Positions 1 through 64,000 of a stretch of 64,000 nucleotides of DNA are shown here, in pieces. Each line of letters opens with the position of its first letter. The stretch's first letter is position 1. A program made the position numbers and the translations under genes. The DNA is taken from positions 310,001 through 374,000 of the forward strand of contig OAPG01000003.1 in NCBI GenBank assembly GCA_900208305.1, written 5' to 3'. This DNA is from Melanopsichium pennsylvanicum (taxonomy: Eukaryota; Basidiomycota; Ustilaginomycetes; Ustilaginales). The notes under the pieces were generated by a model that was not told where the DNA came from, ran no database searches, and saw only the letters and a program-made list of their open reading frames with translations.

Positions 1-2359
1 CGACGGTCTGCTCCTCTTCAACAGGCGGTCCATCCTGCGGCAGACGAAGCGCCTTGACTGGACGATGTAGGAACTTGATCGCCAGAGGCAGGATAAAGGT
101 GAGAGCCAGAACACGAGTGACGCTGAGGAAAGTGAGGTACATTCCCAGTTCTGCAGATCCCCAGATGAACTGCTTTTGTGCGTATTGCATCTTGAAGGAC
201 ATGATGCCGATGATGGCGGTCTCGGTGAAGTAAGTAAGGGAGAGGAACGAGAGATTGTAGTCGTATCTCGTTTTGGGTGCCACGCGGGAAACCGAGATGT
301 GGGATGCGGATGCTTCAGGGGCAACTTGAGCGCCTAATCGAGGTGTGCCTGCATGCGAACCTCGACGTTGCCCTGCCTCTTCGTCCTCCCCTTCAACCAC
401 CTTCTTGGGGAGCAGGAAGCTAAGCGGTTCGAGAGGGGCATACAGCACACTGTCCATGAACATGACTTTGACACGCTTCCAGACGCGTCTCTTGAATGGC
501 CTTGCGTCGCCTTGCTGACCTCGCGAGCCGAGCAGAGGTTGGAGTTCGGCCGTCTTGCGCTCGTTCGCCTTGCGCTTGATCTCGGCGCGGGATTCCTTGT
601 ACTCGCGCAGCGCCTTGACGCGGAACTCTTTGCTGGTGCTCTCGGGAATGAAGGAGAAAACGCCGACTAGATAGATCAGATGCATGGCAAGAGCAAACCA
701 GAATGGCGCGAGGATGTTGTCGGTATGCTTGACGACCAATCCTCCCAGAGTGGGACCCAAAGCAAGACCGGCGTAGACGATGCCCATGAAATGCGCAAAG
801 ATGTGTGCTCGAGTACCGCTTGGCGTCACGTCGGAGATGTAGGACTGATGAACGGCAATTGCGGCACTATAGCCTCCGAGAAGACCTTCGATAGTAGTGC
901 CCAGAACGAGGAAGCTGTAGCCAAAAGGAAGCTTGGAGCGGGGAACAAGGGCGGCAGTGAGTATGACGAGATCGGTGAAGACAATTCCGGCCATCGAGAT
1001 ACGCAGAACGGGCAGACGACCGCGTCTGGACGAGAGGTTGGACCAGAAGCCGGTGGTGAGAGCGGCGAGGATACCCATGGACAAAGTCATGCGAAGCTGC
1101 AGAGTGGCTAGAGATGACTGGACCTCTGGACTGGCGAAGCAAGCTTTGCTTGGCCGACGCGGGACGGGGATGACGGTCGAGTTAGGTTGTTCGAGAGCAG
1201 CGAAATACGCCGTCACGACTTCTGGGTCAGAGGATCCGAGGCCAGACAGAGGTGCTGACCAGGGCTGGAAAGTTTCAAGGTGCAGACCAGCAAGTGTAAA
1301 AGTCTGGGTATGGTCGACATGCAAAAGGGACGAATTGGGAGGAGGCTGTGGAACGATAATGTCACTTCCACCAACGTAGCTATCGCCGAGCACGTCTTCG
1401 CAAACAAACATGTTGAGCAGCTCGAGCTTGGGTCCCATGCACATTCCACCAGCCATTGAGATGAGCAGAGCAAATGGACGCAGCCACTTTTCCGAAGGTT
1501 TGCGATACCAAGGCTGGTCTTTGAACCAGAGTAGATGGTCATCCACAGTAGCAGGACGGTCCGCTTGTGAGCCTTCTGAGCCATGACGATGAGCATGCCC
1601 GCCAGCCTCTGCGTCGTGCTGAAGGTGCGGGTGGCGCTCGTCTTCGTGCGCCTCATCGTCATAGCGATAGATCATATCGGCGAGGACAGGATTGGTCGAG
1701 TCTATCTCGAGCTCGCCACCGAGAGGTCGAGCGATAGGAAAGGATGGTGGTGTGGCATTTGAGCCGTTACTGGCTGAGCGTTTCATGGGGGGTGGTTGGA
1801 GGGTGGCCGAGGTGGAGAGATTGGTGGATCGAGATTTGCGCTCTTGTTCGAGGACGTCCCTGAGCAGTGATGGAGAGGATACGTTTGAGGGAGAAGCTGC
1901 TAGAAGCTGTTGATTGATGATTTGTGCTTGATCCTGGGTGAGAATTCGACCATCAATCTTGAGCTGAAACTGGTGATCGGGAGCGGCTACGCAAAAGTGA
2001 CCACGGATGTCATAAGCATCACTGGACGGAAAAGGGGTGGAGTAGGACCAGACGGCAGCTTTGAGATGCGGGATTCGTGAACCTGCTTCGGCGACATCAT
2101 GATACTGAGCAAAGCCCTTGAAGGGGCAGTAGGTGTCTTTGTGGTCGCTGGGTTTGAGCTCGAACGACCAGGAGAGTGCATCGCGTGGAAAGTAGAATCG
2201 GACGGGATAATTTGATTCTGCGAGCTGTAGTGCGTCTATAGTATCGAACAGAGTGCGTTGGCGACCGTTGATAGATGTAGTGATAGTAAGTTGGCGGCCG
2301 AGTGGCTTGACTACGATTCGATGAGGTGGCTTTGAGCCCGAAGGTGGTGAGCTCTGCAT
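1..2359 (-). CDS. DUF427-MFS transporter fusion (3' end outside the window)
   Basis: An open frame runs from the ATG at 2359-2357 to the left edge without a stop, giving about 786 residues of an incomplete protein. Residues about 40-125 look like a DUF427 domain (YPVRFYFPRD near residue 50, then CPFKGFAQY near residue 76). A Ser/His-rich linker follows, and hydrophobic segments start near residue 295. The membrane part has an MFS loop signature (SSRRGRLPVLR) and an upstream helix typical of TetA/DHA1-type carriers, then a long charged cytosolic loop and more helices. I infer a membrane transporter carrying a small soluble DUF427 domain at its N-terminus; DUF427 has no settled biochemical role. 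No intron is needed. Substrate unknown. The 3' end lies beyond the window, so total length and helix count cannot be given. Confidence 0.75.
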   Translation of the reverse strand, partial: MQSSPPSGSKPPHRIVVKPLGRQLTITTSINGRQRTLFDTIDALQLAESNYPVRFYFPRDALSWSFELKPSDHKDTYCPFKGFAQYHDVAEAGSRIPHLKAAVWSYSTPFPSSDAYDIRGHFCVAAPDHQFQLKIDGRILTQDQAQIINQQLLAASPSNVSSPSLLRDVLEQERKSRSTNLSTSATLQPPPMKRSASNGSNATPPSFPIARPLGGELEIDSTNPVLADMIYRYDDEAHEDERHPHLQHDAEAGGHAHRHGSEGSQADRPATVDDHLLWFKDQPWYRKPSEKWLRPFALLISMAGGMCMGPKLELLNMFVCEDVLGDSYVGGSDIIVPQPPPNSSLLHVDHTQTFTLAGLHLETFQPWSAPLSGLGSSDPEVVTAYFAALEQPNSTVIPVPRRPSKACFASPEVQSSLATLQLRMTLSMGILAALTTGFWSNLSSRRGRLPVLRISMAGIVFTDLVILTAALVPRSKLPFGYSFLVLGTTIEGLLGGYSAAIAVHQSYISDVTPSGTRAHIFAHFMGIVYAGLALGPTLGGLVVKHTDNILAPFWFALAMHLIYLVGVFSFIPESTSKEFRVKALREYKESRAEIKRKANERKTAELQPLLGSRGQQGDARPFKRRVWKRVKVMFMDSVLYAPLEPLSFLLPKKVVEGEDEEAGQRRGSHAGTPRLGAQVAPEASASHISVSRVAPKTRYDYNLSFLSLTYFTETAIIGIMSFKMQYAQKQFIWGSAELGMYLTFLSVTRVLALTFILPLAIKFLHRPVKALRLPQDGPPVEEEQTV

Positions 2360-2526
2360 GTTGGTGGGCTTGAGTGTTCAGAGCATGCAGAAGGGGGATG
2401 GAGATGCCGACGATTTGAATAGATAGATGGTGGATGAGTGAATAGAGAAACGAAGTGTGTGTATGACAAGCTGATAGACCAGCTCGGGCTTATGTGGTGG
2501 CCAAGTGACACTCTGCAGTTGCGATT

Positions 2527-2571
2527 GCAGTTCAATTTGCAGTTCAATTTGTAGTTCAATTTGCAGTTGGG
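2527..2571. repeat. 12-bp tandem repeat upstream of the DUF427-MFS gene
   Basis: Three consecutive 12-bp units (gcagttcaattt, the third with one change) and a partial fourth lie about 170 bp upstream of the transporter start codon. They could be a small promoter repeat or simple slippage; no known binding site is recognised. Confidence 0.6.
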
Positions 2572-3466
2572 CCATAACTTGCACAGCTGACTTATCTGTG
2601 CATTCACGAAAATGTGATTGCCGATGGCCCCGCGAAATCCAATTTGATGCGAAAAGACCTTCTCACCACTCAAAAGCTCACATATTATTCTCTGCCGTGA
2701 AGAGTGCATTCACAGAGCCTTTAGACACCCCGTAAGCGAGTCGCCCTCATCACTCGCGCTTTCTCTCACATCTCGCATTCTTTCGCTAATATTGGCTCCG
2801 AAGTGAGTCGGAAAGGAGAGCGATGGCGCTTTTAAATAACTTACTGTACAGTATTAATAAATTATATATTTACAAATTACATTACTCACTGTAGTTATCG
2901 AGAACCAAGAAAGAAAAAAAAAACAACAACAAAAAACAAAAAAAAACAAAAAGAAGATAACCGGTGCATTACGACGCTCTCCATTCAGCGAGTGAAGGCG
3001 TCTTGGCTCAACCAGACTCTTCGGAGTTTGGGGCAGAGCTGACACATGCCCGATGTCAACTTGCTTTCCAACGCGCCTTATCTCGCATTTTTCGCTCGTT
3101 ATGAATCGGACTTTCGCCGTATTTCATATCGGGTGATCCGCGACGCACGGTCTCAAAACTATTATTTAAAAGTGTGTTGTTTGCGGATGTTCGGAAGAAG
3201 CCGAAATCAATTCAAAGAGGACTGACTAGCATGATGTCTTGTGACCAAAAGTAAAGAGAGGGTGCCTGCTCATTCTATCCAGCTGAGTCTATAGCAAATG
3301 CTTAATCATCTGGTTATTCAGCTGCGCACCAACATTATCACGCATCAACATCGTCAATTCGACACTTCCTCTCAACAAACGCAAGCACCATCCAACCCGA
3401 GCTTAAGTCGACCATCATTCTCATCAACCCAACACTCGCATTTTCCCCTTTTCATCCACCCGAATC
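2572..3466. other. intergenic region, no gene recognised
   Basis: This is the divergent promoter space between the DUF427-MFS gene and the cytidine deaminase. It contains an AT-rich stretch at about 2830-2890 and an A-rich tract at about 2910-2960. No convincing coding frame is seen; short open frames lack coding character. Confidence 0.5.
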
Positions 3467-4147
3467 ATGGACGCCACAGATCTTTCGCTGTTAGCCAACA
3501 AGAAGCACGACCTACTTCACGCAGCCCAAGAAGCCAGAAAATTATCCTACTCACCCTACAGGTGAGTCACGCAAACACACCCGAACTCACTCCACCACCA
3601 TAATCATAGCTTCTAAAGCCTCGTTGACATTCGCACTCTGCCTTTGCGTCACCCTGTCGTTTATATGTTTGAACCGTTGAGTAGCAAGTTTCGAGTAGGA
3701 GCGGCGCTCCTCACTAAATGGGGTGAAATCATCCTTGGAGCCAACTACGAAAACGCCTCCTATGGTGGCACCGTCTGCGCCGAACGCACCGCCCTTGCCA
3801 AAGCGCTCATTCGATCCGACCAGCTCAATGTACACGAACAGAACTCGGCTCGCAAAATCGAACGGGGTGACATTATCGCTGTGGCTGTAGCCAGCGATCT
3901 CGAAGGCAGTTGTTCTCCGTGTGGAATCTGTCGACAGGCGATTCGCGAACATTGCAGTCTCGATACACGTATTCTCATGGTTGGTTCTAATTGGAACAGA
4001 CACAACGCAGAACACGTCGTACAAAATTTGGTCAAGGACGAAGCAGGTAAAGAGTTGAACGAACCCAACGTCCAAGTGGTCACATTAGAGTATCTCTTAC
4101 CCATGAGTTTTGGACCTGAAGACTTGGATAAGCCAAGACAATCATAA
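3467..4147 (+). CDS. cytidine deaminase (two exons)
   Basis: Zinc-dependent deamination of cytidine and deoxycytidine in pyrimidine salvage, usually cytosolic. Exons 3467-3561 and 3685-4147 encode 185 aa. The 123-nt intron (GTGAGT...TAG) splits a Ser codon and restores the family motif YSPYSKFRVGAAL, which fixes both splice sites. The zinc-site motifs are CAERTAL (Cys plus the proton-shuttle Glu) and PCGICRQ (two Cys). The N-terminal exon is helical (MDATDLSLL...). The C-terminus is a little longer than in minimal bacterial enzymes, which is common in fungi. It converges on the small gene at 4365-4982. Confidence 0.95.
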
Positions 4148-4205
4148 GACACTTTTACGATCAACCTCACTCACCCTCTTTCCGCTCTCGCATGTATGCA
4201 AAACC

Positions 4206-4274
4206 TTTTTTTTTTTTTTTTTTTTGCTACCCTTTACAATTCTGAGTGAGTGAGTGAGTGAGAGAGTGAGTGAG
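4206..4274. repeat. poly-T tract and GTGA tetranucleotide repeat
   Basis: A T20 run at about 4206-4225 and a (GTGA)n tract at about 4244-4274 occupy the 217-bp space between two convergent genes, where the 3' ends of both transcripts should lie. Confidence 0.7.
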
Positions 4275-4364
4275 TTGGAGAATTGTTCCTCGAGTGGGAC
4301 AAGATTACAGCATGATTTGGAGCAAAGAGCCGTATATGGGATGGTTTTACGCCATGGAAGCAAG

Positions 4365-4982
4365 TCATCGCCTCTTGCTGCTCTTTCTCCCAGCAGGACT
4401 ATTCCCTCCTTGAGGCAGCCAGTCTTGATCGACATTCGGATTGCTGCTGCGAACAGCGGTGGAATTGACTTTGTTCTGAGACTGTGCTTTGGCCACTGCG
4501 GCCTCGATTTCCTCAGCCGATACTTGCTCCCCTGCGCGCATTCGAGCCGCGATCTCGGGTGTGACTGCAACGCGCTTCACGCCAGTCTCTAAAAAAGTTG
4601 TCATGACAGAAGAGGTGTACGTATATTGCGATCCATATAGCATGCGATAGTGCCATCAAGACAGGGGTTAGTATTACAATGCTGTATAACATGTGACTGG
4701 GAGAGGTAGTACGTACGAAATCCAGGAGCACCTCGACCGAGACCTGTCTTTGGATCGTATTTACCAGTGTAACTTCGCTTCTTGCCAGCGCCAAAAAAGT
4801 GTGATGCTACCGCTCCTACGATAATTAAGGGTACGATAACCGAGGGTATGCTGAGATGACAAAGAAACCAAATAAGATTCAGAGTATGGTCCGGGTAAGT
4901 CCAAAAGTCCGATTCCTTGGTTTGCTCGAGTGAAACATGGATGTGCGCAGAAGAGGTGGACTCACAGAATCCAGCCGGTCAT
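4365..4982 (-). CDS. small single-TM basic-tail protein of unknown function
   Basis: Three exons: 4982-4966, 4850-4717 and 4588-4365 (375 nt, 124 aa). Introns of 115 and 128 nt have GTGAGT and GTACGT donors; the second has a perfect TACTAAC branch sequence. The phases agree at both junctions (Leu and Gln codons split). The protein begins with a hydrophobic helix (residues about 4-24, IPSVIVPLIIVGAVASHFF), then a basic GKKRSYTGKYDPKTG segment, a region with helical repeats (VTPEIAARMRAGE, SAEEIEAAVAKA) and a Lys/Arg tail. It could be an ER or mitochondrial tail-type membrane protein; the family is not recognised. It diverges from the gene starting at 5200 with a 217-bp shared promoter. Confidence 0.75.
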
Positions 4983-5199
4983 GATTGCTGTTTGATCGAG
5001 CTTGAGATGCAGGTGGCTCAGGGATCGATAGTTTTGTGAGGAAAGGTTAAGTTAGTCAGGAGTGCGCCATCCTCCACCGCAGCCCGACCTTGCATACACT
5101 CAAATCGCGGAATTCGGCTCCGTTGTTCACGCAACAAACCCATCACTTTCTCATCTTTCTTTCGCACTCGTATCAAATTCACATGAACTTATTCAAATC

Positions 5200-5925
5200 A
5201 TGTCTGCACCCAAACTTCCTGGTTCTCAACCATCAGCTCTTTCACTACGACCTCCGCCACCCACAGCGTCAGCATCACAACGAGCCATCCAGATCCAGAC
5301 ATCTCTCAAGACCATCGTTCTCACCACCGCTTCAGCGCTTCGTGCCAAGACTCAACTTGCGCGTCTTCAATCTTCCGTCCCCACATCCTCCTCTTCCGCA
5401 GCCTTCAGTGTCAATGAGTCAAGTTCTAGCATCAACAAATTGACTGGAGAATGCACGCGCTACCTTTCATTGGTACACGGTTTGAGGGATTACCTTTTGC
5501 ACGCACAAGCGGCGCTCGAGACCGAACTCGAAGAAGCTACACGTAGAGAGGCCGACGAGTCAAAGAGAGCTGCCGAAGCTGCGGAGCTGGCGGTGAAAAA
5601 GCAAAAGGAGGCAGATGAGCTGGCGAGGAAACAATCTGTGCAAGAGGCGGAGAAGAAAAATAGACTTGAGGAAGAAGAATGGAATAAGAACCAACCTTTA
5701 TCGGGCGATCGAAAGGCAGAAGGACAAGTTATGGCAAAAGGTATTGAGAAAAAGGTAGATCAATTAGGAAAAGATTCTTTGACGGCACTTTCAACGCCTC
5801 CATTGCCACCAACCGATGCCGAAGCCGAAGCGAGTGAAGCAGCTTCGAAGAAAGAAAGAGAGGGTGGTGGTAAAGCGGCGGATGAAGCGATTGTGATAGA
5901 TAGTGATGGAGATGATCATGATGGA

Positions 5926-5958
<33 letters not shown>

Positions 5959-6741
5959 GACGATTTACCTTTGGCTTTTGCGCCCAAGGCTGACAATGCA
6001 TCCAAAACTATCGACCTTACTAACTCTCCAGCCTTAGCCAACGCTGGAGAACCCCTCCCTTCCACCATTCCTTTCAAGTCAACTACCACAAATCCACCCA
6101 CCACTGAAGCACTAACACAGCCTGTATCAGAGCCACCTGTATCAGAGCCAACTATGTCAACTTCCGACCAATCCGCACCAACAGCAGCTGGTGGTGGTAT
6201 CCAGGGTCTAGATCTTTCAGCATTCGGCATCAATCTTTCCAATCTCGCCAACCTCACCGATCTCTCCTCGCTCGGCATCCCCTCTTTCACCACCAGTTTA
6301 AACGGTACCGAGATTTCCAATCCTTTACCTGCAGCAACAGATCTCAACGAATTGGAAAAGATGATGGGTCTCGACGTTTCCTCCTCCTCCTCCTCCTCCT
6401 CCTCCTCTTCTTCTTCCGGTTTGACTTCCAACGCTCCTGTTACATCGGGTGGATTGCCAGAGTTGAGTGGGCTTGGAAGCTTTGATCTCAGTGGCACGCG
6501 TGGATTCGGTAATGGCGTTGTTGGAGCGGCGGATGATGACATTTTTGGTATGGGTAGCGGAGGGCTGGATCTGAGCAATTTCGACTTTTCTTCACTCACA
6601 GGTGGTGCAGGTGGAGCGGCAGGAGATGTAAATTCAGGGTCAGGAGGTGTAGATTTGAGTTCATTCTTGACCAATTTCACACCTACCATCAACAACAATG
6701 ATACATCAGCTAACGGTGATGGAAGTGCTAAGGACAACTAG
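5200..6741 (+). CDS. coiled-coil, low-complexity nuclear-type protein (possibly Mediator-tail-like)
   Basis: 513 aa from the ATG at 5200; an upstream in-frame extension to 5062 lies in the likely 5' leader. Residues about 25-130 are helical and carry the only conserved-looking part (KTIVLTTASALRAKTQLARL, LTGECTRYLSLVHGLRDYL). A charged coiled coil (about 130-200) follows, then an acidic run of about 12 Asp (near 250), Ser/Thr/Pro-rich stretches, a Ser run of about 13 residues (near 400) and Gly/Asp/Leu-rich repeats (GLDLSNFDFSS type). The helical head followed by acidic, transactivation-like repeats resembles fungal Mediator-tail or coactivator subunits, but this is a weak guess. No enzymatic motif is seen. 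Confidence 0.6.
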
Positions 6742-7092
6742 ACAAGTAAGGTCTTCTTTTTTTCAAGAGCTTAAAAGAAAAGTCAGTTTGCATTTGTATG
6801 CCTATGTGATTCTCTACGTACGTTTGTACTCTGCAAATAATGATGATCGTACAGAGAACATGCATCCTATTTATTTATGTAGTATGATAGCGTTGGGCCG
6901 CGGGAATGACTAAGACTCAAGAAGAACAAAAGTAAATGAGAATAATTCCTGGCGAGGATGGTGGGTGTTGGTTTGGACCCTGAAATGAAAGAAGGGCACT
7001 ATTTTTTATTTACTTTGTATTTTAACTTTAGTCCATCATCCTTTCTTTAATACCATTACTCTAAATCCTATCTTAAAAATCGCCGGCACACT
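6742..7092 (+). other. AT-rich intergenic region, no gene seen
   Basis: 351 bp between two tandem genes, AT-rich with runs of T. It should contain the 3' end of the upstream gene and the promoter of the methyltransferase. No motif is assignable. Confidence 0.4.
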
Positions 7093-8073
7093 ATGAGTAG
7101 CAGCTCTCATCGCTTCTCATCCTCTCCATTATCCTCACTGCAACTTTCTACTAAAGTAAGAGGTGGGGGAGGAGCTGGAGTGGCATACCACGATCCCACA
7201 TACTGGCAAACACGTTTCATCTCGGATCCACGAGAACAAAACGGTTTCGAATGGCTCTCTTCGTCTTCTTCTTCTTCAAACACCACCACCACCGATAGCT
7301 CTTCTCTTCTTAAGGATCACATTCCAACTTGTCTTCTTTTACGCAATCCACCACCACGTATACTACATATTGGAGTGGGAACATCAAAGCTCTCGCTCGA
7401 CTTGGTTCGATATTGGTATCGACATTGTCGTCAAGATTGGAAAGAGCGAGCTAAAGGGGTGGTTAACGTAGATTTCGCTTTGGCAAGTATCGATTTTCAA
7501 AAAAGGATCGAGAGAGAATTTCTCAATGAGCTAGAAGAAGCGAAAGATGATGAGTTGCTGATGGAGTATCGAGTTTTGGATTTGTTGAATTGGCGACAAG
7601 TAAAGAAAGATTTAGGACAAATGGATGGGTTTGATTTAGTGTTAGATAAAAGTACAACTGATTCTATCTCAACTGGAGATGATATACCATATTCATCTAT
7701 ATGTTCATTACCACGCTACGATTTGAACAAAATATACAATAAGAACGTGGTTCAGATAGCACAATCAGAAGCAAGAAATCATGGTAAAAATAATCATCAT
7801 CATGGAGCCATAGCAACAGTTCAAGTATTGGGAATTCATCTCGGAATGGTAGTGAAAAGAGATGGTGGAATGTGGTTGTGTCATAGTTACAGTTCAAATC
7901 GATGGGATGATGTGAAATTTCATAATCTTGGACTTGAACAACCCAACGAATCGAGTCATCATTCTTTAGCATGGCCATGGAATCAAGTCAAAAAAATCCC
8001 AATTCCAACCCAATCCTCCGATCCAAATTCTCCCTTAATCCATCATTATATATATACCCTGCATCGCACGTAA
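7093..8073 (+). CDS. METTL13/EFM-like class I SAM-dependent methyltransferase
   Basis: 326 aa with no intron. After a Ser-rich leader the protein shows the order typical of the METTL12/13 and elongation-factor lysine methyltransferase group: YHDPTYWQTRF with GFEWL (residues about 32-55), motif I ILHIGVGTSKLSLDLV (about 93-108), an acidic post-I strand VVNVDFA (about 125) and a DLVLDKSTTDS motif (about 180). Motif I is slightly atypical (GVGTS instead of GCGNS). The family methylates Lys residues of eEF1A and related factors; this substrate is inferred. A Ser/Asn/Thr-rich insertion (about 56-70) sits in front of motif I. The gene is noticeably AT-richer than most neighbours. Confidence 0.75.
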   Translation: MSSSSHRFSSSPLSSLQLSTKVRGGGGAGVAYHDPTYWQTRFISDPREQNGFEWLSSSSSSSNTTTTDSSSLLKDHIPTCLLLRNPPPRILHIGVGTSKLSLDLVRYWYRHCRQDWKERAKGVVNVDFALASIDFQKRIEREFLNELEEAKDDELLMEYRVLDLLNWRQVKKDLGQMDGFDLVLDKSTTDSISTGDDIPYSSICSLPRYDLNKIYNKNVVQIAQSEARNHGKNNHHHGAIATVQVLGIHLGMVVKRDGGMWLCHSYSSNRWDDVKFHNLGLEQPNESSHHSLAWPWNQVKKIPIPTQSSDPNSPLIHHYIYTLHRT

Positions 8074-8267
8074 ACTCTTTCTATCCATTATTGCCTTTAG
8101 ACACACACAGTGCAAACACTTTCATCCTTACTCTGTGAGCTTGATCATTGCTCTCAATTGCTCTATTCAAGAAAAAGGAGGGTTGTTTGATTCAAGCTTT
8201 TGTCGAGCGAGCAAAAAACAACCCATCGTTGCCAACAAGAAAGTTTCAAATGCTGATTCGATACTTG

Positions 8268-9626
8268 TCAGTTTCTCTTGGAACTTTTGGCACGTAAAAG
8301 TTTGTCGCGCAATTCTCTTTCCTTTTGTCTCTCCTTCTCCATTTCCATTTCTCTGATTCTCTTTGACACTTTTCTAGCATCAGCGTCCTGATCTTGATCT
8401 TTGTGCGTACGCAATGTTTCCTCAGTGCGTAATGAACTTCGTTTTGCATCTCGCTCATACGCATCCTCCACCATCTCCTCATTTTCATCCTCCACGTGTT
8501 TCCTCCATATTCGGCCATCTAAGTGCCCCGAACTTCGCATAGATATGGCTTTTTCTGCTTCTTCTCCTACATATCGCCTTTTCGCTGTATTATCCGATCG
8601 AGAATGATGACGTTTTGAATCGCGCTCATAGGCATCTTGACGAAGGTGGCTAGGTCGATGTTTACGAATTTTGTCACGGTAATCAGGAGTGACCGAGCGT
8701 GAGCGCGATCTTGACGTTGAACGTGGTGCTCTTGCGGATGGTGAAGGTGAAAGAGAAGATCTTTTTTGTGATCGTGGTGCAGGCGAAGGAGAGCGACGGG
8801 AAGATGAACACGACGTTGTTGGACGCCAAGAATCACCATTGCGAGGTAGTGGTGCACGAGAACCCCATCCCGAGTCTCTTGAACGTATCTCTAAGAACTC
8901 ACTTGGACGATGACGATCTCTCGAGCTTGTGCTCATATCGTCCCTTCGGAGGTAGTCCTGATGGCCATGACTACCGCCATCGTACCGCGGAGGCCTTCTA
9001 TCATCCCTTTCAACTTGACCGACTGCATTCAAAGAAGACGAGAAAGATGATGACGCCACATCTGGAGCGCCTGTATCCCACCTTGACCCTTTCCTTCTGC
9101 TTTCCTTCCCACCACCACTACTAATACCACTTGCCTGTGTCGCCGTAGTCTGAATCGCGGCTGCTTCTGCTGCTCGTGCAGCCCTTTCTTTAGCTTCCTT
9201 CACCACATTCTCCGCTTCCTCCCTTTTCTTCCTCAACTCTTCCTTCTTCTCTTCCACAAATTGTCGCGGTACACCCCCAGGACTCTGTTGTGCACTGATC
9301 AACAATCGCCACAATTCTTCCATAAACTCGGTAGTTTTGTCTTCTAAGAACCCCATCAATTGGATTTGCACTTTCCTCGGATCTGGCCATCGTTGGTCCT
9401 CCAACATACCAGCCGCATACTCCAACACTACATCATCTTCGAATCCTAGCAATTGGGTGATTCTACGTGCTATCCAAGGTTTGATCACCGAAAGTTGGAT
9501 TTTGGTGGTATCGATCTTGGTATCAAAGCAAAGAGGGAATTTGAGTTTGCGAAGCAGGCTAGATTCTTTGTTGGAAAAGCGGGAATCTTGGGTGACGCTA
9601 ATGCCTTTGTACGCGGTATCTCCCAT
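8268..9626 (-). CDS. SRRM1/SRm160-like PWI-domain splicing coactivator
   Basis: 452 aa from the ATG at 9626-9624. The N-terminus closely follows the SRm160 PWI family: GISVTQDSRFSNKESSLL, then IKPWIARRITQLLGFEDDVV (the PWI signature) and LMGFLEDKTTEFMEELW (residues about 10-120). A charged coiled coil (EEKKEELRKKREEAE) follows, then a long RS/RD-rich tail to the end (KRIREMEMEKERQ...). The role inferred from the family is pre-mRNA splicing and 3'-end processing in nuclear speckles, binding nucleic acid through PWI. The frame extends upstream to 9788 through a (CA)n repeat, but family alignment supports the downstream Met. A CTACTCAG just upstream could be the acceptor of a 5'-UTR intron. Confidence 0.88.
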   Translation of the reverse strand: MGDTAYKGISVTQDSRFSNKESSLLRKLKFPLCFDTKIDTTKIQLSVIKPWIARRITQLLGFEDDVVLEYAAGMLEDQRWPDPRKVQIQLMGFLEDKTTEFMEELWRLLISAQQSPGGVPRQFVEEKKEELRKKREEAENVVKEAKERAARAAEAAAIQTTATQASGISSGGGKESRRKGSRWDTGAPDVASSSFSSSLNAVGQVERDDRRPPRYDGGSHGHQDYLRRDDMSTSSRDRHRPSEFLEIRSRDSGWGSRAPLPRNGDSWRPTTSCSSSRRSPSPAPRSQKRSSLSPSPSARAPRSTSRSRSRSVTPDYRDKIRKHRPSHLRQDAYERDSKRHHSRSDNTAKRRYVGEEAEKAISMRSSGHLDGRIWRKHVEDENEEMVEDAYERDAKRSSLRTEETLRTHKDQDQDADARKVSKRIREMEMEKERQKERELRDKLLRAKSSKRN

Positions 9627-9719
9627 TCTGAGTAGAATAAAGTTTGCGCTTAGCAGAATGCGAGTACGGGTATTGTCACCGAATGATGCGATCGATGCAA
9701 ATGTGTGAATGATGTGTGG

Positions 9720-9724
<5 letters not shown>

Positions 9725-9758
<34 letters not shown>
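9725..9758. repeat. (GT)n microsatellite in the leader of the SRRM1-like gene
   Basis: A nearly pure GT dinucleotide run of about 34 bp, about 100 bp upstream of the chosen start codon on the minus strand (CA on the transcript strand). Confidence 0.9.
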
Positions 9759-9759
<1 letters not shown>

Positions 9760-10090
9760 TGTAAGATTAGGGTTGAGGTGTTCAACAATTCTGAAGCATC
9801 AAGAAATCCGCCTCAAAAGACGCAATGGAGAGAAATTTCATTAATAATAATTTCATTCCGAGATAACATGATCCATCCGGCGTCTTTCTTTTAATAATAG
9901 TTAGTTGAGCAGCATCGTCCAAATCACCTTCTTCCATCCCCCCTTCTCTTAACCCAAACTCGAGCTCATCTCACAGATAACTATTCTTACCACACTCTCG
10001 TGATCTTTACACAGCTTAAAGCCATATGAAGCAGTCTCCTAATAAGGAACAGACTTTTTCATTGCGAGCGGTATCAGTGGTTTAATGTGA
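9759..10090. other. intergenic region, no gene seen
   Basis: About 330 bp between the SRRM1-like promoter and the 3' end of the dienoyl-CoA isomerase gene. No RNA gene or coding frame is recognised. Confidence 0.4.
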
Positions 10091-10433
10091 CTAGAGCTTG
10101 GCAAATTTGGGAGTCTTTTTCTGCATAACGGCCAGCATGGCCACTGACATATCGTCGGATTGGAGTAAAGCCGAATTGAGCGCTTGGACGTACTTGAGAC
10201 CCTCTTCGACGCTGCAGACACCAATCGTATATTATGATTCGTGGTTACAAAGATATACAAAAAACGAGGTCAGTCGAGCTCAAAACTGTGCGAAGAGCAC
10301 GGTGGGTTGAATGGAGTTTACTCACCCATGATCACGGCTATGTAAGAGGTAAATTTTGGTACCTCGTACAGCGACGGGAGCCTTTGAAGCGATGTCGGAG
10401 GCGGTCTTGATCGCAGCGGCTACATATGTGTGT

Positions 10434-10464
<31 letters not shown>

Positions 10465-11190
10465 GGTGATTGACATATCAAGCGAATGTAAACATATAAT
10501 CATTAGCTTGGTCTGTATCAATGTTGGTAGAAGTGTTGAGTTGTCAAACTTACCAACAACTTCGTTCCTGCCACCATCAATGATTTTACTTAAAAATCCG
10601 ATCTCTCTCGCCTCTGCTGAATCAAACTCTCTTGCGGTATAACACAATTCCCTTGCCAAACTATCATTACCAACGATCTTTGGGAATCTCTGCAAGGTGC
10701 CTATATCGGCTGCCAATCCAGCATCCACTTCCTTGATGCTGTATCTGGTATCTTTTGTTGCATACCTGATATCGCAAGCGCTCATAATGTCGATGGCTAG
10801 GCCGAAAGCTACACCGTGAGCAGCAGCAATGACTGGTTTCTCGACGTACTCGAACCAACTGATTGCTTCCTGGAAGTCGCGCAAATGGGAGCGCATGGAA
10901 AAGGCTCTACGTGCCGCATCAGGAGCATCAGCCAACACCGATCCCAAGGATTGCGCGTTCAGATCAAGCCCAGCGGTGAAACAGCGTCCTTCACCAGCAA
11001 CGACGATACAGGATACATCGGGATCATCGCGTACATAACGAAGGATAAGCGCGAGTTCCTGCCACTTGGGGTCAATCCAAGCGTTGACGGGAGGTCGATT
11101 GAAAGAAAGCAGAAGCACGCCAGGTGCAGGTAGCGTGAGCTTGTGATATTTCGCATTGGGATATCCGGTGTAGAGCTGTGGGAAGGACAT
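10091..11190 (-). CDS. peroxisomal delta3,5-delta2,4-dienoyl-CoA isomerase
   Basis: Crotonase-fold enzyme that isomerises 3,5-dienoyl-CoA to 2,4-dienoyl-CoA during beta-oxidation of unsaturated fatty acids. Exons 11190-10554, 10419-10326 and 10211-10091 give 283 aa, and all junctions keep frame. Residues about 65-72 (GEGRCFTAGLDL) contribute to the oxyanion hole, AAHGVAFGLAIDI (about 120) is the second half, and EVDAGLAADIGTLQRFPK (about 155) matches the ECH1/Dci1-specific acidic catalytic segment, which separates it from plain enoyl-CoA hydratases. The protein ends in Ala-Lys-Leu, a PTS1-type signal that becomes visible only when the last exon is joined. Intron 1 carries a long (CA)n tract just before the acceptor. 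Location and reaction are inferred from the family and PTS1. Confidence 0.9.
10426..10464. repeat. (GT)n microsatellite inside an intron
   Basis: A GT/CA dinucleotide run within intron 1 of the dienoyl-CoA isomerase gene. On the transcribed strand it is a CA tract immediately upstream of the ATGTAG acceptor, where a pyrimidine tract would normally lie. Confidence 0.9.
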
Positions 11191-11747
11191 GGTTGATAAA
11201 CTGTAGCACTAAGTGTTAATGTGTGGTTGTAAGTATGGGATAGAAGATGAGAGTAAGATGGAAGATGTACAAGATGTTGATAAAGCAGGTGAGTTCCAAG
11301 TGTAGGGTTATGGGTTATGGGTGAAGGTAAAGTTGCACAAAAAGTCGAGTGTGCCGGTTGCTCGGCCAAGGTTGGAAGCCGCTCCCCGGTTGAGGTTGTT
11401 GGCGTTAAAAATTCCCGGCTCAGAGTGTTGCTGTAAAGTTACCACCCAAAAGAGGCTGAAAATGCAAAGCAATTAGAAAGCAAGCTCTTGAAATATTGCC
11501 GTCTTGACTAATCTAGACGAATCGGCAGTTGCTATCGGGCGATGTTGCATAAACACTGCCTCAAGCTTTTCTCTCGACTGGCATCTCATCAAGTCGATAC
11601 GCAAACGACGAACAAAACATGTGAACCACGACAGCAATGCTTTCATCACATACGTTCAAGACATAATCGGCACATACAAACGTACTGAGGCCTTGCTTTG
11701 GGCGTGCACGTACTCGATACTGAGCTTGGAACCGCAACTGTTGTTTT
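11191..11747. other. intergenic region, no gene seen
   Basis: 557 bp containing the promoter of the isomerase gene and the 3' side of the next minus-strand gene. Short open frames are present on both strands, none protein-like. Confidence 0.4.
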
Positions 11748-12401
11748 CTACTCTAAGTTATTGGAGCTAGACATGTCCTTGCGTGAGCGCTGTGATGTTT
11801 GTCGATTGAACGCAGCTGCTAGGCTCTGCAGTGGTGACTGTGCGTACTTTTCTTGATTGCTTGATGACATGACTGCGAGATCGATCCAGTTTAAGTCGAC
11901 AATAAATATCATTATAAAGAGGTAGTCAGGATGCGTCAGTGTAAGTTGTGTTTTGATCAATATTGTTTTAGCTTAAGTGTTGAAATCAGAAAGATACTAA
12001 CGGACTGGTGTAGTTGTGGCAGCTGGTTCTCCATCCTCGTTGAGCATTGCATTCTTTTGTTGCAGCTCTTGGCCTTGCTTGACCATGAATTCGCGCTTCT
12101 TGGCCGTGTTGTTCGACTTGACCGTGAAATAGCCGAGTCCTGCAACTACTACTAGGCCAAACCATCTGTTGCAAAACAAGTAGAGTTAGGTTGGATGAGT
12201 GCCCATCAATCGTACCATCTCCACATGGGCTTGAAGTACAACTCACCCCCAGAATATCGCTTTGGGCTGGTTCATTCCTTGCCCTTTCGATGGTCTCGAT
12301 CTTGGTGTAGGTGTGGCCGATGCTGCCGAGTTGAGCCTACGCCCTACTACCATCCGCGGCGGTGTGAGCGTAGCTCTGTGCAGTATTGTGGAAGCAGTCA
12401 T
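11748..12401 (-). CDS. small single-TM protein, probably mitochondrial, two or three exons
   Basis: The start is the ATG at 12401-12399. Exon 1 (12401-12247) encodes a basic, Thr/Ser-rich leader (MTASTILHRATL...RRLNSAAS) resembling a mitochondrial presequence and ends in KAIFWG. An 81-nt intron (GTGAGT...CAG) joins it to WFGLVVVAGLGYFTVK, a single transmembrane helix, then a charged helix (NTAKKREFMVKQGQELQQK). Two ends are possible. Reading through gives a TAG at 11997-11999 and 107 aa. Splicing a 129-nt intron (donor GTTAGT at 12001, acceptor CAG ending at 11873) adds a third exon 11872-11748 and gives 147 aa ending in SSSNNLE. The longer form keeps frame and removes the stop, so I prefer it. 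Family not recognised. Confidence 0.6.
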
Positions 12402-12824
12402 AGTCGGTGGGTATGACCGTGCTAGTATTCGATCCGGTGGAACGATAGGACAACCAAGCACGGTATGGTGTGTTCACGCAAGGACTTTTTGGTTCAAGGC
12501 AGGATGTGGAGGTGAGCAAATTTTTGTACATGTTAAGTCGAACATTTGAAGAGCCAATTGGCGTGCGGAGAGAAAAGCTGGGCCGTGCACGGATTTGACT
12601 ATTAAATACTGTAAATACTATATGTACGTATGTATGCACAGCATATGCAAAAATGCACAGCTTTTTTTTTTTATGAGAATGGGTTGGACCCTGAATTTCA
12701 ACGTTTCTATGGCTTGGTTGTCAGATGCTTAGATTGAGCCAAAGTATCCTTCCTCCCTTCCTCCTTACTACCATCAACCATCTACGGCATTGAGAAGCTC
12801 GCAGAATCTCTTGAAAGATTCAAA
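12402..12824. other. divergent promoter region, no gene seen
   Basis: 423 bp shared by the small TM protein gene and the gene at 12825. A T-rich run occurs near 12661. No specific element is recognised. Confidence 0.4.
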
Positions 12825-14537
12825 ATGTCACTCGATGCTGCCCTCTTTACTCTACACTTTGTGCGAAGAAGAAACCAGCCATGGATCGTCGATATTTATC
12901 CCACCTCTGCTGGCCCGACTTGCAACAAAGCACCACCTGTCCCTTTAAAGCACTCTTCAGACAATGCCACATCTGGTACTAGCTCCAAACCGATACCTTT
13001 CAATGGCACCATCCCCGACGTAGAAGCACAACGTGCATCGGCACTAGAATCAAATGACTTTTCTAAACAAATACCCAGCTACACTCGTGTACGTGCCACA
13101 AACCATACACAATACAGCACCCTTCTTCTCGATGGTCTTATGAATGACTTCCTCCTCGCCTCCATATCTCAGCCTCTCACAGACACTAGAAAGAAACTCA
13201 TACAACTGTACAACCCCGACAGTCACATTGAACTCGAAAAGAAGACCATGACATTTCAACAAGCTTGGAGATTCCAGTTTAGCGACACGAATTCAAAGCA
13301 TGTAGAAAACTTCTCATGGAAGCGCGAAGGTGGACCATCCAGAGGCTCTTCCACTCAGTCTGCGTATGTCTGCGAAGTCATTCGCAAGCCGGATCCCAGC
13401 GTGTTGGCAGCGCAGTATCGACCTCCTGCAGCAAAGTGCAAGCCAGCAACATTGCAGCTCATGGATTACAATATCAACCGTCTTGATGTGCAAGACAAGA
13501 AAGGTATCGAGGTAGCCCTCGTAATGTCGCTCAGCGCGCTTCTAGATCAAGAGTATGACGACAGAATTGCATCACGTGGCCAACGAAACCTCTACATTTG
13601 TAACAGCGGCATTCCTACCGATCTGAGCACCCAAGCATTCAGCTCAGCTTGGCAAGAAGCCGAGATGCGTCATGGAGCGAGTCAACACTCCGCATCTTCT
13701 CCATCTCAAGACGCACGTGCTCTTCATCACCCGAGCGAATCGTCAAACGTCGATATCGCCGACATTGATCGCATTGCCAGCCTTGAGCCCAACGAAATGC
13801 TCGTCTCTAAATGGGGCTCCATCGACGAATACGTCCAACACGCAATCCATCTACTTCGATCTGACGGTCAAGGCCAAGCAATGTACCTCATCACTCTACT
13901 ATCCGACTCGGTTGAGACTACGCCGAAGCTGGTTCAGATTGCTGCTGCCATCAAAGCGGCGTATTATCGTCTACCTGACGACGCCAAGGGCACTGTGTAC
14001 GGTCGACCCGCAGATGCAGATGGTGTGGAGGACGAGCTGTATCAGTACGTTCAGACTCTGGATGAGGAAGAGAAAGATATGCACCAGCCACCAGCTTCAC
14101 CACTTGCCGATGCAGCATCGAGAAGACGCATTATTAAGCTGGATCCGCCTTCGTTTGGTGCAACTTCTCCAACGCCACCACCACCACCACCAGCGACTGG
14201 TTCGAGCTCCCGTCCATCTTCAGCGCCGTACAAGCCGCCGAGCAAGCTCAAGATCATTATGTCCAAGGAGAGGATCATTGAATTGGAGCCTAAGAAGGTT
14301 GAAGATGCTCATTCGAATTCAACTACTAGCACATCATCATCAGGTGGTGGCACTGGGGCAAGTGTAGGTCAGAACAGGTTGAATTTTTCTACTAAACCAT
14401 CTTTGCCATGCAGACCAGTGTCACCAATACACTCGTCACAATCGCAACAACAGCAGCCGAATGAGGGTCATCAAGTTGAACAAGATAAGATGGGCAAAGG
14501 TAGAGCGCTACTCTCCAAGCTCGGTCTTCATCATTGA
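12825..14537 (+). CDS. conserved-looking protein of unknown function, 570 aa
   Basis: Single uninterrupted frame from an ATG preceded by CAAA. The N-terminal half is well structured: ALFTLHFVRRRNQPWIVDI (residues about 5-25), a helix ending in LLLDGLMNDFLLASISQPL (about 100-120), TMTFQQAWRFQFSD (about 140) and GIEVALVMSLSALLDQEYDD (about 225-245). The C-terminal third is Pro/Ser-rich with a poly-Pro run (near 445) and a repeated motif, RRIIKLDPP then ERIIELEPK. There is no signal peptide or TM segment. The alternation of a beta-rich head and a long disordered tail suggests a scaffold or regulatory protein, but I do not recognise the family. It converges on the Ysc84-HAD gene. Confidence 0.75.
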   Translation: MSLDAALFTLHFVRRRNQPWIVDIYPTSAGPTCNKAPPVPLKHSSDNATSGTSSKPIPFNGTIPDVEAQRASALESNDFSKQIPSYTRVRATNHTQYSTLLLDGLMNDFLLASISQPLTDTRKKLIQLYNPDSHIELEKKTMTFQQAWRFQFSDTNSKHVENFSWKREGGPSRGSSTQSAYVCEVIRKPDPSVLAAQYRPPAAKCKPATLQLMDYNINRLDVQDKKGIEVALVMSLSALLDQEYDDRIASRGQRNLYICNSGIPTDLSTQAFSSAWQEAEMRHGASQHSASSPSQDARALHHPSESSNVDIADIDRIASLEPNEMLVSKWGSIDEYVQHAIHLLRSDGQGQAMYLITLLSDSVETTPKLVQIAAAIKAAYYRLPDDAKGTVYGRPADADGVEDELYQYVQTLDEEEKDMHQPPASPLADAASRRRIIKLDPPSFGATSPTPPPPPPATGSSSRPSSAPYKPPSKLKIIMSKERIIELEPKKVEDAHSNSTTSTSSSGGGTGASVGQNRLNFSTKPSLPCRPVSPIHSSQSQQQQPNEGHQVEQDKMGKGRALLSKLGLHH

Positions 14538-14648
14538 AGTATTGACGATCGTTTGATAAATGCAAGTCCTTGGATACAATGATTGTATGTGTGATGCGAT
14601 ACCCCTTGTTGCATGGATCGAGTGAGATGTTATTTGAGTGTATTGTTG

Positions 14649-17564
14649 TTACAACGATGAAGAAATGAAATATTGGATTTTTTGAATCACTTGTAGAGCT
14701 TGGGTCCAATCATCGACTCGAATGAGTACACCTCCTGCTCCTTCTTTACCCTCTTGCTCGTTTTGGATGTGATTGTGGTTGAGGGTGTTTGAATGCGAAG
14801 ATAAGAATTCGTTTGCATGTTTGTAGAAAGATCGAATTGGAGGATTGGTGGTTTGAATGATTTTATGGATGCTTGAATTTTGGAAGAATTCATGACTTGG
14901 TTTCATGATCAATCCAAAACTTGCTTTCAATAAGCAGGGTAGATCGGTTGCACTATCTCCGATGTATACACTTACGATTTGTTGGTGGGAGAGAGTAGTG
15001 AGGGTTTGCATAATTTGAAGCTTGTGAATGCCAGTTCGAATGCCTGTTGCTTCCGTTGTTGCTCCATCCTTGTTCTCATTGTTGTTTTTATTTTGATGGT
15101 TGATCTGGAGCAGGTCAAGTGGCGAAGATTTTGTCAATTTTCCAGTACTCCTTTGATCTGAAATTCCTCCTCCTCCTCCTCCTCCTTCTTCTTCTTCTTC
15201 TTCTCCTTCTTGTTCTCCATGGTTCATTTCTACTTCGTTCGCATATACCCGTATTACAATATCATCCGTCTCTAATGCTCGAGCTCGAATTGCAGAGCGA
15301 ATAAATTCACCACTCCAACTAACCGAAATCACTTCACCACCATCAACCCTTCCCTCTTTAGTTTCGTTCTTTAGCCATGTGTAAAAATCATCCCATCCAT
15401 CCCGAAATTGAACCTCAGTCTCGGCTCGTTTAATTAATTCCGTTTTCGACATACCTCTGAACAATCCTCCTTGTTCAACACGATTCAGTGAAGCCATTTC
15501 AACCGAATCAATCGCCACCAAAAATGCGAGCTGCTGATCCCATGTTTCTTTGGTTCCGAAAGTTTCTTCAAATTTGGATAGATCAGAAACGTATTCTTGC
15601 TTGTAGTACGAGAAACTTGGTCCGTCAAGTTGGTTACCTTCGGGAGGGGCAATGAGAGAGAGTGTATCGTGGGTGGTGACAGTTTCATCCCAGTCGAAAA
15701 ACAGCTTAAGTTTCGGTTTCGGTGTTTCGAAATCAGATGTTTGAGTATTGGTGGCAGTAGCGAGCAAAGGTGAATGTGGCGGTACTCCTCGGCGTGGCGG
15801 ACGTGATGGTCGATCCAGAGAGGATGTACGAGAAAGTGATTCAGCGTTCAGGTCGGCGGGTAGGGCCGATGCGAGGGGATCGTGTGTGCAAGTGGAGGTG
15901 ATGGTTTGTGTCACGGGTTCTATTACGACCAAGGGAATGTGTTCTGAGTCCGACTTGCTCTGGCCCAACACTCCATCCGGAAGCGATGTGGGGGAATTGG
16001 TTGTGATGGTGGTAGATTTTTCGGCATGGCCATAGATGGGTGAAGTTGGCGGAGAAGTGTGTTCGTAGGAAGGAGGATCGGTTGAATACGTATCCTCGAA
16101 CGCTCCATCAGTATCGAGGCTAGACCCTTCCAGCTCTCTCGCCAGACTTTCTACGCTCTGTGGTCTACGCTCAGGCGGTGACGGCTTGGCTTCATTCAGA
16201 TCCACCACTTCCAACTCCTCATTATCTTCCTTTTCTCCGCCACCGACGTGTGCTTTATTTTGCAGCGGCGATGGAGCTGGCGCAACACGTCTTTTGCCTC
16301 CTGGTATTGTTCCCCTTGACTCCCAGTAGCTAAGGACCTTTTTGTGTGTCGGAGGCGGTGGGAGTGCCATGATCTCCTTCTTTTCCTCGATCGCTCTTCT
16401 TTCCGCCTCCTCCTTTACCTTTCTCTCCAACTCCAAATCAATTTCGTCAGGAATCCCCGCTTCCTCCATTGCCATGAGTTCTTCTGGCGTCGGTGGCAGT
16501 CTCAACCTCTCACCATCCTGCAATAGCTGTGCATTTTCCTCCTTCTGCAACTGTCTCACTGCTACATTTGGTGGCGCATTCACCACTTCGTATATTTTCG
16601 TCTCCAGACTGTCTCCTTGAGCAATGCCCGTCTCTGCATCTCGCAATGCGCGGTAAAGCGGATCCATGAGGGGTGGTTTTCTAGCTTTGCCTTCCAAAAT
16701 GTCCCTCGCGGTCACACCTGGCCAGTAGTAGATCCTTTCATTCTCATCGAATCTATGCAAAAAAGCTTGCGCCATCGCTTCGACTCCACCGTATAAGCCT
16801 CTGCTTCTTACATAACTGAAAACGGGAATACGATCGATGCCCATTTCGGCCGAGATACCTGTGCCAAAGGGACCTGCGGCAACGGCTGTTTCGGCGCCAA
16901 GCGTGACTTTGTGCGATTTGAACGATTCCATTGCTTGTTCGGTGTTGACGATGAGAATGACGTCAAAGATGTCGAAACCGAGAAGGAGGCCTACGGCTAT
17001 GTTGTTGGGACTGATGGCGGAAGGGGCGGACCAAGAACCGTCGGGTAACCTGGCGAGCATCAGGCCTGCACCTCCAGCACCGCCTAGTGGAGCGATACCT
17101 GAACGCATGGCTGTGTAAATGACGATACCTTTGGCACGCTTGATGACAGCTGGAGGGATCTTGCGAAGCACTTTTCGCTTTTTGTGTATGAAACTTTCTT
17201 GCTTTTTCTTTTGCTTTTCGTCAACACTGTTGTCATGTTCGAGTTCAGCGTTTGGGGAAGTGCTGGGTGACGATGAAGGAGATGGTTTGGTTTCGATACC
17301 TTCGACTGTAAAAGCTCGTAAAATACGTTCACATTTGGCGATTTCTTCGGGAAAATCGTTGCTCTTGGGCCAAAATCGTTCACCGCCAATTTTTGCAGAG
17401 GCCGAGTTAGCATAGCCGGAAGCCCAGTCTGAGACGACGATGGATTTGTTGAAAGCTGTCTTGCCCCATCTTGTCCAACGAGATGCTTCAGCGTCTGATG
17501 AAGAGGAGGTTGAAGCAGAGGCGGCGGCATTTCTGGGAGGTGGAGGTGGGGGGTTTGGAGACAT
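14649..17564 (-). CDS. Ysc84/SH3YL1 lipid- and actin-binding domain fused to a HAD-type phosphatase
   Basis: 971 aa from the ATG at 17564-17562 (MSPNPPPPPP); an in-frame upstream Met at 17645 adds 27 residues. Residues about 130-350 form a Ysc84 (SYLF) domain: IPPAVIKRAKGIVIYTAMRSG, GGAGGAGLMLARLPDGSWSAPSAI, GTGISAEMGIDRIPVFSYVRSRGLYGG. In Ysc84/Lsb3 proteins this domain binds phosphoinositides and F-actin at endocytic sites. A disordered, Pro/Ser-rich linker (about 400-610) follows. Residues about 618-900 are HAD-like: FFDWDETVTTHD (nucleophile and general-acid Asp), SWSGEFIRSAIR and YIGDSATDLPCLLKA (metal-binding Asp), with an acidic/Gly-rich insertion in between. No SH3 domain is seen. The frame is continuous with no stop or intron at the domain junction, so the fusion is read directly from the sequence; its function is inference. 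Confidence 0.82.
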   Translation of the reverse strand: MSPNPPPPPPRNAAASASTSSSSDAEASRWTRWGKTAFNKSIVVSDWASGYANSASAKIGGERFWPKSNDFPEEIAKCERILRAFTVEGIETKPSPSSSPSTSPNAELEHDNSVDEKQKKKQESFIHKKRKVLRKIPPAVIKRAKGIVIYTAMRSGIAPLGGAGGAGLMLARLPDGSWSAPSAISPNNIAVGLLLGFDIFDVILIVNTEQAMESFKSHKVTLGAETAVAAGPFGTGISAEMGIDRIPVFSYVRSRGLYGGVEAMAQAFLHRFDENERIYYWPGVTARDILEGKARKPPLMDPLYRALRDAETGIAQGDSLETKIYEVVNAPPNVAVRQLQKEENAQLLQDGERLRLPPTPEELMAMEEAGIPDEIDLELERKVKEEAERRAIEEKKEIMALPPPPTHKKVLSYWESRGTIPGGKRRVAPAPSPLQNKAHVGGGEKEDNEELEVVDLNEAKPSPPERRPQSVESLARELEGSSLDTDGAFEDTYSTDPPSYEHTSPPTSPIYGHAEKSTTITTNSPTSLPDGVLGQSKSDSEHIPLVVIEPVTQTITSTCTHDPLASALPADLNAESLSRTSSLDRPSRPPRRGVPPHSPLLATATNTQTSDFETPKPKLKLFFDWDETVTTHDTLSLIAPPEGNQLDGPSFSYYKQEYVSDLSKFEETFGTKETWDQQLAFLVAIDSVEMASLNRVEQGGLFRGMSKTELIKRAETEVQFRDGWDDFYTWLKNETKEGRVDGGEVISVSWSGEFIRSAIRARALETDDIVIRVYANEVEMNHGEQEGEEEEEEGGGGGGGISDQRSTGKLTKSSPLDLLQINHQNKNNNENKDGATTEATGIRTGIHKLQIMQTLTTLSHQQIVSVYIGDSATDLPCLLKASFGLIMKPSHEFFQNSSIHKIIQTTNPPIRSFYKHANEFLSSHSNTLNHNHIQNEQEGKEGAGGVLIRVDDWTQALQVIQKIQYFISSSL

Positions 17565-18818
17565 TTTGCTCGTGAGCCTTAGCTGCAATTGCAGCGGTCG
17601 TTGTGTGAATTTATTGAAGGTGTGGGTTGTATGAATGACGATCAATGCGATGTGGATGCGGTCGGGAGGAAGAGTTTATGAACTACGGTTGATGTAAATT
17701 TGCCTGGCATACAGTAATTCACAGTACATTATATGAGCAAGGCAGTCTAAGCTCAGAAAAACCAAAAAAAAAAGCGTCGCGAGCCAAATTCAGTAAGGGT
17801 TTCAATGATCTCGAGCAGCTTTACAGAAAATTAATTAATTTTACACAAACGTCACCGGAGTTTTGTTCCGTCCCACATACGCAACCGAACGTCAGCATTT
17901 GGCAAAATGTCAATTACTGCTTGCCAATCTTTTATCTCCATCAACATTGATATGAGTTTATCAAAATAAACATTGGTAAGCAGCTTTGAAAGCCATTGCG
18001 ATAGTGATCTGTGACTATAGTCAAGGTGATGGATAGTGGAATCATGCAAAGTGCTACCAACTGACTGCTTTTGTTCTGTCTCTGTCTCTCTCGCTGTGAT
18101 ACAGTTGGACACCTTTGCACGTGTCACTAGAAGAAGGCCGCGGACTTTTGTGTTGCTTTCCCGGCTTTCGGCTTTCAGCTTCTATCTCGTGCGAGAAGAA
18201 GCCGCATATATGAAAGTGGAGGATCGGCAATGCAGATAGTTTGCTTTCTTGAGTGCAACCTCGTACAAACTCAAAAATTATCAGTAACACACTCAGTTGG
18301 AATTTAAGAAATTTTGTCGTGATGTGTGTGTGTGTGTGTGTGTGTGTGGGTATGCTTTAACCACTCACAGCAGAGTGTGTCGTCAAGTGTGTCATCGAGC
18401 CGCACGCACCCGTCTTGGGCTCGGTTCAAGTTTTACCGGCACTCTTTTGTGCACCTCTTCTCTCTTGCACTGTATATTTTTTTTGTATATGAGTTGACCG
18501 GCCAAGTGGCACTCCGGTAGAAACTTGACCTTCGTCCATAGATGGCAGTCTCATGTGACGATGATTCACTCCTGCCTACCCTCAGTATGATAATGCCGCC
18601 AAGGTCTTTTCTCATGCCGGTGTTGTTCTCGGACTTTAACCCAAATTCGACACGTATTTGTGCCAGGTCGTGTGCACTGTCTTGAACAAACCTCCTTCTC
18701 AGATCGAAACAAGGTATAAGTATAACTTGCTCCTTCACTCAGTTCTTTCAAACTAATCCCCCAAATACAGCAATCCAAACTTCGCATCCTAACGCAAACA
18801 TTCAATCTCAAAAAAAAA
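17565..18818. other. 1.25-kb divergent intergenic region
   Basis: Lies between the divergent Ysc84-HAD and reductase genes. It contains a GT microsatellite (about 18323-18348) and an A-rich run at about 17760-17772. No protein-like frame, tRNA or 5S gene is recognised. Confidence 0.5.
18323..18348. repeat. (GT)n microsatellite
   Basis: Dinucleotide run of about 26 bp in the promoter-side region, about 470 bp upstream of the reductase start. Confidence 0.85.
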
Positions 18819-19934
18819 ATGGTTACCAACCACCAGATTCTCTTCAACAAGGATACGCCAACAGGCCTTCCCCAGCCGGGCATCACCACCAAACCCGGTT
18901 CCTCGGAAATCGATCTTGACAATGTTGCTCTTAATGGTGGTGTTTTGACACGCAACATTGCCGTCTCGCTTGACCCCACCATGCGAAATCGCATGAAGGG
19001 CGACATTGGCTACTTTGCACCTCCTTACCAGGTCGGCAAGCCCGTCACCGCCATCGGCATCGGCGAGGTGATTCGATCCGAAGTCGATACTTTTGTTCCA
19101 GGCGATATTGCCTACGCTTGGTCCATCGGTATCGAGGAGTACACCATTCACCCCGTCGCAGCTACTGCCACCTTCCGCAAACTCGATCAGAACCACCTCT
19201 CCAATGGTCTTAGCATCACCACTTACCTCGGTGCAGCTGGTATGGCCGGCATGACCGCTTACATGTCTCTCAAGGAGATCGTGGGCGATCTTAAGCCTGG
19301 AAACAAGATGTTTGTCTCCGGTGCTGCAGGTGCTGTCGGTCAACTTGTGGTTCAACTTTGTCATCAGGCTGGTGTCAAAGTCATTGCATCCGCCGGAAGC
19401 GATGAAAAGTGCGAGTTTGTCAAGTCTCTAGGCGCTGATGAAACCATCAATTACAAGACCCACGACCTCAAGACAAAGCTCAAAGCATTCGCAGCTGAAA
19501 CCGGCATTCACTATTACTTTGACAATGTTGGAGGTGACCAGCTTGAAGCCTACATTTCCAACGCTGCTAGGTATGGAATCATTGTAGCCTGTGGTTATAT
19601 TTCCGGTTACAACGTTGACAAGCCAGAAGACGTAGTATACCCAAAAAACCTCTTCAACATTGTCACCAAGGAACTTAAATATCAGGGTTTCCTCGTCACC
19701 AGCTTCATTCCCAAGTGGATTGGCAAATTTATGCAAGAGGTACCTCAAATGTTGGCAGAGGGCAAGATCAAAAACAGGGAGGATGTTACGTTTGGTGTAT
19801 ACGGCGCAGAGGATGCGTTCTTGAGGTTGTTCACCGGTGACAACAATGGTAAAGTTGCCGTGCTCATCGATACAGAGAGAGCCGAGAGGTGGAACCTTGG
19901 AAAGCAGATCCAGAATTCAAACGTCTGGAAGTGA
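18819..19934 (+). CDS. zinc-independent MDR reductase (LTB4DH/curcumin-reductase type)
   Basis: 371 aa, no intron; the ATG follows an A9 run. The frame matches the NADPH-dependent alkenal/one oxidoreductase branch of the medium-chain dehydrogenase superfamily. LDPTMRNRMK (residues about 48-57) is typical of the N-terminal GroES-like part, AAGMAGMTAYMSLKEI (about 142-157) precedes the nucleotide fold, and GAAGAVGQLVVQLCHQAG (about 168-185) is the Rossmann dinucleotide loop, followed by FDNVGGDQLEAY. Zinc ligands of alcohol dehydrogenases are absent. Expected activity: reduction of alpha,beta-unsaturated aldehydes or ketones in the cytosol, often as detoxification. The precise substrate is not deducible. 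Confidence 0.9.
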   Translation: MVTNHQILFNKDTPTGLPQPGITTKPGSSEIDLDNVALNGGVLTRNIAVSLDPTMRNRMKGDIGYFAPPYQVGKPVTAIGIGEVIRSEVDTFVPGDIAYAWSIGIEEYTIHPVAATATFRKLDQNHLSNGLSITTYLGAAGMAGMTAYMSLKEIVGDLKPGNKMFVSGAAGAVGQLVVQLCHQAGVKVIASAGSDEKCEFVKSLGADETINYKTHDLKTKLKAFAAETGIHYYFDNVGGDQLEAYISNAARYGIIVACGYISGYNVDKPEDVVYPKNLFNIVTKELKYQGFLVTSFIPKWIGKFMQEVPQMLAEGKIKNREDVTFGVYGAEDAFLRLFTGDNNGKVAVLIDTERAERWNLGKQIQNSNVWK

Positions 19935-20206
19935 ACACACACCCAAAATACTTTCACGCATGTATCATTATCATCCGCGCTTCGCATTCTTTTTGCCCTC
20001 TTTGGTTCCAACTCAAATTCAAGCAAGCAACACAATCCGGGTCGAGAGAATTGTGTTCCTTTTTTCCCCCTTTCCATTTCGTATCAAAAGCTTCTACGAT
20101 GACTGGTTTCTAGATCTGCGAAACGAGCCGAGCCGAATCCAATCCCTTTTCCCGATACATTCCACAAAAGAAGCTGGTTTTGTGTGAAATGCAGTATACA
20201 ACAACT
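19935..20206. other. intergenic region between convergent genes
   Basis: 272 bp between two convergent genes. Nothing beyond probable 3' ends is seen. Confidence 0.4.
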
Positions 20207-21352
20207 TTACTTCTGAGGAGTAGCCTTGATAATGAGCGGAATAAGCGCGCCAGTTGGTGGACTGATCCTGTAATGGCCTACGACGCGGAAGATGCTTTGC
20301 ATCACACCACTATGCGAAGTAAGGGAAATGACCTGATCATTTTGAGCCTCGTTCCACACTTGTGTGAGTGCTTGTTGGATCCTAGCATCCAGATGGCTCT
20401 CTTGCTCCCTTGTTGTTGTCCACAAAGCGTCCTGTTCGGCAAACCCACGCTCAAAGTCGACGTTAGGGTAGTCCTTGTGCAATGCCGACTTTGTACGACG
20501 TTGATCACACGTGTGTTCTCCGTACTCTTCACGCAAAAGTTCTTTCACTTCGGCTAACATGGTTTTCGGTCCACCAATGCGAGAGAGGATATCATGCAAA
20601 AGACCATCCGCTCCACCTTGCCCCTGCTGCTGATTGGTGGATCTGGTGCGATTTGGGTTCTGCACCAAGATCTTGTCATACGATATCTCGAGTGTACTCA
20701 AAGCCCTACTGAGAGGACTGCAATACAGTCGAGTGGGTAGAGGCGCAGAATCTTGCTGCTTGAGCATGGTCATCCAACCATCATTTACCGCTTGAGCCTG
20801 CTGCACACCAACTTCCGTCAATCTTGCATCAGGTCCCCAAGTAATGTTGCCATCGGTATTAAGTTGACTCCAGTAGCTATCCCAGAGTGGGGTGCCGTAC
20901 TTGGTCTCTGCAACATTGTGGAAGCCCTGACCGTGTCGACCAGCGTAGACAAGTTTGTACTGCGAACCATCTTGGTGAGAGCCATCGAGGTTGAGTTGCA
21001 AGAGGGTGCGCGTGACTTCTGCCCAGGTGGTGTTGTCGCGAAGACCAAAATTGGGGGCGACTGCGGGTAGAGACGTGCCTTCAACCGTATCGTACTTGAA
21101 GAAGCCGGTGTAAGCCTGTATTGTCAGCATCATGAAGAGAGAGAAAGATCAGATTAGTTTCTCATAAGCATTTGGCATCAAGATAGTAAATTTTGTAGGA
21201 GGTGAAGAGTACCGAGGCACACTCACAGTGAAGGTGTGCGATTTGGCCTGCATAGCGAATGGGTTCCAAAAGGGAATGACGAAAGCAGGAGATGCCTGAA
21301 CGCTGTACACAGCGACAACGATAAGAGCGAGGAGTGCAGACGGCGAGACCAT
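20207..21352 (-). CDS. secreted histidine phosphatase (phosphoglycerate-mutase superfamily)
   Basis: Two exons, 21352-21227 and 21115-20207, give 344 aa; the 111-nt intron (GTGAGT, CTGAC branch, CAG) falls between codons. Exon 1 encodes a signal peptide (MVSPSALLALIVVAVYSVQA, cleavage near residue 20). The catalytic RHG motif is in LVYAGRHGQGFHN (residues about 100), a later REEYGEHTC segment could supply the acid, and the second catalytic His is in LTSHSGVMQSIF (about 315). Several N-glycosylation sequons (NTT, NIT, NRT) fit secretion. Related fungal proteins include broad-specificity phosphomonoesterases; the substrate is unknown. Its start faces the 3' end of the ErdS gene. Confidence 0.88.
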
Positions 21353-22459
21353 TTCGAATCTCAAAATCAGCAAGTGTAGGTACTGTCGCTGCTGTGACGC
21401 TTGGCAGAATGAACAACTTACGATGAAAATCTGATGCGAGAGGATCTAGGGCTATATATGTGATTTCTGTTTCGACCAGCGCGAAAGCAGAAAGTGTTGT
21501 TTTCGCTCGTGTGAAGTCAAGGTGTTGGCCCACGTGCAGGAAAGTTATAGAGGGGGATGGACGGACGAGTCGATGCAAAGGAAATAGGCGAAGCGACACA
21601 AACGAGGATGCGAAAGAGAGGGAGGAAAAGTAGGATTGATGTGTGATACAGTACGATGTAGAAGAAAGGTTAAGGATCACAACCCCGGCGGCGGAAGTAG
21701 CAGAGTCCTTCTTCCCCCCCGCTCTGAGGTGCACCCTGCAGAACCTTGACCAACAATATGCCAAGCTCGCCTTTCTTCCTAAATCTGCAGTCCAAGCAAC
21801 CGGAATCTTCCACACTCAACTCACACCCAGCTCTCCATACGCCCGAGCACCCTGCGAGCCATTTCATCAGTCGGAACCACACAAAGACAGAGCAATGATG
21901 TATGCACGTCGAAAGGGATCGATTAGAATACTGGAGCAAGGAATCGAGGAGGGGCACGTTCTGAACCCTGTTCACAGTACGCCGGGCGAGTGGTTCAACG
22001 TGCGCAAATTCCGCGCATAGCAATTCGTGCTGACATCCCGTATTCCCACCGTTCACTCGATAGAAGGTTTACCATGCTCACAGTTGATTCGTTAACCTGT
22101 CAAACATCGGTCTTTGTACAGTATGACATGCCAGGAACACAAGTCGTTCCTCACTCTGTCATTCATACCGGGGAAAGACCGAAGATTCGAATCTGCAGAT
22201 CGCAATCTCGTCCGCCGGACAATTCTGCTCGACCCCGACCTGAAGGACATCCAAACGAACGTCGAGGCCAACCAACATTGTTGCCTGCGATGCAAATCTC
22301 CACAGGCTAACACGCTAGAATGTAGAAACAATGTGGTATCATCAAAGACTCGAAACAAAAGCCTAAATCAAGTCATGTACAAATCCTATCTATAACATTA
22401 GCACTTCTGCAATCCGTAAATGTATATAAGATCACAACCTCTTCTTCTTGCCGGCTCCT
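21353..22459. other. 1.1-kb intergenic region, no gene recognised
   Basis: Promoter of the secreted phosphatase and 3' flank of ErdS. Short frames on both strands (for example 21643-22020) lack coding character. Two TTCGAATC-like stretches were checked as tRNA T-loops and do not fold into a tRNA. Confidence 0.4.
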
Positions 22460-25456
22460 CTATTGCTTGAAGAACCCAACAATGGCTTGAATTCCAGCGG
22501 GAGACAAACCGTGCCTTGGGTAGCAAACGTATACCCTATCCTCCGTCGCGCCGAGTTTCTGCCTGAACTCTCCCTTGTTGGTCAGCTTGTTGTGCTCTGC
22601 GATGGTGCCGTAGGCCTTGGTGAGCCATTTGGTCGTCATTTTGCTCAGACCGTGCTTGGCGACCAACGTTGCAGTAGCAGATGCACCAAAAGTCATCTTG
22701 GATCCAGCATTATTTTCTAGAGCGTGTAGGATGACGTGCTCAATCGTACCGTTGGGTGCACCGGGGAAGTCCAGCGCCCACTTGATATGCCATCCGTTCT
22801 GAGGCGACAGCTGGTGGAGCACCACCATGGCGCATACCTTGCCCGTACTGTCACGAGCAATGTAGTAGACACGGTGCTCCATGTCACGCCATGGGTGGAC
22901 GTCAGTCATGTGTACTTGCTCGCCCTTGCGATTTTTGCGCCAATCCTCAATACGTTGATCGGTTTCTCGTACAACGTCGTCGGGAACGTCTTCGTTCAGA
23001 GAGTACGACTCGATCTTGATCCCCTCCTTGCGTGCATGGCGCACTTTCTTCTGAATGTCGGGATCGTGGCGTGCAGGGTTCTTGGCAGGGTCCTCAATGC
23101 GTTCTTCTGCTGAACACGAGAGAGTGCACCAATTGAGTCGACCACCTAGGATCTCCTCGACCTCTTCGCAGACCATCATCCAGATAGGTTTGAGCTTGGC
23201 CTCCTTCTTGATAAATTGCAGGAAGGCCGAGACAACCTGAGTCAACTGATTCCTATCGCAAAGTGGATCACCGATGATCATAGCATACCCCTTGAAGGGC
23301 GAGTAGCCAACTGCAGCACCGGTGTCGGTGTGTCGCCACAACTTGTACCGGTCATCGAGCCAGGCCGTGTTGGAGGCATCACCATAATTGGCGATCAACT
23401 TTTCCAGTGGTTGCATGTCGCGCAGCTCGCTCTCGCCATCTGCTTTGAGCGCCACTCGCGGATGCTTCCAGGGAGGAGGGTTCGTGCTGGCCTCTGGATG
23501 ACGCAGCTCGTCGTCCGCATTCTTCTGCAATGGAAGACTGCGAGGATCACGGTGGAAGAGAGTTCCAAGACGGACGTCGCCCAAGTTGAGGTAGAGCATC
23601 ACCAGACGCTCAAGACCGATACCGCAACCAGCATGGGGAGGCGCACCAAGTCGGAAACCTTCGAGATACTCGTCCATGCCCTTGGACGACATTGCGAGAC
23701 GCTGCATCTTCTTTTCGAGCTCTTCGATGTCATGAATACGCTGACCACCAGTGCAGATCTCCTGACCGCGGATGAAAATGTCGAACGAGTTGGTGACCTT
23801 GGAATCCTCCTTGTCTTCCATAGCGTAGAAGGGTCGCACAGAGGTGGGGAACTTGTCGAGGATGTAGTAGTCGGTATTGTACTTTTCCTTGATCAGCTCA
23901 CCTAGGCGGATCTCAGCACGGGTGTGAAGATCCTCATCCTCCTTCGGCACGCTTCCATCTTCTTCTACGTAGCCAGAGTCGCGCAGAATGCGAACGCCCT
24001 GAGCAAAGGGAAGAATGAGCGTGTCTTCGGGGTATACAAGGTCCTCGTGGGGGAAGTGTCGCTTGATGAGCTCTCGCTCGGCTTTGAAATTGTCCCTCAA
24101 GATAGTAAAGATGCTTTTGAGCATGCCGTCGATGACCTTGATGGCATCATAGTAGTGTACGATCTCCATCTCGATATCGAGACCGGTGTACTCGGTCAAG
24201 TGGCGAGCCGTGTTGGAGTTCTCGGCACGAAAGACGGGACCGATCTCGTAGACGCGCTTTAAGTCGGCAGCAATGCACATCTGCTTGAAAAGCTGGGGAG
24301 ATTGGGCCAGGAAAGCGGGACGGCCAAAGTAGTCAAGTATAAAGACGCTTGAGCCGGACTCGGAAGCACCGCCCTGCAGCTTGGGGGTATGGATTTCCAT
24401 AAAGCCGTTCTTGTCGAGATGTGATCGAAAGCTGTTGCAGATGGCAGCATTGACGCGGAAGATGGCCTGAGCGGTGGGTGTGCGAAGATCGATGATACGG
24501 TTTGTGAGACGGACGCGCTGAGTGATGACGGGACCTTCTTGCGTCTCAATGGAGTGATTCTCATCTCGGGGACCACTTTCGCCGTCCAAGTCAGTGGCGT
24601 GACCACTGGCACTACCTCCGCTGCCGCTTTCGGTGTCATCGCTCTTCTTGAGAACAAGATCGGCATCGTAGACGTTGAAAGGAAGGGTCTCTTTGGGTTG
24701 AGCAACGAGGTAAAGCTGTTGGACCTTGATCTCGGCACGCTGGGTAGTGGCACCCGTGATAGGCTCGCGAGGCTTTTGGAGCTTGCCGCGAACTAGCACG
24801 ATTGACTCTAGCGGCAAACGCTTAGCCCATCGGACCATATGTCCAGTAATGACGAGGTTCTCCTCAGCCAGCACAGCCTGAATAGTAGAGATTTGCTGTC
24901 GCAGGACAATGAAGACGAGATGCGAGCTGACATCGCGGATCGTGTGGATGCGAGCCCGCAGCGTTACCGTGTCACCGATCTGGGCATCGTCGCAGATGGT
25001 AAAGATGTTAGCCCACTTGTCGTGCTCCTTGTTCCAATCGGCTGGGTATTGTTCACCGTAGCGGGCACGCTGCTCGGGAGTCTCGATCTGAGCGGCCAGC
25101 AGATCGGACTTACGACGAGCCATTGCGATTTTTTCCTTGACCTTTTCCTGCTCGATGGCCTTGCGCTCCTTTTCCTCCTTCCGCTGGGCCCTCTTGACCG
25201 CGCTGGGACGAGGCTCATCGAGACTGTTGCTGCGAGAGGTTGAGGTGCGAGAACCAGAAAGCGAGTGACCGGAGAAGATGTGTGAGAGTCGAAACTTTTT
25301 GTCGGTATCAGCAGCGCTCCGGTTCGAATCTACGGTCGACTTTGTTGTAAGTGCTCCATTGGGTGTGGTTGGGCCGCTGCTGAGAGAGCTGGAATCTTTA
25401 GAGCTGTCATGCTCGCCAGACGAGCCCTTGAGAGAGTGCACAGCGCGCTTCAACAT
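22460..25456 (-). CDS. erdS: ergosteryl-3-beta-O-L-aspartate synthase (AspRS-DUF2156 fusion)
   Basis: 998 aa from the ATG at 25456-25454; an upstream in-frame Met at 25537 would add 27 residues. After a Ser-rich, Lys/Glu-rich N-terminal extension comes a class II aspartyl-tRNA synthetase: OB-fold anticodon domain (VTLRARIHTIRDVSSHLVFIVL, residues about 165-185), motif 2 (VFRAENSNTARHLTEYTGLD, near 405) and motif 3 (GCGIGLERLVMLYL, near 620). Residues about 665-998 form a DUF2156 aminoacyl-tRNA transferase (GYSPFKGYAMIIGDP, GWHIKWALDFPGAP, KMTFGASAT). This architecture defines ErdS, which charges tRNA-Asp and transfers Asp to the 3-hydroxyl of ergosterol (work of Yakobov and co-workers). The enzyme may be cytosolic or membrane-associated. 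That it is ErdS rather than the housekeeping AspRS follows from the fused DUF2156; activity is inferred. Confidence 0.92.
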   Translation of the reverse strand: MLKRAVHSLKGSSGEHDSSKDSSSLSSGPTTPNGALTTKSTVDSNRSAADTDKKFRLSHIFSGHSLSGSRTSTSRSNSLDEPRPSAVKRAQRKEEKERKAIEQEKVKEKIAMARRKSDLLAAQIETPEQRARYGEQYPADWNKEHDKWANIFTICDDAQIGDTVTLRARIHTIRDVSSHLVFIVLRQQISTIQAVLAEENLVITGHMVRWAKRLPLESIVLVRGKLQKPREPITGATTQRAEIKVQQLYLVAQPKETLPFNVYDADLVLKKSDDTESGSGGSASGHATDLDGESGPRDENHSIETQEGPVITQRVRLTNRIIDLRTPTAQAIFRVNAAICNSFRSHLDKNGFMEIHTPKLQGGASESGSSVFILDYFGRPAFLAQSPQLFKQMCIAADLKRVYEIGPVFRAENSNTARHLTEYTGLDIEMEIVHYYDAIKVIDGMLKSIFTILRDNFKAERELIKRHFPHEDLVYPEDTLILPFAQGVRILRDSGYVEEDGSVPKEDEDLHTRAEIRLGELIKEKYNTDYYILDKFPTSVRPFYAMEDKEDSKVTNSFDIFIRGQEICTGGQRIHDIEELEKKMQRLAMSSKGMDEYLEGFRLGAPPHAGCGIGLERLVMLYLNLGDVRLGTLFHRDPRSLPLQKNADDELRHPEASTNPPPWKHPRVALKADGESELRDMQPLEKLIANYGDASNTAWLDDRYKLWRHTDTGAAVGYSPFKGYAMIIGDPLCDRNQLTQVVSAFLQFIKKEAKLKPIWMMVCEEVEEILGGRLNWCTLSCSAEERIEDPAKNPARHDPDIQKKVRHARKEGIKIESYSLNEDVPDDVVRETDQRIEDWRKNRKGEQVHMTDVHPWRDMEHRVYYIARDSTGKVCAMVVLHQLSPQNGWHIKWALDFPGAPNGTIEHVILHALENNAGSKMTFGASATATLVAKHGLSKMTTKWLTKAYGTIAEHNKLTNKGEFRQKLGATEDRVYVCYPRHGLSPAGIQAIVGFFKQ

Positions 25457-27080
25457 CGTAGCTAGGTGTCTAGGTTGCGTGTGGAGGTGACTTGTATCCT
25501 CCGCAACAGTTTGAGGATCAAGATGAAGCTCAATCAAGCCAATATGATCGATGCTGCAACGTTAGGACTGACAGGCTGATGTGAGTGAGAGGGGTCGTTT
25601 CACGGTAGCAGTCCACACAGTCGAGACTCGACGTGGATATGATACCGAGGCGCAAAATTTGGTGAAGATGAGGGAGGTAGGAACAGGGACTAGATCGAGG
25701 TTGAGGGGAGAAGGAGGGTGAGGGGGCGGAGGACAAAAGCATAGCAGTCCTGAGGAGAGCTGATGAACTTGATATGTACTTAGCAAGACGGGGGGACGTC
25801 GGGCTGAATCGGTCTGGCTCTTTGCCTTAGCGAGGCACGGTCAGGTTAAGGGCCGGGGCTATGACCGTGTCGAGGGCAATGACAGAGCGTTGCGAGACGA
25901 CATCGACAGCGACCCTTGATGAGAGCATCGGGCAGAAGCTCGCAGCATTGCAGTCATTCATGCGGCAGTTGGTCACAGGCTCTAGCTACTTTGGGACGTC
26001 AAAGGATGACGCATAGTGGTAGGTAGCAGGGCCCTATATCGTGCTGCTTCTTTTTTGCAGGAACAGTCAGAATGACTCTTGAGACCGGCCAGTCATTCGC
26101 TTGCACACTCTGTAATGTAGCTGCCAGACAAGTAGTTTCTCCCTCAGTTAGCAGGAAAAGCTTGTTGGCCCCTGTCAAAGAAAGTGTCTTGATCTCGCCG
26201 AACTGCTCGTTCTGCGGCTCGACGAATCAAGAGTCGGTTTTAAAGTTGATGCGGCTTGGCTTTTCATCGTCGTCATTCCTGCCACTTTCACCGCCCTCGA
26301 TACCGCCTGGGCGACCACTATGTCCGATCCATCCTTCCGCAAGTTATCCATGTCTGAAGCAGCGTTGCCATTTCTTTTCAGCACAACCATGTCAGACGCC
26401 AGAGAAAAACAAAACAAAAAATACAAAATAAAAAATAAACTACCTTAACGATCAGCGGAACAAATAGCCGGTGCCGCGACTCCGAACTGCACGCTCTGAC
26501 ATCCAGGCTAAGTCCAAGAGTGACTTTATTTACACTGTGCTACGGACAGAGCCCTCCGCAACGCCATTTGACCACACAAGCAAGATGGTATATCACTGCT
26601 TATCGAGATTGAGCGAGCAAGGGCGTTTTCGCAGCGACGCATGCTAGACCATATTCAGAGCAGAAGGGAGGCGGTGGGGTGGTTTTTTTACAAACGGTTA
26701 GATTTTGTGTGTCAAAAAGGTGCCGTAGCTCGGATACTGTGGAGCTGCTCTTGCCCTAAAAACGGCCAAATCTGGTAGGGAGAACGACGAAAAGCGCTTG
26801 ATACAGCCGGCTGAGTCACTGCGTGATGATACACGTCTTCATGAATTCTTATCGAGCCACAAGGTCCCGGATGAGAGGGCAGAACGAAGGAAAGGGCAAG
26901 AGATGCAAGGGTCCGCTCGTTTCGGGTCATACCAGTAACAGTGGCGACGAAGCAAATAAAAGTCCACGGAAACAGTATTATAGGGGAATTTGGGGAATTT
27001 CGCGCACTGTCTCGTGATGTTGCGACACGCGAATAAAAAGACGTCGTTGTGCGTCTGCATGCGTTTACATTTTATTTAAT
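25457..27080. other. 1.6-kb intergenic region, no gene recognised
   Basis: Upstream of ErdS on the minus strand, running into repeat-derived DNA. Short frames at 26072-26431 (+) and 26175-26426 (-) overlap one another, have no domain and end in A-rich low complexity near 26400. I do not call them genes. Confidence 0.4.
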
Positions 27081-27114
27081 TTTTCTTTCAAACTCCACTG
27101 CTGACTGATCTTGA

Positions 27115-27712
27115 ATGACCCATAACTATTATTTTGAAAGGCTGTTGAACATTCCTCAAAAAGCACGTACAGTAGTACAGTTGCATCCAAAATTGCCTGG
27201 AATTCTCAAGTCCCTTTCCATGATGATAACAAACACCCTATATTCTCTTGGACAACACCTACTTTGTGTCATATGCTTGAAAAGCTTGGATAATCTGCTA
27301 CAAGAATACATGAGAAAGGAAGGGTGGTCCCACCAAAGAACATGCCAGAATTTAGGTTGGCACTTTTGGAAGCCCCTCCTCCACCTCAATGATGCTTCTT
27401 GTGTAACTCATCAATTTTGCACAGAATTGAGCCAACAAACCATGCTCAGAACTTCATTTGATTGTAGATAATATCAACAAAGATGTTTCACAAAGATGTT
27501 TCAGGGTGGTTTTGACAAGCTTAGGACAACGTATAGCAATACTGCTGTCAACATGGCAAGAAAGGCAAAAAATTGAAATGGGAAGGACTAAAGACACCAC
27601 TGCTCACCTATTCCAGGTCAAAGAGCTGTTCCAAGCAGGGTTCTCAACTAGAGAAATTTCAGGGACCAGTGTGCTAAACTCAAGTACTGGTTCAAAGACA
27701 CAATTTTACTGA
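27115..27712 (+). pseudogene. degenerate Tc1/mariner-like transposase fragment
   Basis: At 27578-27660 the plus strand reads MGRTKDTTAH, then QVKELFQAGFSTREIS. This resembles the N-terminal helix-turn-helix of Tc1/mariner transposases, with the expected basic start and the AGFSTREIS turn. The frame then degenerates and stops at 27712, exactly where the inverted repeat arm at 27716 begins. The preceding 450 bp contain only weak transposase-like traces (a DNKHP-type stretch) and stops in every frame. It is a relic; the assignment rests on about 27 residues. Confidence 0.4.
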
Positions 27713-27715
27713 TAC

Positions 27716-27991
27716 TACAGCACCTCAACTATAGGCAGAACCTCAACTGCAGCAACAAAACCTCAATTGTAGCCATCACCAACATTGACAATGGCTCCCA
27801 CAGGCTCTAAAAGTCTCAACAAGAATAAACACCTGCATCAAGAACACTTGTGCAATGTGAAGATTGTACAATATCCAGACAAGGCTGCATTACCTCTGAA
27901 TAGAGTGTTCACAGTAACTAGTCAGCTTGGTGTCAGGGGCCAATGTGCCTAACTTGGGGTTCTGTTTGATATCTGGTGAAACCTGGGGTTT
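27716..27991 (-). repeat. left inverted arm of an older smut repeat, cut by the chromovirus
   Basis: Reverse-complemented, this stretch matches the right flank of the retroelement, sharing GTTGAGGTTCTGCCTATAGT, GTGAACACTC(T/C)(A/G)TTCAG and the GATATC(T/C)GGTGAAA unit. The two arms are inverted relative to one another and face inward to the chromovirus. The element therefore inserted into a palindromic or paired older repeat. Confidence 0.7.
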
Positions 27992-28423
27992 TGTTAGTGC
28001 CTACCAACCGGAGTCCAAAGAGGGGGTGCTCGGCCCCCCTCCCAATTGAGCGATCGTCGTGATCGGGCCCCAACCGACCCTCTCCGGACCCCTCGCAGCG
28101 GAGCGGTCGGCCTGACACGATCCTCCTACCGCCCAACCGCGGCTGGCCCCTCCGTACGTAAAATACGACCGTCGGCAACCTAACATTGTAACGCCGCGGT
28201 GGGAAGTGACCGATAGCTCCTGTACCTTACCACCCCGCCCCCCGCCTGACATGAGGTTGCCTCCGGACCTTGTCGCATGTATTACTTAGTTAGCTCTATA
28301 GCAACGCAGTAGTGTGCTCTGACCCCCGACCGCCTGTGTCGCCCACGCCTACGACCTCTCCGTACCCGTAGACTCCATCCCGGCTGTAGCCGCCCGCGGT
28401 ATCTAGACCCTACAGCCTTAACA
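27992..28423 (+). repeat. 5' LTR (432 bp)
   Basis: Begins TGTTAGTGCCTACC and ends GCCTTAACA. It differs from the 3' LTR at 28044 (A for G), 28072 (A for G) and 28271 (T for C). Each difference is the deaminated form, present only in the 5' copy. Confidence 0.97.
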
Positions 28424-28462
28424 TTACATGCAACCTCCCCACGGGACGACGTCGTAACCAAG

Positions 28463-29698
28463 ATGAGTACACGCTCCAACCGACGAAACCAAACGGACGC
28501 CTCCCCCCAAGCGGAGGGAGACGCTCCCACCATCTCCCCCAGCGGAGACGAGCCCGCCAGCGTCGTTGCACCCTCGGGCAAACCGCCCGCCGCCCTGACC
28601 ACCTTGGTCCAAGGGCAAGTGGATATCCTGGCGCTTCTGCGTGAAACCTCTGAACAACAGCGGCGCATTACCGCTCTGTTAGAGGCCGCCTTCTTCCCCA
28701 GGGAGGATCAACCTAGACCGGAGTCTTCCCAGCACCACCAAGGAGCAACCGCTGCCCAGGTTCCCCCGCCAACCGTAGCCCCCGTCTACGTGGAGGCCGC
28801 ACCCCGCGAGCCAGAGATTCGACTCCAGGCTCCGGAATGGGACGGCAGCCAAGACAAACTGGAGGACTTCTTGGATCAATGCGAACTCAACTTCGAGGCT
28901 AATCCCTCCAAGTTTCCGACGGATGCCCGTCGCATCATGTTTGCCATCGGCAACATGACGGGCAAACCACGAACCCGCATTTGCAATGTGCGACAACAGG
29001 AGGGGGAGGATCCGCCCTGGATGAGCTCCTGGAGGGCCTTCTGCGCCGACCTCCGTTGCGTCCATGGCGATCCCGACCCCAGCTACACCGCACGCCTCCA
29101 ACTGAATGCCCTCCGCCAGAAGGGATCAGTATCGGAGCACGCGGCGGAGTTCATGTCGCTGACGGCCAAATCGCACCTGACTGACCAGCAGCAGGCGTTG
29201 ATGCTGTTCGAACAAAGCCTCCGGCCGCGCCTACGGGAAAAGCTCACCCACGTGCCGATGACCGACATCCGTGACTTCATCAACGCCGCCATTGTCACGG
29301 AGCGCCGGATGCAGGTGATACAGGAGGCCACAACAAGACCCACGGAATCACAGCTGCAACACTGACCGCCCCTCCCAGCCGTGACGGCCAAACGAGAGCC
29401 CCCGGAGGGACCCCGCAAAATGGAACGACCTCCACTACCGGCCAAGGACCCTACGCGTGATGCGGCGGAACGCCTCCGCCAGCACCGACGGACCAACAGG
29501 CAGTGCTTCGGCTGCGGTGGCAGCAACCATTTGGCCCGTGACTGCCCGAAGGCGCCCCAAACACAAACTCTCCGGGCACATGCTATTTCATTCGACAACG
29601 ATTCCGGTACTATACTCGTCAACCCCATGGATGACGGGTCAGCCTCCAACCCCGACAGTGACCTATCGGATTCGGAGGATCCCCCGGAGGGAAACTAA
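28463..29698 (+). pseudogene. gag: chromovirus gag with one internal stop
   Basis: The ATG at 28463 opens a 411-codon frame ending at TAA 29696-29698, interrupted once by TGA at 29363-29365. Residues about 110-290 form the capsid-like helical part (PEWDGSQDKLEDFLDQCELNF, LTDQQQALMLFEQSLRPRL), which is typical of Ty3/gypsy Gag. After the stop the same frame encodes a basic nucleocapsid with a CCHC zinc knuckle, CFGCGGSNHLARDC. Gag should coat genomic RNA and build the particle. The stop separates capsid from nucleocapsid in this copy; because frame and motifs stay intact on both sides, I regard it as a recent nonsense change, though readthrough is conceivable. Confidence 0.85.
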
Positions 29699-29733
29699 GG
29701 GTCGATGGGTTCCTTCGGTCCGAACCCATCGAC
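29689..29733 (+). promoter_or_regulatory. -1 ribosomal frameshift signal joining gag to pol
   Basis: The heptamer GGGAAAC (29689-29695) is in the required phase (G_GGA_AAC) at the last two gag codons, directly before the TAA. After 5 nt there is a perfect 12-bp hairpin: 29701-29712 pairs with 29722-29733 around a 9-nt loop. The pol frame is -1 relative to gag and is open across the site (from 29662). Slippery site, spacer and stem match the established rules for -1 frameshifting. A pseudoknot partner for the loop was not worked out. Confidence 0.85.
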
Positions 29734-32700
29734 AACCTAAGCCAGCTCCGGGTGCTTGCCGCAGCATTCTGGGCAGCCCACCGGACCGACACTCCCGTCG
29801 TGGAGCAAGAGGGATCCGTTCTCCGGATCCATCGACACCCTACCTTACCAACCTACGAATGCTTGGTAAGCGTCGGCGACACGCAAGGCCTCGCCTTGCT
29901 CGATACCGGCGCCACCGCCTCTTTCATTACTCCCGAAATGGTCGCAACGGCCAACATTCCTACCCACTCCCTCCGTAAATCCGTCCACGCCACATTCCTC
30001 CAGGGCATGTCGGCCGCCATCAGTCGCCACGCGGCGGTGGATATCATCATCAACAACCACTGCATCACCTCACGCCACCGACTCTTCATCACCCCCATGA
30101 CCTCCCACAACGTGCTGTTGGGTATGGATTGGATCGAGGCCGCCAGGCCGGAGCCAAACTATACCCTCCGTACGTGGGACCTCCGGGTCCCCCACACCGT
30201 CACGGTGCCCTCCAACCCCAAACTCGAAAGGAACAAACTCCACAACTTGGTCGGCCGGCGACAGCTGGTCTCCACTGAGGAGGACTTGCTGGTCCTCCCA
30301 GAACCGGAAGAGGAGCTACTGCCCCTCCGAGCTTCCGCGACCGACCTCGCCGCCCTACCGCCAGAATACCGCGAGTACGCCGACGTCTTCAACGCCGAGA
30401 GGGCCGACCAACTGCCTCCCCACCGCCCACACGACCACGAGATCAACCTGGAGGCTGGCAAAACCCCTCCCTACGGCGCACTCTACTCCCTGTCGCACCG
30501 CAAACAAGAGGAGCTCCGGAACTACCTCCGGAAGATGCAGGCCATTGGCTTCATCCAACCGTCGAGTAGCCAAGCTGCCGCGCCCCTCCTTTTTGTACCA
30601 AAGAAGGACGGTCGCCTCCGGCCGTGCGTGGACTACTGCGCCCTCAACGCCATCACCGTCAAGGATCGCTACCCAATCCCCCTCATCTCCGAACACCTTG
30701 ATTGGCTGGCGACGGCCAAGATCTTCACTAAATTTGACCTGAAGGGTGCCTACAACCTCCTCCGGATCGCCCCCGGGCACGAATGGAAGACCGCATTCCG
30801 CACGCGCTACGGCAGCTACGAATACCTCGTCATGCCGTTCGGCCTCTGCAACGCTCCGGCGACCTTCCAACGGCTCATGAACCACGTGCTGTTGGATCTC
30901 TTAGACGTGTCCGTCATCGTATATCTGGACGACATCCTAGTCTTCTCCGACAACGAGGCCGACCACCACCACCACGTCTGCCAAGTGCTGGATCGATTAC
31001 GGAGGCATCAGCTGTATTGCGCTCCGGACAAATGCGAATTCCACACCGCCTCCGTCGAGTTCCTCGGCTACCTCGTCAGCCCCGACGGCCTCTCCATGGA
31101 CCCGACCAAGGTCAGTACAGTCTTGGAGTGGCCGCCACCACAGTCGATCCGACAGATCCAAGTCTTCCTCGGATTCGCCAACTTCTACCGTCGCTTCATC
31201 CGCCACTATTCTCGTGTAGCGGCCCCCCTCACCGACCTCCTGAAAGGAGGAGCCTCCGGAAAGGTAGATCTGCCCCCGGAAGCAACGGCAGCCTTCAACC
31301 GGCTGAAAGAAGCGTTCACCTCTGCCCCTATCCTCCGGCACTTCTCCCCAACGCTCTACACCGTCGTCAAAACAGACGCGAGCGATGCTGTGGTAGCCGC
31401 CGTGCTGTCGCAGTGGCACCCACAGCCGGGCGCCAACGCGAGCGCCGAGCCCAACAGCCGCTCGCACACCCTCCATCCTGTGGCATACTGGTCGCGAAAG
31501 ATGATCCCGGCGGAGCGTAACTACGAAATCCACGACAAGGAACTCCTGGCTATCGTAGACGCCTGCGGCGCTTGGAGACACTACCTCCATGGCCTCACCC
31601 AACCGTTCCTCATTTACACCAACCACCAGGCGCTCCAGTATTTTCAGACGAAGCGACAACTCAACCGTCGCCAAGCCCGCTGGCAAGCCGACCTGGCTGA
31701 GTTCGACTTCGTCCTCCACTACCGTCCGGGTAAGGAGGCCGTCCGCCCCAACGCTCTGAGTTGCCGGCACGACTTGTTCCCCGACGGACCGTCGCGCCCA
31801 GACCCCGCCAACCAAGCCACTCTCCTCCCTGCAAACTTGTTTGCAAGGGCAGCCGGCGTACACTCCTTGGACCCCCTGCCTACGGAGTGGATCGAAACCC
31901 TCCGGAAAGCAGCCAACCTCCCCCCAAACGTTGCCGTCCGCAATGGTGTCCCGTACACCACAGAGGGTCACGTCTACCTGCCACCCCAATTACGGGACAA
32001 GGCACTCCACCTACTGCACAACCACCCTACGGCGGGACATCCTGGCCGCAAGACAACCCTCCATCTCCTCCGCCAACGTTTTTACTGGCCAACCATGGTG
32101 CAGGACACCGACAGCTATGTCGCCTCTTGCGCGGCCTGCTGAGGGGCAAAACACCCCCGTCACAAACCCCACGGCTACCTTCTGTCAGCGGTCGCATGCC
32201 AGAGATCCGAATTCCCGTGAGAAAACGCGACTCGCCGGATTTCAGTGAGTTCCGGCGGTTAAGCGTGGCCTCAACGGATATCGAAGAGAATCCCGCGAGT
32301 GGCGATCTCTCGACGGATATCGGCTGACCGCTGGTGACACTCCGTACAGAGGTAACGCGGCAAGCTCGGACGGGGTACTCGGTCGACGCGAGTGTCACGA
32401 CGTCGACAGGATACTACTGGTGGCTGGTTAGACCTCAGCCGTTGTTGCTGGTGGGGATATGAGGGGCTGGTTGTGGTGCCAGGCCCGCGGTTGAGGTTCC
32501 GCCTGTAGTTGAAGTGCTACAGCGTCGATTGGGGTGTCGACGACATCTATATGTTGTTCTCCGTTCACCAACGGGGACACAGACTATATGGATCGCAATG
32601 AATGGTATTGCGATGTGCGACGTGTGAAGAGTATGATAAGTACGACGTACTGATAACTATGTGTGACTGAGATATAAGATAGAGTGGATGAGCTTCCGCT

Positions 32701-34099
32701 CATCCGATAGCGGGGAACAGAGTATTTATATATATGTATCGTGTGCGAGGTCCATCGGTACTGTACGACCTGCGTGCGTCGAGCTTGGACCCCCGCACGA
32801 TAAGACTGCCCCCTAGTCCTTCGGCAGGGTGCTTCCGAGCACGCCCGCGTGCTCCCTCTCCGTTGCCCCCTGGGCGTCGATTGGCCCACGTGTCGTTCCG
32901 GCGTGGCGTTAGTCGCCGCCATCGCAGATGCTCCCCTTGCCATCGATACCTTCGATCTCAGCCGATTCAACATCTCTGGTCTGCGCAGACCTCTTCCTTG
33001 GGACCCACTCCCGTGACACCTTCTCCTGTCGGTCCCTCCCGATCGGCCGTGGTCCACTATTACCATGGACCACATCACTGACCTCCCGCCCTCCCTTGCC
33101 AACGGCACCACCTACAACTCCATTCTTGTAGTCGTCGACCGCCTCACCAAGTTTGTGGTCTTCATTCCTGCAAACAAAACCGATACGGCGGAGACTTTGG
33201 CGTACCAGCTCCACCGCTACGTCTTTTCATACTTTGGCCTCCCGGACACCATTGTATCTGACCGAGGAACCACGTTTGTAGCTTCCGTTTGGACGGAACT
33301 CCTCCGGGCCCTCCGGATTAAAGGGTCTTACTTGTCGGCCTACCACCCTCAGACAAATGGCCAGACCGAGCGAGCCAACCAGACGCTGGAGTTGTTCCTC
33401 CGCTTCTATACGGCCTACGACCACAGCGACTGGGCAACCCTCCTGCCGACAGCCCAGCTCGCGCTGAACCAAAGACCGTCGGCGACCACAACCATCGCCC
33501 CGGCTATAGCTTGCTTCACGTTTGCACCTCGGGCACACCCCTCCATCCCCCCGGCCACCTGCAACGTTCCATCGGCGTATAAAGTGCGGGTGTGCCAGGA
33601 CGCCATCGCCAAAGCCAACCTTGCCGTCGCGAAGTGGTTTAACCGTCGCAGGAGCAACGTCTTGTTCCGCCGGGGGGACCTGGTGCTCCTCCGTACCAAG
33701 CACCTCCGCAGCGACCGACCCTCCCACAAGCTCTCCAACCCCCTCGCCGGCCCGTTCAAAGTCGACGAGGTGATTAGCGACCGAGCCTACCGACTCCTCC
33801 TGCCTCCGTCGTGGAAGGTCCACCCCGTCTTTCACGTACAGATGCTGGAGCCATACCCCGACGGAGTCAGGGAGTCCAGCGACGCCCCCCAACCGACTAC
33901 TCTGGAGGACGACTACGCCGATTTCGAAGTCGAGGGCGTATTGGACTCCCGCCGCCGCGCCGGACGCCTACAGTACAAGGTCTCCTGGGTAGGGTACCCC
34001 CCAAGCTGGGTCCCGGCGGAAGACGTGGACCGCGCCCCGGATCTGGTCGCTGTGTACCACGCCGCGAACCCGACCAAGCCTGCCCCTACCCGGCGCTAG
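29695..34099 (+). pseudogene. pol: chromovirus pol: PR, RT, RNase H, integrase, chromodomain (disrupted)
   Basis: Entered by -1 frameshift. Domains in order: aspartic protease (LLDTGATASF, about 29900), reverse transcriptase (KKDGRLRPCVDYCALN; FTKFDLKGAYN; YLDD at about 30920), RNase H (VVKTDASDA; HDKELLAIVDA), integrase HHCC finger (GHPGRK...C-A-A-C). A TGA follows at 32140-32142 and a foreign repeat at about 32190-33020. Coding resumes in another register at about 33030 (PPDRPW, then MDHITDL) with the DDE core (ITDL, VSDRG, GQTERAN) and a C-terminal chromodomain (FEVEGVLDSRRR...YKVSWVGY). Changes from family consensus include Asp to Asn in the usual YTDH motif (YTNH) and Arg to Cys in YRALN (YCALN). 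Together these make the copy inactive in cis. Confidence 0.9.
32190..33020 (+). mobile_element. nested nonautonomous repeat inserted in integrase
   Basis: About 830 bp of non-pol sequence separates the integrase zinc finger from the catalytic core; the edges are approximate. Pol-like sequence on the left ends near CTTCTGTCAGCGG, and pol resumes after CTTCTCCTGTCGG, which may contain a short duplicated target. The segment 32334-32720 aligns by eye with 36548-36960 beyond the 3' LTR: GTGACACTCCGTACAGAGGT against GTGAACACTCCGTTCAGCGG, GTTGAGGTTCCGCCT in both, and ATAGAGTGGATGAGC in both. It is therefore a relative of the repeat that hosts the chromovirus. No transposase is encoded. Confidence 0.7.
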
Positions 34100-34278
34100 G
34101 CACGGATACGAGCGACGGTCGCCGTCGGGAGACCCCCCGCCGGAGCCAAAACCCCTCCGGTCCCCGACCTCTTGGCTAGGAGACCCGGTCGGGCTCCCCT
34201 CACCCCCACTCCCACACACGGACACACACACACGCAAGCGACAGAAAAAACAAGTGCATTCGAATAAGGGCCCCGGGG

Positions 34279-35513
34279 CTAGTCCCTCAGGAAGCCCTCC
34301 AACCACGCCCAGACCACGTCCACCTGCTGTCGCGTGTTCTGCGACAGCTGCTGGATCTCGCTGATCCGGCGGAGCTCTCGCTTGCCGCCGGTCCTCAGCG
34401 ACTCTGCCAGCAACAGCGCAGCCACGTCGGCCAGCCCCTGTTGAAATAACTCAGTCCCCTCCTGCACCCCGTGGAAGAGGGACTTGGCACGCCTTACGGC
34501 CGCACCCAGGTCCCCCAGGCCCGTAGCGGACTCCCCCGGCTGGCCTTGGGCCCGCGCGCAAGTGCGGCGCCGCTCTCGGGCAGCCTCGGCTGGACGGTCG
34601 GGGCGGGACCTAGCTCGCTTGCGAGCCGCCTCCCGCTCCCGACCCACCGCGCCCACCCGAGCCACCTCCTCCCTCAATTCCTCCTCCCCCTCCGGGATCT
34701 CGCCAAGTGTCCTCAGCGACAACCTGACGTTGGGGTGGGGGCGGCGACGCCAACCGACCCCCCCGGACCTCCACCTCTCAAGCAAGCACGCGTAAACCCT
34801 CATTTGGAGGGGACCTTGGGCGCCGCCAAGTGGGGGGACTGTCGGGGAAAACAAAAGGAAGAACAAGAGTCAGCCGACCACCCAATACATCGCGACAGAC
34901 GCCCGACGGAAATACTTACCGCGCATATCCGCGTCGCAGGGTTGCCCGTGCTGCCCCTGACACCGACGGCAGCGGAGATCGCCTCCTGCCCGCTCACAGG
35001 CAACGCCGGCGCATACGCAGGCGTAGCAATTGCCCCACGTCTCGGCCCATAGCGGGGCAAGATCTGTCGTATTGGCCACGGAAACACAAACGTCAGTAGC
35101 GATCCCAATCAACACAGCAATGGAACAAATACTTACCATCACCAACAAGTTCCGGAGTGATCTTGATGGGAACCAAAGGACGCGACCACGGCATCAAATT
35201 CCGGGGCGCCAGGACAAGGGAAGTGGTGGAGGAAGGATTGACCGACGGATCGGCAGACTGTTGACGCACGGCGTGCTCGTGGCGGCCCGAGTTGGCCCCC
35301 CGGGAAAGGTGAGCACGCGGGGAGCGGCGCACCCCCCGGATGGGACCAGCGGAGGTCTCCGACGGCCGATCTGTCGTAATCGAAACAAGGGGGAGGGAAC
35401 AAATGTCAGTAACCCATTCCACGGCACCGACAGGTGGTTGTCAGACCCTCTGGGCCCCCCATCCACAACCGAACCACGACGGAACCACGACCGACTCACC
35501 TCCAGAAGCGGGT

Positions 35514-35549
<36 letters not shown>

Positions 35550-35677
35550 GCTGCTGCTGCTGCTGCCGACGCTGCCGCCGTCACGGACGTAGGCGATGGT
35601 GGGGGAACGGTACTGATGTTGGCCGACGGGTTGTCGGCCGGGGAATCCATGATAGCGTCTGCTGGTGACGACGACAT
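34279..35677 (-). CDS. antisense four-exon gene carried by the chromovirus (Cys-rich protein)
   Basis: Exons 35677-35500, 35370-35137, 35063-34920 and 34838-34279 total 1116 nt, 371 aa. Introns of 129, 73 and 81 nt have donors GTGAGT, GTAAGT and GTAAGT, acceptors ending CGACAG, and all three are phase 1; every exon is open only in the frame this predicts. The protein starts MSSSPADAIMDSP, has an Ala/Thr run from a GTT-type trinucleotide repeat, a Pro/Ser/Arg-rich middle, a seven-Cys motif (Cys 150, 153, 155, 160, 169, 172, 180; CYACVCAGVAC...CRRCQGQHGQPC) that could bind zinc, then an Arg/Glu-rich coiled-coil tail. A TATA-like ATATAAGG lies about 65 bp upstream (35738-35745). It is transcribed toward pol, opposite to the genomic RNA. 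Function unknown; I recognise no family. Confidence 0.72.
35515..35567. repeat. GTT/GCT trinucleotide repeat in the antisense gene
   Basis: (TTG)n followed by (CTG)n on the plus strand. It encodes the Thr and Ala runs near residues 38-56 of the antisense protein. Copy number should be variable between element copies. Confidence 0.85.
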
Positions 35678-35737
35678 TGCGAAGGGGGAATGGGGAAGAA
35701 TGGGGGAAATCGAGAAGGAAGACCCGTCGACGCCAAT

Positions 35738-35745
35738 CCTTATAT
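35738..35745 (-). promoter_or_regulatory. TATA-like box of the antisense gene
   Basis: ATATAAGG on the minus strand, 61-68 bp before the ATG at 35677 and about 235 bp inside the 3' LTR boundary. It is a plausible core promoter for antisense transcription, judged by position only. Confidence 0.45.
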
Positions 35746-35978
35746 CCCCCCTCGATAGCTACGCACGAGCAATGGCGCACAGTCAATTCCGCCGGTCCAA
35801 GGCATTGTGGGTGGTATTGCCTCATTGCTGCGCATCCGCGATTAAATTGCCGAGACGAGCGTCGCGACTTGTACAGAGAGGCGTCCCTGGCGCGGATTAA
35901 GGTTGGGGGAGTACGACCCCCCTCGCCCTCCTGTCCTATCAGCCGCCTGGGGACCAGTCGGCCTGAACCGGGGGGTAA

Positions 35979-36410
35979 TGTTAGTGCCTACCAACCGGAG
36001 TCCAAAGAGGGGGTGCTCGGCCCCCCTCCCGATTGAGCGATCGTCGTGATCGGGCCCCGACCGACCCTCTCCGGACCCCTCGCAGCGGAGCGGTCGGCCT
36101 GACACGATCCTCCTACCGCCCAACCGCGGCTGGCCCCTCCGTACGTAAAATACGACCGTCGGCAACCTAACATTGTAACGCCGCGGTGGGAAGTGACCGA
36201 TAGCTCCTGTACCTTACCACCCCGCCCCCCGCCTGACATGAGGTTGCCTCCGGACCTCGTCGCATGTATTACTTAGTTAGCTCTATAGCAACGCAGTAGT
36301 GTGCTCTGACCCCCGACCGCCTGTGTCGCCCACGCCTACGACCTCTCCGTACCCGTAGACTCCATCCCGGCTGTAGCCGCCCGCGGTATCTAGACCCTAC
36401 AGCCTTAACA
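35979..36410 (+). repeat. 3' LTR (432 bp)
   Basis: Same length and termini as the 5' LTR. It keeps TCG (on one strand or the other) at the three positions where the 5' copy has TTG/CAA. It is preceded by a GGGGGG-containing purine-rich tract suitable for plus-strand priming. Confidence 0.97.
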
Positions 36411-37330
36411 GGTTTTATTGTGTTTTGTTTGATATCCGGTGAAATCTGGGGTTTTATTGTGTTTCATAATGAAACCTGCTGGAAATGCGTTCTCTATCTG
36501 GTTTCACTCTGAGACCTGCTGGAACCGTCCCAAGTTGACTAGCCCCCGTGAACACTCCGTTCAGCGGTAGTGCGGCTTGTCTAGATGATTGTGTGACCTG
36601 CGCTACGCACAAGTGTCCTTAATGCACACACCAATCAATGTCTACAATGTCTCCTGCAAACTTGGGAGCTGTTGTTGCTGTCTGATAGGCTTACGGTGTG
36701 GGTTCTGTTGCCGCAGTTGAGGTTCCGCCTACAGTGTAGGTGCTGTAGTGTCAGTAGAGGTGCTGACAGTTGTCAAGTGTGTTTGGTTTCTGGACACAAA
36801 CACTGTAATGCTGCAATACCTGGTGATTGCAGCGGAGACAAGAAGTAGGTACTGAGAAACTTATAACATATAACTAAGGTAATGAATCATAGAGTGGATG
36901 AGCCCTGCTCCTCCACAATTGAAACAAAAGCCCTCTTATATCTATCAAGCCCTGCTTGAAGTTCTGATCAGGATCCCTCTTATCAGGGACCTCCTTATTG
37001 GTGGTTAGTCTCCCTAGCTGCCTTGTGTCTGTGTACATTGGATTTGGCCCCCATGCTTATCAGTGCTGGCTACCAGAGCCAGTAGCTGCCTATTGCTTGA
37101 CCCCAAATCCTACTGAGCCTGTTATCTGGGCCCTCTGTACCTGCAGGAGATCCTTCCAACTCTTGTAGCGGCTGTCTATGTCCTCTGGTACCTGTTCACG
37201 GCTTCCAGCAATTGTCCAACCAAAATCGGCTGGAAACCCACCTTTTACCGGGACTCAATACAAAACCCAATAAAACCAAGGGTTTCATCCGGACTCATTC
37301 TGAGTCCCTGTAACACCTGCTTCACGCCAA
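36411..37330 (+). repeat. right part of the older smut repeat
   Basis: Contains the counterpart of the left arm (36430-36780), the segment shared with the nested insert (36548-36960) and, near 37240-37310, an inverted echo of its own beginning (GGGTTTCATCCGGA against TCCGGTGAAATCTGGGG). This suggests a roughly 0.9-kb element with terminal inverted repeats. No coding capacity is seen. Confidence 0.55.
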
Positions 37331-37973
37331 ACAAGTTAACCTGAGGTTCCAAACTTAGCGCAGACAACAACTGTGTTGATTGTCATTGTCCACATTGCTA
37401 CTAAAGTCTCTTGCTTGGATCAACCTTGACCTCTAAATTATAGCTCCTGGAAGGGAAAATCTGGACAGCATCCTTGCAGAAGCCTCACCATGTGATTGCT
37501 CCGCCAGTTTCAAACACGGCAATGTCCGCAGGGCAAAGCCCCACTTTCATATGAGTTTTCCGGTCTAACATTTACCTTCTTTTTGTTCGCTCTGACACCT
37601 GAGCGATGCGAGGTGCAGGGTCACTATCAGATAGCCACAATCGCCGTTTGCGTCATCGCGGAACTCGGAACACACGCCAAAAAAATTCCACATTCGCCAA
37701 AACTTTGCAGATCGCAAACTTGCTTTTTTTGTTCCGTATGCTAAAGCCTTTCGATCAAGAGGCTCCACCACCATAGCCCATCTTTGCAACACCACTGAAC
37801 AAGCCGCAACCTCATAAGCACTTCATATACCAGCGTCTTCTTCGTTCTACATATAGCGCATCAAGTCGACCAAGAACATCGCCAGTACGCGCTAACTTTC
37901 AACCCCAAACTTATCTTGGGATCGCTCAACACTTGCTCACTTTTCTTCATTCATTCACAAAAGTAAAGCAAAA
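37331..37973 (+). other. intergenic region and Hap5 promoter
   Basis: 643 bp between repeat DNA and the Hap5-like gene. One short frame (37496-37744) is not protein-like. No element is assigned. Confidence 0.4.
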
Positions 37974-39074
37974 ATGACCGAAAAGCGTCCTCGAGCATCT
38001 TCAAACGCATCTCACGACCTCGGATCTACCCATCAATCCCCTGCCATATCCCACGAGCATGCTCCCAGCAGCAATGCGGCACCCTCCAGCAGCCGGGCTG
38101 CTTCAGCCCTCCCAGCATCCGGTCCCCTTGTCCACGCTTGCCAAGACCTTGACGACTTTCAAGCGTCGTTCTGGCGCTATCAGATGGACCTTGTCGAACA
38201 AGGTGGTGATGCTGATGGCAACATAGTTGATTTCAAATCAGGTCTTCCTACCCAAGGTCAACTTCCTCTTGCGAGGATCAAGAAGGTCATGAAGTCAGAT
38301 GATCAAGTCAAGATGATCTCTGCAGAAGCGCCTATCCTCTTTGCGCGAGCGTGCGAGATCTTTATATCAGACCTTACTTGCAGAGCTTTTCTAATTGCAG
38401 AGGAGCATAAGAGGCGGACAATCCAGAGGAGTGATATTGCAGGGGCTATTGGCAGGTCGGATTTGTTTGATTTCTTGATTGACATCGTGCCCAGGCATGA
38501 AAGTGTGCCCAGTAGCCGACTGCCTGGCGGAGGAGCGGCCAAGAGGGAGAAAACAGGTGAAGGCAAGCGGATCCGTCGCTCGAATGCGGCTGGTGCTAGC
38601 AAGTCGAGGCAGCAAGACGTTGCGTCGGACAGCGTGTTGCACGTCACTTCGGCAGGGTATAGCGAGCAAGCTAGCGGTGGAGCAGCGAGCGAGAGCTTCA
38701 ACATCCCCAACACCGGCGTCACTGGCGATAACAACAACAACATGGCACACTGGATTCATGACACGAGCACCGACGAGTATTCGTCTCAGCCAGATCTGAA
38801 CCACGGCGCTCCTTACCACGCTCATGACTCACACCATCACGCCGGCACACCCACCCACAGTCACCACAGTGCACCTCACGGGTCACACGATCACGCGCAC
38901 CACCATGGACACAGCCACCATGCAGGGCACCACAGTGGTCATCATTCGCACCATCATTCACCGCTAGAATATGTCGCGTCGAATGCGGGCACACCAATTA
39001 GCAACGGTGCTGGAAGCGCAGGCGGCGGTGGCGCTGCGCCGTGGTCGCATACTGCTTTCTCTGGGTTCTCTTAA
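37974..39074 (+). CDS. hap5: CCAAT-binding factor subunit Hap5 / NF-YC
   Basis: 366 aa, no intron. Residues about 55-170 form the NF-YC histone fold: FWRYQMDLVEQ, LPLARIKKVMKSDDQVKMISAEAP, FARACEIFISDLTCRAFLIAEEHKRRTIQRSDI and DLFDFLIDIVPR. This subunit pairs with Hap3 (NF-YB) and, with Hap2, binds CCAAT boxes; in fungi the complex controls respiration, iron and redox genes in the nucleus. The N-terminus is Ser/Ala-rich. The C-terminal part is unusually His-rich (residues about 280-330, with HHHGHSHHAGHHSGHHS-type runs), which could bind metal, and ends in Gly/Ala-rich sequence. Family assignment is firm; metal binding is speculation. Confidence 0.93.
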   Translation: MTEKRPRASSNASHDLGSTHQSPAISHEHAPSSNAAPSSSRAASALPASGPLVHACQDLDDFQASFWRYQMDLVEQGGDADGNIVDFKSGLPTQGQLPLARIKKVMKSDDQVKMISAEAPILFARACEIFISDLTCRAFLIAEEHKRRTIQRSDIAGAIGRSDLFDFLIDIVPRHESVPSSRLPGGGAAKREKTGEGKRIRRSNAAGASKSRQQDVASDSVLHVTSAGYSEQASGGAASESFNIPNTGVTGDNNNNMAHWIHDTSTDEYSSQPDLNHGAPYHAHDSHHHAGTPTHSHHSAPHGSHDHAHHHGHSHHAGHHSGHHSHHHSPLEYVASNAGTPISNGAGSAGGGGAAPWSHTAFSGFS

Positions 39075-40284
39075 TTTCGCAGACCTTCTCTTTACCGCCT
39101 TGATTCTCTCTCCTAAGCTGTAAAGGCGGATTTTCGCCAGACTTTTCTCACCGCCATCTTCAGCTAAACCATTTCTGTAACAACACATGTATAGAAAGCC
39201 TTGTACTTTGGACGACTATATCGGCTTACAAAGCTCGAGAACGTCTCATCGCCTGGATAACCATCAATGTATTTACTTGTATCATCAATCGCACAGCCCG
39301 TCATTGTTGCTAGAGCATGCTGAAGGTGGTTGTTTTCGGACATGAAAGAAAGATGCCTCTCGGTTTCCTGTGGCATGAATTGCTTTGTCTATTGACGTAT
39401 TTTCTCCGCCTTTATTTTTGCGTTTATATCTTTTCTTCTCCCGGGTATTTTCATTTGGCATCAGGTATTCCACAAAAACACCCAAAGCAACATACTTGAC
39501 AGCAAGAGAATCCTGTTGTTCGGGCGTCGTGCTTGATTACAGCAGCTACTCAGGCATCCTCAGGTGGCCATCATTTTATTTGGCTCCAGTAAAGTACTTG
39601 CATGTTCAAATGTGAAGTTTAGACAGGCACAGTCGGCTGGCCTTTAAAAGTTTGGCTTTTGACCTCAACATGCACGGAAAACGCGGGGAAATAGTATACT
39701 GTGAAATAATTTAGTATGATAATTTCTCTACACAGCTGAGCTGCCATCACCTCTTTATAGAATCAGCGTCTGTGAAGGAGCAACGAGCCTCAACTATTAA
39801 TATTTGACACCGGCTTGGTTCGGCGCTGGGTTTTCATCAAGGCTGCGGTTTTCGAGGTCAATGTTGCCCAATCATCAGCGCTTTGTTCGTCACGAATGCT
39901 GTAAAAAAGCTCATCATGGTCCAGGTCTTTGGTGTGGTCACGCGGGAAAATCGCAATAAAATTGTCCGTCAACTTGTGCGCATTTCGATAGGGTCCAGCA
40001 TTGCTCTCTAACTACGTTAGCTCTCGCCCACACCGCACGGTGTACGCTTTTCTTCTCTCTTGCAGATGGGGTACAAATAACTTATCAGCACAGCACATCC
40101 ACTTCACATGTATGTGCGCCTCATCCATCCCATTCGTCCATCCTCCGTCCCTCTCTTCCTCCCTTCCTCAATTCCTCCCATGCTTCCATCGTTCCTTCGT
40201 CCTTTTCTCCCTTCCTGCCTTTCTCCCTTCGCAGCATAACGAAAATATCTCTTGAAAACAACACGAAAGCACACGGTGGCTACA
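39075..40284. other. 1.2-kb intergenic region, no gene recognised
   Basis: Between Hap5 and the MpaB-like gene. Overlapping short frames occur on both strands. The last 150 bp are pyrimidine-rich, consistent with a fungal promoter or 5' leader. Confidence 0.4.
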
Positions 40285-41820
40285 ATGCAAAGCTGGCTCG
40301 TCTGGGCAAGCGCCCTGCTTGCAATCCACCTCGTTCGAGTGCAGTTCGCTCGATTCACACGATATAGACACATTCACCAACGCTATGGCTCTTGCTACTC
40401 GCTCTCCTCGACCCGCGCCAATCCGGGAAAGCCTCGCATGATCGACACGTATCGCGGAATTCGTGATGCCCAGCGAATTGTCCGGCTATCTGCTGCGATG
40501 GACATGCCGTTTGTGTTTACCAAATCGCTCGAGTTCGCCCTGTTCCGCACTTACGGCATTCCCTCCATCTCTTCGCTCCTCTTACACACTGGTCAATTGG
40601 GAAAAGCCGAAAATGCAGGTCGAAGATACGTCGATACCTCTGGTCTTATTCAAGCATTCATGACCTTCCCCGTGCCCAGACTGGATCTTCCCGATGGCGG
40701 AGAGAAACATGTTAACCAGGATCAAGATGGCGACGGATGGGAGCATTTTGGTGAAGACCCAAACGATCCACGCTCAAGCATCGCGCTGGCTAGAGTGAAT
40801 TTCTTGCACGGAAGATGGAAGAGTAAGATTAGCAATGACGATCTGTTGTACACACTTTCGACATTTGTCAAAGAACCGGCAAAGTGGATCGACCGTTACG
40901 AATGGCGTGAAACGAGCGCGCTCGAAAAGGAGGCTCTCTTTGCACTCTTCTATCATATTGGGAGATGTATGGACATCAAGAATATACCTGATACTCTGGA
41001 AGGCTTTTTGCAATGGAGCGAACACTACGAAAATCAGCATATGGTGTTTAACAAGTGCAACAAGGAGGTTGCCGATCACACAACCAACCTTCTCCTCTAC
41101 GCTCTACCGGGCTTGCTGCATGGATTCGCTAGAGATATTGTCGCAAGTCTGATGGATGACAGGTTGAGAGAAGCTATGGGATATGCCAAGGCACCGAGAT
41201 GGGTTGTGACTTTCAAAAACGTCCTGTTCGAGGTCAGAAGGGTAGTAATTCGCACATTGCTGCTTCCTCGCTCAAAGCCATTGAGCAACATACCAATTGG
41301 AGCGGACGAAAAGGACAATGTATTTAGCATCGAACACCTGCTATCTGACGGTATTCCCGCTGTCTGTCCTGCTTCGGGAGCCAGAGCGGTGGATGGAAAA
41401 GTCTGCCCTGTTGGCAATCACTCTTCCCAACCCATCACAAAGACGGCAGAAGGCGGTTTCAAGCCTGCACCTTGGCGCATGGAACTCTCGTGGTACGAAA
41501 ATGAACCGGTCTACGCGCGTCCGTACCCGAAACACTCGGCAGGCTGGTGGGCCGAAGAGTCCAAGATCAAGATCGGGTTGCTGAAACGAGAGGATAGAAA
41601 AGGCGCGGCTCGGTGGATGCCAGTCACACTGCCACCGTTGGAAAAAGTGAGAAATGAGAAAGCTGACGGAAAGGACGGTGTAGTGGAAGGATTCGGTGGG
41701 TTCAGATTGGAAGAGATGGGACCAAAGGGTCTAGAGCTGAAGGGAAGGAAAGAGGTTCTAGAGAATGCGGAAAAGTTGTACGGAGGCAAGATTGACGGTA
41801 AATGGGCGTTTGAGCCCTAG
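40285..41820 (+). CDS. MpaB-type oxygenase-like protein (DUF2236, ER-anchored)
   Basis: 511 aa from the ATG at 40285; the frame extends upstream only through a non-ATG codon. A hydrophobic N-terminal anchor (MQSWLVWASALLAIHLV, residues 1-17) is followed by the MpaB/rubber-oxygenase (DUF2236) fold: DTYRGIRDAQRIVRLSAAMDMPFVFTKS, LFRTYGIPSISSLLLHTGQL, and later EKEALFALFYHIGRCMDIKNIP and WSEHYENQHM. In the mycophenolic-acid pathway MpaB is an ER-bound oxygenase cleaving a prenyl side chain; the wider family is largely uncharacterised. The C-terminal 120 residues are basic and less conserved. Substrate unknown. Single-gene context with no biosynthetic neighbours. Confidence 0.75.
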   Translation: MQSWLVWASALLAIHLVRVQFARFTRYRHIHQRYGSCYSLSSTRANPGKPRMIDTYRGIRDAQRIVRLSAAMDMPFVFTKSLEFALFRTYGIPSISSLLLHTGQLGKAENAGRRYVDTSGLIQAFMTFPVPRLDLPDGGEKHVNQDQDGDGWEHFGEDPNDPRSSIALARVNFLHGRWKSKISNDDLLYTLSTFVKEPAKWIDRYEWRETSALEKEALFALFYHIGRCMDIKNIPDTLEGFLQWSEHYENQHMVFNKCNKEVADHTTNLLLYALPGLLHGFARDIVASLMDDRLREAMGYAKAPRWVVTFKNVLFEVRRVVIRTLLLPRSKPLSNIPIGADEKDNVFSIEHLLSDGIPAVCPASGARAVDGKVCPVGNHSSQPITKTAEGGFKPAPWRMELSWYENEPVYARPYPKHSAGWWAEESKIKIGLLKREDRKGAARWMPVTLPPLEKVRNEKADGKDGVVEGFGGFRLEEMGPKGLELKGRKEVLENAEKLYGGKIDGKWAFEP

Positions 41821-42137
41821 GCTGCCAAAGGCAAATCCTAGCCAAGCCTTTTGAGATACGTAGTAATCACACTTGCATCGCCTTGTACAAGAATGCCCCC
41901 TATTCATGCAGTCTGCACAGACGCCAATTCGGAAACGAAATGATCAATAATGAATGCTGTGCGGCGTACAAATACATATGATTGTGCTATTCTGAGAATG
42001 AGTCATGTCTGATGATTGAAAGATATCCTCCAATACAACAGGCGGCGTTTTTTTGAACCAGGAGCGCAGTCGCTGGCGGGGTATAGTGGCCTTCTCACTG
42101 CCTCGCTACCAAATTCTTTGGTTGAATTCCATCGTAC
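41821..42137. other. intergenic region between convergent genes
   Basis: 317 bp; only 3' flanks are expected and nothing is recognised. Confidence 0.4.
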
Positions 42138-42719
42138 CTACTTAGGTGCATCGCCCGCATCTCCTCGCACCGACTTCAATTGTGGAAAAGCCGAATCCAG
42201 CGCTGCATCTAGCCTACTCTTGTAGCTTTCTACAGCCCTATGCTGCCCAAAGCTGTATTGATTCTCACTTGCCAGTCTATTGACAAAGTTTCTCGTATGA
42301 ATGTCTGGATTCTTCCCTGAATCCAGCATCTCCAACACATCTTGCGGCACCATCATATGCGCTCTGTGCAATTCATCCTTGGTCGCATCCAGAGCTGCTA
42401 GAGCTTTGATACATTCGTTGACTTTGGCCGCAACGAGATGTTGGCTATCTTCCTGTACGTCTGCGGAGCAAACGGCTATTTGGTAGAGAAGATCGACAAC
42501 GGAGCGTGTGCGAGTTTCGAGATTCGCTCTCACTGCAGCTGTTGGGTCGTTCGACTCGGGATTCGACGAAAAATCAATGGGTATGGAAGGAGGAGGTTTT
42601 TCGAATGTTGTTTGAGAAGCTTTTGAGGTCGAGCCGTCCGTGCCAGGTAGAGGTTCCGGTGAGGGGGATGGGGAAGTTGGAGTGATCTGGCGTGTTCGGC
42701 GGCCGCCTACTGACGACAT
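42138..42719 (-). CDS. Mediator complex subunit 10 (Med10/Nut2)-like
   Basis: 193 aa from the ATG at 42719-42717 (MSSVGGRRTRQ). After a Ser/Pro-rich leader the C-terminal 130 residues fit Med10: TRSVVDLLYQIAVCSADVQ, KVNECIKALAALDATKDELH, VPQDVLEMLDSGKNPDIHTRNFVNRL (the family hallmark with GKNPD) and SENQYSFGQHRAVESYKSRLD. Med10 sits in the Mediator middle module and helps transmit activator signals to RNA polymerase II. An in-frame extension upstream to 42908 has no coding character. It shares a 365-bp divergent promoter with the ubiquitin hydrolase gene. Confidence 0.85.
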   Translation of the reverse strand: MSSVGGRRTRQITPTSPSPSPEPLPGTDGSTSKASQTTFEKPPPSIPIDFSSNPESNDPTAAVRANLETRTRSVVDLLYQIAVCSADVQEDSQHLVAAKVNECIKALAALDATKDELHRAHMMVPQDVLEMLDSGKNPDIHTRNFVNRLASENQYSFGQHRAVESYKSRLDAALDSAFPQLKSVRGDAGDAPK

Positions 42720-43084
42720 GATGGTGGTGGTGTAATATACGACTATGGGTTGGATGCTAGCGGTCTGATACGAGAAGCTTTTAGAGCAACAGATAATACA
42801 AAGAGGACTGAAGCTCGAATGTGTGTGCCGTTGTCGGTGAGAGAATAGGTTAGAGCAGGAGGACCAATCGGAGGTCGAGTAGAAGGCCGAGATCCGAAGT
42901 CTTTGCACGGCTTAACACGTTCGGATTTCATCACTTCCACCTTGCCTGAACCCGCACTGACCACCTCAAGCTGCTTCCCCTCATCTCGCACCAACTTCTT
43001 GAACCAGATCGTTCCTTCCTCGTTACGCTCATAGCCTTTACTTTCGGGATCGCCTCATCGAAATAATACGTAACTCAGACAACT
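42720..43084. other. divergent promoter of Med10-like and UCH genes
   Basis: 365 bp, two housekeeping genes head-to-head. No specific element is assigned. Confidence 0.4.
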
Positions 43085-43801
43085 ATGTCCGCCACGCAAA
43101 CAAAATGGGTCCCACTCGAATCAAATCCCGAACTCTTCACCACATGGTGTTCTTCGATGGGAATGAACACATCCCGCTTTGCCTTCCATGACATCTATGG
43201 AACGGATCCCGAGCTTCTCGCCATGGTGCCTCAACCGGTCTCTGCGGTACTCCTTCTTTTCCCACTTAACACTGCCATGGAGCAGATCCGTGCTTCAGAG
43301 AATGTCTCGTCCTCACCAGACGTTGATGGAATCCTTTGGTTCAAACAAACTATTGGCAACGCTTGCGGAACCATCGGCCTTTTGCACGCTCTAGCCAACT
43401 CTTCCGCAGCCACCGCCATCAAGCCCGATTCGCCTCTCGACAAATTATTCAAGAAAGCACGCTCCACATCGGACCCTCATGAGCGAGCCGAGATTCTGGT
43501 GAATTCAAAGGAGCTACAGAGTGTACACAAAGCAACAGCCCAGCAAGGGCAGAGCGAGGCTCCCCAAGATTTGGACAACGTCATTCTGCATTTCGTCTGC
43601 TTTGTCAGGAGCAAAGACGGTGAACTGATAGAGCTAGATGGCTCCGGAGGTAGGCAGGGGCCCCTAAGAAGAGGCAGGAAGGTTGAAAGCCAAGAAGACT
43701 TGCTCAAGGTCGCGACAGAGTACGTCAAGAAGGAGTATATGGAGAAGAATCCTAACGAGGTCAACTTTAATCTCATTGCTCTTGGCCCTTCGTATGATTG
43801 A
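43085..43801 (+). CDS. ubiquitin C-terminal hydrolase (UCH/Yuh1-UCHL3 family)
   Basis: 238 aa, no intron, the usual size for the family. WVPLESNPELFTTWCSSMGM starts the fold. KQTIGNACGTIGLLHAL (residues about 82-98) carries the oxyanion Gln and catalytic Cys, DNVILHFVCFV (about 163-173) the catalytic His, and ELIELDG (about 178-184) the Asp. The crossover loop is about 20-25 residues, as in UCHL3. Removes small adducts from the ubiquitin or Nedd8 C-terminus in the cytosol. All catalytic positions are present, so activity is expected. Confidence 0.95.
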   Translation: MSATQTKWVPLESNPELFTTWCSSMGMNTSRFAFHDIYGTDPELLAMVPQPVSAVLLLFPLNTAMEQIRASENVSSSPDVDGILWFKQTIGNACGTIGLLHALANSSAATAIKPDSPLDKLFKKARSTSDPHERAEILVNSKELQSVHKATAQQGQSEAPQDLDNVILHFVCFVRSKDGELIELDGSGGRQGPLRRGRKVESQEDLLKVATEYVKKEYMEKNPNEVNFNLIALGPSYD

Positions 43802-43891
43802 GTATTCGCACCAAGGAATTTAAACGATCACATATTTCCCTGCGAATCTAGTTATTGGTTCTACAGACGTCTTGGGGAGAGAGATGGCAAG

Positions 43892-45255
43892 TCAAAGATG
43901 ACCCTGATTTGCAGCCTTGACAGCGTGTGCAGCGGCAGCATTAAAGTCGTCGTGGAAGGCAAACTCCAATCCTGATGCTTGCAACTATATTTCGACGTTG
44001 TTAAGCGACGAAAGAGAATGTAAATGTTAGCAATCCGGAACTCGAATGCGGACATGTAAGGTTGTTCTTGAGAGGTTAGGTACTCACGACCTTGGCAGCG
44101 TCGTCCGACCCGGTTCCTTTCATCCTTACCACAATGGGTTTGGTGATCTTGTCATCTTTCACTGCATCGATAATGCCTTGAGACACGATGCTGTTTTATC
44201 CATAACGTGAGAAAAGAAAGATTCGTCAGCTTCTCTGTTCTACCTGCCTGACCATGCAAGGTGAAGAATACTAACTCTGTTCTGGTGATACCTCCAAAGG
44301 TATTGACAAAGATGGCTTTGACGGCAGGATCTCTATTAAGCGTCTCGATCGCCAACTTTGCATTCACCCTGTTTGCTCCTCCTCCACCGTCCAAGAAGTT
44401 GGCTGGTCTGCCTCCAGCCACGTTGAGTCCGTCCATTGTCGCCATTGCGTTTCCTGCACCGTAGCCAAAACAACCGACATTCCCCTCTGGCAGCTCCCCT
44501 TGACCTCCGTTCACTCTTGGCATTGAGGCATCAACGTCTGAGAGCTTGACGTAAAATAGACCTCCATCTTCTGCACGAGCCGTGTTTGCATTGCGTGGTC
44601 GAGATTCGAAATACGGCTTGAGGAGCGGCTGACGCCGGACTGCAAAGTCGTCGAATTCCAAATAGGGCGAGGTGATCTGGATTGTATTACCAGAGCAAGG
44701 GGTGAGGATGAACGAAAACCAGAGCCCCTCATGGTTGTCAAACACTTTCCAAAGTTGCTCGATTACTTCTTGAGCTTCCTTACCCAGACCATGAACAAGA
44801 TTTTTCAGCTGAAACTCGGGAAGGGAAGAGGTATTGGATCGAATTGCCGCATGTGTGATAGATGAAGGAGATTGCCGACGAAGTTTGAGCAGTCCAAGCC
44901 CACCTTTGCCAAAACTAGTTTTGTCCAACCCAGAAAGGGTGGAGATGGGGGCAGAGAGAATAGAGGGGCCATAGAATTTGCCTTGGCGACTGCTTCCGGA
45001 AGGCCAGGATGACTGCGGATCACGATCCGCTGAGATGAGGACTGCTACTCCACCGACAGCGGAAGAGGAGGAAGGTTCTATTCGTGTGGAGGATGGAAGA
45101 TTAGCTCCTGCTTTGGTGAGGAAGTTTGGAATGTCTTTTGATTCAAGATGGAAGTCTCGGTTGGCTGAAGGGAGTTGCGTCATAGGCGAACAATAGGCAT
45201 TGCGCATGGTCCAGCAAGGTCCAAGGAGTGTTCTCGTCGGCAGTCTGGACAACAT
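43892..45255 (-). CDS. divergent succinyl-CoA ligase beta-like subunit (three exons)
   Basis: Exons 45255-44276, 44190-44088 and 43984-43892 give 391 aa; introns of 85 and 103 nt keep frame and rebuild FGGITRTDIVSQGIIDAV. The C-terminal ligase domain is clear: GCFGYGAGNAMATMDGLNV, GGRPANFLDGGGGANR and AIFVNTFGGITR (residues about 265-330). The N-terminal half, which should be an ATP-grasp domain, is strongly altered: QITSP stands where EINPL is expected, the glycine-rich nucleotide loop is not recognisable, and there is a Ser-rich insertion. A presequence-like start (MLSRLPTRTLLG) suggests mitochondria. It probably partners the alpha-like protein encoded 831 bp away head-to-head. It may be a regulatory or altered-specificity paralogue; ordinary succinyl-CoA ligase activity is doubtful. 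Confidence 0.8.
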
Positions 45256-46086
45256 GGCTATGATCTTGATTTCAGGTAAAGGTCTCGTCGAAATGGTGAT
45301 GGATTTGGTGAGATAGGTTGATATGAAACCTGCAAAAGGGAGCTCGCGTTTTGGAGGCGGGGTGTCAGCCTTGCAATTCCGAAGACGACCACAATTGCCT
45401 CAAGGTTTCAGTGAATGTGGAGCGATTCTGATAGAATTAGGGTCGATGATCATGAGGAAGGATCTCTTCAAAAGTCTGACAGAGATGCGGCCATGACGGT
45501 CGGGTCCTTTGAAACTGTGGGGGTGTACCACATTTGGCGCATGCGTGATAGTAACCTTCGGTGTGCCCTGCAGCTTTCTTGCGAGTTCATGAAAACCCAT
45601 CGCTTGCAAGTTGGCCGAAGTAGGTCGCCGATAATGGTGAAATCGATTTCCCCGAACTCATAACACTTTCACCGACTCGGTGTACTGGGTCAAGCCAACA
45701 GTGCGCATCATCAACACTTTCTTGGCTGAAGGCTAAAGACCGCATCGCCCTACATACAAGCAAAATCTTTTTTTTTTCATTCCACTTGCTCGTCCGCTCC
45801 CCTCGTTGTCTTTTGCGGACGTTGTCGGCATTCATTTTCTCTAAGCTCACACCTTTCGACAAGAGTAGAAAAGGGTCAGACTTCGTTTGGAAACGTGTTA
45901 CAGATACATGCAACGCAGTGTTCGCCAAGCGCAATTTGGTCCCAACGCACATCTCGTTGCAACAACGGCCGACCGCATGTACGTCTCCTAAAAAAGCTAT
46001 CCTCGAACGATTTTCAAGTGAACATGATACCGATTCAGAATTCTGTCAGGGTGCTACCTCGGACCAGCGGCTCGATACGAGCCATC
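45256..46086. other. bidirectional promoter region of the ligase pair
   Basis: 831 bp between the two head-to-head start codons. A T-rich run occurs near 45768. The alpha-like frame is open back to 45895 without an early ATG, so part of this is 5' leader. Confidence 0.45.
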
Positions 46087-47115
46087 ATGGCTTCATCCTC
46101 GCTCAAGTCTCTCCCATCTTCATCGCGGCGCAGCCTTTCGACGTCTCTTGCACGCCACAGCTATTACGATACAATCCCCAACCTTGCTGCTGGGCCTCAC
46201 TCGAATATAATCGTCCAAGGCTTTACCGGCAAAGCATCCACAGTTCACACCCAGATTTCTCTTGACATGGGCACCAATGTCGTTGCTGGCGTCTCACCCG
46301 GCAAAGGAGGCTCAAAGCACCTTGGAGGCCGTCCAGTGTTCGACTCTGTTCAAGAGGTCTTAGACGCCGGTATTCGTGTTGACGCAACATCCGTGTTCGT
46401 ACCTCCAGCGCTCGCTGCGAACGCGATCATTGAAGCCATCAAAGCAGAGATCCCTCTCATCGTTTCTGTGGCTGAAGGTGTGCCGGTCAAGGATCAATTT
46501 AGAGTCATGGAGGTTCTGCATTCGCAAAGCAAGTCAAGACTGGTCGGTGCCAACAGTCCTGGATACTGCAATCCACGCGGATGTCGAATGGGTATCGCGC
46601 CTATGATCACTTGTGCTCCTGGTCCCGTTGGTATCGCCTCGCGCAGTGGAACGTTGAGCTACGAAGCTGCGTATGCGACCAAGCCTCTTGGGCAGAGCTA
46701 CATCTTGGGTCTCGGAGGTGACTTTTATCCGGGAACCCGTACCGTGGAAGCATTGGAGTTTCTGTTCAACGACAAAGACACTGACGCCATCGTGTTGGCT
46801 GGTGAAATAGGCGGTACGATGGAGGAGGAGGTGTACGAATTGCTCAACGATCCGAATTGCAAGTACAGAGTCAAGAGAGAAAGGGGGAGATTTGTCAAGC
46901 CCATAGTGGGCTTCATTGCAGGTCTGAATACGCCTCCGGGTCAGATGTTTGGTCATGCGGGAGCAATCTGGAGAGATGGGATGAGTGGAGCGGTGGAGAA
47001 GAAAAAGATGTGGGAGAGTGTCGGCATCCGAATGGCGGACGCTATTGCCGATGTCGGGAAGCTAGTCGAGGGAGAGATGCGAGAGTATGGCTTGCAAATC
47101 CAGAACACCTCCTAG
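46087..47115 (+). CDS. divergent succinyl-CoA ligase alpha-like subunit
   Basis: 342 aa from the ATG at 46087; an alternative ATG at 46024 adds 21 residues. The start MASSSLKSLPSSSRRSLSTSLARHSYYDT is a good mitochondrial presequence. The CoA-binding Rossmann part follows (IIVQGFTGKASTVHTQISLD, GVSPGKGGSKHLGGRPVFDSV), then IASRSGTLSYEAA, and the phosphohistidine loop is retained (GQMFGHAGAIW, His in HAGA). Differences from canonical subunits include GVSPGKGG for GTNPKKAG and an enlarged, basic insertion (CKYRVKRERGRFVKP). With the phosphohistidine kept but the partner's ATP-grasp domain degraded, the pair may use another acid or may work with a different beta subunit. Shares a promoter region with the beta-like gene. 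Confidence 0.85.
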   Translation: MASSSLKSLPSSSRRSLSTSLARHSYYDTIPNLAAGPHSNIIVQGFTGKASTVHTQISLDMGTNVVAGVSPGKGGSKHLGGRPVFDSVQEVLDAGIRVDATSVFVPPALAANAIIEAIKAEIPLIVSVAEGVPVKDQFRVMEVLHSQSKSRLVGANSPGYCNPRGCRMGIAPMITCAPGPVGIASRSGTLSYEAAYATKPLGQSYILGLGGDFYPGTRTVEALEFLFNDKDTDAIVLAGEIGGTMEEEVYELLNDPNCKYRVKRERGRFVKPIVGFIAGLNTPPGQMFGHAGAIWRDGMSGAVEKKKMWESVGIRMADAIADVGKLVEGEMREYGLQIQNTS

Positions 47116-47300
47116 TCTTGCTCCATGCGCCTTACGTCGAACAGTTTGGCTGTCAATCAGTCTCATAATCGAGCTCAAACCCGAATTCGTAATACTTCAT
47201 TTGATGCACGAACAAGCACAACGTTTGATCAGAATCGTCTGCTAATTACGTAGCCAGGAACGCCGACCGAAGGAAGCTATGATCTACAGAGCAAAGGGAA

Positions 47301-48797
47301 CTAATTGACGACACTGTTTGTTTTGGAGGCGGCCCTCGAGCTTGCTGTGCTGTTGTTCTTCGAGTTAGTCGAGGTTCGTGCGGTAGGGTTCCACTTTTCG
47401 AACTTGATAAATTCTCGGAAGTGGCAGAAAATAGCCATCGACGAAGTGACCGAGTACCAGATAGGCGTGCAAATGGCGAACAAGAAGATACCGCCCATAC
47501 GGGTGAAGTGCGAGCGATTCCTGGCCTGAATGCAAATGGTCAGACCCAAGCAGATTAGGTTGACAGCGAGCGCAAACATCGAGAGTGCGTAGCCACCAAA
47601 ATCCTCGAAGTATCGCGTCAGACCTTGAGTGGGGATGTTGTAGCAAATACCGGAGGCGAGCATGAAGACGAGCTGGGAGTTGATGTAAAAGTAAAATTCG
47701 CGGTAGAGGAGGAGCTGGAAGAGACCCACGCGCGAACGCCATCCGTTGTTATCTGAGTAGGCACCACGACGGATAGAAGGAAGAGCGTGACGGAAGGCAA
47801 CCTGGGTCCAGCCCTGTGCCCAACGCAAACGCTGCTTGACAAGTGCAGGGAGCGTTTCGGGAGCCAGTTCGTAGGAGAGAACCTTGAGGTCGTATTCAAT
47901 ACGAGCTCCAGAAATGATGGCACGCATGGAGGAGTCGATGTCTTCGGTCAGCATGTGCTTCTGCATACCAAGGGTTCGGAGAAGCGATGCGTTCCAGTGA
48001 CCGTTGGAGCCACCGAAGAAACCATATCCCTGAACCTCAGCACGACCAGAGTGCATAACGCCGTAGATCAAGTCAAACTCGGAAGCGATAAGGCGGGTCA
48101 TGAAGGTCTCGGAGTAATTGTAGATACAGCATCGCCCTTGAATGATATCCACACCACCCTGCATGAAGCGCTTGGCGACCCATCGAAGCGCATCAGGTTC
48201 AGGGTAATGATCTGTGTCGTATAGAGTGATGATTTCGCCCTTGGAATCAAGCGTCAAAAAGTGATTGATGTTGTCAGCCTTGGAGGTGGACTTGGGCACC
48301 TTGACGATTCGGACGTTGGACCGCTCTTTGGCGAGCTCGCGCAGCTCGGTCTCGATGGGTTCGATGGGGTAGGGAGTGTTGTAGCAAACGTTGATGGTTA
48401 TGCGATTTGCAGGGTAATTAAGCTCACGAAGGGCATACTTGACCTGACGCATGATAATTTCCTGTTCGTTAGGGAGATAAGCGACGAGTACGACATCGAT
48501 CAGGGGCCATTCCTGACCCTCTTCGAGCTTGAAGCCGTGAGCCTTGGCGTGGCGCCATGCCTTTCGTGCGTTGATGGAAGGTCGGATACTCTGCATAGCT
48601 TCCGTGGACACGGAGAGCGCAGTGAAAGTTTGCAGAGCGACGAGAGAGTACCAGAGTGCCCGGTGGAGTCCGGCTGGAATGAGCAGGTAGAAGAAGAAGG
48701 AGAGCATCGAATAGCAGACGAGCATAATCATTGGCGTCCAACCGTAATACCATGCTGAAAGCTGGGCCGTGAGCTTCGTGAGCGTTGACACTGCCAT
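47301..48797 (-). CDS. membrane GT2 glycosyltransferase (processive polysaccharide-synthase type)
   Basis: 498 aa from the ATG at 48797-48795 (MAVSTLTKLTAQL); an in-frame upstream region to 49112 appears to be leader. Two N-terminal TM helices (residues about 18-65) precede the GT-A domain: DVVLVAYLPNE, LYDTDHYPEPD (DxD, metal/UDP-sugar), TEDIDSS and QRLRW (the Q/RxxRW acceptor motif). At least four C-terminal TM helices follow, then an Asn/Ser/Thr-rich tail. This D,D,D,QxxRW set marks GT2 synthases of the cellulose/hyaluronan/chitin type. It lacks the myosin or cytochrome-b5 parts of chitin synthases. Substrate unknown. Diverges from the GH16-acyltransferase gene across 3.6 kb. Confidence 0.87.
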   Translation of the reverse strand: MAVSTLTKLTAQLSAWYYGWTPMIMLVCYSMLSFFFYLLIPAGLHRALWYSLVALQTFTALSVSTEAMQSIRPSINARKAWRHAKAHGFKLEEGQEWPLIDVVLVAYLPNEQEIIMRQVKYALRELNYPANRITINVCYNTPYPIEPIETELRELAKERSNVRIVKVPKSTSKADNINHFLTLDSKGEIITLYDTDHYPEPDALRWVAKRFMQGGVDIIQGRCCIYNYSETFMTRLIASEFDLIYGVMHSGRAEVQGYGFFGGSNGHWNASLLRTLGMQKHMLTEDIDSSMRAIISGARIEYDLKVLSYELAPETLPALVKQRLRWAQGWTQVAFRHALPSIRRGAYSDNNGWRSRVGLFQLLLYREFYFYINSQLVFMLASGICYNIPTQGLTRYFEDFGGYALSMFALAVNLICLGLTICIQARNRSHFTRMGGIFLFAICTPIWYSVTSSMAIFCHFREFIKFEKWNPTARTSTNSKNNSTASSRAASKTNSVVN

Positions 48798-51700
48798 TTT
48801 GATGTATGAGTCTGTTTTGGTGGGCTGCGGGGATCCGTCGATCAAAGTAGACTCTGCGAATGGCTTGCTACTCGAGTAGGCTGATCGGAAGGATGCCTGA
48901 TCGAGCCTCGTAAATGCTGCTTGTAGATGGAGCACACAATTTGTGAGAAAGGCGGCGTGAGTCGATGTGCTAATTCGTGCGTGTGACGAGGGGAAGCTCT
49001 GGGAAAAGTTTTCGAGTCGCACACTAATTATACGAGGAAGGCGGTGGTAGGGCGGAAAGATGGACGAGGGTGCTTGTGGAGAAGGGTTCCGCACTAAGCT
49101 GCGGAGGTGCAACCGACAAGGACAAGGTTATTGACTGAGCACGAGGCTTAGGGAGATGGTTCATAATATCATCGACTTGCTCTGCGACATATATGGGAAG
49201 CCGAGCAAGGCGACAACTATTCTGAGAGCGTGAGGCCTGTAAAGTCGAGCAGTGTCTAGTACGGCTTTGCGATTCAGGCCGAATACGGAGTTTGAGCGAA
49301 CGGCGATAAATAGATGCTGTAGCTCAGGGCGGCTGCGATTGTATGAGACACTGCTTGCGGACAAAGTCGATACTTCCGAGATTGATCATTAGGAATTGCG
49401 CTCGCCAACATGCTAACGTCGTTATTCGAACGCCGAAGCTTCATAAACACAGCTGTGACAACACAGGCCAGGAAATATGGTTTACCGTGCTGTCAGAACA
49501 TTAACAAGAAAATATTCAGAAAAAAGGAAAATAATGTTAATAAAAAAAGCCTGTTAGAGAAAACGGACACGATGGATGATGCCGTATGCGGCGTGGGGCA
49601 GGTGTCAGGCGCTTGGCTCGTATGCAGTCCAGGTTGTAGACAGATACAAGGGTCGAGTGCCGGCAGCAAAATAAGGCTTGCAACGCAAGAAAGAAGCGCA
49701 ACGAGGCGTCGCAGAGGTGTCATGTCGATCTAGACCCAGATTGAGAGTCTACTGCGATTGCCGTCCAGTTTGTTTTAAGCATTTCAGGCTCTCTGTCGCT
49801 TTTCGCTTCTTGGCAAGATCTGATATCCCTCTGTACCTGCTTGTTTTGGCATTCGGTTGAAGCTGATGGATATAGCTTCTTTTATCGGTGAGTTACGCTC
49901 AGGTTAGTGCACCTGTAACCACTGTTGCTCGATTGTTGAACTGGGATGTCTTGCTGCATAGTTCCGCTTCAATGTGTTGTTCGTTCTTCTGCCTTCATCT
50001 ACCGAGAGTTGCCAATGTCATCAGAAGGTAGTTAGGATGCAAAACGATCCTCAGCACGCGAGACAGCGGCACTGCGGGCGTGCCAAGGCCATCATTAATG
50101 GGCTGTGAGTCGGACTCTAAACGATCTGTCATTAGTGGGCAAGACCTAAACGACGAAAATGAAGGGCCTTCAGCCGGATTATTGGGATTTTGAGTATCAG
50201 TTACCTACGAGTGAGACATCTCAAGAAAAGCTTATGGAGAGAAGCGGCCATGTTTCAGATAGGATAGCTTGCGCAGACAGGCGTTGACAAGGAGAGAACT
50301 GATCCTGCCGCATCGTGATATGAAAATGCTACCTTTCCTTCCTTCGCTTGCGCCCGATCACACGATGACCACTGTCTTCCTCTCTAGTACTGATACCCTG
50401 GTCCGGAATTTGCTTTAAGAAAAGGAGGCAAGAGACCGAAGAGGATTGGATACAGGACACCCTCTCGGAATGATGGAGGTTGACGAGCCCGAATCCGGAA
50501 CGGGAGATCCAAAGTTGAAAGTGAAACAAAGCAGTCGCCGGGGATTAAAGGAGAAAAAAGTTGAAAAATGAAATTGCATATTATTATTATTATTATCATC
50601 ATTCATTGTAGTTAGCCGCCCATGAGATTGATCATCTGTTCGATAGAATTTGCTTCGACGTCGACACCTTCCGGTTGTAGAGCACTCTCATTTATCGAAA
50701 AAAATAAATTTTCGATGTCAAATGTCTCGTCAGCCGCCGATGCGATTCTTGTCCCAATAAAGTCACCTTTTCTTCCCGGATATCTGGCCCTTGACAGCGT
50801 CAAGCACCGGCCTCGCTCTCGATACTAGTGGGTCAGCCACCTCCGTTGCCCGAAACATGGCGCGGTTTTGGACATTCGTCTGGCCCCGATTTCGTGCTCC
50901 TCACACGAGTCGGCGACAACTGCCCAGCTGCCCATTCTACAATATAAGTCGCACGGAAGCCACGTCTGACTCTTTGCTCTAACCTCGTTGTCAAACGTCG
51001 CGATTGCAGATCCCACAGTCCATCCAGCACTCTCAATTTCAAAAGTGACACCAATGTGTGTGGCTGTTGAGTATCATGCCGTAACAGGTTTGAAAGATTT
51101 ATCGAGCAGGGCAATTGCCAATATTATATACTATAGTCGAAAACGAGAACGAGTCAGTTCTTCCCCCTCCTCCGAAAAATACGCCTCGCACTCCAAACTC
51201 CGCCTACCGCCAGCCATGTCTCAATGCTGCATGCCTCCAACCTCCTTTGCCTTGCTCTCAAATTTAGCCTGAGGACTGCAATTGTTTGCATCTTCTTAGT
51301 TTTCTCAGGCCCCAATCACTTTTACGCCCAGCTCACCCGCTTGTAAACTCCCTACACCTCACTCAAACTCAGTCGACTTGTGGAGCTCAGCGACCCGCTT
51401 CCGGCGTGGTAGGGAGGATCGGCAGTGGAGCATCCACAGTCGAGACAACTATTGCCTCTCTGACCTCTTTTCCCCTTCGCATCTGAAGACGAGGCAATTT
51501 TGGTGGTAAAAGTTAGAACGAAGCGCTTACCCGCTGTGTTTTTTCCGTGATCTCAGTCTGGATCAGCGGCTTCTGTGTGTCCCTGTCTAGCCTTGTCATG
51601 ATGTTTTAAATTCCTCTTTGTCGCATAAGCAAATCCAATCTTGTCCACTTACGAGTGACTCGCTTCCAGGCTTTCTCGCAGTGTTCCAGAGCTTGTGTGC

Positions 51701-52415
51701 CTGTCAAACACCGAGCTTTCATCTTCGTCCTCGTGCAGATGTCTTACCCTTTTCTCCATCCCCACCTGCCACTTTGCAAAACCGTACTTGACACTCTAAA
51801 GTAGCCCAGCTGTGCTTTTCACGCTGCCAATTTTGTCAAACCTTGTCCGGTGCGTCCGACTGCATCCAGAATCTTTGTCGACACTGGTCACTTTTGCTTC
51901 CGGTTTGAGATTGCTGCTGCACCACAGCGAGACAGGACAATCAAATGAGAACTGAAATCGACCGCTGCCGTGACTGTCTCCCCGGTCACCGACAGCGCTC
52001 AATGAGATCTGTCTTCGTGTAGCTACCTCAAGGTGTCTCTCAGTGCCGTTCCGAACCATCTGTGCCAGTTCCCATATAATCCACACTCCCGCCTCGGTGA
52101 CGAGAGTCCTGTTCCCACGAATATCATCCTCTATCTCTCTCTCAAGACATCCACCTCAATTGCTCTGGCCACCACCGTTTCCCGTCCGCACAGCGCACAG
52201 TAGGCTTAGCCTTCGCACAGGCACACATCTGCAAGTAGTCCCTGCCAGCTTTGTGCCCCACGCGAACCAGCAACACTCCTTCTTGGTTTCTAAAGACTCG
52301 CACGCTTCGAGCGGCCCCAGAGTGTTTTCTCGCACTTCGCGAACCATCTCGCTGTGCGAGATTTGCCCTTTTTACCCCATTCAGCCAGATCCTAAAGGCT
52401 TCTTGGCTCTTCAGA
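48798..52415. other. 3.6-kb divergent intergenic region
   Basis: Unusually long for this window. The part near the acyltransferase gene (about 51600-52400) is a pyrimidine-rich leader or promoter. The only coding-like segment is the broken frame at 50612-51073, listed separately. An ATT/ATC trinucleotide run lies at about 50578-50604. No RNA gene is recognised. Confidence 0.5.
50612..51073 (-). pseudogene. possible decayed gene, one in-frame TAG
   Basis: The minus strand is open for about 154 codons from just after a TGA (about 51076) to a TAA at 50612-50614, interrupted only by TAG at 50825-50827. Both sides look protein-like: HIGVTFEIESAGWTVGSAI, then SQTWLPCDLYCRMGSW upstream; FIGTRIASAADETFDIENLF and SIEQMINLMGG downstream. 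No ATG opens the frame. It may be a nonsense-mutated relic, a gene whose first exon I cannot find, or chance. No family is recognised. Confidence 0.3.
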
Positions 52416-55400
52416 ATGGTCAACGTCTTCGCTCTACTCACAGCGGGTATCATAGCCCTGTCCAGTGCTGCCCTCCGCGCCAAGGCGGCGTGCGAGTGTG
52501 GTTACTTGGACCCTACCACAAATCACCTTTGGACAGATGCCTCTTTCTCCTATTTTAACGAGACAGGACTCGAGGACATCGTCATGAACCCTGCAAAGTC
52601 GCCCAAGGTGGATGGGGACCACACCGCTGGTGACACGGGTGATGGCCAGCAGACCTGGTCGGCTGTCGGTGACCATGTCAATCCCTACGAGGAATCGTTT
52701 GGTGCCACTTACCTCAGTGCGGTCAGCTACAACAACACGTACATTGACAATCGCACTGAGGGTCTTGCAATGGAAGTCTCGACTGCCAACGAGAAGAAAC
52801 ATATCGTAAATGGGTCGAGCATCGTCACAAGGCGGCGCGATATCCTTTACGGTTCGTTCCGTGCCAGTGTCAAGCCTCCGTTCATCAAGCCCGTCCCAGG
52901 ATCTGACCATGGCTACGGTTCTGGTTTCGAATTCGCCATCTCGTACAACGACTCCGAGCGCATGCGCATCAACATCTTGACAAACGATTACATGCCCAAC
53001 TCCACTCTCGGCTGGGCTTTTGCTGCTGCCAGGTGGGACGAAGATCCAATCAAGAATAACTTGACCTACTTCCACAATTTCACCAAGACCAACGAGACCA
53101 TCTTCCTCGAACACCGAATGGAATGGCTCAACAAGACTGTCATCCAGTACAAGAACAACGCTGAGAACCGCTCGGTCAACTTTTTCCAGTACAAGAAAGG
53201 AAAGAACGCTATCAACCTCCCCACTACTCCTGCGCCTGTTTCGCTCCAGGCTTGGGCTAACGGCGAGCCATCTTCTTCTCAAGGTCCTCCCACCTACGAG
53301 CCCAATGTTGTAAGGATCATGTACACTCGATTCTTCTTCAACTCGTCGAGGATCGAGCGTCACGATCAGTTTGCGAGCCAGTGTGCCGCAGCTGCTAGCT
53401 CATCCACTGCTGTTTGCAGTACTGAGGACTACACTCTGAGGACCAGCACTCCCTTCGACTTGGCTGCTGTTGAGCAATTCAAGCCCAAGAAGGTCAAGTT
53501 TCACGTTCCTCTTTGGGCGGTTGTCATCGAGCTCTTCTTCTTGTTCGTCTTGATCGTCACTGTCGTGCACGGTCTTTACATCCGCAAGATCAAGGAGGCG
53601 GACAAGAGACGCAACGCCGCAGCTCTCGCTCTTGCAGAGGAAGAGAAGCAGGCTGCTCTGCTCCAGTACGATGACATTAATGATGCCACCGACTCGCCAC
53701 GCTCCAAGGCTGCTGCCGACTTTGAAAAGCCTTACAAACAGATCTGGGCCGTTCCTGAGCTCATGGACGACTGGGGCTCGGATGGCGAGTCTGACATCGA
53801 CGAGGATGACGAGCGCTTCTGGGAGTCTGTCGACGTCCTCCGTAGCAAGGATTACAAGGATGACCGCGATATGAATCAGCCAAGTCTGCCTCACTTCGAG
53901 GATGCCACTGCCATTAAGCCCACGGCCAGCGCAGAAAGCCTTGACAGCTACCAGTTCCCTTCTGCTGCCGAGCGCAACAATGCTGGGTCGCCTCCTCGCA
54001 ACACTGGCTCTTCCAGTTACAATGACAACGCTGATGTCGTTCCGAGCTGGGGCTCGCACAGCCGCTCCAACAGCGCTCACCGTATTCCCGCTGCCAATCA
54101 GTTCCACCTCGTCAACCGTCCTACCTTCCCTCGTGAGAATTCGAACATGCGCTTGCAGTTGGCTAAAGGCTTGAATCGCAACAACCCATACAGCACCGGC
54201 GTCAGCAACATGGGCACCCAATCTGGAGGTGTTGGTAGCAGCCCTCGCTTCGACCACTACCAGGACAATGACTACCAAGAGGAGCTTTCTGGCCCTACTG
54301 CTGGCGATCGCACTTCGAGCAGCACTACCAGCAGCACCTATCCACCTGTTCGACCCGATTTGAACCGTTTCGATTCTTATGAGTCCGACATTCAGGTGCC
54401 TACCAACTCGCACGATGCTGCCCGCACCCAGCGCTATCTCCAGGACAGCAGCAGCAACATTTCGCTGCCGTACATTGCTCCCAAGTACGTTGCTTCTGGA
54501 AACCTCGCCTCTGCTGCTAATTCGACCGCCTCGTTGCTCAATTACTCTGGCTCGGGCGGTGGGAACAAGTCGGGTGTCGGTGCAAGCCACGGTTACTCTT
54601 CGTCAATCAACATCAACTGGGATAACGAGCCCAAGATCATCCAGTGGAACAAGCGTAAGAGCATGGGTGTCGATCTGACCATCGGTCAACTCGCTCAGCC
54701 CGCCATGGGTGATAAAAACGCCGCTCGCCGTCTTTCTACTGTCGTCCACGCCGCTCCCAACAACGGTCACTCGTTCTTGACGGTTGTCTACAAGAGGTTC
54801 TACAACTTCTTCTTCATTTCTGGAGACGGTATGAAGACTGCCTCTGGTGACTCTCGTATTGATTACCTCGATGGTATGCGTGGTTTCGCCTGTCTCTTCG
54901 TATCCTTGGGTCATTTCATCTTGATGTTCTGGAACGCCATGGCCAACTTCTACGGTCCTCACCATTACTACGACTTTGAGTACTGGATTCGCGTCATCTT
55001 CGGTCCCATCACCATCAACGCCGGTCTAGTGCTGGGTATCTTCTTCTTGCTCCCTTCGCGTACCATGGGTTCGCGATACTTGGTCAAAGGTGGTATTCAG
55101 TCGCTTGCTGACAATTCGGTTCGTCGTATGCCTCGTCTCATCATTCCTGCAGCTGGTGCATGCTTCGCCAACTATTTGATGATCGATGTTGGAGCCTATA
55201 AGTGGGTTCCCCGAATGAACTCGCTCACTTGGTCCACCTGGTCTTACTTCCAGAACTACGACAATGCGCTCGACTTCTTGGATTCGTTCATCGCTCTCTG
55301 GTTTGCCGGTCCCCCCGACAGCCCGGCTTTGGTGACCCGTTACGCCACCGGTGTACTTTGGACTATCCCCGTCATCGTTCAAGGTGCCTGGACTTGTATG

Positions 55401-56180
55401 CTTTGCGCCGTGTTTGCTCACGAGATCAAGACGCACTGGAAGCGATTCTTGTTCTACTTTATGTGCATCTTGTTTTCATGGTACGCACAGACTTGGGATC
55501 TCTTCTTCATGGCTGGTCTCGTGATCGCCGATCTCGACATCAACCTCAAGTACCGCAAGTGGGGCGAGATCGGTATTCCTCTTCTTCCCAAGGGTTACGC
55601 CAAGCTAGTTCGAATTCCCGAGCGCATCCGTCAGAAGTTCGCGCTCAAGGGCAAGATCATTCCTTGGGCCTTCTTCCTGGCATGCTCTGTTCAAGAGTGG
55701 CTCACTTACATTCCCGGTGCCCCTGGTGAGAACTTTGATGTTTGGGACGTTGGAGTTCACCCCAACTTCTACAATTCGAAACCCAACAAGTGGAACGACG
55801 ATACCGGATACAAGTATCTACGTCCTCGTACTTCGGCTTGGTTCTTCGTCATGAGCATCTTCATCCTTGCCGACCATTCTAGTGCATTCCGTCAGATGTT
55901 CCGTCTAAAAATTTGGTCGTTCTTGGGTAAGCACTCAATGTCGTACTTCTTGCTCCATGGTATCATCTTTTGGACTTGGGGCGCTTGGTTGTCGGTTACT
56001 ATGTTGACAAGTGGTATCAACTACTTTGCCACCATAATGGTCGTCTTCATCACCAGCTATTTCTGGTTGACACTCTTCTGTATTTGCTTCACATATACTT
56101 TTGAGTATTGGGGCATCATCGCTTCCAAGGCTTTCTGGCGTGCCACCTCGGGTAACCTTGGTCGTCGTGCCGGTACCTAA
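52416..56180 (+). CDS. ConA/GH16-like lectin domain fused to acyltransferase-3
   Basis: 1254 aa from the ATG at 52416. Signal peptide (MVNVFALLTAGIIALSSAAL), then an extracellular concanavalin-A/GH16-like domain (residues about 26-330: YLDPTTNHLWTDASFSYF, RRDILYGSFRASVKPP, GSGFEFAISYND) with many N-glycosylation sequons. The GH16 catalytic ExDxxE is not preserved (EFAISY), so it is probably a binding module. One TM helix (about 362-386) leads to a 420-residue Ser/Asn/Asp-rich cytosolic linker, then an acyltransferase-3 domain (about 813-1235) starting RIDYLDGMRGFACLFVSLGH with about ten TM helices and SMSYFLLHGIIFW near the end. AT3 proteins move acyl groups across membranes onto glycans. I infer O-acylation of a surface polysaccharide bound by the lectin part. 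No intron. Confidence 0.85.
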   Translation: MVNVFALLTAGIIALSSAALRAKAACECGYLDPTTNHLWTDASFSYFNETGLEDIVMNPAKSPKVDGDHTAGDTGDGQQTWSAVGDHVNPYEESFGATYLSAVSYNNTYIDNRTEGLAMEVSTANEKKHIVNGSSIVTRRRDILYGSFRASVKPPFIKPVPGSDHGYGSGFEFAISYNDSERMRINILTNDYMPNSTLGWAFAAARWDEDPIKNNLTYFHNFTKTNETIFLEHRMEWLNKTVIQYKNNAENRSVNFFQYKKGKNAINLPTTPAPVSLQAWANGEPSSSQGPPTYEPNVVRIMYTRFFFNSSRIERHDQFASQCAAAASSSTAVCSTEDYTLRTSTPFDLAAVEQFKPKKVKFHVPLWAVVIELFFLFVLIVTVVHGLYIRKIKEADKRRNAAALALAEEEKQAALLQYDDINDATDSPRSKAAADFEKPYKQIWAVPELMDDWGSDGESDIDEDDERFWESVDVLRSKDYKDDRDMNQPSLPHFEDATAIKPTASAESLDSYQFPSAAERNNAGSPPRNTGSSSYNDNADVVPSWGSHSRSNSAHRIPAANQFHLVNRPTFPRENSNMRLQLAKGLNRNNPYSTGVSNMGTQSGGVGSSPRFDHYQDNDYQEELSGPTAGDRTSSSTTSSTYPPVRPDLNRFDSYESDIQVPTNSHDAARTQRYLQDSSSNISLPYIAPKYVASGNLASAANSTASLLNYSGSGGGNKSGVGASHGYSSSININWDNEPKIIQWNKRKSMGVDLTIGQLAQPAMGDKNAARRLSTVVHAAPNNGHSFLTVVYKRFYNFFFISGDGMKTASGDSRIDYLDGMRGFACLFVSLGHFILMFWNAMANFYGPHHYYDFEYWIRVIFGPITINAGLVLGIFFLLPSRTMGSRYLVKGGIQSLADNSVRRMPRLIIPAAGACFANYLMIDVGAYKWVPRMNSLTWSTWSYFQNYDNALDFLDSFIALWFAGPPDSPALVTRYATGVLWTIPVIVQGAWTCMLCAVFAHEIKTHWKRFLFYFMCILFSWYAQTWDLFFMAGLVIADLDINLKYRKWGEIGIPLLPKGYAKLVRIPERIRQKFALKGKIIPWAFFLACSVQEWLTYIPGAPGENFDVWDVGVHPNFYNSKPNKWNDDTGYKYLRPRTSAWFFVMSIFILADHSSAFRQMFRLKIWSFLGKHSMSYFLLHGIIFWTWGAWLSVTMLTSGINYFATIMVVFITSYFWLTLFCICFTYTFEYWGIIASKAFWRATSGNLGRRAGT

Positions 56181-56563
56181 AGCAACATGAACTTTCTCTA
56201 TACCCTTTCTCAGTATCAGAATTGTAAACACAAGTCATTCTTCTGGTAGATAGCGACTACTTTCTCTGCAATGTACCTTCTGAAGACCACTCTGGTTCAA
56301 TCTGTACTTTGTGGGCATGTGAGCACTTGAGCTCGAAGTGAATTAAGAGCTGGTTGGGTTCGACCTGCGATCGTTTGGGAGTAGCATTGTGTGTTGTGGA
56401 TCTGGCGGTGTCAGTGACAATATAAGAATGGATTTATGGACGAGAACTGCTAGATAATGAAAAGAATTATGCTTAGTATACAGTGTGTAAGATATCAATA
56501 TGTTTACAAACGAGAAGACGACATTGAAGCGAGATCCAACCATTCGGGAGCGAGGGGGAGAGC
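56181..56563. other. intergenic region between convergent genes
   Basis: 383 bp; 3' flanks only, nothing recognised. Confidence 0.4.
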
Positions 56564-58465
56564 TTATGCATCGATACACATCTTGCTCCTCAATCGAATA
56601 GCCTTGCCATGCTTCAAAAAGATGAAAGGCACCGGGATAGCCGCAATACTAATAAACGCCAACAAGCTGCTCGCCCATGCTGTGCCCATGTCCTCGAACA
56701 TCTGTCGCCCGAAGAGCGGAACGAACACTGCGAAAGCACACCTCGAAAAGGCCATCGCCGCCAGTGCCGACGCTGTGTAGATATGGTAGCACTCTGAAGC
56801 ATATGTTGCCAAAGAGTTGAAGGCTAACATCAGACTGACTCCGATCGGCAAGCCTGCGAGAGTGGGAACGATCCAGTGAATTGAGCTTCTGGCGGTCCAA
56901 CCGAACCAAAAGAATCCAATGGCAAATAGCGGAGCAGAAAGAGCGACTTGAGGAAGACGTGACTCGGGAACTGATTTTCCGCCAGCAGCGACTCGAGCTG
57001 CCAGAGAACGCTTGTTGAACCATCCCACAATCGGCGCCGAGAGCGCAATACCGACTCCGATGGCCAGGAACGTCAGGCCAGCTTCTCCTGCGTTGAAGCC
57101 GTATGTGCCGATGAAGGTCTCGGGGTAAGCCTCAAAAAAGATGAAAATGATAGAGTAGCAAAACGACGTCCAAAGAGTGGCGTACATGAGCGGTAGTTCC
57201 GTGCAGAGCATGTGGAATGGTCTTCCTATATAATCCCTCGATATCTGGCCCCAAGATACGGGTGCCACCTTCTTGTCCGAGCCCAGCTCTTCTGCGGGTG
57301 CGAGAATGTCGTTTCGTCCTGATTCTGAGCGCATCCTTCGAGCCTTGCGCCTCAGCAGTACGGGCGCATAGCTCTCCTTTTGAATCGCAATGACCAACGC
57401 CATGCTGATGACGGAGAGCAAGCACAACATCCAATAGATCTATCTCCATCTCTCGCTTCCCACATCATTGCCCGCAATGAAGCCTCCGACCAGTGGACCT
57501 AATGTTGGTCCCATGAAAGCCGATAAAGAATACGTGAACATTGGCCACAACCTGACTTGGGGTAGCCATATGTCCGAAATGGTTCCGCCCGAATTCGACT
57601 GCGGTGCGGCAGCGAACAACCCGACCAACAATCGGCAAACTAGGAGGGTTTGGATGTTGGGTGCTAATGCACAGCCGATGTTGAAGAAGAAGTATCCAGG
57701 AACCGAGATGTAATTGACAATTACTCGACCGTAGAGTTCGGAGAGCGGTGCCCAGAGCGGTGGGCCAACGCAAAAGCCTATCATATAAATGGACAGGACG
57801 AGAGCGGATATTTCTTGTGAGATAAAGAACTGGTGAATGTATTGTGCTGTAGCGCCGGTACCAACGGAGGAGGTGATAGTTGCATTGAAGTAGAGGCAGG
57901 AGACAAGGGCTGTGGTGATCCACTTGCGGCGATTGGTCCACTGCGTGGGATCTTCATCCTCTAAGAGTAATACAGAGGGCACCTCTTCATCAACTGGTCT
58001 ATGCTGCTGCTTCTTTTCCGCTTTGTAGGAGTCTGATACGGCGTGGCCCTCCTCTAGAGCAATTCTGTCCAGCGGCAAATGCTGCTTATCTGCCTTTTCA
58101 AAATCTTTCCACTTCTGCAAATGCGGATGATGCAAATGCAGCTTTTGGGGTGGTGACTGATGCAATTTTGCGAGGTGTTCGTCCTCGGCAATGGCGGTAG
58201 AATCCCCCTTTCCAACCCGGGCATGCAGCCTTTGCAGCATGCGTTCGGCCGAGGAGACGTCGAAAGAGTTGACACGAGTCGGAGCTTCGGAGGCTTGCAT
58301 TGGCGTGCCGACTGCTGTGGAGTTCTCGGTGAACGAAAGTGGGTGCGACTTAGGACGGTGCTGTCCCTGTTCTGACGGAGACGTTGATTGAGATGTTGAC
58401 GACGATCGCGGGGCTGAACCGGTCGCAACCAGGGATGAAGGTGGATGGGCGTTGTCTCTTGCCAT
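56564..58465 (-). pseudogene. MFS (DHA1, polyamine/multidrug type) transporter with one in-frame TAG
   Basis: A 634-codon frame from the ATG at 58465-58463 (MARDNAHPPS) to the stop at 56564-56566 is interrupted once by TAG at 57440-57442. The N-terminal 200 residues are a disordered cytosolic tail. TM helices follow with the DHA1 signatures: DPTQWTNRRKW, GPPLWAPLSELYGR (loop 2-3), NSGGTISDIW and MGPTLGPLVGGFIAG, then ERWR-stop-IYWM where the family has a GWRWIYW-like stretch. The stop thus replaces a Trp (TGG to TAG). The second half is intact (SRDYIGRPFHMLCTELPLMYATLW, FEAYPETFIGTYGFNAGEAGL, LFGRQMFEDMGTAWASSLLAF). No consensus intron of plausible length removes the stop. Recent nonsense mutation, readthrough or sequencing error remain possible. 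Confidence 0.85.
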
Positions 58466-59581
58466 GCTCTTCAACAAGTGTCGGCAAGTAGGAGTGAAGG
58501 GATAAGGTAGCTCGATTGAATGGTGGTCAAATGAATAAGATTCGCTTTGTCGTCTGAAGTAATGATCATTTGAATGTCCATTAGAAAAGGGCCAAAGATG
58601 TTCAGAAGGGGTGTGATGAAAGAAAGACAAGGAGACGCGAATCGGCGGTGAGGGAAATGACACCGTTGAAGAGGCCGGTGCAGATCAAGGATCTCAAAGG
58701 TGTCAGTCTCGAAGTGCAGATCACACACACGTGCACACATACATGATGATGAGTTACGCATATCACTCCAGACAGCCGGTAGAACGAGTTTCGCAATGCG
58801 TACGGCCGCCGGAAGTTGCGACAAGCAGGCCCCTGTAGCCTCGCTTCCCTCCTGACAATTGGTGTTCTTAACCTCTTTCCGTATCATCGAACGCCTCGAC
58901 TGGGAGCCGCAATATCAAGCAGTTACCAATAGAGCGTTGTGGTCCTCAGGAGCTTACATTGGGATACAGAAAGTGAAGGATCAGATCGGACAGCTGAAGA
59001 ATGTGAATGCGAGTTGCTCCTACTAAAGCGAAAGTTTTTCGATGGCAGCTAATGCTAAGTGCCGGAAAATTTAGATTTGGACAGCACAATGCGAAGCAAA
59101 GCAGCACGTCAAGCATTGCCGATCGACTCACAAACTTAGCACGCTTGTGAATTCCGATAATCGACCCGAAACTTTTGCCGCATAGGAACTTAGCTCGACT
59201 GTGCTTGGCTGACCTTTCACTCACGTCATTTATTGACACGTATATACTTCCCCTTGAACCGTGCAATTTGAGTGGCATGGTGACCGACTGGACGAGGGCC
59301 GTAAAAAGAAGCATGCTGTAAGTAACGTGAATCCTAAACAGTCGGGCGTTGCTGGCTGGCCAAAAAGTGGCAAAAAGTGGCTGAACCGGTCTACCGGCTC
59401 AGATTGGTTCCGGCTACATATCTCCGGGATTTTTGCCGATATTATCGCTGTAAGACCTGGAAGAATCACACCTCTAAAGCTTGGCTAGCCTCAATTAGTT
59501 ATCTATTCTTGGACGGTCGTCGAGGCGGTTGCTCAGCATTCTTATTTGAAGTATATGTAATATTTGAATCTTTTGGTTGAC
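58466..59581. other. 1.1-kb intergenic region upstream of the 5S gene
   Basis: Promoter side of the MFS gene. A short CA-rich run lies near 58725-58742. No coding-like frame. Confidence 0.4.
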
Positions 59582-59697
59582 ATCTGCGGCCATAGAATCT
59601 TAAACACCGCATCCCGTCCGATCTGTGAAGTTAAGCAAGGTATCGCCTAGTCAGTACTGCGGTGGGGGACCACGCGGGAATCCTAGGTGCTGCAGTT
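59582..59697 (+). rRNA. 5S ribosomal RNA (dispersed copy)
   Basis: About 116 nt with the conserved 5S blocks CGGCCATAG, CACCGCATCCCGTCCGATCT (loop B/C), GAAGTTAAGCA (box A-like), GTATCGCCTAGTCAGTACT and GGTGGGGGACCACGCGGGAA (internal box C region), ending TCCTAGGTGCTGCAGTT. The 5' ATCTGCGGC and 3' GCTGCAGTT ends pair as helix I with one mismatch and a G-U pair. A T-rich run follows at once, suitable for RNA polymerase III termination. A single copy between protein genes fits the dispersed 5S arrangement known in several fungi. Confidence 0.95.
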
Positions 59698-59720
59698 CAT
59701 TTTTATTTTTTTCCATTTTT
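59698..59720 (+). terminator. T-rich Pol III terminator of the 5S gene
   Basis: Runs of T5 and T7 immediately downstream of the mature 5S end. Confidence 0.75.
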
Positions 59721-59924
59721 TTGCTGTCACGTTCTTTCCTTGCTAAGACTCTTCATTTGACGTCTCTTCAGGCACTCTATCTCAAAGGCCTGTTTAACGC
59801 ACTTTTGTGCTATTCGTGCTGTCGGACCACGAGGACAATTCTCATCTGAGCATCAATAAATATTGACTGGTCCAAAGTACGGCATTCCATGTCTATTATG
59901 TGTGATGAAGAGTAATGTAGAGTT

Positions 59925-61100
59925 CTACAGGACCAAATATGCAGCCACTCCAACCACCAGAGTCAGAGATAGCGACATCCGTGGCTTTGAAGTCACTGCC
60001 GCATTATCGTAAATGCGCATGTAGTCAATCTCCCACCTAGCATCGCTGAAAGCGCCAGGAAAGTTCCTAACAAAGTTGTCACAGGAAGTGTTGTTGTATT
60101 GTGCAGCGCATCCGCTCGACGCAAATGTCTCGCCAGCCCAATCACCACAGAGTGAGAGGTTGATAATGATCTCGTGCTCGTCGAAGTAATTTTGCATCTG
60201 GCACACCGACCCATCGCCGGTGGCTAAGGCTGTTGATGTAGCGGAAGAGTTGGCTGTGTTGGCGAAGAATGCGCTGGGTCTGCCCCATTTGTTGAGTTCC
60301 GCAAGATCGTTGCCGGTAGCATTGCTGTTCGTCACCACGTACTTTGGAGCTGAGGCGCCGTCGGCAGTCGCAGCAACGGCAGAAGGAAGAGAGGAGGGGT
60401 TGGTGGAGATGGGCCAGAAGTAGACACCAATTCCTGGTTCCCCAGGCCTGGTTTCACGACGAACAGCAAAATAGCCTCCTCCGTTCTGGTTGAACGCAGG
60501 ACCAAAAGAGTTGTTTGCAGTGAAGCTTGCTGAGCAGCCCGGTTGATACGAGCAGTCCGTCTGCGATGTGAGCCCGCTCTGATCCGACCTAGATCCTCCT
60601 GGGATATGGCACCCGTATGACGTGTGCAAGCTGGCAAGATTGCGCGGACCTTGGTTGTTTGCTCCCTCGATGATATCGATCTCGCCACCTGAAGGCCAAT
60701 CTCCGTTGGTGCAAGTCCAGAATGCAGGCCATGTCGCGCAGCCTTGTGGCATGAAAGAGAACTTGCCCACGAGAACGCCATCGCCCATCAATCGATTGCT
60801 GTGTAATCGCACACTTTGACGACCTTGACCAGGAGAAACGACTGTCACGTTGTCAGCGCGGATCACAAAGCGATTGGAAGCATCGACGTAGGCAAGTCTG
60901 TTTTGAGTTGCCGTCAATCGATCGACGTAGTTGATTGTTCCATGTGTTGGGTCGGAATAGGACCAGAACCAAAAACGATCGAAAAATTGTCGTCCCACTA
61001 TTTCGTCATGAAGGGTGTAGTTGCCTGCAAGCACTGCACTTGATAGCAATAGGATCGCGAAAAGCAGCGTCATCGAGGAGGCGGCACCCGTAGCCAACAT
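59925..61100 (-). CDS. GPI-type secreted GH16 beta-glucanase
   Basis: 391 aa. Signal peptide near residues 8-25 (MTLLFAILLLSSAVLAG). The GH16 fold follows: FFDRFWFWSYSDPTHGTINYV, SVRLHSNRLMGDGVLVGKFSF, WPAFWTCTNGDWPSGGEIDIIEG with the intact catalytic ExDxxE (Glu, Asp, Glu at about 140-145), and RWEIDYMRIYDN at the end. Close in style to basidiomycete endo-1,3(4)-beta-glucanases (laminarinase type). The C-terminal 15-20 residues are hydrophobic after a small-residue stretch (NAAVTSKPRMSLSLTLVVGVAAYLVL), typical of a GPI attachment signal, so a cell-wall or plasma-membrane location is likely. Cysteine-rich loops and several Asn sequons fit secretion. Confidence 0.92.
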   Translation of the reverse strand: MLATGAASSMTLLFAILLLSSAVLAGNYTLHDEIVGRQFFDRFWFWSYSDPTHGTINYVDRLTATQNRLAYVDASNRFVIRADNVTVVSPGQGRQSVRLHSNRLMGDGVLVGKFSFMPQGCATWPAFWTCTNGDWPSGGEIDIIEGANNQGPRNLASLHTSYGCHIPGGSRSDQSGLTSQTDCSYQPGCSASFTANNSFGPAFNQNGGGYFAVRRETRPGEPGIGVYFWPISTNPSSLPSAVAATADGASAPKYVVTNSNATGNDLAELNKWGRPSAFFANTANSSATSTALATGDGSVCQMQNYFDEHEIIINLSLCGDWAGETFASSGCAAQYNNTSCDNFVRNFPGAFSDARWEIDYMRIYDNAAVTSKPRMSLSLTLVVGVAAYLVL

Positions 61101-62088
61101 GGTAGAGAAAGTGATAAGGTGGGTGTACTTTTGCCTCTCTATAAAACTTAACGAGGAAGAGAGCGAATCTAGTAGAATATCTATCGTATCCGACCTGAAA
61201 GCATCGTGCTAACCTATAAGGTGGAAATTTGGGGAGACAAGGGTGGTGAAGAAGGTTGTGGAGCTGTCATGGTAGAATGCTAAACAAGGAAAGTTACGAC
61301 AGGGAGAAGTCAAACCGTCATGGGGATGAAAAGCCGGTCTCTGTTGAGCGACGGCATCTTGGAAAGATATGGAGGCCAGGGTCTTGGCAGCGTGTAGGGG
61401 CGGGGAGTGGCTATGTGGTAAGCATGGCACGAAACTACCATCGACTCTTCTTACGTCTCGCCTTCTAATGGCGAATTTGCGAATTCGCAAAGGCGCGGGC
61501 GGCAAATAGAAAGCTTCGCGTCAAAAGAGAGAGAGGAAAAGAGAGGAGAAGAGAGATAAGCTGAGGCACGTTTTCGAAATCTCTCTTTCTCTCTGCACGA
61601 CATCGGAGGAGGAGCAAGCAAGAGTTCCTGAGAACGCCTGTCCCATGTGCCAAGCCGAAAGGCCGAGCCAAATTTAGAAGTACAGAATCCGGGCAAGGAA
61701 GCCGGAATCGATTGTGATTGATTTCTCGCCGACTCTTGCGGTGTCTAATTGAGCTTTGCCACCCTGTGTCAAATACTGCAATCCGTATGATTCGCGAGGA
61801 CTCAGAAGCGCTTTGCGAGGTCACCCGTAAGCTGGTAACTCGACTAACAAGGACACACACCTCACACACCTGTTGCTCACCAAGCTTTTACTCATAGAAC
61901 GATGCGATTGCAATTCGTTTTGATGGACGGAATGGTCTGCTCCAGCATTAGAGTATGCTTGATAACGATGAAAAGGCGGAACCTGCGGTGTACGAGGCGA
62001 GACTTTGGTGATTTGGCCTGTCTCAGACCGGCGAAGAGGCTGGATCTCTAAAACCAGCAGAGCGTGGTCTAGTACGTTCTTCCTGCTG
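61101..62088. other. intergenic region, no gene recognised
   Basis: About 1 kb upstream of the GH16 gene. A GA-rich run (about 61530-61560) is present. Short frames only. Confidence 0.4.
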
Positions 62089-62627
62089 CTACGACTCCAA
62101 AATCTCCTCGTAGTTGTCCAGCTGCTCTTCAATCTCTTTCTTGTTTCGCTGGCAAAGGTCACGATAGACATGCTGGATCTCGGGGAACAGGCTGAATTCT
62201 TCGTACTGCTTCAAGTTCTCCACCAACCGCCACACCATGATCTGCGATGTGATGTGCTCCGGAGCATCGGAACGCAGCTGGAGCATATCTTACTTGTCAG
62301 AGATACGATGAATGACGAGATCGTTCGCTGGCATCAGATGGCCATGCCACCAAGGAACCCTTCGCTGAGCAAGCGACCGTTTCTTTCTTGAATTTCGCCG
62401 TGCGTACTCGACGCGCTTTCGCTGGTCGGGCTTGCTTCTTTCCCCTGTGCCCCTAGACGATGCTGGAAAACGGCGACGCCTGGGTAGATGTAGTAGACTA
62501 GGCATTCAAGCTGTTCGTAAGTGACGTAATGAGTTTTGATTCTGGAAATCGGACCTTGAGAAGATTGTCCAAGTACTGCAGCTTCGGCAAGAGCGGATTG
62601 CAGTAGACTCTTGAACTAATTGCTAGA
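62089..62627 (-). pseudogene. fragmentary or multi-exon gene of unknown function
   Basis: Two protein-like stretches lie on the minus strand. The first opens after a TTAG (possible acceptor, about 62627) and runs about 97 codons (SALAEAAVLGQSSQGPISRI, YEQLECLVYYIYPGVAVFQH, ending SEGFLGGMAI). The second, in another frame, runs from about 62286 to 62089 (SDAPEHITSQIMVWRLVENL, FPEIQHVYRDLCQRNKKEIE, ending YEEILES) and is helical. A CTGAC plus CCAG before the second stretch could be an intron acceptor, but I could not find a consensus donor in the right phase, and its own frame has a TAA at 62290-62292. Either an intron I cannot place or a decayed gene. Confidence 0.35.
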
Positions 62628-62639
62628 GACACACAAGGC

Positions 62640-64000
62640 TTCAAGCTGGATTCAAACTACCATCGTATCGTCGACTGGCAACGATGGTGCGAGCAGAACA
62701 TAGTTGGATTCTGGGGACCTTATCAACGCTGCTAATACCTGTCATAGCATGCTTCGGGACAGATAGGGGTGGCAACAGTGTCTCTAGACAGCCAGGCTCC
62801 GTGTCTTCCAACAGATAGCCAGTGACGAAAAGGTGCAGCGCTCGGAGGTTGTAACGTCGCCGCGACGCGTCCTTGAGTCTGTCCAGGTCCGGTCTTGTTG
62901 TGTCGTCGTCGTGGATTGTCCATTTGTAGGAATTCTCGAAATTTACTTCTTCGCGATCCAGAAATTCGAGGAAGCTAGGCTCGTCTTTGCTAAGACGAAG
63001 GCTGTGACAAGCTCCTTCGCGAAAGAAAGTGATATTGAGATGAAAGCGCTTGTTCTTGTCAAGACACCAGTCTTTCTTAACACCTTACAACTCATGACAA
63101 GACAAGAAGTCAAGGTTGACTTCGACAGTATGATATAGAATGCTCATGACAAGTTTTGAGGGTACGCATTCTTCGCACTCTTGGGGATGATGGGCAAAGC
63201 CGATCAGAGTGAAATCACCTTGTTAGTGGCGTTTGCACAGAACTTACTATCGAAAAGTATTCAGTACGTTCTGCCACCAACCTTTCTGTAACGTGTGATC
63301 ACAAATGTGGAGCACATGACGACACTTGTTGCGATCTGACGGAGTGTAGCTAGGCTCAGTGAGAAATCAGACGCTGATCGTTTGCAAAGAAATAGGACGT
63401 TGATGTGCACTGAATAGCACCGAGAGTTTGGCATCCGAACGCGAAAGTAGATGGAGGAAATGGATCAAGCATCGGAGCCCTTCCCTCAAATGATGATACA
63501 TAGCCGGACGTGGCATAGCAGGAGTGTCCCGTGTGCAGTACTGATACCAGGGGCAACGCTCAAGACGACGCTAAAGTAAAACTCTTGAGCATCTGCATGG
63601 CTCGGAAACAGCGCTCAACCAGCTTTGACTGCGCAGCTTCATGGTCCAGCTTAGCCTTGCAAGATACAAAAGTTGCCCAGGGAATCCAGATCGAGCCTGC
63701 CTTGCCTGCGTCTTCGTTTTTTGATCATCTTTAGATCGACATGTTCTTCGAGAAACCTCTGACCCAGGGTTGCGGCCTGATTACAAGCGCAGCTTGAGGT
63801 ATGACGCGTGTTGGCAATGACTTTAAAAGCAGTGTGAACGCGCATGAGTTGCGTGTGTTCTGAGTACAAATACATTCGCTGCATAGCTTGCTTCCTCTTC
63901 TGGTACGCGATCATGTATCGGAGGATCCTCCAATGGGTTGGCATGGGGCTTCCGTCACATCCAATCTGTCGTATCGATTATGCTTTATCGCCAGCGCCAG
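62640..64000. other. gene-poor right end of the window
   Basis: 1.36 kb with only short frames on both strands (for example 62833-63138, which opens with GTG). No domain, RNA gene or repeat structure is recognised; a gene continuing beyond the window cannot be excluded. Confidence 0.35.

Follow-up and report, generated by a model that had tools for sequence, protein, structure and literature searches.

A chromovirus family of the plant-parasitic smut Melanopsichium pennsylvanicum (Ustilaginales) appears to carry a genuine antisense accessory gene, located on the minus strand between pol and the 3' LTR, with four exons and three phase-1 GT-AG introns. We give slightly better than even chances to the full reading, in which the product is a nuclear regulator of the element. 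Its parts differ in strength: that this is a real coding gene is very probable, that it gives a spliced antisense mRNA is likely, and that the protein is a nucleic-acid-binding regulator, a role deduced from its layout and from gene23 and HBZ of known elements, is a tentative proposal. That the intron-bearing gene has been under protein-level constraint among the compared copies is well supported by the comparison of their sequences.

The chromovirus copy and its antisense gene

In the window (the whole stretch of 64,000 nucleotides analysed, from contig C3 of the 21.1-Mb assembly), the interval 27992-36410 is a chromovirus, with the RT-RNaseH-integrase order, a C-terminal chromodomain and LTRs all present (Table 1). 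It gives Pfam matches to Ty3_capsid, protease, RVT_1, RT_RNaseH, Integrase_H2C2, rve and Chromo, and is flanked by the target-site duplication GGTTT. In this copy the gag and pol frames are interrupted and the antisense gene is not: gag is split by a stop at 29363-29365, and pol ends at 32142 and resumes by 33017 in a different frame. The gag carries its own CCHC motif, and the idea that the antisense protein stands in for a missing nucleocapsid was rejected for this reason. A genome search for the RNase H family placed 36 matches in the score band of the window copy (frames of 512-1260 aa, 826 in the window copy), which, as assigned by score, probably belong to the same element family. The 3' LTR is variable at 78/310 non-CpG sites in the fetched copies, far above the introns of the antisense gene or pol.

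Table 1. Positions in the window of the chromovirus copy, its antisense gene and the predicted protein features
Feature	Position	Strand	Remarks
Ty3/gypsy chromovirus copy	27992-36410	+	8.4 kb; gag-pol on + strand; LTR pair, GGTTT on both sides, Pfam domains
5' LTR	27992-28423	+	432 bp; 3/432 differences from 3' LTR
Chromodomain of pol	33923-34060	+	PF00385, E 5.6e-7
Exon 4	34279-34838	-	560 nt in 29/29 copies; basic helical region, C-terminal helices, stop
Predicted C-terminal helical hairpin	34282-34515	-	AlphaFold2 block, pLDDT 70-76; placed from a related annotated copy
Intron 3	34839-34919	-	GTAAGT...CGACAG; branch-like CTGAC 34869-34873
Exon 3	34920-35063	-	Symmetric phase 1-1 cassette; 144 nt in 29/29 copies
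Cys motif, Zn2Cys6-like spacing	34936-35028	-	Residues 150-180; spacing kept in 29/29 copies
Intron 2	35064-35136	-	GTAAGT...CGACAG; branch-like CTGAC 35092-35096
Exon 2	35137-35370	-	234 nt
Intron 1	35371-35499	-	GTGAGT...CGACAG; branch-like CTGAC 35405-35409
Exon 1	35500-35677	-	178 nt; ATG at 35677; Ser/Pro/Thr/Ala-rich, triplet repeat
TATAAGG, putative core promoter	35738-35744	-	At most 300 nt upstream in 29/29 distinct copies
3' LTR	35979-36410	+	432 bp; preceded by a purine-rich tract

The joined exons (178 + 234 + 144 + 560 nt) amount to 1116 nt and encode 371 aa plus a stop, which confirms the four minus-strand segments and three phase-1 introns described in an earlier note on this DNA, including the donors (GTGAGT, GTAAGT and GTAAGT) and the shared CGACAG acceptor. 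A CTGAC resembling the general branch-site consensus is found 28-35 nt before the intron's 3' end in 87/87 introns of the distinct copies. In the window the pattern CTGAC-N12-40-CGACAG occurs three times, precisely in the three introns, with 1.39 occurrences expected by chance; at least three were reached in 14/100 shuffles, so the pattern alone proves little.

The earlier note had also proposed that the gene is expressed from its own promoter. A putative one is indicated by the conserved TATAAGG, which lies upstream of the ATG, between exon 1 and the 3' LTR and outside the interval 34279-35677 that the note had considered, and by the upstream stretch, which varies little among copies. At the 5' end of the gene, 18/29 copies have a 48-nt in-frame duplication that provides a second start and 16 N-terminal codons. 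This extension is constant in length despite an internal T-tract, and the T-rich tract before it varies from 9 to 18 nt.

Copies in the genome and constraint on the protein frame

A DNA search of the assembly with the antisense region gave at least 44 matches, of which at least 36 cover all 1399 bases, and 30 of these full-length loci were compared; two are identical, leaving 29 distinct copies. All three introns are present in 29/29, at dispersed insertion sites, and no intron-less copy was found among the 30 loci, which agrees with the earlier proposal that the introns survive retrotransposition. Conservation of the exon frames and of the Cys motif across copies, which had been set in advance as a test of the gene, was indeed found: start, splice sites and frame are intact in 26/29 and the Cys spacing is kept in 29/29. 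The other three copies have one lesion each, namely a premature stop (L010), a lost start (L009) and a lost donor (L006), and over 87 introns the AG dinucleotide is kept in 87/87 and GT in 86/87. Genome searches with single exons gave 45 matches for exon 3 and 43 for exon 4, 38 of them full-length in each case; for exon 4, 36 of the 38 are stop-free and the remaining 2 each contain a single TAG.

Partial copies L072 and L073 retain the introns wherever they overlap them, and L071 is without ~247 nt spanning the greater part of exon 1 and a portion of intron 1, which is not an intron loss. The latter (G000:C3:505500-509500) is a shortened antisense-gene copy and shares its contig with MEPE_01710 (P0006), a public model in which antisense exons 2-3 are joined to a Tudor/staphylococcal-nuclease protein; the fusion is either an annotation artefact or a host gene using the antisense promoter of the element. 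Copies of the antisense region are also found close together in opposite orientation at G000:C1:2072917-2076455 and C8:511935-517866.

Length changes among the 29 distinct copies respect the reading frame, although, with a maximum divergence of 5.4%, this constancy partly reflects recent ancestry. Exons 3 and 4 each have a single length and those of exons 1 and 2 change only in steps of 3 nt or its multiples, the changes in exon 1 weighing little because they fall mostly inside the triplet repeat, and the introns vary in steps of 1 nt (128-130, 72-73 and 80-81 nt). The older partial copy L072 follows the same rule, having gained 9 nt in exon 2 and lost 1 nt in intron 1, but divergence is no greater in its introns (6/128 and 2/73) than in exons 1-2 (18/178 and 14/234). 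Homopolymers of at least 5 nt in the window copy vary in length at 0/9 exonic and 2/2 intronic places, only six of the nine exonic ones being fair controls since substitutions interrupt three of them in the majority of copies.

Substitutions were counted in all 30 copies, excluding codons 30-58 (the triplet repeat). At non-CpG sites, 18/250, 13/261 and 34/254 are variable at codon positions 1, 2 and 3, and 30/227 in the introns; positions 1 and 2 together (31/511) are thus less variable than position 3 (34/254; p = 0.0009), where the rate equals that of the introns. The ratio of nonsynonymous to synonymous changes (N:S) at non-CpG sites is 20:17 in exons 1-2, or 0.52 of the neutral ratio (p 0.037; expected S fraction 0.31), and 15:15 in exons 3-4, or 0.41 of it (p 0.012; expected S fraction 0.29). 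When changes are split into shared and single-copy, two of the four classes are significant (p 0.012 and 0.019); the others are shared changes in exons 1-2 (0.80, p 0.41) and single-copy changes in exons 3-4 (0.62, p 0.25). The last 1.1 kb of pol, compared in the 26/29 copies with a homologous flank, follows the same pattern (11/287, 7/289 and 23/270 at positions 1, 2 and 3). Two further measures are only suggestive: one premature stop was seen against 4.35 expected (P 0.069), and splice signals changed at 2/40 sites against 28/187 (p 0.067).

Variable sites in the antisense region (L001-L030) are strongly enriched at CpG, which suggests cytosine methylation and deamination. At CpG there is no position-3 excess (40/93, 31/82 and 27/89, with 31/56 in the introns), as would be expected if methylated CpGs mutate away once a copy has inserted; N:S there is 1.31 (exons 1-2) and 1.25 (exons 3-4) of neutral, and shared CpG changes also lie above the neutral ratio, at 2.0-2.2.

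The predicted product and competing explanations

The seven-Cys motif of the earlier note stood as described: six of the seven cysteines are spaced C-x2-C-x6-C-x8-C-x2-C-x7-C, which resembles the six-Cys spacing of zinc clusters. A strict PROSITE-like zinc-cluster pattern failed, as basic residues are absent from the first loop, and a Pfam search of the protein gave no Zn_clus hit at E<=10 and no convincing family; overall, Pfam, PDB and tRNA searches returned nothing usable. AlphaFold2 models of annotated copies are poor (mean pLDDT 48 and 41) and offer no adequate basis for fold searches, and the Cys motif is among the poorly modelled parts (pLDDT 41).

Retrotransposition normally erases introns. 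Here they are reverse-complemented in the genomic RNA, so that they would go unrecognised and unspliced before reverse transcription and hence be copied. A spliced mRNA of the gene can come only from an antisense transcript. We propose that RNA polymerase II would start just downstream of the TATA box and that the antisense mRNA would then be spliced. The frame constraint asks for a role at the protein level, and the predicted layout comprises a disordered N-terminus, a zinc-cluster-like module, a basic helical region and a C-terminal hairpin that may serve self-association. Such a protein may act in the nucleus on the DNA or RNA of the element itself, possibly regulating its sense transcription or its silencing. 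The host genome has one Argonaute, three RdRP loci and matches to RNase III and DNA methylase, which makes silencing pressure plausible; an antisense RNA would then risk silencing, and, more speculatively, the gene may manage that risk.

The public gene models raise the question of exon 3. If the gene is real and this exon is usually skipped, giving a Cys-free protein of ~323 aa from a three-exon mRNA, or is an alternative cassette, this would account for the four near-full-length models P0001-P0004 (4/4), all of which omit it and run in frame from exon 2 straight into exon 4, and it would suit the symmetric phase and 144-nt length of the exon. However, P0005 and P0006 contain exon 3, its length and Cys spacing hold in 29/29 copies, its splice signals match those of the other introns and its non-CpG variation is low (6/102), though that of intron 2 is equally low (4/59); by codon position the exon alone shows no bias (1/31, 2/39 and 3/32). 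We consider this account of exon 3 unlikely. It is conceivable, if on the unlikely side, that the introns serve both to lock the orientation and as a switch: only the antisense transcript could yield the protein, and exon 3 would be kept or skipped to give a zinc-cluster or a Cys-free version of a regulator that the element encodes and that manages the element's own transcription or host silencing. A captured host gene carried as passenger cargo, of no use to the element, could be expected to leave just this trace of genomic DNA capture, a reverse-orientation gene with introns. We judge this quite unlikely, since searches of the own genome with exons 3 and 4 showed no paralog outside the element (one match to exon 4 has E 1.55), the codon pattern resembles that of pol and the protein searches matched M. 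pennsylvanicum only. These found 7, 7 and 6 proteins (~8000 candidates were scored in the first two), and in the viral_contigs scan 0/79 pattern matches were confirmed; no relative outside the species was found in the protein searches and viral_contigs, the own genome being the one eukaryote genome covered. Other Ty3 families of the genome were sampled at L074 (repeat of ~1094 bp) and L075, which have no antisense frame of at least 120 codons between pol and the 3' LTR in a scan of one 10-kb stretch each, which a gene with shorter exons would escape; this sample is a small part of the elements, as the RNase H search listed 122 matches.

An antisense non-coding RNA would overlap the genomic RNA and could limit the element through dsRNA and RNAi in a host with Argonaute, RdRP and RNase III matches, but the frame-preserving indels and the codon-position bias point to translation, which makes an incidental frame highly unlikely. 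As to coding on the + strand, a 200-aa frame at 34450-35052, opposite exons 3-4, is open in 28/29 copies; its variable sites (12/154, 7/157 and 8/146 at positions 1, 2 and 3) peak at position 1 and are hardly more frequent at position 3 than at position 2, which is not the pattern of + strand coding, and the other candidate frame, 35027-35668, is stop-free in only 9/29 copies, with the phase unchanged in 4 of those. Coding on the + strand was rejected on the codon-position pattern and chance frames in GC-rich DNA on the comparison of copies; together we hold them to be extremely unlikely. The reading that we prefer remains an accessory gene whose protein acts on the element.

Comparison with known antisense genes of LTR elements

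A multi-exon gene maintained in a mobile element shows that reverse orientation lets spliceable genes be kept. Because the small genome of this fungus holds dozens of copies and has matches to proteins of RNAi and to DNA methylase, the expression and splicing of the gene and its effect on the element are directly testable. Our comparison with LTR elements draws on PMC7264820, PMC5408684, PMC8365987, PMC11963269, PMC9603552 and PMC4227169. Among the best 4 to 20 papers listed per literature search, in a collection with few subscription papers, no description of a multi-intron antisense gene in a chromovirus was recognised by title or start of abstract.

In plants, antisense genes are already known from the interval that separates pol from the 3' LTR, the position shared by maize Grande gene23, rice RIRE2 and the Silene Retand aORFs (PMC7264820). 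A promoter upstream of gene23 drives its transcription, and the protein it encodes is nuclear; what antisense accessory genes do in LTR elements is, according to the same source, unknown (PMC7264820). Retand differs in belonging to a non-chromovirus lineage, and TRP28 is what most of its antisense ORFs encode (PMC11963269). Neither the main text of PMC7264820 nor that of PMC11963269 uses the word intron. Among fungi, Boty/BcGypsy1 of Botrytis cinerea is likewise a gag-pol element with a CHROMO domain (PMC4227169) and has an extra antisense gene, brtn (PMC7264820, PMC8365987). It comes from another fungal phylum, and brtn was compared by description only.

The fungal Zn(II)2Cys6 regulators share the six-Cys spacing and a helical C-terminal region (predicted here), whereas our protein has a seventh Cys, lacks basic residues at the positions usual for these regulators and gives no Zn_clus hit. 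HBZ of HTLV-1 comes from a spliced transcript and is a bZIP protein. It is encoded in antisense by an LTR virus and is nuclear (PMC11963269), as is proposed for the product here, but its antisense promoter is inside the 3' LTR (PMC7264820), whereas the candidate here lies between the LTR and exon 1. Antisense accessory genes are thus known in such elements, and the gene described here, with its three introns and zinc-cluster-like motif, is an unusual version of them.
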